Source: a virus. From it: a DNA stretch of 22,206 bases. Numbering within the stretch: the first letter of the stretch is position 1; each line of letters opens with the position of its first letter. The stretch covers positions 1-22,206 of the IMG/VR virus record IMGVR_UViG_3300050821_010980. The stretch is one strand, 5' to 3'. A program made the position numbers and the translations under genes. The notes below the pieces were generated by a model. The model was not told the DNA's origin. It saw only the letters and a list, made by a program, of their open reading frames with translations, and did not search any database. Positions 1 to 22,206 of the stretch are shown piece by piece.

Positions 1-168
1 AAACTCTTGACCAGCGGATATGGGAATCGGCCAGCCCAGGCCAGCACGCCAGGACTAGCTACTTAGCAAGGGCAATTAGCTGGAGCCACTAGCAAACTCA
101 ACTTAGTTTATATAACAATCAATCAGCCTGATATCATACCCCCGTAGGGTATGCATGTTTGCTGCGTG

Positions 169-216
169 GCATACTGTATCGCATACTGTAGACCATACTG
201 CAAGGCCAACAGTAGC
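169..216. repeat. 12-bp-period direct repeats, block 1 (4 units)
   Basis: Four consecutive 12-mers occupy 169-180, 181-192, 193-204 and 205-216: GCATACTGTATC, GCATACTGTAGA, CCATACTGCAAG and GCCAACAGTAGC. A shared core of about ACWGTA recurs at exact 12-base phase. The core TACTGT and its variant AACAGTA are also near reverse complements of each other, so the array carries sites in both orientations. Iteron-like protein binding sites are one reading. A tetrapeptide-repeat reading frame is another. Confidence 0.75.
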
Positions 217-267
217 GCTGCTAGCAACACCGCATAACGCCCCGACCAGGCACAACGTCTGCCCAGC

Positions 268-315
268 AACAACAGTATCGCATACTGTAAGCCCAACGGT
301 ATAGCCAACAGTAGC
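268..315. repeat. 12-bp-period direct repeats, block 2 (4 units)
   Basis: Four further 12-mers lie at 268-279, 280-291, 292-303 and 304-315: AACAACAGTATC, GCATACTGTAAG, CCCAACGGTATA and GCCAACAGTAGC. The last unit is identical to the last unit of block 1. The 51-base gap between the blocks holds more degenerate GCAYAAC-like units. The two blocks look like an ancestral duplication of a four-unit array. Confidence 0.75.
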
Positions 316-531
316 CCTGTAGCAAACAGCCAAGCACAACTAACTACCATGCCTGACCAGGCAAAACGCCGCAAAGTCTCCGAGATAGCAAACGGCGCGG
401 GGGCGGAGCCGGTTTTCCCCGTCCGAAGAGAGCAAGTTTGGCGAAGAGAGCGCTTTTTCAGTATAGCAAAACGTGCTGGTATTCGGGGGGTGCTGCATTT
501 GTGCTGGTCGCACAAAATGCAAAGGCCCCTG

Positions 532-819
532 TCACGCAGCCTGGCATTCTTGGCAGTAGCCGCTGTTGGGGTCGAGTTCTTTGGCGGGGAAGTTTTCCCC
601 GCAGTTTTCGCACATTTCGGTGCGGGCTTGGATGCGTGGTTTCCCGGCGAGTTCCGCGAGGATGTAGTGGACGTTGGATGGTGCTACGCCGAGGTGTTTG
701 GCGATGCGCCTTTCTGTCCATCCTTGTTTGCGGAGGCCGGCGACGAGTTCTTTGCGTGCTTGGGTGGTGAGTCCGGTTTTTTCGTACCGTTCTTCCCGGT
801 CAATTCGTTGACCAGCCAT
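532..819 (-). CDS. Helix-turn-helix protein with C-terminal zinc ribbon (95 aa)
   Basis: This is a small probable DNA-binding regulator. Residues about 20-50 form a helix-turn-helix of the type seen in resolvase-like and sigma region 4-like proteins (RKQGWTERRIAKHLGVAPS). The C-terminal third has two CxxC pairs (CENC and CQEC) spaced as a zinc ribbon. An open frame extends upstream to 918, but the ATG at 819 is preceded by a good ribosome binding site (GAAAGGCGG, about 9 bases upstream), so I start there. It is the promoter-distal gene of the leftward cluster. Targets are unknown; the neighbouring 12-bp repeat array is a reasonable but untested candidate. Confidence 0.8.
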   Translation of the reverse strand: MAGQRIDREERYEKTGLTTQARKELVAGLRKQGWTERRIAKHLGVAPSNVHYILAELAGKPRIQARTEMCENCGENFPAKELDPNSGYCQECQAA

Positions 820-841
820 GTTATACCGCCTTTCGTGCCTA

Positions 842-1015
842 TTATAACGCTCCCCACCATCCACACTCGGGTCTGCGTATCGCACTTTCGTAACTCTCCC
901 GGTGTCTGCATATCGCACACCCCGTCTCCGCGGTACCGCTCCACGGATAGTTTCGATAATGTGGGACGGGTTGCCGACAGTTTGGCGGTGCGGCGTAGGC
1001 GGTTGCGGTCAGCAT
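842..1015 (-). CDS. Cys/His microprotein with LTATA N-terminus (57 aa)
   Basis: Function is not recognised. The ATG shares its A with the TGA of the upstream gene (TGATG), the usual sign of coupled translation in this cluster, with a purine-rich GGAGAGG upstream. The protein has a possible metal-binding CAICRH motif followed by a further cysteine. Its N-terminus MLTATAY resembles those of several small proteins on the opposite strand (8395, 8556, 8684 and 10767). Confidence 0.6.
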   Translation of the reverse strand: MLTATAYAAPPNCRQPVPHYRNYPWSGTAETGCAICRHRESYESAIRRPECGWWGAL

Positions 1016-1254
1016 CAAAAAGGGCCTCTCCAGATTCCGCGGCCCTCCCAGTACGGTTGCCGTAATTGTATGTCCCGGTCGGGATCTTTGTGGCACCAGC
1101 GGTTGCAGTCGGGGATGCGGCAGATGATGCGCCGCGGGTCGTACTTTCCGCCGAGACCGTATAGGTAGGCCCAGCATGCGCTGCCGGCCCATGGGATGCC
1201 GTTTTCGTCGTAGCTGGCAAGCCTCTCTTCGCTGGCGATCGCGTTCAGCGGCAT
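1015..1254 (-). CDS. Hypothetical protein, Cys/His pattern (79 aa)
   Basis: The family is not recognised. The ATG at 1254 lies 4 bases after the stop of the upstream gene, and its stop overlaps the next start. The central part contains ICRIPDCNRWCHKDPD, a possible single metal site (Cys, Cys, Cys, His). The protein is rich in aromatic residues. Context suggests an accessory phage protein translated from the same leftward mRNA. Confidence 0.65.
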   Translation of the reverse strand: MPLNAIASEERLASYDENGIPWAGSACWAYLYGLGGKYDPRRIICRIPDCNRWCHKDPDRDIQLRQPYWEGRGIWRGPF

Positions 1255-1258
1255 CGGT

Positions 1259-1534
1259 CTACCACCAGTAGAATTCGGCGGTGCCCGGCAGGACGCTGGG
1301 CGCGAGGTACACCCGGAAGCCGTGGATGGTTCCCACCCAGTCCGGATCTATCGGCTGGACCCGAGGGTATGGGAGGTGCATCGGTCGGTGCGCCCTGTCC
1401 ACGCTGGACATCAGTGCGTGCCAGGTGCTTGGGTGGAGCTTGATCCTGGCGTATTTTGGGTCGATGCCGACGGCGATCATGGTGCCGAGGTTGTTGTAGA
1501 ACTCCTGAGGGATGAACGCGTGGGCTGTCAGCAC
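1259..1534 (-). CDS. Hypothetical protein, GTG start (91 aa)
   Basis: The family is not recognised. The GTG at 1534 overlaps the 3' end of the upstream gene by 7 bases, and the usage beyond it looks coding; the longer open frame upstream duplicates the neighbour in another frame. The sequence has a hydrophobic-aromatic C-terminus (VYLAPSVLPGTAEFYWW). The N-terminus (V)LTAHAF matches the recurrent LT-x-x-A start seen in other small genes here. Confidence 0.65.
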   Translation of the reverse strand: MLTAHAFIPQEFYNNLGTMIAVGIDPKYARIKLHPSTWHALMSSVDRAHRPMHLPYPRVQPIDPDWVGTIHGFRVYLAPSVLPGTAEFYWW

Positions 1535-1830
1535 GGCGGTAGTTCCTGGATGGGGAGCGTTCGGAAGACCTCGGCAATGTGCTGAGCATATTCTTCTGGC
1601 CACGTGAATTCCGTGCTGACGAATGGTTGATATCCGCAGGCGCACGCAATCCGACCAACAAAAAGTTCGAGGTGGTGGCCGGATAGGTGCAGCAGGAAAC
1701 GTTGGGTTTGCGTGTAGCGGCTCATCGCGCAGGCACCTGGCGACCATATTACTTTTCCGCATCCGCAGGATTCTTCGCCGTCGTAGTGGTGTATCCAGTA
1801 ATGCGGGGCGGATGCGGCCAGCATGCTCAT
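1528..1830 (-). CDS. Cys-rich hypothetical protein (100 aa)
   Basis: Function is unknown. Two short cysteine clusters (SCGCGK near residue 22 and ACACGYQ near residue 62) are separated by about 40 residues that include two adjacent histidines (GHHLELF). Together they could form one zinc site. The start ATG overlaps the TGA of the upstream 52-aa gene by four bases (ATGA), which supports both calls. Confidence 0.7.
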   Translation of the reverse strand: MSMLAASAPHYWIHHYDGEESCGCGKVIWSPGACAMSRYTQTQRFLLHLSGHHLELFVGRIACACGYQPFVSTEFTWPEEYAQHIAEVFRTLPIQELPPC

Positions 1831-1985
1831 AACCCAAAGATCCCAAGGTTAAATAATGTCATTCTGGCGTTCTGGGCGATGAAGTAGCAGGTCGCGCAGC
1901 ACCCTCGATAGGGGCTTTGGTTGGGCCAGAACCCGCCGCATACAGGGCAGTCGCGACCAACCACCACCGACAGTCTAAGGGGCAT
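1827..1985 (-). CDS. Zinc-finger-like microprotein (52 aa)
   Basis: This is a short gene supported by its ATGA overlap with the downstream gene and by a four-cysteine pattern (CPVCGG, then CCATC 14 residues later) typical of a small zinc knuckle. The last dozen residues are hydrophobic. There is no strong ribosome binding site before the ATG at 1985, so the start is less certain than the frame. The partner and role are unknown. Confidence 0.6.
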   Translation of the reverse strand: MPLRLSVVVGRDCPVCGGFWPNQSPYRGCCATCYFIAQNARMTLFNLGIFGL

Positions 1986-2018
1986 GCACGTTATGGTAGC
2001 GGGCTGGCCAGTTTAGGC

Positions 2019-2225
2019 CTACCCTTTAGCCTCTAGCCGGGTCGCGCCGGCGTGGCGCATGTACTGGGCCATTGCGAAGCGGGCGCAGTAGCCGGCCCTC
2101 TCGGTGAGGCCGCAGTTGACGCAGACTGGGCCGGCGAAGACGGTGCATCCACACGGGCAGGTATCGAGTGTTCCGTGGGTGGTGAAGTGTTCGTAGTAGG
2201 CTTGCCCCCAGGTAGGATCATACAT
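2019..2225 (-). CDS. Zinc-ribbon-like protein (68 aa)
   Basis: Function is unknown. CPCGC followed by CVNCG about 12 residues later forms a compact zinc-ribbon pattern in the middle of the protein. The flanks are aromatic and helical (YDPTWGQAYYEHF and ARFAMAQYMRH). The ATG at 2225 is 66 bases beyond the stop of the ParB-like gene, one of the longer gaps in this operon. Confidence 0.7.
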   Translation of the reverse strand: MYDPTWGQAYYEHFTTHGTLDTCPCGCTVFAGPVCVNCGLTERAGYCARFAMAQYMRHAGATRLEAKG

Positions 2226-2291
2226 GTGTTGAATAGTAGCCCCGCCCCGCCGTAAAGGCCATAGGGTTTCTATTTAATCTGGGTTAATACG

Positions 2292-2597
2292 TCATCTCGG
2301 GCAGCTGTCATCGGACACATACATCGGTACGGTCACGCCGGCTTCGATGACCGCGGTGAGCCTGTTCCGGGAGGACAGGAGCCTCCCGTTGCGGTACACG
2401 ACGGGCAGTTCCAGGAGTTTCCAGGTGCCGTCGCGCATCGCTTCGGCGTAACGGCGGACCTTCCCCTCATCTACAGGGCCTCCCGGCCAGCGTGGGCCTG
2501 GTAGCGTCGCTAACCATTCGGCAGCTAGCTTGGGGGTGATGTCCACCAGATGCATCGCCCGACCGTAACGGACGATGATCTCATCGTAGTTCAGCAC
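2292..2597 (-). CDS. ParB/sulfiredoxin-fold-like phage protein (101 aa)
   Basis: The layout matches a small phage family with a ParB-like fold: ITPKLAAEWL near residue 20, then KVRRYAEAMRDGTW at 46-59, then a strand-turn NGRLLSSRNRLTAVIEAG at 70-87. In relatives the turn usually reads DGQHRL; here it reads SSRNRL, so the usual Gln-His pair is missing and catalysis or nucleotide use may be lost. The GTG at 2597, preceded by GGGTGA, is preferred over a longer frame to 2633 that would overlap the neighbour. A role in binding DNA or regulating phage expression is inference from the fold. Confidence 0.65.
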   Translation of the reverse strand: MLNYDEIIVRYGRAMHLVDITPKLAAEWLATLPGPRWPGGPVDEGKVRRYAEAMRDGTWKLLELPVVYRNGRLLSSRNRLTAVIEAGVTVPMYVSDDSCPR

Positions 2598-2601
2598 AGG
2601 T

Positions 2602-2736
2602 TCACCCGATCTCGGGGACGGGGCAGAACGCAAACGAGAGGCCGTCGATGTAGGCCAGTCTGTGGGTTTTCATTTCGTCTCCGCATCCCTGGCACTGGAG
2701 GTCATCTTCTATGCCCCACGCTTTTGGTTCCAACAT
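2602..2736 (-). CDS. Zinc-knuckle microprotein (44 aa)
   Basis: It contains CQGCGDE followed by a later cysteine (FAFCP), a partial zinc-ribbon pattern. The start is ambiguous: the ATG at 2736 lies 17 bases after the upstream stop, while a TTG at 2787 would overlap the upstream gene by 35 bases. Neither has a strong ribosome binding site. It directly precedes the ParB-like gene. Function is unknown. Confidence 0.5.
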   Translation of the reverse strand: MLEPKAWGIEDDLQCQGCGDEMKTHRLAYIDGLSFAFCPVPEIG

Positions 2737-2752
2737 GTTGCAGCGGCTTAGT

Positions 2753-2962
2753 CTACCCACGTGGGTCGCGCTCGCCAACAATCTCAACGATCCGCTTCGT
2801 GAGTGCCAGGCGTTCAGCGGGATCGTTGCTGTCCAGCCTTCTTTGGATCATCCGGTGAAGGAAGCTGTCCAGGTTCCCGATTTTGGTGGCAGGCTGCGCA
2901 GGATACGGCGCATGCCCTTGGCAGACGAAGCGGAGTTTGTGCGCTCGAGCAGTTAGCGGCAT
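2753..2962 (-). CDS. Hypothetical protein (69 aa)
   Basis: The family is not recognised. The ATG at 2962 overlaps the last codons of the upstream gene. A basic N-terminal part is followed by a helical C-terminal half rich in Arg, Glu and Leu (NDPAERLALTKRIVEIVGER), which suggests a small helical domain or an oligomerisation segment. Confidence 0.55.
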   Translation of the reverse strand: MPLTARAHKLRFVCQGHAPYPAQPATKIGNLDSFLHRMIQRRLDSNDPAERLALTKRIVEIVGERDPRG

Positions 2963-3195
2963 TTGTGGATTCCTCGGTGTCCGTAAAACCTTATGCATTC
3001 CATCTTGTACCGCTTGAAGTGGCATCTGCCGTCAAAGTTGTCCCGGATATGCTGAACGAGTGTCTTGACCAGCCTGAAGTTGTAACGCTCATGCGGCACA
3101 TATCCGCATTTGCAGTGTTCTGCCACCTTGCCGATTTCATCGAACATCTCGACAACGTGATGCGGCTGGTCGGTGTCGTGGATGCTGGGTCGCAT
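2953..3195 (-). CDS. Hypothetical Cys/His protein (80 aa)
   Basis: Function is unknown. The ATG at 3195 begins 3 bases after the glycosyltransferase stop, so the two are probably co-translated. The protein has an EHCKCGYVPHE motif and a His/Cys-containing tail (YGHRGIHKCR), together able to form a metal site. The longer open frame upstream is a shadow of the glycosyltransferase gene. Confidence 0.65.
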   Translation of the reverse strand: MRPSIHDTDQPHHVVEMFDEIGKVAEHCKCGYVPHERYNFRLVKTLVQHIRDNFDGRCHFKRYKMECIRFYGHRGIHKCR

Positions 3196-3200
3196 GCTGG

Positions 3201-3914
3201 TTAGCGTAGCTTGCCGCGCCAGTCCCGGCCTAAGCTTTGGCCGCCGCCGGTTAAGTGTCGTATCTCTTCGGGGGTTGCGGCTTGCATATACAGCTGCATG
3301 CGCCGATAGTTCCGTTCGGTCACGGTCTTGTCTGCTGGGTCGCGGGATTCTCGGTGGTAGAGATGGTAGGCGGGGCCGGATACGAACCCGGTGGGGCCGC
3401 CGACGATATCGAATGCGCGCCACATGGCGGCGTCGTCGTGCGCGTTTCCTTCGAAGGTTTCGTCCCATTTTCCGACCGCTTTGATGGTGTCGCGGTGGAT
3501 GACGTTGACGCAGCCGTAGTTGCTGGTGTTGTATTCGACGGGTTCGCAGTTGGCGGGGTCTTTTTGGCGCGCCCGGACCAGGATGCTGTCGGCGTGTGAG
3601 AGTTTTTTCTGGGTTCCGAACGGGACGATAAGGCTCGACCATTCGGCGGCCAGCTGCACCGCTTCGCGGATCTGGCTGAACGGGATCAGCATGTCGGATT
3701 CGCTGTACACCAGCACGTCAGTGTTGGTTTGTGCGGTGCCTTTGTTGTAAGCGGCGGAACGGTTGAAGTGGGCTTTCCCTGTCCTGCCGTCATCAGCGAC
3801 TACGACGGGTACGTCGTAGCGGCTCCAGTGGTCCAGGACTCGTTTAAGGTTCGCGCCCCGAAGCACGTCGGTGCCGCGGTCCCGGAACGGGACGATCACC
3901 GCGAAACTGGTCAT
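3201..3914 (-). CDS. Glycosyltransferase family 2 (GT-A fold)
   Basis: At 237 residues this is about the size of a single GT-A catalytic domain. The N-terminal strand FAVIVPFRDRG fits a nucleotide-sugar-binding GT2 start. RSAAYNKGTAQTNTDVLVYSESD carries the acidic DxD-equivalent metal site (ESD near residue 73). The C-terminal motif WDETFEGNAHDDAAMWRAF resembles the galactosyltransferase-like region (WGxED-type) that binds the acceptor. No membrane segment is visible, so the enzyme should be cytoplasmic. It is one of three glycosyltransferases here. Acceptor and sugar are unknown; phage virion proteins, host surface glycans or modified DNA bases are possible. The ATG overlaps the upstream stop by four bases. 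Confidence 0.85.
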   Translation of the reverse strand: MTSFAVIVPFRDRGTDVLRGANLKRVLDHWSRYDVPVVVADDGRTGKAHFNRSAAYNKGTAQTNTDVLVYSESDMLIPFSQIREAVQLAAEWSSLIVPFGTQKKLSHADSILVRARQKDPANCEPVEYNTSNYGCVNVIHRDTIKAVGKWDETFEGNAHDDAAMWRAFDIVGGPTGFVSGPAYHLYHRESRDPADKTVTERNYRRMQLYMQAATPEEIRHLTGGGQSLGRDWRGKLR

Positions 3915-4066
3915 TCGATGTCGGTGACCGCTAATATGATGGCGAACAAGCGGCCACCATCCTCGTTGTAGGAAGCGGAAAACGTGGTGACCTGCTGGCC
4001 GCGGTGCGTCTCGTACGTAGTATGTGTTGAGCAGTAATTGAGTGCTTCGGTTTTGGTGGCCGGCAT
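3911..4066 (-). CDS. Hypothetical microprotein before glycosyltransferase (51 aa)
   Basis: It is unrecognised but well supported. It has a ribosome binding site (GAAGGA, 8 bases before the ATG at 4066), mostly GC-rich third positions, and an ATGA overlap with the glycosyltransferase start. The second half alternates hydrophobic and polar residues (VTTFSASYNEDGGRLFAII), suggesting two beta strands around a turn. It overlaps a longer open frame in another phase (see 3931-4203). Confidence 0.65.
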   Translation of the reverse strand: MPATKTEALNYCSTHTTYETHRGQQVTTFSASYNEDGGRLFAIILAVTDIE

Positions 4067-4203
4067 GGGTATATTCCTTCGACGCTGCGGCGAGGACCGA
4101 AGTACCTCACGAACCTGTGTGTCAACTGACAGTACTCGGCGGTGTAGGCGCTGAGTCGGAAAAACCGTCGCAGCCGCTGACGCGCCTGCGAGTGTTTAGC
4201 CAT
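3931..4203 (-). CDS. Basic hypothetical protein overlapping the next gene (90 aa)
   Basis: The ATG at 4203 overlaps the upstream stop by 8 bases (ATGGCTAA), as elsewhere in this operon, and the first 45 codons look coding and strongly basic (RQRLRRFFRLSAYTAEYCQL). The second half overlaps the better-supported 51-aa gene for 136 bases in a different frame and has poor third-position bias. Either the genes truly overlap, or a lost stop or sequencing frameshift extended an originally shorter gene. Function is unknown. Confidence 0.45.
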   Translation of the reverse strand: MAKHSQARQRLRRFFRLSAYTAEYCQLTHRFVRYFGPRRSVEGIYPCRPPKPKHSITAQHILRTRRTAASRSPRFPLPTTRMVAACSPSY

Positions 4204-4378
4204 ACTCTTCGAACCTGCCGAGGACCGAGTCGTAGGCGGCGTCAATGTTTTCTGCGACAGCCAGCCAACCCCGCTGATAGCGGCAGTACGAGCAGTCGCA
4301 TCTGTATTCGCCGTGAACAACCCACTGGGGCAGCGGCCCGGCGTGGACCCGGTTCAGGGCGTCGACAGCGTGAATCAT
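4196..4378 (-). CDS. Cys-containing microprotein (60 aa)
   Basis: The ATG at 4378 overlaps the stop of the zinc-knuckle array by four bases (ATGA). An RCDCSYCRY cysteine cluster near residue 27 is a probable metal site. It follows the four paralogs but lacks their CPxC...EHH pattern, so I do not count it as a member. Function is unknown. Confidence 0.6.
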   Translation of the reverse strand: MIHAVDALNRVHAGPLPQWVVHGEYRCDCSYCRYQRGWLAVAENIDAAYDSVLGRFEEYG

Positions 4379-4536
4379 AACCACCATGGCCGGCGCTGCA
4401 TTCCTGGGCAAACTATCAGGTGGTGAGGCTGGCTGGGGCTGCAGGTACAGTACCCGATGTGGTGATCGTCTATCGATTTTTGACAGTGCGGGCACCGTGC
4501 ATCGGGGTAATATAGCGCCGTCGTGATGATGGTCAT
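4375..4536 (-). CDS. Zinc-knuckle paralog 4 of tandem array (53 aa)
   Basis: It is the last of four adjacent paralogs. Shared pattern: start M-x-I, about nine residues with an aromatic, then CPHC, an acidic-HH segment (DDHH), C-x-C, an HH pair and a final VCPG. This gives two potential metal sites (CxxC plus HH/CxC). The ATG at 4536 overlaps the stop of the preceding copy (ATGA). The longest frame (to 4566) would overlap the neighbour more and lacks the paralog alignment. Function is unknown. Confidence 0.65.
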   Translation of the reverse strand: MTIITTALYYPDARCPHCQKSIDDHHIGYCTCSPSQPHHLIVCPGMQRRPWWL

Positions 4537-4712
4537 CGCCACGGGGAACGCTCCGTATATGGGCACCTAACTATATGATGCGGGGTGAATCCCGCCTTTA
4601 CGATCTGCACCGTAACACATACGCAAAGGCGGACATGATGCTCTTCACTAGGCCGTTTGCATCTTGGGCAGCGGTTGTCGGGCCAATACAATTCCGACCC
4701 GTAAGCAATCAT
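4533..4712 (-). CDS. Zinc-knuckle paralog 3 of tandem array (59 aa)
   Basis: It starts MIAYGSELYWPDNRCPRC and continues with SEEHH, C-x-C, HHIVRCP. It is the longest copy because of a short insertion (VQIVKAGFT) between the C-x-C and the second HH. The ATG at 4712 shares a base with the upstream stop (TGATG). Alignment with its neighbours fixes the start, since the MIAY motif recurs at the beginning of three copies. Confidence 0.7.
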   Translation of the reverse strand: MIAYGSELYWPDNRCPRCKRPSEEHHVRLCVCVTVQIVKAGFTPHHIVRCPYTERSPWR

Positions 4713-4870
4713 CACTGGTAGTGCCACCACCCTCCTGGGCACTGAACCACGTGGTGGATTGGTTTGACGTCACAATCGCAAGGGCGGACACTGTGCTCTT
4801 CGCCGGTCCGGCGACACAATGGGCAGTATTCGTCTGTCCATCTTAGCTGCGACGCGTAAGCGATCATCAT
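4712..4870 (-). CDS. Zinc-knuckle paralog 2 of tandem array (52 aa)
   Basis: It starts MMIAYASQLRWTDEYCPLC, then GEEH, CDCD, HHVVQCPGG. The coding start is nearly identical in DNA to that of paralog 1 (GCGTAAGCGATCATCAT read on the plus strand), which shows recent duplication. The ATG at 4870 overlaps the upstream stop by four bases. Confidence 0.7.
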   Translation of the reverse strand: MMIAYASQLRWTDEYCPLCRRTGEEHSVRPCDCDVKPIHHVVQCPGGWWHYQ

Positions 4871-5049
4871 CCGAAAAGACGCTTCCGTGCGCTCCCGGGG
4901 CAAATCACCATTCGTGATACTTCCGGGATAGCGTCTTTAGGGTCAAAGTATATGAGTCGGTGTATGAGGTGGTGCTCACGCCCGAGGCGGTGACAGTACG
5001 GGCACGACACCGCGTCGGGCAGCGACGACGCGTAAGCGATCATCATCAT
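4867..5049 (-). CDS. Zinc-knuckle paralog 1 of tandem array (60 aa)
   Basis: It starts with three consecutive ATGs (MMMIAYASS), then CPYCHRLGREHH and a late VICPGS. It has lost the central C-x-C found in the other copies and carries a longer middle segment (LIYFDPKDAIPEVSR), so it may bind metal differently. It overlaps the stop of the receiver-domain gene. Confidence 0.7.
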   Translation of the reverse strand: MMMIAYASSLPDAVSCPYCHRLGREHHLIHRLIYFDPKDAIPEVSRMVICPGSARKRLFG

Positions 5050-5384
5050 GTTTCCGGTTTGTAGCGGGCGACCATTCCCTCAATCCACTCCCTGCCGACC
5101 GGGTTGGCTGAGTGGCAACGCACAATTTTCGGCCACACCCACGGATACTCGCACATCATCAACACAATAGGCCGGGTGGTGTCGTCGCCGCCAAGGTCAT
5201 GGTCCAGGGACAGCTCCTCGAGCGGCCACGGCACGTGGTCCATGATTCCGAGGGCGTCGGCGCTGCTTTTCGCCCACATCCAGGTGTCGGACACCATGTG
5301 GTAGAAGCCGGACCCGCGGGGTATCTCCTTTTCCACAGCGTCAGGCGGCGGGCGCAAGTCATCAACCCACAACTTACTGAGCAC
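5046..5384 (-). CDS. Cyclic-phosphate-processing receiver-like protein (112 aa)
   Basis: The protein resembles the cREC family, receiver-like domains found in systems that process cyclic phosphates: KLWVDDLRPPP at the N-terminus, EELSLDHDLGGDDTT at 56-70 and HSANPVGREW at 91-100. These match the family's acidic first-strand pair, the central SLDHDLGG loop and the HSxNPxG segment, and the length is that of a single stand-alone domain. The GTG at 5384 begins 3 bases after the preceding stop. Its substrate or partner in a phage is unknown. A role linked to RNA ends or tRNA repair would be inference. Confidence 0.75.
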   Translation of the reverse strand: MLSKLWVDDLRPPPDAVEKEIPRGSGFYHMVSDTWMWAKSSADALGIMDHVPWPLEELSLDHDLGGDDTTRPIVLMMCEYPWVWPKIVRCHSANPVGREWIEGMVARYKPET

Positions 5385-5387
5385 CGT

Positions 5388-6161
5388 TTAGTCCGGTGTC
5401 CAGTTCAGGGTGACGCAGATCTGCCCGTTGGACTCCAAGATCACCGGCGGCGTCAACGGCATCGTGTGCCCGCACGTCAAGACCACCTCGGTGTAGTTAC
5501 CCGGACCGGTGTGCACCGTGTACGACCACGACGACGACTTGTCCTTATCGGGTACCACCTCAATGAATGCCACGTTAAGGCTCAGCGGCATCGGCTTGGG
5601 CTCCTCGTAGTGAGGGAAGTCGAAAGCCGCCAGCATCTCTTGGCGGGTTTCGTACCATTTCGCGTCTTTGAACTGCCGCTGCGCGGCTTCTTTGTACGCG
5701 GGTGAGGCCTCGTTGGTCCAGTAGGCCAGTACCCGGGCGTAGGCGGTACGCAGGCCGCGGTCCCCGATGATCGTCTTACCCTCCGCGGCGAACACCGCAA
5801 CAATGTTGGTCGCCTCATTTCGATACTGCCGCACCAGGTGCTGCATCGTGAGGGTGCCGTAGATGCCGCAGTTGCAGCCCTCCGACGGCGACTCGTGGTC
5901 CTTGCTGTCCATGCATTTCGCGGTTGCGGTGCCGTCCTTCCAGTGGTCGCGGCCAGCCATTACGACCGCCGTCAACACCGGCTCGACGTCGGCTGCCGGC
6001 GGGGGCGGTGACTCGCCCACCCCCCATGTGCTAGCGGAGCTAACAGACACGGTCTGCGCGGCGTTGGCGCTGCCGCCGAAATTCAGCTTAAACGTCCGCA
6101 ACGCATACCGGGCGACCTCAACATCAGGAACCTCAGGAACCTGCTCGATCTCTTTAGCCAT
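5388..6161 (-). CDS. Hypothetical protein with C-x-CGIYG motif (257 aa)
   Basis: This is the largest unrecognised gene of the leftward cluster. A proline-rich linker (about 50-60) precedes a middle region with W74, C83 and the motif GCNCGIYG at 95-102, reminiscent of an actinobacterial family of unknown function with a conserved CxCGIYA motif. The C-terminal 70 residues alternate hydrophobic and polar residues (SLNVAFIEVVPD, NGQICVTLNW) as in a beta-rich domain. The ATG at 6161 overlaps the upstream stop by 8 bases and has a GAGGTAGG site. No signal peptide or membrane helix is visible. Confidence 0.75.
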   Translation of the reverse strand: MAKEIEQVPEVPDVEVARYALRTFKLNFGGSANAAQTVSVSSASTWGVGESPPPPAADVEPVLTAVVMAGRDHWKDGTATAKCMDSKDHESPSEGCNCGIYGTLTMQHLVRQYRNEATNIVAVFAAEGKTIIGDRGLRTAYARVLAYWTNEASPAYKEAAQRQFKDAKWYETRQEMLAAFDFPHYEEPKPMPLSLNVAFIEVVPDKDKSSSWSYTVHTGPGNYTEVVLTCGHTMPLTPPVILESNGQICVTLNWTPD

Positions 6162-6318
6162 TACCTACCTCTGACGGGTTGTATCCAACACAATCACACA
6201 CATCGCACGACAACGTGCCGGGCAAACCTTCACCGCGGCGATGTAACCACAGCCCACTATCCGGGCATTTACCTCTGTTGAGGGCTTCTAGCTGCCGGGG
6301 CGTCCACTCGCCGGTCAA
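6154..6318 (-). CDS. Zinc-knuckle microprotein, TTG start (54 aa)
   Basis: The frame is clear from its 8-base overlap with the downstream ATG and its 4-base overlap (TTGA) with the upstream stop. A strong GGAGGAG site lies just before the TTG at 6318. The C-terminal CDVCDC cluster plus an upstream KCPDSG could form a zinc site. Function is unknown. Confidence 0.6.
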   Translation of the reverse strand: MTGEWTPRQLEALNRGKCPDSGLWLHRRGEGLPGTLSCDVCDCVGYNPSEVGNG

Positions 6319-6434
6319 TTCTCCTCCGACCGGATAGCGAGGTAACGGTCGCAGTGTTCGCACTGCAACAGCAGCCTGCCGTCCTCGGCCTCGGTCGCCA
6401 CAAAGTGATGCGCACAGAACTGCGGCTCGGTCAT
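6315..6434 (-). CDS. Cys/His microprotein, first gene of leftward operon (39 aa)
   Basis: This very short gene has a C-x-HH (CAHH) and a CEHC pair 19 residues apart, a compact four-ligand zinc pattern. It is the most upstream leftward gene, so its start is close to the operon promoter in the 6435-6551 divergent region. The stop overlaps the following TTG start. Function is unknown. Confidence 0.55.
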   Translation of the reverse strand: MTEPQFCAHHFVATEAEDGRLLLQCEHCDRYLAIRSEEN

Positions 6435-6551
6435 GGAGCCGATGATAGGCCACCAGACTGTCATCGCCTAACCTAATCGCCCGGGGCGCGGCGAATCTTC
6501 TCAGGGTGTCACTTCTGCCATGGCCGGCCCCGGGCGGCGATCATTATATAC
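6435..6551. promoter_or_regulatory. Divergent control region between leftward and rightward genes
   Basis: The 117 bases separate the first leftward gene from the HNH gene. They must hold at least the leftward operon promoter, but no hexamer pair is convincing: TATCAT near 6444 (minus strand) and TATATA at 6545-6550 (plus strand) are only weak -10 candidates. A 10-bp inverted repeat lies inside (see 6478-6536). Confidence 0.45.
6478..6536. repeat. Inverted repeat, 10-bp arms, upstream of HNH gene
   Basis: The arms CGCCCGGGGC (6478-6487) and GCCCCGGGCG (6527-6536) are perfect reverse complements separated by 39 bases. Because it sits in the divergent region it could be an operator. It shares the CCCGGG core with the repeat after the HNH gene. 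Confidence 0.55.
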
Positions 6552-7001
6552 ATGGAGTTACGTCCGGCGCTGATGCCCGGCTGCGTGTTGTTGCCGTACG
6601 ACACCGCCGCCGGGCACTGCCGCGCGTGCGGCGAAAACCTGCCCAACGCCAACCGAACGTGGTGCAGTGTGGACTGCCGACTCATGTACGAACGTAACCA
6701 TTATTGGCGGGCCGCCAGGCATGCAGCCGCGGCGCGGGACGGATTCACATGCCTCAAATGTGGGTGGGGTGAAGGCGAATTCTACGAGCACGGTCAGATG
6801 GTGTTCTGGTCACGTCCGATGCTCACCGGCAGAGGACCCGACAACTGGATCGAAGTCAACCACATTGTGCCGAGGGCCGGCGAAGGGTACGGAACCGGGT
6901 GTGGACATCATCAATCGAACTTGGAAACATTGTGCCACCGGTGCCATGTAAAGGTCACGCGGATGCAGCGCGTGGCGCGCGCCCGCCGAAAGGCCGGTTG
7001 A
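6552..7001 (+). CDS. HNH homing-type endonuclease (149 aa)
   Basis: The C-terminal half is a beta-beta-alpha metal nuclease: EVNHIVPR at 101-108 supplies the first histidine, N123 follows, and ETLCHRCHVKVT at 125-136 supplies the last His. Two CxxC pairs (C67/C70 and C128/C131) make the structural zinc site of this subfamily. The N-terminus has another four-cysteine knuckle (C23, C26, C38, C42), probably for DNA binding. Free-standing HNH genes in phages act as homing endonucleases or help packaging; this one is about 9.7 kb from the terminase, so homing or accessory cleavage is more likely. It is flanked on both sides by CCCGGG-containing inverted repeats. No clear ribosome binding site precedes the ATG. 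Confidence 0.85.
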   Translation: MELRPALMPGCVLLPYDTAAGHCRACGENLPNANRTWCSVDCRLMYERNHYWRAARHAAAARDGFTCLKCGWGEGEFYEHGQMVFWSRPMLTGRGPDNWIEVNHIVPRAGEGYGTGCGHHQSNLETLCHRCHVKVTRMQRVARARRKAG

Positions 7002-7057
7002 GTCCCGGGACGGCATTTACCATGTGGGCGACGCGATTAACTTGGCCGTCCCGGGAC
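7002..7057. repeat. Perfect 13-bp inverted repeat after HNH gene
   Basis: The arms GTCCCGGGACGGC (7002-7014) and GCCGTCCCGGGAC (7045-7057) are separated by 30 bases. The first ten bases of the left arm are themselves a palindrome (GTCCCGGGAC), so two copies of one symmetric site are present. No T-tract follows, so a standard terminator is unlikely. A paired operator or a mobile-element border are alternatives. The repeat begins at the last base of the HNH stop codon plus one. Confidence 0.65.
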
Positions 7058-7120
7058 AACATAATTCTACGTGACGTGTCCTACTGAAGGTCGCCAGTGC
7101 ACTGCTATACCATCCGGTAA

Positions 7121-7294
7121 ATGACCAGGATCATCGTCGCTGCTGTTCTGGTGGCCGCGGCTGTTTGGTTGGTCGCGTTCCACCGTGAGATGCGCGCTGA
7201 ACGGTTGCGCCGCGAATGCGACGAACGGGAGAAGGCGAACCGCAACGTGGACGACTACATCGCGTGGCTCGAAGACGAGTATGGCCGCTCCTGA
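7121..7294 (+). CDS. Single-pass membrane microprotein (57 aa)
   Basis: Residues 3-20 are a hydrophobic helix (RIIVAAVLVAAAVWLVAF) followed by a charged, probably helical cytoplasmic tail rich in Arg and Glu. It is the first gene of the rightward train, with a weak TATACC element about 10 bases upstream that could serve as a -10. The stop lies within the next gene (14-base overlap). Function is unknown; a small membrane-anchored accessory protein is the most one can say. Confidence 0.65.
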   Translation: MTRIIVAAVLVAAAVWLVAFHREMRAERLRRECDEREKANRNVDDYIAWLEDEYGRS

Positions 7295-7649
7295 GCAGCG
7301 CCGCGGCCCAGAATGGGGCCGCGAAGCACCCGGTGAGTGCAGGCTCACCGAACAAGACGGGCAGATCATGGTCGCCCGCGCCGACCCGCATGTGTGGATG
7401 ACCGACGAGTTTCTACGGAAGCTGGTCGGCCCGGAATCCAGGAACCCGTGGGTGACGCTGACCTACCAGCCCCACGATTTGTGCCGGCCAGAGTTTTGTT
7501 GTCAACGGTTCCGCGACTCCTACCACTGCTACTCGGGCGCGCAGGTGACGATTTCGGCGTGCAACGGCGTGGTCACATACCGTATAGGCCGTTTTCTTAG
7601 GGGCGGGTTTTGGGAGGCGGAGCGTCAGTCTAGGTCAAAGTGCCAGTAG
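7281..7649 (+). CDS. Hypothetical Cys-rich protein (122 aa)
   Basis: The family is not recognised. The ATG at 7281 is chosen over an upstream frame extension because the latter overlaps the membrane microprotein entirely. A CRPEFCCQRF cluster and further cysteines near residues 90-100 suggest a metal site or disulfides. The C-terminal part has alternating beta-like hydrophobicity (AQVTISACNGVVTYRIG). Confidence 0.65.
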   Translation: MAAPEQRRGPEWGREAPGECRLTEQDGQIMVARADPHVWMTDEFLRKLVGPESRNPWVTLTYQPHDLCRPEFCCQRFRDSYHCYSGAQVTISACNGVVTYRIGRFLRGGFWEAERQSRSKCQ

Positions 7650-7668
7650 GCTGCTACGGTGACGGGCT

Positions 7669-7860
7669 ATGAGTGAGCATTCCGGCGTTACCGGTAAGAC
7701 CCCGGCGCAGGCGTTGCGGTCGAAGCTTGCCGCTGAGCGTAAGGCGGCGTGTGAGGCGCGGACCCCGGCGGAGCGGTTGGCGCTCCTTGATGGCAGGCCT
7801 GGTAAGTCGAAGCGGGAACGGGGCCGGCTGCTCATGGCCCTCCAAGCGCAGGAGGATTGA
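7669..7860 (+). CDS. Small helical basic protein (63 aa)
   Basis: It is rich in Ala, Arg, Lys and Glu with strong helix propensity (KLAAERKAACEARTPAERLA) and no hydrophobic segment. The stop overlaps the next ATG (TGATG), and an AGGAGG ribosome binding site for the next gene lies within its last codons. The family is not recognised. Confidence 0.65.
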   Translation: MSEHSGVTGKTPAQALRSKLAAERKAACEARTPAERLALLDGRPGKSKRERGRLLMALQAQED

Positions 7861-7967
7861 TGTTTTGGATCGGTTTGCTGATCGGCGGCGCGGTGGTCGG
7901 GATCCCCTTGTTAGCGGTCATCGTCTGGGTCTTGTGCCAGCTGTCCCACATGTTCGACAACTTCTAG
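7860..7967 (+). CDS. Single-pass membrane microprotein (35 aa)
   Basis: It is almost entirely one transmembrane helix (FWIGLLIGGAVVGIPLLAV) with a short polar tail ending in NF. The strong AGGAGG site and the TGATG overlap with the preceding gene support translation despite the length. Possible roles include a small membrane regulator; nothing shows a holin function. Confidence 0.6.
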   Translation: MFWIGLLIGGAVVGIPLLAVIVWVLCQLSHMFDNF

Positions 7968-7979
7968 GACGAGGATCTG

Positions 7980-8234
7980 ATGCTGCAGCTGAAGGCCTAT
8001 GTGAAGCGTCCTTACGCCGCGCAGATGTGGACAAGCGGGCTGCTGGTCGGCGACTGCGCGCCGTTGCTTCTGCAACTGCTCGCCCGAGATCTACACACGG
8101 ATGCCGATGAGCAAGGTGTGGTGGTCACCAACATTGAGTTGTGGACGAGCCCGACCCGCGGGGTCACCGGGTTGTTCAGCGGGGACACATCGGGCCTGCC
8201 TGGCGATGGTTGGACGAAGCTGGCGACGCTATGA
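7980..8234 (+). CDS. Hypothetical protein (84 aa)
   Basis: The family is not recognised. The ATG at 7980 has GAGGATC just upstream. The protein mixes a Leu-rich segment (CAPLLLQLLARDL) with a beta-like part (QGVVVTNIELWTS). The stop overlaps the following ATG by four bases. It is probably a small soluble accessory protein. Confidence 0.65.
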   Translation: MLQLKAYVKRPYAAQMWTSGLLVGDCAPLLLQLLARDLHTDADEQGVVVTNIELWTSPTRGVTGLFSGDTSGLPGDGWTKLATL

Positions 8235-8395
8235 CGCAGCGGGAGTTGGAGTTTACGTGGCCGAATCTGAGTTTGGTGGATGAGGCGGGGACGGTGGTGA
8301 CGATCAACGCTGTCGACGTTAAAGGGACCGATTTGTTGGCGTTTTTGGGTCATTTACGCAACGGCGACGTTCTCAACTATGTGGTGAACGTCTGA
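8231..8395 (+). CDS. Hypothetical protein (54 aa)
   Basis: The family is not recognised. It is coupled on both sides (ATGA at its start, TGATG at its end). It has beta-strand-like halves (LEFTWPNLSLVDEAGTVVTI) and a hydrophobic LLAFLGHLR segment. Confidence 0.6.
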   Translation: MTQRELEFTWPNLSLVDEAGTVVTINAVDVKGTDLLAFLGHLRNGDVLNYVVNV

Positions 8396-8556
8396 TGACG
8401 CTCACTGTTACCGCATACGACTACACCGAAGCGTACAAGAATCAGATCAGGCATATGAACCTGGTGACCAAGTTGAAGGAACAGCTAGAACGCGGCACCA
8501 TGACGCGGGATGAGGCGTGGATAATCCTGGGTGGTCTGGGCGGGGGTCTGACCTGA
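8395..8556 (+). CDS. Small protein with LTVTA N-terminus (53 aa)
   Basis: It starts MTLTVTAYDY and continues with a charged helix (TKLKEQLERGTMTRDEAW) ending in a Gly-rich tail. The next gene starts with the near-copy MALTVTAHE, and the one after reads LTVKAHR in the same place, suggesting duplication with divergent C-terminal parts. Start and stop overlap the neighbours (TGATG both sides). Confidence 0.6.
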   Translation: MTLTVTAYDYTEAYKNQIRHMNLVTKLKEQLERGTMTRDEAWIILGGLGGGLT

Positions 8557-8690
8557 TGGCGCTCACCGTCACCGCCCACGAGGTCGGTTCGCTCTGGGCG
8601 CGACTGTCGCGTATACAGCAGTTCATCAACGTTTTGACGATGTCGCCGAATGAGGTGCGTCAACTAGAAGGGATGTCCCCAATTTGTTAA
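8556..8690 (+). CDS. Small protein with LTVTA N-terminus (44 aa)
   Basis: The N-terminus MALTVTAHEV matches the preceding gene for seven residues. The rest (RLSRIQQFINVLTMSPNEVR) is predicted helical. It is coupled to the preceding stop (TGATG) and overlaps the following TTG start by 7 bases. Function is unknown. Confidence 0.6.
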   Translation: MALTVTAHEVGSLWARLSRIQQFINVLTMSPNEVRQLEGMSPIC

Positions 8691-8866
8691 CCGTGAAGGC
8701 GCATCGAACCGAGACTGGATTAGCGTCGACTGCCAGCGGGGACATCTGCTTTGAATGCCTGTTCGACGCCTGGTCCATCAACGCGCGGCCAAGCGTCTTA
8801 ACTCAGTGGTCGCAGACCACGGACCTCACCGTCCAGGCATACACCTGGCTGCCCGGCGATGAGTAG
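8684..8866 (+). CDS. Small protein with LTVKA N-terminus, TTG start (60 aa)
   Basis: The TTG at 8684 gives the N-terminus (L)LTVKAHRTE, aligned with the two preceding genes, with GAAGGG upstream. An in-frame GTG at 8693 is the alternative. A CFEC pair is present mid-protein, and a second copy of the signature (LTVQAYTW) sits near the C-terminus. The 3' end overlaps the next gene by 8 bases. Function is unknown. Confidence 0.55.
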   Translation: MLTVKAHRTETGLASTASGDICFECLFDAWSINARPSVLTQWSQTTDLTVQAYTWLPGDE

Positions 8867-9245
8867 CCGCGACTTTCAGGTGAAGAAACTGTTCGCAATT
8901 CTTCGTCACGCCGACCTCAATCGCGACAAACGCCTCGCCCTGTTTTCCGCGATCCTGCACGAACCCGTCGAAACCACCTCCGACCTGAACGAAATACAAA
9001 TCCGTGCGATAGTCGATGTGGTCGATTATTGGAACCGTATCGGCGAATTGAAAACTAGGTGCGCGTCGATGATTGCTGCGGAGCGCCGGCGCACACACAT
9101 AGACCCCGGGGACGGCCAAACAGCGCACGACGCCCAAGAGCCGACCGCCGTCCCCGGACCAAACCCCCCGGTGGAGGCCAGACAGGATGCGCCAAGCCAA
9201 ACAGCTCCCGCCCCCACCGGGCCAGACGACAAGGCGTGGTGGTGA
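8859..9245 (+). CDS. Hypothetical helical protein with disordered tail (128 aa)
   Basis: The first 75 residues are well-formed amphipathic helices (VKKLFAILRHADLNRDKRLA, then a PVETTSDLNEIQIRAIVDVV segment). The rest is low-complexity Pro/Ala/Gln, probably unstructured. The layout resembles small DNA- or protein-interaction modules in phages, but I cannot assign a named family. The start overlaps the previous stop by 8 bases and the stop overlaps the next GTG (GTGA). Confidence 0.7.
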   Translation: MSSRDFQVKKLFAILRHADLNRDKRLALFSAILHEPVETTSDLNEIQIRAIVDVVDYWNRIGELKTRCASMIAAERRRTHIDPGDGQTAHDAQEPTAVPGPNPPVEARQDAPSQTAPAPTGPDDKAWW

Positions 9246-9475
9246 CCAAGCACTGGTGCCCTGTTTGCTGGCGGCCCGTCGACCCAACACCTTCGAACAT
9301 GATTTTCGGGCACTTCGACAGGGCTAACAGCCCGTGCCCGGGCGCTTATGAGCCATTCTATATCACTTTAAAGCGTCCGAATGCCCCTAAAATAGGGTCA
9401 ACGGAACCCCGAAATTCGGCTATGAAAGCGGATTTTGGGCGTGTGTGGCGGCGAAAAAGGCGGTTTTCGGCGTGA
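9242..9475 (+). CDS. Zinc-knuckle protein, GTG start (77 aa)
   Basis: HWCPVCWRPV at the N-terminus gives a CxxC pair, followed by GHFD and a later SPCPG, together a zinc-ribbon-like site. The C-terminal 25 residues are strongly basic (VWRRKRRFSA), suggesting nucleic-acid contact. GTGA overlaps occur at both ends; it is coupled to the following glycosyltransferase. Confidence 0.65.
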   Translation: MTKHWCPVCWRPVDPTPSNMIFGHFDRANSPCPGAYEPFYITLKRPNAPKIGSTEPRNSAMKADFGRVWRRKRRFSA

Positions 9476-10155
9476 GTTTCTCAATAAAGGTGATCGCCCA
9501 TTCGCAGCGCGCAGAAATGGCTGAAAGGTTAGCAAAATCCGTCGGCGCGGACATTTGTTGGGACGCTCGAGAGGCCGAAAACCTCGGCACCAATGTTGGA
9601 TGCGCGTTAACACACCTGGATGCTCTAAAAAAATTCGCTTTCTCTGATTCTGAGTGGGTTGTTTGTTTAGAGGACGACGCCCAGCCGGTCGGCAACTTTG
9701 ATGTGCACCTGGCGGCGGCGCTGGAGTACGCTCCGGCACCGGTGGTTGGCCTGTATTTGGGCACCGGAAACCCTAGCGGGGAGGCTCAGCGGCAAATCCG
9801 GCAGGCTGTGGTGGCCGCGCAGGAAACCAACAAGGCATGGTTGATGGCCGACTGCCTTATCGGGTCAGTTGGGTATGCGGTGGAAACGCATCTGCTGCCC
9901 GATCTGATCGATTTCATCACCGACCGGGAAGAGGAGTTGCCGTTGCGGATTTCCCGGTGGGCGCAGGACCGCGGGATAAGCATTTGTTACACCGCCCCGT
10001 CGCTGGTGAACCACGACGACGGCGACAGCATCGGGTTGCCGTGGCGCGGCCCGAAACGCCTCCAACGCCGCGCCTGGTGGTGCGGAACCAGGTCTTCGTG
10101 GAACACCGGAACCGTCAAACTAGGATATTGCCCAGTCTGGAGTAAACCAAAGTGA
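9472..10155 (+). CDS. Glycosyltransferase, GT25-like (227 aa)
   Basis: Features typical of GT25/LPS-type transferases are present: an N-terminal strand ending in IAHSQR, NVGCALTHLDALKKF at 41-55 (the GxxxSH-like segment), and the acidic metal/nucleotide motif CLEDDAQP with E67, D68, D69. No membrane helix is seen. The GTG at 9472 is chosen because it overlaps the upstream stop by four bases; another GTG at 9445 would overlap it by 31. It is the second of three glycosyltransferases. Donor and acceptor are unknown. Confidence 0.8.
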   Translation: MSFSIKVIAHSQRAEMAERLAKSVGADICWDAREAENLGTNVGCALTHLDALKKFAFSDSEWVVCLEDDAQPVGNFDVHLAAALEYAPAPVVGLYLGTGNPSGEAQRQIRQAVVAAQETNKAWLMADCLIGSVGYAVETHLLPDLIDFITDREEELPLRISRWAQDRGISICYTAPSLVNHDDGDSIGLPWRGPKRLQRRAWWCGTRSSWNTGTVKLGYCPVWSKPK

Positions 10156-10343
10156 TGACGATAAGGCTTACGGTGTCCCAATATGCCGGCACTGTACGGA
10201 TATCCGCGGACGGCATCGAACGCGAAGTATGGCACACGTGGGGTTGCTTCCGTAGGATTTATTCGAAAGAGGATTGCTTAGTCCTCCACGCCGCATCCGC
10301 GCCGACGACTACGACACGGAAGGTTCCGAAGGAACCGAAATGA
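10155..10343 (+). CDS. Small protein, duplicated pair member A (62 aa)
   Basis: It shares the core EREVWHTWGCFRRIYSKED with its downstream neighbour (EREVVWTTWGGRRRIDPRED), a clear tandem duplication. The N-terminus is beta-like (IRLTVSQYAGTVRI). The ATG at 10155 shares a base with the glycosyltransferase stop; a GTG at 10152 is possible. The Thr/Lys-rich tail (TTTTRKVPKEPK) is unique to this copy. Function is unknown. Confidence 0.65.
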   Translation: MTIRLTVSQYAGTVRISADGIEREVWHTWGCFRRIYSKEDCLVLHAASAPTTTTRKVPKEPK

Positions 10344-10471
10344 TGATTATGGATTTCGTGGTGGTGCAGGTGTTCATGGGCAACACCGAACGCGAAGTAG
10401 TATGGACCACCTGGGGTGGCCGCAGGCGCATCGATCCGAGAGAGGACCAGGACGATGTCTTTGACAGCTGA
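10340..10471 (+). CDS. Small protein, duplicated pair member B (43 aa)
   Basis: It is the shorter paralog of the preceding gene, aligned through the EREV-x-x-TWG-x-x-RRI core and lacking the C-terminal extension. The ATG overlaps the upstream stop (ATGA), which argues against an upstream frame extension. It overlaps the next gene by 17 bases. Confidence 0.65.
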   Translation: MMIMDFVVVQVFMGNTEREVVWTTWGGRRRIDPREDQDDVFDS

Positions 10472-10583
10472 AGTGACGATGGCGGTCGAGTCCGAAGGCT
10501 GGGTCGTCTACCTGCTCAGCCCCTGCGGCGAAGTTATTATCCCGCCCCCCCAATGTGGGAGTAAGAATGCCTCTGATAGCTGA
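10455..10583 (+). CDS. Hypothetical microprotein (42 aa)
   Basis: It starts MSLTAEVTMAVE, loosely like the LT-x-x-A group, then has a hydrophobic strand (GWVVYLLSP). Overlaps of 17 bases at both ends make it less certain than its neighbours, but GAGGACCAGG upstream can act as a ribosome binding site. Function is unknown. Confidence 0.5.
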   Translation: MSLTAEVTMAVESEGWVVYLLSPCGEVIIPPPQCGSKNASDS

Positions 10584-10773
10584 AGCTACATGGTGGAAGA
10601 TTGGTAACACAACCATCTGGGCCGACGCTAAGGTCGGCGTTTGGTCATGGGGCAGCAGCAATGGCCTGATCGCCACCCTGCAGAACACCTACACCAGGAC
10701 CATAACGTTCAAGCCGGAAACCGGCAGCCTCATCATCCCGTTACTAGCGCCACCGCAGGAGGAAGAATGCTGA
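10567..10773 (+). CDS. Hypothetical beta-rich protein (68 aa)
   Basis: The ATG at 10567 has GGGAG 6 bases upstream, so it is preferred over a GTG at 10555. The sequence alternates Trp/Thr/Ile strands (TWWKIGNTTIWADAKVGVW) like a small beta barrel or sheet. It ends within the next gene's start region, and its final codons (CAGGAGGAAGAATGC) carry that gene's ribosome binding site. Confidence 0.65.
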   Translation: MPLIAEATWWKIGNTTIWADAKVGVWSWGSSNGLIATLQNTYTRTITFKPETGSLIIPLLAPPQEEEC

Positions 10774-10898
10774 CAGCGACAGCCGAATGGCGGGAAACCG
10801 ACGCCACAAGATATTACAGCAATGGCCTCGTGCTCTATAGCCGCATCCTGGCCTTTCTCATGGCCCCCAACCCGCTGCTCCCGGGTGGGGAACAGTGA
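10767..10898 (+). CDS. Small protein with LTATA N-terminus (43 aa)
   Basis: A strong AGGAGGA site lies 4 bases before the ATG. The N-terminus MLTATAEW matches the minus-strand gene at 842-1015 (MLTATAY). A hydrophobic segment follows (GLVLYSRILAFLM). The stop overlaps the following GTG (GTGA). Function is unknown. Confidence 0.65.
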   Translation: MLTATAEWRETDATRYYSNGLVLYSRILAFLMAPNPLLPGGEQ

Positions 10899-11191
10899 GT
10901 TTTTGGCTGATGGACCCTTTCGCCCCTGGTCCCCGTATGGAAATGGACATCCCCAACGAGCATCCATGGGTGCCTTATATAGACGGATACGTCCGCCGCT
11001 CAACCGCGACGAACCTGATCGAACATGGAATCATGACCGTGACCCTAGGCGGTGTTGAACAACTATACGACCTAGTCTCCGTGCCGGGGATCAACTACCG
11101 GAACGATTCCATCGTCACCAACTGGCGGATGTTCAGTAGAGATCACCTGCCTCCCGGCCTGACAGCTAGCGGAAGGGCGTACCGGTCATGA
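10895..11191 (+). CDS. Hypothetical protein, GTG start (98 aa)
   Basis: The family is not recognised. The GTG at 10895 overlaps the upstream stop by four bases. It is Pro- and aromatic-rich at the N-terminus (FWLMDPFAPGPRMEMDIP) with a middle beta-like segment (IMTVTLGGVEQLYDLVSV). The stop overlaps the next ATG. Confidence 0.65.
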   Translation: MSFWLMDPFAPGPRMEMDIPNEHPWVPYIDGYVRRSTATNLIEHGIMTVTLGGVEQLYDLVSVPGINYRNDSIVTNWRMFSRDHLPPGLTASGRAYRS

Positions 11192-11436
11192 CGCTGAAGT
11201 GGGTGCCGGTCGGGGCGAACCGGGAAATCAGCTACGCCCTCAACGACTACCAGTACGTCGTGCGCCGCGACGGCGACGAACACACACTGGTGCAACGCAC
11301 AAAATGGGGCGAGATCTGCCGCCACAAAACCTGCGACACGAAGCAAGACGCCGAGGAATTAGCCGAACAGTGGGCAGCAGAGTCGAAGATCACCCCGCCT
11401 GTCGTCGTGCCTAACCCGAGTCCGTTCCATCCGTAG
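11188..11436 (+). CDS. Hypothetical protein (82 aa)
   Basis: The family is not recognised. A beta-rich N-terminal half (REISYALNDYQYVVRRDG) and a helical acidic part (TKQDAEELAEQWAAES) end in a Pro-rich tail. It has an ATGA overlap with the upstream gene. A 13-base gap follows before the next gene. Confidence 0.65.
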   Translation: MTLKWVPVGANREISYALNDYQYVVRRDGDEHTLVQRTKWGEICRHKTCDTKQDAEELAEQWAAESKITPPVVVPNPSPFHP

Positions 11437-11449
11437 CTAAAGTCCATCC

Positions 11450-11701
11450 ATGCGTATGGATGACGTTCTTGCTCATGGCCGCGACAACCCGTCAGACGAT
11501 CCCGAAGAAATGGGCAGGTTCGTGGACGCGTTAATCGACGCCGAAGACCTGTCCGATGGTGAGCGCGCCGCGTTAGCAGCCGGCTACATGGCCGGCATGG
11601 CTCACGCGCTCGGCATTGTCGCTAAGACCCGCGACCCGGGCGACATCGTCGGGGAGATGATGGCCAAAGAAGCGTCCTGGGACGCTAAGGGGATGCTGTG
11701 A
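11450..11701 (+). CDS. Acidic helical protein (83 aa)
   Basis: It is strongly acidic and Ala/Met-rich with probable helices (RFVDALIDAEDLSDGERAAL and AGYMAGMAHALGIVA). No known domain is evident. The stop overlaps the next GTG (GTGA). A protein-interaction or DNA-mimic role is only a guess from the charge. Confidence 0.7.
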   Translation: MRMDDVLAHGRDNPSDDPEEMGRFVDALIDAEDLSDGERAALAAGYMAGMAHALGIVAKTRDPGDIVGEMMAKEASWDAKGML

Positions 11702-11925
11702 CCCCACCCTTCGAGGTGGGCGACGACGTGTGGGTAGACCTCGAAGACAACGAATGGCCCGGCGAAGTCATCAAAGTGGAGTCGAGCGGCTACGTCCTGT
11801 GTAAGGTGCATGTCGACCCGGCGTGGGACTTCGGTCGCGCATCAGCCCACGTCGACCCTGAGCAGATCGTCGCGGTCCGCGCGAAACGTCTGCGGCCCCG
11901 CTGCGATGGGGCCGAGGCTGGGTGA
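11698..11925 (+). CDS. Small SH3/Tudor-like beta protein (75 aa)
   Basis: The opening FEVGDDVWVDLEDNEWPGEV followed by IKVESSGYVLCKVHVD matches the strand-turn pattern of small SH3- or Tudor-like barrels that bind nucleic acid or peptides. The assignment rests on pattern only. It is coupled to both neighbours by GTGA overlaps and lies immediately before the methyltransferase, so an accessory role to it is possible. Confidence 0.6.
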   Translation: MTPPFEVGDDVWVDLEDNEWPGEVIKVESSGYVLCKVHVDPAWDFGRASAHVDPEQIVAVRAKRLRPRCDGAEAG

Positions 11926-13055
11926 CGATCTACTTTCAGGACGAGTCGATCACCGTTTATCACGGTGATTGCCGCGACGTTCTACCGACGCTGCCCGATC
12001 AATCCGTCGACGCTATCTGCACCGACCCGCCGTATGAACTGAATTTTATGAACCGCGCCTGGGATGCAACTGGTGTTGCGTTCGACGTCGGGGTGTGGCG
12101 CGAATGCCTGCGCGTGCTGAAGCCGGGCGCACATTTGGTGGCGTTCGGAGGCACGCGGACCTGGCACCGGTTGGCGGTGGCGATCGAGGACTCAGGTTTT
12201 GAGATTCGCGACAATCTGGCGTGGCTGTACGGTTCAGGTTTCACAAAAAGCATGGATGTGTCTATGGCTATCGATAAGGCCGCCGGCGCGGAGCGCGAGG
12301 TTATCAGCGAACGCCGAAACCAGCCCACCTTCGACATAGATAAGCAAGCTGGGGGCGGCTGGGCCGGTGGGGTGATACGCAAAACGGCACCGGCCACCGA
12401 CGACGCTAAACGGTGGAACGGGTGGGGGACACATCTGAAGCCGTCATTCGAACCAATCGTGTTGGCGCGCAAACCGTTCCGAACATCAGTTGCGGATAAC
12501 GTGCTGAAGCACGGCACCGGGGCGATCCACATTGATGCCTGCCGGATCCCTGCCACCGATAGTCAGTTGGCGGAAAAGTATGCGAGTGTGCAGAACGCCG
12601 GACCGCGTGACAACAGTGTGTACGGCGGCGACGATCGGGACCGCGCCGGGGCCGAGCCGCACCCGGCGGGCAGGTTCCCGCCGAACGCGCTGCTAGATGC
12701 GCACACCGCCGTGGAGCTGGATGACCAGTCCTACAACGATGACGGCGGGGCTTCACGCTTCTTCCCCGTGTTCAAGTACACAGCGAAAGCGCCAACGTCT
12801 GAACGCCCAAACGTGGACGGAATGAAACACCCCACCGTCAAACCGCTGGAAGTCATGAAATGGCTGGTCAAGCTTGTGACCCCGCCGCACGGTGTGGTGC
12901 TGGACCCGTTCGCCGGCACAGGCACCACCGCCGAAGCGTGCATCCACGAACACAAACACGCCATCATGATCGAGAAAAAAGCGAGCTACCTGCCGCTGAT
13001 TAAAGCCCGGCTGGGTAAGCCGATGGAGATCGGATTCGACTTCGACGCGATCTGA
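11922..13055 (+). CDS. DNA methyltransferase, beta-class (N6-adenine or N4-cytosine)
   Basis: The order of motifs is that of beta-class amino-methyltransferases: catalytic motif IV (TDPPYEL, D35-P-P-Y38) near the N-terminus, a long central target-recognition region, and the AdoMet-binding motif I (LDPFAGTGTT at 327-336) near the C-terminus, preceded by HPTVKPLEVM. DPPY is more usual for adenine-N6 enzymes. No cognate restriction enzyme is adjacent, so it looks like an orphan methylase that may guard phage DNA. The GTG at 11922 overlaps the preceding stop by four bases. Its last 56 bases are antisense to the 3' end of the leftward gene at 13000-13641. Confidence 0.9.
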   Translation: MTIYFQDESITVYHGDCRDVLPTLPDQSVDAICTDPPYELNFMNRAWDATGVAFDVGVWRECLRVLKPGAHLVAFGGTRTWHRLAVAIEDSGFEIRDNLAWLYGSGFTKSMDVSMAIDKAAGAEREVISERRNQPTFDIDKQAGGGWAGGVIRKTAPATDDAKRWNGWGTHLKPSFEPIVLARKPFRTSVADNVLKHGTGAIHIDACRIPATDSQLAEKYASVQNAGPRDNSVYGGDDRDRAGAEPHPAGRFPPNALLDAHTAVELDDQSYNDDGGASRFFPVFKYTAKAPTSERPNVDGMKHPTVKPLEVMKWLVKLVTPPHGVVLDPFAGTGTTAEACIHEHKHAIMIEKKASYLPLIKARLGKPMEIGFDFDAI

Positions 13056-13641
13056 GGACCTCACGGTTCTCGGCCAGCATCAGTTTGAACTGTTCCGGTT
13101 CGGCGTGCACAGCGATGGTGCCGCGGTCCCACCACACGATCCTGGTCCGGTGGGCGTCGCTGGGGTATGCGGTGGCGGGTATCTGCGCGGCCACGACGCC
13201 TCCGGAGGATCGCCACTGCTCTAAGACGTGTTCCCCTGAGGTGGCCATGACGAACCGGACACCGAGCAGTGTCATCATGGGCAGCGCGGTGCGGGCCAGG
13301 GCCGCGGTCAGCGCCCGACTCTCGTGGTCTGTCCAGGCGGTTTTTGCTTCTACGACGCCGAAGGGGATCCGGTTGGCGATCATCTTGCGCAGCTCAGCGC
13401 GCCCCGGGTTGCCTGCCCATTCGTCAAGTGCGTGGGAATCCTCGGGTGAGCTTAGCGGACCGACGACGCGGGTGCCTCCTACCATCTGTCCGTCGGTCGC
13501 GGCGAAAAACAGCGCCGTGTCGGAGCCGTCCTCTATCGCGTCGAAATCCAGTACCCGCTCCAGCCCGTGCCTGCGGTAGCTGCGTCGCGCACCTTTGAGG
13601 TACTGATCCCACAGATCCGGCTCAGCGTGCGGGGTGGCCAC
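13000..13641 (-). CDS. GNAT/autoinducer-synthase-like acyltransferase
   Basis: The pattern ARRSYRRHG, then FDAIEDGSDTALFF, then GQMVGGTRVVGPL, then later FGVVEAKTAW and TLLGVRFVMATS resembles the acyltransferase fold shared by LuxI-type homoserine-lactone synthases, FeeM-like N-acyl amino acid synthases and related actinobacterial proteins (Y-R-x-x-x(G), D-x-x-E-x-D, GG-x-R). About 213 residues fits. It is the only leftward gene between two rightward blocks and ends antisense to the methyltransferase. The start is uncertain: GTG at 13641 has TTTAAT four bases upstream, as for a leaderless transcript; an in-frame GTG at 13746 is possible. The product and substrate are unknown. Confidence 0.55.
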   Translation of the reverse strand: MATPHAEPDLWDQYLKGARRSYRRHGLERVLDFDAIEDGSDTALFFAATDGQMVGGTRVVGPLSSPEDSHALDEWAGNPGRAELRKMIANRIPFGVVEAKTAWTDHESRALTAALARTALPMMTLLGVRFVMATSGEHVLEQWRSSGGVVAAQIPATAYPSDAHRTRIVWWDRGTIAVHAEPEQFKLMLAENREVLRSRRSRIRSPSAYPAGL

Positions 13642-13738
13642 GGTGATTAAACATCCGGTCGCCTGATCGCGCCAGCTGGTCTTTAGTGTTCGGCGTGCCG
13701 CGCATTGTGCACCGGAAAATGCAGGATTTACTACCGGT
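13642..13738. promoter_or_regulatory. Divergent intergenic region with possible -10 (TTTAAT)
   Basis: These 97 bases separate the leftward acyltransferase-like gene from the rightward microprotein. On the minus strand TTTAAT (plus-strand 13646-13651) lies four bases before the GTG start, close enough for leaderless initiation, common in actinomycetes. No matching -35 is visible. Confidence 0.35.
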
Positions 13739-13858
13739 ATGGACACCGACGGATTGCATGTTGACCTCGCCGGTTCAATGCGGCCAGCACTCCAATGCGC
13801 CGCGGCTACAGCATTCATATTCTTCCTCGGCCTTCTCATCGGAAGCTACCGGAAATGA
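13739..13858 (+). CDS. Single-pass membrane microprotein (39 aa)
   Basis: After a short polar N-terminus the last two-thirds is hydrophobic (ALQCAAATAFIFFLGLLI), ending SYRK. The stop overlaps the following ATG by four bases, which supports it. No strong ribosome binding site is seen. Function is unknown. Confidence 0.55.
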   Translation: MDTDGLHVDLAGSMRPALQCAAATAFIFFLGLLIGSYRK

Positions 13859-14103
13859 GGTGCCGCCACTGCGGGCACCAAGCCGAGCAGCACGACGATT
13901 CCGGAGCTTGCATTGTGCGCGTCCTAACAGGATGGAACGAAGACATAAAGTACTTTACCGGTGAACGTTTGTGCGGGTGTCAACAGTATTCTGGACGGTA
14001 TGAAGCAACCAGCGACGACACCGGCTGCCCGCACGAGGTGACACCGGATTCCACGCGCTGCGTGCATTGCGGTCGGACCGTCCTGAAGGAGAAGAATGAT
14101 TAA
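13855..14103 (+). CDS. Double zinc-knuckle protein (82 aa)
   Basis: The N-terminal module is CRHCGHQAEQHDD ... ERLCGCQQY and the C-terminal module is GCPH ... RCVHCGRT, giving two four-ligand metal sites. The first module (C-x-C-GH...HD...C-x-C) is also found in the 47-aa gene at 17261. The stop overlaps the start of the intein-containing glycosyltransferase by 8 bases. The role is unknown. Confidence 0.7.
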   Translation: MRCRHCGHQAEQHDDSGACIVRVLTGWNEDIKYFTGERLCGCQQYSGRYEATSDDTGCPHEVTPDSTRCVHCGRTVLKEKND

Positions 14104-15976
14104 AGCGACGGTGTGCATTCCGTGGAGGCCGTCGCCATCCAGGTTGAAGCCGTACGAGAAGGTCCGCCAATATTGGGCGGAAAATTTCCCGGACTGGGAA
14201 GTTGTCACCGCCGACTCTGACACTGAAATCTTCTCGTTGTCGCAGGCCCGGAACAACGCGTGCCGGCAGGCGACAACAGGCGTTGTTGTTTTCTGCGACG
14301 CCGACACCATCCCACCCACCGAAGGTGTGATCACCGCGGTCAACGACCCGGTAGGAATCACGTGGCCCCACAAAATTTGGCGACTCATCCCGCCGGAGTA
14401 CGCCGAAAAACCGTTCGAAGAATTCCCCGACGCGAGAATCTTGGTGGAACACCCCAACGGTTTGGGCGGGGTGATGGTGTGCACCACCGAAGAGTTCTGG
14501 CGTCTCGGCGGGCAGCCCGAAGAGTTCTGCGTCGATGACGAGACCGAAATCCTCACCGACCGGGGCTGGAAACGGCGCACAACGGTCGTTGCCGGCGACC
14601 TGGTGCTGACGCTGAACCATGCCACGGGGATGAGCGAATGGCAGCCTATTCAGAAAGTCAATATCTATCCAGGTGTCCGCGAGATGCTGCAGATCGAGAG
14701 CAAAACGCACTCCTCTCTGACAACGATGAACCACCGTTGGCCGGTCGAACGAACCTGGCTGGTAAACCAGGTCGGGAAAAAACAATTCCAACGCAGCCGC
14801 CGAGACTGGGCAACATCGGAGAAGTTCCAGCGGGAGGACTATGTGCCTATCGCCGCGCCCTGCGCCGACCTTCCCGTGGAACCAAAGTTCACAGACGGAC
14901 TCGTTGAGAGCGTGGCATGGTTTTACACCGAAGGCTGCATCTCGCGCTTGCAGAGTGGTTACGGACGATCTGTGACGATTTCCCAATCCCTCACAGCGAA
15001 CCCCGATCACTGTGACCGAATCCGGTCGGCGCTTACTCGAGCGTTCGGCCCTGCTTCTGAGATGTTCGTGCGCCGTTGCGGGCGTTCCGCGGCGCAACCT
15101 CCGCACTGGCGTGAACGGCAGCGTACCGGAATCGTTGAATTCTCCCTTAACGCCGAAGCTGGGGAGATACTTCAGCAACACGCACCGAACCGCGTCCCGT
15201 CGCATGAGTTCCTACTTTCGCTGACAAGAGCGCAACTGGAACTGTTCGTCCAGGCATCCATTTTCGCCGACGGTCATGAGCGCCCCCGTAACTATGAGCG
15301 TAATTTTTCGCAGAAGGACCCGGCGGCGGCAGAAGCTTTCCAGTTCGCCTGCATCCTCGCCGGCTACGCTACGTCTTCCGTCGCGCAACCCGTAATACCA
15401 AAATACGGCTACGGCATGACCTCAGTTTCGATCCGGCAGCAACGCCGGTTCAAGTTGTCAAAGGGCCGTCACGAGAGGGTCCTCCACACCGGAATTGTTT
15501 GGTGCCCAACAACCGAAAACGGAACGTGGCTGGCCCGCCGACACGGAAAGTCCTACTTTACCGGCAATTCCGGTTGGGGCCATGAGGACCGGGCTTTCCA
15601 CATGGTGGCGATGACTTTGTCCAGTTTCCGGCGCATCGGCGGTGTCGCCTACTCCATCGAACACAACGAGCGACTCCGGGTGGCGGACTCCCCCGAATGG
15701 CACCGCGACTCCAAACGCAACGAAGCACTGGTCAAACCGTACGAAATCGCGAACAACAAGCCGTGGCTGATGCGTGAGTTGCTGAAGATCCGCTACGAAG
15801 AACGCGAGGCGGGAGGCGACTGGCGTCAACGCGCCGGCCTGAACGAAACCGACCCGATCCGCCGTGAACTGTTCGGACCGAAACCTAGACCAGCGCCGCA
15901 GCAGCCCAAATCGGACTGGAAACAACGCTGGACGTCCACCGAAAACGACCCACTGGTCGGGCGATACAAGTCGTGA
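14096..15976 (+). CDS. Glycosyltransferase family 2 interrupted by an intein (626 aa precursor)
   Basis: Removing residues 145-491 leaves a 279-residue GT-A enzyme: VCIPWRPSPSRLKPY at the N-terminus, SLSQARNNACRQA (donor-binding helix) at 48-60, CDADTIPP (DxD metal site, D68-D70), and, directly after the insertion, GWGHEDRAF, the galactosyltransferase-like acceptor motif. Residue 144 is Phe and the first C-extein residue is Ser, the right nucleophile for splicing. The tail is rich in Arg/Lys and Trp. Until the intein splices, the active-site motif is separated from the donor half, so activity probably depends on splicing. Substrates are unknown. Confidence 0.85.
   Translation: MIKATVCIPWRPSPSRLKPYEKVRQYWAENFPDWEVVTADSDTEIFSLSQARNNACRQATTGVVVFCDADTIPPTEGVITAVNDPVGITWPHKIWRLIPPEYAEKPFEEFPDARILVEHPNGLGGVMVCTTEEFWRLGGQPEEFCVDDETEILTDRGWKRRTTVVAGDLVLTLNHATGMSEWQPIQKVNIYPGVREMLQIESKTHSSLTTMNHRWPVERTWLVNQVGKKQFQRSRRDWATSEKFQREDYVPIAAPCADLPVEPKFTDGLVESVAWFYTEGCISRLQSGYGRSVTISQSLTANPDHCDRIRSALTRAFGPASEMFVRRCGRSAAQPPHWRERQRTGIVEFSLNAEAGEILQQHAPNRVPSHEFLLSLTRAQLELFVQASIFADGHERPRNYERNFSQKDPAAAEAFQFACILAGYATSSVAQPVIPKYGYGMTSVSIRQQRRFKLSKGRHERVLHTGIVWCPTTENGTWLARRHGKSYFTGNSGWGHEDRAFHMVAMTLSSFRRIGGVAYSIEHNERLRVADSPEWHRDSKRNEALVKPYEIANNKPWLMRELLKIRYEEREAGGDWRQRAGLNETDPIRRELFGPKPRPAPQQPKSDWKQRWTSTENDPLVGRYKS
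14528..15568 (+). mobile_element. Intein with degenerate LAGLIDADG endonuclease in glycosyltransferase (347 aa)
   Basis: It starts with Cys145 and block A (CVDDETEILTDRGW), has block B TTMNH (T210, H213), and ends FTGN followed by extein Ser, so it is class 1. The penultimate residue is Gly where His is usual, a variant seen in some phage inteins. Two LAGLIDADG-like helices are present: SVAWFYTEG at 272-280 and LFVQASIFADG at 383-393. In the first, the catalytic acid is Glu rather than Asp; the second keeps ADG. The intein may have a weakened or lost endonuclease but a working splicing domain. Confidence 0.85.
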
Positions 15977-16155
15977 GCAATCCGCCGCCCGACCCGCCGC
16001 GTGAGCTCGGCCCGCGGGTGTTCTTCGTGGCGTTGGACGGCACCGGGCATATAGGTAACCTGATAGACGCCCCGTACACGGAGTGGGCGGTCATCCACAC
16101 CGACGACCGCAGCTTGTGGACTGTGCCGGCTGACCGGGTGATCTGCGAAATTTAG
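15973..16155 (+). CDS. Hypothetical protein, GTG start (60 aa)
   Basis: The family is not recognised. A proline-rich start (NPPPDPPRELGPR) is followed by beta-like segments (VFFVALDGTGHIGNL) and ends VPADRVICEI. The GTG overlaps the glycosyltransferase stop by four bases. Its stop overlaps the convergent stop of the next leftward gene by 3 bases. The last 16 bases are repeated at 16378. Confidence 0.65.
   Translation: MSNPPPDPPRELGPRVFFVALDGTGHIGNLIDAPYTEWAVIHTDDRSLWTVPADRVICEI
16138..16153. repeat. 16-bp direct repeat, left copy
   Basis: GTGATCTGCGAAATTT recurs at 16378-16393 with one mismatch (GTGATCTGCAAAATTT), exactly 240 bases away. The left copy encodes VICEI at the end of the plus-strand gene. 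The pair brackets the leftward gene at 16152-16388. Confidence 0.7.
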
Positions 16156-16388
16156 GCCACGTCCACAATTTGGTCAGCTTTCCAGACGAACGTGGATAAC
16201 GCGTCGTCGGTGTCGGCTTGTGGGTGGCCCAGGTTACGCGCCACCAGTGTGGTGACACCTTTCTCTGTGCGCGTCGATTCGATCATGCCGATGCCTATGA
16301 CTTTTTCGCCGACCGTCACGTCGATCAGTCGCTTCAGCGTAGGCGTAACCCCGGTTATCAGCAGCGTTCCCCTAGGTGTGATCTGCAA
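16152..16388 (-). CDS. Hypothetical beta-rich protein, TTG start (78 aa)
   Basis: It is predicted soluble and beta-rich (GTLLITGVTPTLKRLIDVTV, GVTTLVARNLG). No in-frame ATG or GTG comes before the TTG at 16388, which overlaps the preceding gene by 31 bases. It is co-directional with and downstream of the secreted microprotein, so both probably use the promoter at 16635-16664. The 3' end overlaps the convergent rightward gene. Function is unknown. Confidence 0.6.
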   Translation of the reverse strand: MQITPRGTLLITGVTPTLKRLIDVTVGEKVIGIGMIESTRTEKGVTTLVARNLGHPQADTDDALSTFVWKADQIVDVA

Positions 16389-16564
16389 AATTTGGGCATC
16401 TTGGCCAATAGGTGGCAGTGGGACGGGCCGCCGTGCGGGTGGGTGGACACGGTGGTGACTGTGCCGGTGAAGTCGGGGGTGTCCGCTTTGGCTACTGCCC
16501 CGAATGTGATTCCTGCTGCCCAGGCCGCGGCGACGGCGACGGCGAGTTTGGTGGCTTTTCTCAT
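16358..16564 (-). CDS. Small secreted Cys/His protein (68 aa)
   Basis: The N-terminus is a classic signal peptide: MRKATK, a hydrophobic core (LAVAVAAAWAAGITFGAV) and AKA as cleavage site before residue 28. The mature part is about 41 residues with three Cys and several His in the last 30 (HPHGGPSHCHLL, KFCRSH). No lipobox is seen, so it should be released or periplasmic. GGAG precedes the ATG by 5 bases. It is transcribed opposite to the surrounding late genes from its own promoter, as expected for a moron-type gene expressed from a prophage. Confidence 0.75.
   Translation of the reverse strand: MRKATKLAVAVAAAWAAGITFGAVAKADTPDFTGTVTTVSTHPHGGPSHCHLLAKMPKFCRSHLGERC
16378..16393. repeat. 16-bp direct repeat, right copy
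   Basis: GTGATCTGCAAAATTT matches 16138-16153 at 15 of 16 positions. It lies over the start codon of the leftward gene. Read in the plus frame it echoes the VICEI codons of the upstream gene (VICKI). Confidence 0.7.
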
Positions 16565-16634
16565 GGATGCTCCTTTATGACGGGCGGCGGCGTATTCATG
16601 GGTGACACGGGTCCGATGGCCGCCCGGTACCTAA

Positions 16635-16664
16635 ATTATATCCCATCCCACTGGCACCTGTCTA
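16635..16664 (-). promoter_or_regulatory. Sigma-70-like promoter, leftward
   Basis: On the minus strand TAGACA (plus 16659-16664) and TATAAT (plus 16635-16640) are separated by 18 bases, matching the -35 consensus at 5 of 6 positions and the -10 at 6 of 6. Transcription would start near 16628 and leave a 5' leader of about 64 bases before the ATG at 16564. It is the clearest promoter in the window. Confidence 0.75.
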
Positions 16665-16733
16665 GTCGGTGGACCAGTCGAAACGACACGCCGACACCGG
16701 GAAATAGTTAGATTCACTCGCTAACTTGCGATC

Positions 16734-17264
16734 ATGTTCATTATGGACGACCAGCCGCTACCCCGCAAAAGGACTGGGCCAAAGCCCGGCGGGAAGAAAC
16801 CCGCCGAAACAAAAGAAGAACGCGAACAGCGGAACGTAATCATTTTTCAACGATTCCTCGCCGGCCATTCCGAACGCGAAATAGGCCGATCCGTGGGCCT
16901 CACCGGCCAGCGTGTCCACCAAATCATCCAAGCGGAATTGAAGAACGCTGCACGTCACCGCGACCTTCTCACCAACGAAGCCCTCGCCGTTTACACCACC
17001 CGCCTCGAAACTCTGCTCAAAGCTGTTTGGCCGAAAGTCCTCGCCCAGGACCTCAAAGCGGTTGAGGTTGCGCGCCGCCTGATGGAACAGCAAGCCCGCT
17101 TGTACGACTTCCAGGAGCAGCCTTCCGCTATCCCGCCGATCGCCGAGCAGGAGCTGTTGGATGACGTGGACGGCAAGGGCCAGCCGGTGGACGAGTTGAC
17201 CCGATTCAGGATGAAACACCGCCGCCCGGCGGACGACGACCCCGGGGACGCGGGTGCGGTGTGA
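16734..17264 (+). CDS. terS: Terminase small subunit
   Basis: The protein is 176 residues. A basic Pro/Lys/Arg-rich N-terminus (RKRTGPKPGGKK) is followed by a helix-turn-helix at about 41-70 (GHSEREIGRSVGLTGQRVHQ) typical of DNA-recognition domains of small terminases, and then a long helical segment that oligomerises. The acidic tail (DDDPGDAGAV) ends at the TGA overlapped by the next GTG. Its role is to recognise the packaging site and regulate TerL. Position just before a large terminase supports the call. The ATG at 16743 is a possible alternative start; neither has a strong ribosome binding site. Confidence 0.8.
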   Translation: MFIMDDQPLPRKRTGPKPGGKKPAETKEEREQRNVIIFQRFLAGHSEREIGRSVGLTGQRVHQIIQAELKNAARHRDLLTNEALAVYTTRLETLLKAVWPKVLAQDLKAVEVARRLMEQQARLYDFQEQPSAIPPIAEQELLDDVDGKGQPVDELTRFRMKHRRPADDDPGDAGAV

Positions 17265-17404
17265 TCTGCGGCTGCGGCCACGAACTCGTCTTACACGACG
17301 AAGACGGGGTGTGCGTGGCGCTGATTATCACATTAAACACCTGGTCGCCTGGATGCGGCTGCCTCGAATTCCGGCAACAAACCGAGAAAGAAAAAGATAA
17401 GTGA
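17261..17404 (+). CDS. Zinc-knuckle microprotein between terminase genes (47 aa)
   Basis: GTGA overlaps on both sides (with TerS and with TerL) establish the frame. The module CGCGHELVLHDEDGVC ... CGCLEF has the same C-x-C-GH-x(n)-HD...C-x-C layout as the N-terminal module in the gene at 13855. The Lys-rich end (TEKEKDK) is polar. A role in packaging is possible from position only. Confidence 0.65.
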   Translation: MICGCGHELVLHDEDGVCVALIITLNTWSPGCGCLEFRQQTEKEKDK

Positions 17405-19155
17405 CTGCGATGTTGCAGCGAGAATTAACTCCCGGGATGGGGAGTATGTTGCCGCGGGTCTTCACGCCGCCGCTCGAGCACCACATCAACCCTCCGAAAG
17501 GAACATTAACCGCCCACGCGGTCGGCTACGGATCGGGACGCGATATGAGCGGAGGGTCCGGAGTCCGGGTTTATGACCCGGAAACAGAATGCTTATGCGG
17601 CTGCGGACTAACCCCGCAAACATCGTGGGGATTCGACGCCAACTCATTCTCCAAACACGTCCTCGGATGGAAACTCCTACCCTATCAGCAATGGCTCAAC
17701 ATTCACGCCCTGGAAAAAGACGACACCGACGGCGGGTTCCGTTTCAAAATTCTGGTCGTCCTCATCTCACGCCAGCAAGGGAAAACGTATTGGCTCAAAC
17801 AGCTGGGATTGTGGCGGCTGTTCGTCAACGCCCGCGGCAACGCTAACCGCGTCACCCCCGGCGCGAGATTAGCGTTGATCGCCGCGCAGAACCTGCAGTA
17901 CGCCGAAGGTGTGTTAAAAGACGTGGTAGACGAGATCCGTGACAGCTCGTCTCTATCTAAAGAGCTGATCAACCACCGCGTCACCAACGGTAACCACCGC
18001 GCAATCTTAACTAACCGCCGTTATTGGCGCGCAGCGACCGCTTCCCGTAAAGGAGGCCGGTCGCTGTCCGTCGATATCGCGATGCTCGATGAGTTACGTG
18101 AACACGTCACCACCGACGCGTGGGACGCCATCGCCCCCACCACCCTGGTGCGCCCATTCTCCCAAGTGGTGTGCACCAGCAACGCAGGCGACGTCCGCAG
18201 CATCGTTTTGAGGGACTTACGGGACGGAGCTATCCGCAATATAGAAGCCGGCGACACGCAGAGCACGCGTACAGGGTTATTCGAGTGGTCCGTGCCCGAT
18301 AATGTCGACCCGCGCGACGAAACATATTGGCACATGGCCAATCCCGCGCTCGGACATCTTAACAACTTCAAACTGTCAGACCTGCGTTCAATGTTCGAGT
18401 CGATGCAATACCGAAACCTTCCAGGATTTCAGACCGAGCACCTTTGTCAGTGGGTTGATGCGCTTAAACCCGGTATTCTTCCGGCTGAGCACTGGGCGCT
18501 CACCAAAGACACCGCGAGCCGCCGATCTTTGGGGGCGACGATTTACGCCGGCCTGGACGTCAACTACGAACGGTCCCGTGCGTTCGTCAGCATCGCCGCC
18601 CGCCGCGACGACGGCAACCTCCATGTTGAGGTGGTGCACGCCGCCCGCGGCACCGACTGGATAATCCCGTGGCTCAAACAACGCAAAGAAACGTGGCTGA
18701 CGGGAATAGCGGTGCAGAAAACCGGTGCCCCATCATCGGGGATGATCGAAGATTTGCGCCGCGCCGGAATTCCGGTAGTCGAATGGGGTCCAGGTATTGA
18801 AGTCTCTGGTGGTAGCGGCATGTTTTTCGACCAAATTGTTGAACACAAAATTTTTCACCGCCCCGCGCCGGTATTAGATCGGGCGGCGGCTTCCGGCGTG
18901 TCGCGCAATGTTGGAGAGGGCTGGGTGTTTGATCGTCGTAACAGCCCGGTTGATGTTTCGCCGCTAATTGCGTGCGTTGCAGCGGCCTGGCTGGCGAACC
19001 AGCCGGCTGCTAACCCGCCCGCCGTCCATTCCTGGCCGGACGACGACACCATGCGGGAATGGGAGCAGGAAGGCGCAGAGAAGTTCAAAGAGGGCCGCCC
19101 GCCCAACCGGTCGGCGCTAGACGAGATCGAAGGGATGTCCTGGTGGACCAGGTAA
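17401..19155 (+). CDS. terL: Terminase large subunit (584 aa)
   Basis: This is the ATPase/nuclease motor that packages DNA. An N-terminal CLCGCG element lies at 64-69. Walker A SRQQGKT at 123-129 is followed by the Walker B pair D230/E231 (VDIAMLDEL). The nuclease domain begins at the RNase H-like strand IYAGLDVN (381-388, catalytic D386), and the length is normal. The GTG at 17401 overlaps the preceding stop by four bases; an internal ATG at 17410 is an alternative. It matches the family used by HK97-type siphoviruses. No frameshift or intein is seen. Confidence 0.9.
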   Translation: MTAMLQRELTPGMGSMLPRVFTPPLEHHINPPKGTLTAHAVGYGSGRDMSGGSGVRVYDPETECLCGCGLTPQTSWGFDANSFSKHVLGWKLLPYQQWLNIHALEKDDTDGGFRFKILVVLISRQQGKTYWLKQLGLWRLFVNARGNANRVTPGARLALIAAQNLQYAEGVLKDVVDEIRDSSSLSKELINHRVTNGNHRAILTNRRYWRAATASRKGGRSLSVDIAMLDELREHVTTDAWDAIAPTTLVRPFSQVVCTSNAGDVRSIVLRDLRDGAIRNIEAGDTQSTRTGLFEWSVPDNVDPRDETYWHMANPALGHLNNFKLSDLRSMFESMQYRNLPGFQTEHLCQWVDALKPGILPAEHWALTKDTASRRSLGATIYAGLDVNYERSRAFVSIAARRDDGNLHVEVVHAARGTDWIIPWLKQRKETWLTGIAVQKTGAPSSGMIEDLRRAGIPVVEWGPGIEVSGGSGMFFDQIVEHKIFHRPAPVLDRAAASGVSRNVGEGWVFDRRNSPVDVSPLIACVAAAWLANQPAANPPAVHSWPDDDTMREWEQEGAEKFKEGRPPNRSALDEIEGMSWWTR

Positions 19156-19514
19156 ACGACGTTGCCAGCAAAATGGGCATGGGTGGCCGCCTGTACAAGG
19201 ATGCGCGGGTTAAAGCCGGCGACGACCCCGAGCCGACACCGGAACCGAAAATCGATGCGCAGGCCCCGAAGATCCCGAAGCCTTGGATGGTGCAGCCTAT
19301 CGAACCTGAGCCGATAGAAAAGCCGAAGAAGGAACGGGACTGGCAGCAGATCCAATCAACTTTCCTCGAGGTGCTGGGCATTCTGCTTTTCGCCGGCGGG
19401 TTCGGGATATGGCACCTGTGGGTCGGTGTCGTTGTTCTGGGTTTCTGCGTGATCGTCCTGGGTGTGGCCGCCGGGCTGCCGGAGGTTCCTTCTATCCGGA
19501 AGCGTAAGCGATGA
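19143..19514 (+). CDS. Membrane protein with proline-rich N-half (123 aa)
   Basis: The GTG at 19143 overlaps the TerL end by 13 bases. The middle is rich in Pro, Glu and Lys (PEPTPEPKIDAQAPKIPKP), then two hydrophobic helices separated by a Trp-containing turn (LGILLFAGGFGIWHLWVG and VVLGFCVIVLGVAAGL) and a basic tail (RKRKR). Predicted to be in the inner membrane. Function within the packaging cluster is unknown. Confidence 0.7.
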   Translation: MDQVNDVASKMGMGGRLYKDARVKAGDDPEPTPEPKIDAQAPKIPKPWMVQPIEPEPIEKPKKERDWQQIQSTFLEVLGILLFAGGFGIWHLWVGVVVLGFCVIVLGVAAGLPEVPSIRKRKR

Positions 19515-19954
19515 AACCGGCTGATTCTGTTGTGTGCCGCAACGCCGAATACCGCCTAGAGGTTGATGGGCGTCCGTTTCCGTGGCATATCGATGAGCGG
19601 GGACCGAGGTTCACCCGCCTCCTGGACGATTTGTATCGGGTCGATCTCACCGTTTTGTGTGTGCGCCGCGACCGCAGCGACGACAGCGGATCGTACGAGA
19701 CGTTCGATGATTCGTTTTACGGCAGGCCGATAATCGCCGGGCTGCCATTTCCGTGGGAAATTACCAGCGAAGGTGTCTCCTATAACCGGTCGCGGACCAC
19801 GATAGCGACGGTTCGGTTGGCGTTTTTCGCCAAGGACGTCGACACCGACGGCGAAGTTTTCGATGTGCGCCGCCATGACCACACCATTCACGGGTTGAAC
19901 GGGGATCTTTATCACGAAAGCGCCCGCGACAAAGCGTTAGGGATTACCGCATGA
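19511..19954 (+). CDS. Internally duplicated hypothetical protein (147 aa)
   Basis: It contains two similar segments: residues 20-51 (GRPFPWHIDERG ... LYRVDLTVLC) and 77-107 (GLPFPWEITSEG ... IATVRLAFFA). Each has a PFPW core and an alternating hydrophobic strand. The ATG overlaps the preceding stop (ATGA) and the stop overlaps the portal start. Position between TerL and portal suggests a virion or assembly role, but no family is recognised. Confidence 0.7.
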   Translation: MKPADSVVCRNAEYRLEVDGRPFPWHIDERGPRFTRLLDDLYRVDLTVLCVRRDRSDDSGSYETFDDSFYGRPIIAGLPFPWEITSEGVSYNRSRTTIATVRLAFFAKDVDTDGEVFDVRRHDHTIHGLNGDLYHESARDKALGITA

Positions 19955-22206
19955 GTGTTCTTGGTAGGTTTTTGCAGCCTGGCGGCATGGAGCGTCGATC
20001 GTTGATGAGTTCCAGTTTCGTTCCGCCGCCCGCGGTCGGTGTTATTGACGACTTCGTTGGTGTGCACCGGGCGATGGCGCACATGACAGTTTTCGCGTGC
20101 GTACGTCTATTAGCGGACACGATCGCTTCGCTGCCATGGAAAGCGTACCGACGCGACTCCAAAGGCGTACCGAAAGAAGTTAGACAGCAACCGTCACTAA
20201 TAACAGAACCATATCCAGGTTTCGACCTATTCCAATGGAAATGGATGGTTGTGGCGAGTATGGCTTTGCGCGGCAATTCATACCATTATGTTTCGGAGCG
20301 AGATAAAGGTTTCGGGGTGCAATCAATTCTGCCACTGCACCCGGATATTGTGTTTTTGGAGCGCCGCCCCGACATTTTGATGTGGTTCGAGCCTATCTAC
20401 CGGATTATGGGTGAGCCCGTAGCTAAACGCGACATGGTTCATATGCGCCGGTTCACGATGCCGGGGGAACCATGGGGCATGTCACCGATTCGGCAGGCCG
20501 CGGTGGCTATCGGGCTGGGGTTGTCGGCTGAGGAGTACGGGTACCGGTTTTACAAGGAGTCTGCGACCCCGTCGGGAACGTTGGAAACCGACCAGGATGT
20601 GGACCAGAAGACGCTGGACCAGATTCAGCAGAACTGGATCCAGTCCCATGGTGGGCGCAGGTTGCCGGCGGTGTTGTCTCGAGGTTTCAAGTTTGAGCCC
20701 ATTTCTTTGCGGCCAGACGAGTCACAATTCCTCGAAACCAGGCAGTTCCAGCGTTCCGAGATTTGTTTGCTGTTCGGTGTGCCACCAATTCTGATTGGTG
20801 ACACTAAAGAGTGCGTTGTAGCAGGCACTATGATGACAATGGCGGATGGTTCACGCAAAGTCGTTGAGGATTTGCTAGTTGGCGATCTAGTTACCGCGTG
20901 GGACGGCTCCAAGCTTGTGGCCTCTCGCGTCTCTTGGGTTGGTACACCCCCCGTCAAACCGATCGTCAAGGTCACCACTGTCCGAGGACGGACCCTGACC
21001 TGCACGGCGGACCACCCCATCTTGGGCTTGAAGCGCCTACGCACTCCGGGTAACCGCCCGCTCCTAACGGACGGTGAATGGCTGCACGCAGGAGATCTTG
21101 AACCAGGCCATTATGTCCGTATCGGTTTAGGGCACTTGCCCGGCGAGGTTGGCCACCTGTCCGAAGACATCGGCTACTTCCTGGGTTCGATGGTCGGCGA
21201 CGGCCACATCAGGCTCACAAGTAAGCACCAGAGCCGCTGGGCCAACACCAATGAAGATGTCATCGCCCGCATGAGCGAGGTAGTGGAGTCGCTCGGAGGC
21301 CGTCTGGTTTATCGCGGAAACCGGACCTTTGACCTTCTGAACGCGGGCTACACCTCCGTCATCGGCGGCATCCTCCAACAGTCGGAACTCGTCGGCACCC
21401 ATGCCCATGACAAGTTCGTGCCGGACATGGTGATGACCGGCGGCCCGGAAGCGTGGAAAGGCTTCTTGTCCGGCTACTTCGACGCAGACGGCTGCATCTC
21501 CACCACGGCCAAACAGCCGCATGCTCACTTCGGCTCAGCCAGTCGAGAGCTGCTAGAGGGGTGCCAGCACCTCCTTGCGTTGCTGGGAATCAACTCATCG
21601 ATCTATTTGGCGACCAAGGCCCGGTATCGCTCAGTGCCAGGTGGTCGCATGGCCGTCTGCCGCGACGGATGGCAGTTGCGTATCAAAGGCCGCAGAGAAT
21701 TGGCCAAGCTAGCGCAGCTACTGGATATAACCCATCCCGAAAAACGGAACAAGCTGGCAAACCTTGCAACCACGCATGAAGGTGCATCGCCGAAACGGGA
21801 AGTCACATTTGAGTACGACCGCGTCAAGAGCGTAGAGCACATGGGACCCGGCCAGAGTGTGGGGATAGAGATCGAGCAAACCCATACCCATATCACGAAT
21901 GGCATTATTTCCCACAACACAACCGCGTGGGGTACTGGTGTCGAGCAGATAACTTTGGGTGCTGTGACGTATACGTTTAGGCCGTGGACTTCGTGTATCG
22001 AGTCGGTTATTTCTGGTTTGTTGCCGCGGGGCCAGTTTGTGCGGTTCGACTATAACAGCTTGCTGCGGGGTGACATGACGGGACGTTATAACGCTTTGCA
22101 GACCGCTATCCAGGGGACGTTTATGACGCCTAATGAGGCGCGTGCGTCTGAGGAAATGGATCCGGTGCCTAATGGTGACAATTTGTTGGTGCCGCCTAGC
22201 TACACG
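19951..22206 (+). CDS. Portal protein with intein, HK97-type (partial, runs off window)
   Basis: The N-extein (residues 1-287) has the portal hallmarks VHRAMAHMTVFACVRLLADT and SLPWKAYRRD, SMALRGNSYHYV and the MSPIRQAAVAIGLGL segment, then FGVPPILIGDTKE. After the intein the C-extein resumes at TTAWGTGVEQITLGAVTYTF and ends near MTPNEARASEEMDPVPN, as in HK97-like portals. Removing the intein joins E287 to T657 in a place that is normally continuous. The gene is open at the window end, so the 3' end is missing. Codons in the exteins favour TTG and GGT, unlike the intein. The ATG overlaps the preceding stop by four bases. Confidence 0.9.
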   Translation, partial: MSVLGRFLQPGGMERRSLMSSSFVPPPAVGVIDDFVGVHRAMAHMTVFACVRLLADTIASLPWKAYRRDSKGVPKEVRQQPSLITEPYPGFDLFQWKWMVVASMALRGNSYHYVSERDKGFGVQSILPLHPDIVFLERRPDILMWFEPIYRIMGEPVAKRDMVHMRRFTMPGEPWGMSPIRQAAVAIGLGLSAEEYGYRFYKESATPSGTLETDQDVDQKTLDQIQQNWIQSHGGRRLPAVLSRGFKFEPISLRPDESQFLETRQFQRSEICLLFGVPPILIGDTKECVVAGTMMTMADGSRKVVEDLLVGDLVTAWDGSKLVASRVSWVGTPPVKPIVKVTTVRGRTLTCTADHPILGLKRLRTPGNRPLLTDGEWLHAGDLEPGHYVRIGLGHLPGEVGHLSEDIGYFLGSMVGDGHIRLTSKHQSRWANTNEDVIARMSEVVESLGGRLVYRGNRTFDLLNAGYTSVIGGILQQSELVGTHAHDKFVPDMVMTGGPEAWKGFLSGYFDADGCISTTAKQPHAHFGSASRELLEGCQHLLALLGINSSIYLATKARYRSVPGGRMAVCRDGWQLRIKGRRELAKLAQLLDITHPEKRNKLANLATTHEGASPKREVTFEYDRVKSVEHMGPGQSVGIEIEQTHTHITNGIISHNTTAWGTGVEQITLGAVTYTFRPWTSCIESVISGLLPRGQFVRFDYNSLLRGDMTGRYNALQTAIQGTFMTPNEARASEEMDPVPNGDNLLVPPSYT
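20812..21918 (+). mobile_element. Intein with intact LAGLIDADG endonuclease in portal (369 aa)
   Basis: It spans residues 288-656 of the precursor. Cys288 begins block A (CVVAGTMMTMADGSRKV), block B is LTCTADHP with T352 and H355, and the end is NGIISHN followed by extein Thr657, with the usual His-Asn pair. The endonuclease has two complete motifs: YFLGSMVGDGH (409-419, acidic D417) and FLSGYFDADGC (505-515, acidic D511/D513). This suggests an active homing enzyme. Base and codon use in the middle is richer in GC than the exteins, consistent with recent arrival. Confidence 0.9.

Follow-up and report, generated by a model that had tools for sequence, protein, structure and literature searches.

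The gene described here lies in a 22,206-base virus record, the whole of which is called the window below and which is probably a fragment of a virus genome. The ORF 14096-15976 (+) runs for 626 codons without a stop and encodes a precursor of 626 amino acids; it is preceded by an AAGGAG-like ribosome-binding sequence 5' of the ATG, and each of the other two forward frames is interrupted by 19 stops over the same interval. The precursor combines the N-extein of a glycosyltransferase (residues 1-144, 14096-14527 (+), delimited by translation and by PF00535/PF10111 matches), an intein of 347 amino acids (residues 145-491, 14528-15568 (+), Cys1 to Asn347, delimited by alignment, structure model and splice ends) and the C-extein (residues 492-626 and the stop, 15569-15976 (+), with a PF02709 match spanning the junction). 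The intein begins with the letters CVDDETEILT, of which Cys1 is residue 145 (14528-14530), and ends with SYFTGN, of which the terminal Asn is residue 491 (15566-15568); the translation then continues with SGWGHED from Ser492, the +1 Ser being encoded by 15569-15571 and GWGHED by 15572-15589 (+). These limits coincide to the base with those of a sequence-only reading of the window, which had placed an intein after Phe144 and before Ser-Gly-Trp-Gly-His-Glu-Asp, and the removal of residues 145-491 in silico reproduces its joined extein of 279 amino acids. That reading also held that the intein splits the GWGxED motif: the intein does adjoin the motif, but the break falls one residue upstream, this residue being the +1 residue, and the motif itself is left whole. 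Two antisense ORFs, one overlapping the intein gene (13955-15205 (-), 416 amino acids) and one beside it (13000-13839 (-), 279 amino acids, without a family match in Pfam or PHROGs), are probably spurious.

Within the intein, the N-terminal part of the Hint fold with blocks A and B (14528-14839 (+), from the alignment, with an approximate boundary taken from the secondary structure of the model) is followed by a LAGLIDADG homing-endonuclease domain (14840-15409 (+), from alignment and model, its boundary likewise approximate) and by the C-terminal part of the Hint fold with blocks F and G (15410-15568 (+), from the alignment). The end-to-end alignment of the window intein with 48 homologues (49 rows) locates, all on the + strand, Cys1 (14528-14530), Thr B:7 (14723-14725), His B:10 (14732-14734), Trp B:12 (14738-14740), Cys F:4 (15503-15505), Thr G:5 (15560-15562), Gly G:6 (15563-15565) and Asn G:7 (15566-15568). 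Cys1, His69 (B:10), Cys326 (F:4) and Asn347 are invariant in all 49 inteins, and Thr66 (B:7) and Thr345 (G:5) are each present in 48. The features by which an intein is recognized are found together: Cys1, Thr66-x-x-His69, Asn347 and Ser at +1, two LAGLIDADG helices with the acidic ends Glu135 (14930-14932 (+)) and Asp248 (15269-15271 (+)), whose catalytic positions come from alignment and model, and a precise empty site in homologous alleles. The structure model (pLDDT 95.6) has as its best PDB matches the full-length LAGLIDADG inteins TliVMA, PhoVMA, PI-SceI and PI-PfuI, and its endonuclease part also matches I-DmoI. By itself the window intein gave no match in Pfam (none at threshold), PHROGs or NCBIfam, and it was therefore identified by its alignment, its model and its splice ends. 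Judged from these, residues 145-491 are a real and intact-looking LAGLIDADG intein of a large phage family, whose hosts include an amidase, DnaB, portal proteins, a PD-(D/E)XK nuclease, Ro60/TROVE, a prohead protease, a tail tube protein and a DNA methylase. The closest isolates by intein sequence, at about 43%, are Pinkcreek gp135 and the portal proteins of Gordonia phages Woes and Hail2Pitt, and the GMA3 TerL intein is about 40% identical. Relatives of the intein were also seen within a phage Ro60/TROVE-vWA protein (L024:4519-7233) and a phage N-acetylmuramoyl-L-alanine amidase (L009:2012-3991).

The nature of the host enzyme appears once the two exteins are joined. The Pfam family PF02709 (Glyco_transf_7C), whose cut-off is 23 bits, scores 13.8 bits (E 0.045) with the interrupted protein and 31.4 bits (E 1.5e-7) with the joined extein, the threshold being passed only after joining and the match running across the junction; an intein-free relative, on contig L005, scores 36.3 bits and matches the galactosyl transferase family phrog_1721 (E 8e-34). 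The profile aligns the transferase to beta-1,4-galactosyltransferase 7 (B4GALT7) as GMSNRFWGWGRED, over GGQPEEF-x-GWG-x-ED. The model of the transferase (pLDDT 84) finds B4GALT1 and the K4 chondroitin polymerase (K4CP) as its best Foldseek matches, with B4GALT7 also near, at TM-scores of about 0.5 that leave the exact GT family unfixed. Together with a DxD-type DADT motif and GWGHED, the predicted fold places the protein in the GT-A group, and on motifs and model the host is an enzyme of the galactosyltransferase (GWGxED) type, which may transfer galactose. The rise of the PF02709 score on joining and the fold matches bear out the GWGxED-type glycosyltransferase host named by the sequence-only reading, which had suggested a family search with the 279-residue extein. 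A second glycosyltransferase gene lies upstream in the window (9445-10155; PHROG 854 glucosyltransferase, E 1e-52). On six other contigs (L082, L083, L086, L089, L090 and L093) the transferase stands behind a SAM-methyltransferase-like segment, which reads DVGCGxGTW in most of them, within one long ORF.

Alleles without the intein are common. Three contigs (L004, L005 and L006) which are syntenic with the window carry the same gene without the insertion, their transferase being 72% identical, and the comparison of the window with L005 leaves no gap at the junction in either protein or DNA (68% DNA identity over 795 bp). We aligned 12 distinct intein-free relatives, to which the empty alleles of the subfamily of contig L099 are added, and the distinct empty alleles number about 25; distant intein-free relatives occur in isolated Gordonia, Mycobacterium and Tunturiibacter phages. 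Intein-free homologues thus do align across the 144/492 junction, a point on which the intein assignment made from the letters of the window depended.

The same insertion was found at the identical codon in four genes: that of the window and those of contigs L007/L008 (58 kb), L094 (87 kb) and L099 (104 kb). When the 2.9 million contigs of IMG/VR, the window's own record excluded, were scanned with the pattern TTY-ACN-GGN-AAY-NNN-GGN-TGG-GG, in-frame intein ends fused to xGWG came up only in these three other contigs, so that the filled alleles number four and all come from metagenomic contigs. The inteins resemble each other more than the enzymes which carry them. Between the window and L007 the identity is 64% for the intein and 51% for the extein, between the window and L094 66% and 53%, and between the window and L099 60% and 34% (30% by BLASTP), the L099 transferase being akin to the enzyme of a phage that infects the acidobacterium Tunturiibacter. 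The four glycosyltransferase inteins form one clade with a support of 100/100 in a tree built from 62 inteins. The filled alleles do not group in the tree of the 29 transferases, where each is a tip of its own: 0% of the bootstraps unite them, and the supported branches force four changes. One intein clade set against four extein changes points to an intein lineage whose apparent homing target is the codon before GWGxED, and repeated homing by this lineage, not descent with the gene, is apparently the economical reading of the two trees. The third-position GC of the intein is below that of its flanking exteins in all four filled genes (0.67 versus 0.75-0.76; 0.69 versus 0.85-0.94; 0.78 versus 0.85-0.92; 0.45 versus 0.68-0.70), as would fit a newcomer. 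Within the window's own subfamily, one old gain followed by several losses could alternatively account for the three filled alleles, and the argument for transfer relies mainly on L099.

The residue at +1 largely separates filled from empty alleles. The four filled alleles read Ser, Cys, Cys and Ser. Most empty alleles of the window's subfamily have Ile, and Val, Glu and Cys each occur in a single one; Arg occupies the position in all the empty L099-subfamily alleles found and in Tunturi_5. Splicing requires Cys, Ser or Thr at +1, and an invader must therefore either bring the +1 codon with it through co-conversion or invade only the rare alleles that are permissive. The sole empty allele of the permissive kind is the intein-free transferase L089:2562-3269, in which Cys stands at +1 (PPEF-C-GWGWED) and which is possibly the scar of an intein loss or a pre-adapted target. 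The distribution of residues suggests that the splicing nucleophile probably arrives together with the intein, co-conversion being the presumed route. A comparable situation has been described for the haloarchaeal MCM-d intein, whose empty sites mostly have Pro at +1 and whose occupied sites have Ser, and for which the authors infer co-conversion during homing (PMC10643990). In both systems most empty sites code for a non-splicing +1 residue; the MCM-d host is an archaeal helicase, whereas here Arg, Ile, Val or Glu is opposed to Ser or Cys across two divergent glycosyltransferase subfamilies.

The model we propose, and which we hold to be very likely from the comparison of sequences, is that of a mobile LAGLIDADG intein which occupies the codon before GWGxED, excises itself from the precursor, homes into empty alleles and co-converts the +1 residue. 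At the protein level, the cyclisation of Asn347, with Ser492 as acceptor nucleophile, would release the intein and join Phe144 to Ser492 to generate the enzyme of 279 amino acids. The precursor would be inactive before this event, since the GWGxED motif is detached from the rest of the enzyme. At the DNA level, the endonuclease would make its cut in intein-free alleles, across the conserved TTY-NNN-GGN-TGG-GGN stretch, and the repair of the break would copy in the intein together with flanking DNA, whereby the +1 codon would become Ser or Cys. Splicing, co-conversion and the inactivity of the precursor are steps that we infer, as is DNA cleavage, which is deduced from the distribution of the filled and empty alleles.

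Three other explanations have to be weighed against this mobile intein. That the insertion is no intein at all but an inserted domain or an artefact of assembly or annotation might be imagined for a metagenomic fragment known from its DNA alone; the empty site without a gap, the identical insertion in four separate contigs, the invariant splicing residues at both ends and the predicted Hint and LAGLIDADG folds leave this a negligible chance, and the empty-site and same-site comparisons rule it out in practice. A splicing intein with a dead or dying endonuclease, inherited vertically and now in the degeneration phase of the homing cycle, is a more serious but still unlikely candidate. The endonuclease part is indeed somewhat less conserved than the Hint part (60% versus 68% between the window and L007, 62% versus 70% between the window and L094), and the nearest transferase relative, that of L005 (72%), is empty while more distant ones are filled, which is compatible with a past loss. 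The endonuclease part nevertheless contains neither a stop nor a change of frame, its model keeps the two-lobed LAGLIDADG fold with matches to PI-SceI, PI-PfuI and I-DmoI, and the occurrence of the same site in a transferase that is 30% identical is hard to reach by descent alone. The dN is about 0.3 with a dS near saturation; the dN/dS is therefore rough and can be trusted for the direction of selection only. The sequence-only reading had proposed that the homing function was decaying, on account of a weakened LAGLIDADG motif and of the Gly-Asn end, and neither argument is supported. Of the 49 family members, 44 have Glu at the acid position of the first helix and 47 have Asp at that of the second, so that Glu135 (TEG) and Asp248 (ADG) of the window represent the family norm; the penultimate Gly is found in 47/49 and concerns splicing and not homing, and a mycobacteriophage RDF intein with a native penultimate Gly splices completely, its Gly-to-His replacement slowing the reaction (PMC5050341). 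With both acids kept, a Gly-Asn end common to the family and a two-lobed fold in the model, we reject decay as unsupported; the presence of the intein in four phages, in conflict with the extein tree, argues for active homing in the lineage, and the homing function has probably not decayed.

The last explanation concerns splicing itself. The window intein contains the class 3 triad, W71 (Trp B:12), C326 (Cys F:4) and T345 (Thr G:5), with His-x-Trp in block B and a spacing of 21 from Cys F:4 to the terminal Asn, and 41 of the 49 family members combine Cys1 with the full triad. Class 3 inteins lack Cys, Ser or Thr at position 1, whereas Cys1 is present here in 49/49, for which reason the intein is not filed as class 3 but given a mixed signature only. 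Mixed-motif inteins were reportedly tested by Tori and Perler in 2011, with the block F Cys found to be essential. The triad and the spacing recall the class 3 and mixed-motif inteins, among them Mycobacteriophage Catera Gp206, which belongs to the class 3 inteins that splice (PMC3196547), and its relatives, and the Msm and Mle DnaB class 3 inteins, whose spacing is likewise 21 (PMC5222942); the invariant Cys1, where the usual definition is the lack of Cys1 or Ser1, and the penultimate Gly in place of His set the present family apart. It is conceivable, though we give it little weight, that members with Cys1, triad and Gly-Asn start splicing with either Cys, as intermediates between class 1 and class 3, and that in a glycosyltransferase, where additional thiols would lie next to the active-site motif, redox-dependent splicing might time a change of the surface glycans; a transition from class 1 to class 3 by simple mutation has been argued to be implausible (PMC7664689). 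More doubtful still is the idea that the gene keeps its intein as a post-translational switch, whose conditional splicing, in response to redox, stress or late infection, would time surface-glycan modification. An insertion directly at GWGxED would block the activity of the precursor, redox could be sensed by two or three reactive Cys (Cys1, Cys F:4 and, in two alleles, Cys+1), and two publications report conditional splicing of other inteins (PMC6195587, PMC8557812). Against such a switch, the many empty alleles indicate an enzyme that does not need it, and a site beside an active-site motif follows a general rule of inteins (PMC5050341) that is explained by target conservation.

The mobile intein proposed here takes phage inteins beyond nucleic-acid proteins, to a sugar-transfer enzyme as host. 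The 13 host groups of the mycobacteriophage inteins all bind nucleic acid, none is a glycosyltransferase, and their inteins lie beside conserved motifs (PMC5050341), in agreement with the earlier remark that a glycosyltransferase host is unusual. The accompanying view, that DNA-handling proteins or terminases host most phage inteins, is correct for this published set; the present family also occupies amidase, tail tube, portal, prohead protease and Ro60/TROVE genes. The window intein shares with the actinobacteriophage LAGLIDADG inteins (in TerL, portal, RDF, TOPRIM, DNA methylases, nucleotidyltransferase and others; PMC5050341) the combination of Hint and homing endonuclease, the proximity to a conserved catalytic motif, the existence of empty alleles and, with some such as RDF, the penultimate Gly, and it differs from them by a host which transfers sugar and is not a nucleic-acid-binding protein. 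Our literature search on inteins and glycosyltransferases, which covered mainly open-access papers, found no phage case. Chitin synthase is a GT2 enzyme. Inteins of fungal chitin synthase (CHS), of which four cases are known in nuclear genes of Pezizomycotina, are hosted by a glycosyltransferase as well (PMC5784728), but they interrupt a processive membrane enzyme, whereas the present host is small, encoded by a phage and of the GWGxED type.

Among 50,697 records of isolated phages, none has a match that covers 80% of the filled gene, and megablast with the whole window gave no close isolate. The plasmid search returned just relatives of 25-30% on Streptomyces replicons and one short partial match, and the one relative detected in the scan of bacterial genomes lies within a portal-like gene of Gordonia asplenii and not in a glycosyltransferase. 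Two matches that seemed relevant were discarded: LR756508, which seemed to span extein and intein (65-494), is a DNA methylase with an intein of its own, and the Pinkcreek match covering 129-492 belongs to a DUF7297 protein encoded in the baseplate region and not to a glycosyltransferase. The glycosyltransferase is apparently a new kind of phage host gene for an intein that looks intact and mobile and that recurs at one active-site codon, a single lineage reaching this codon in the transferases of distantly related phages. The four filled and about 25 distinct empty alleles constitute a natural set in which the +1 splicing residue is missing from most uninvaded genes, and which makes both the co-conversion of +1 and the respective roles of Cys1 and Cys F:4 directly testable.

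Other mobile elements accompany the glycosyltransferase intein, and related phages differ sharply in which of their genes carry inteins. The portal-protein gene of the window (ORF 19951-22206, open at the window end) contains a second intein of 369 amino acids (20812-21918 (+); CVVAG...ISHN|T, class 1 signature, LAGLIDADG_3), which is of a different type from the glycosyltransferase intein and whose site is likewise filled in L005. The large terminase subunit has no intein in the window (17401-19155), one in L005 (11517-14234) and two in L007 (4107-7778); the L005 terminase intein, with Ala as its first residue and with the triad, looks like a class 3 intein and matches the class 3 MchDnaB1 structures, among them 6rix (PMC7664689). 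A free-standing HNH endonuclease-like gene is found at 6552-7001 of the window (PHROG 144, E 3e-10), and a second gene of the L099 phage, near 70 kb of the same contig (L163:566-2434), contains a distant intein-like insertion.
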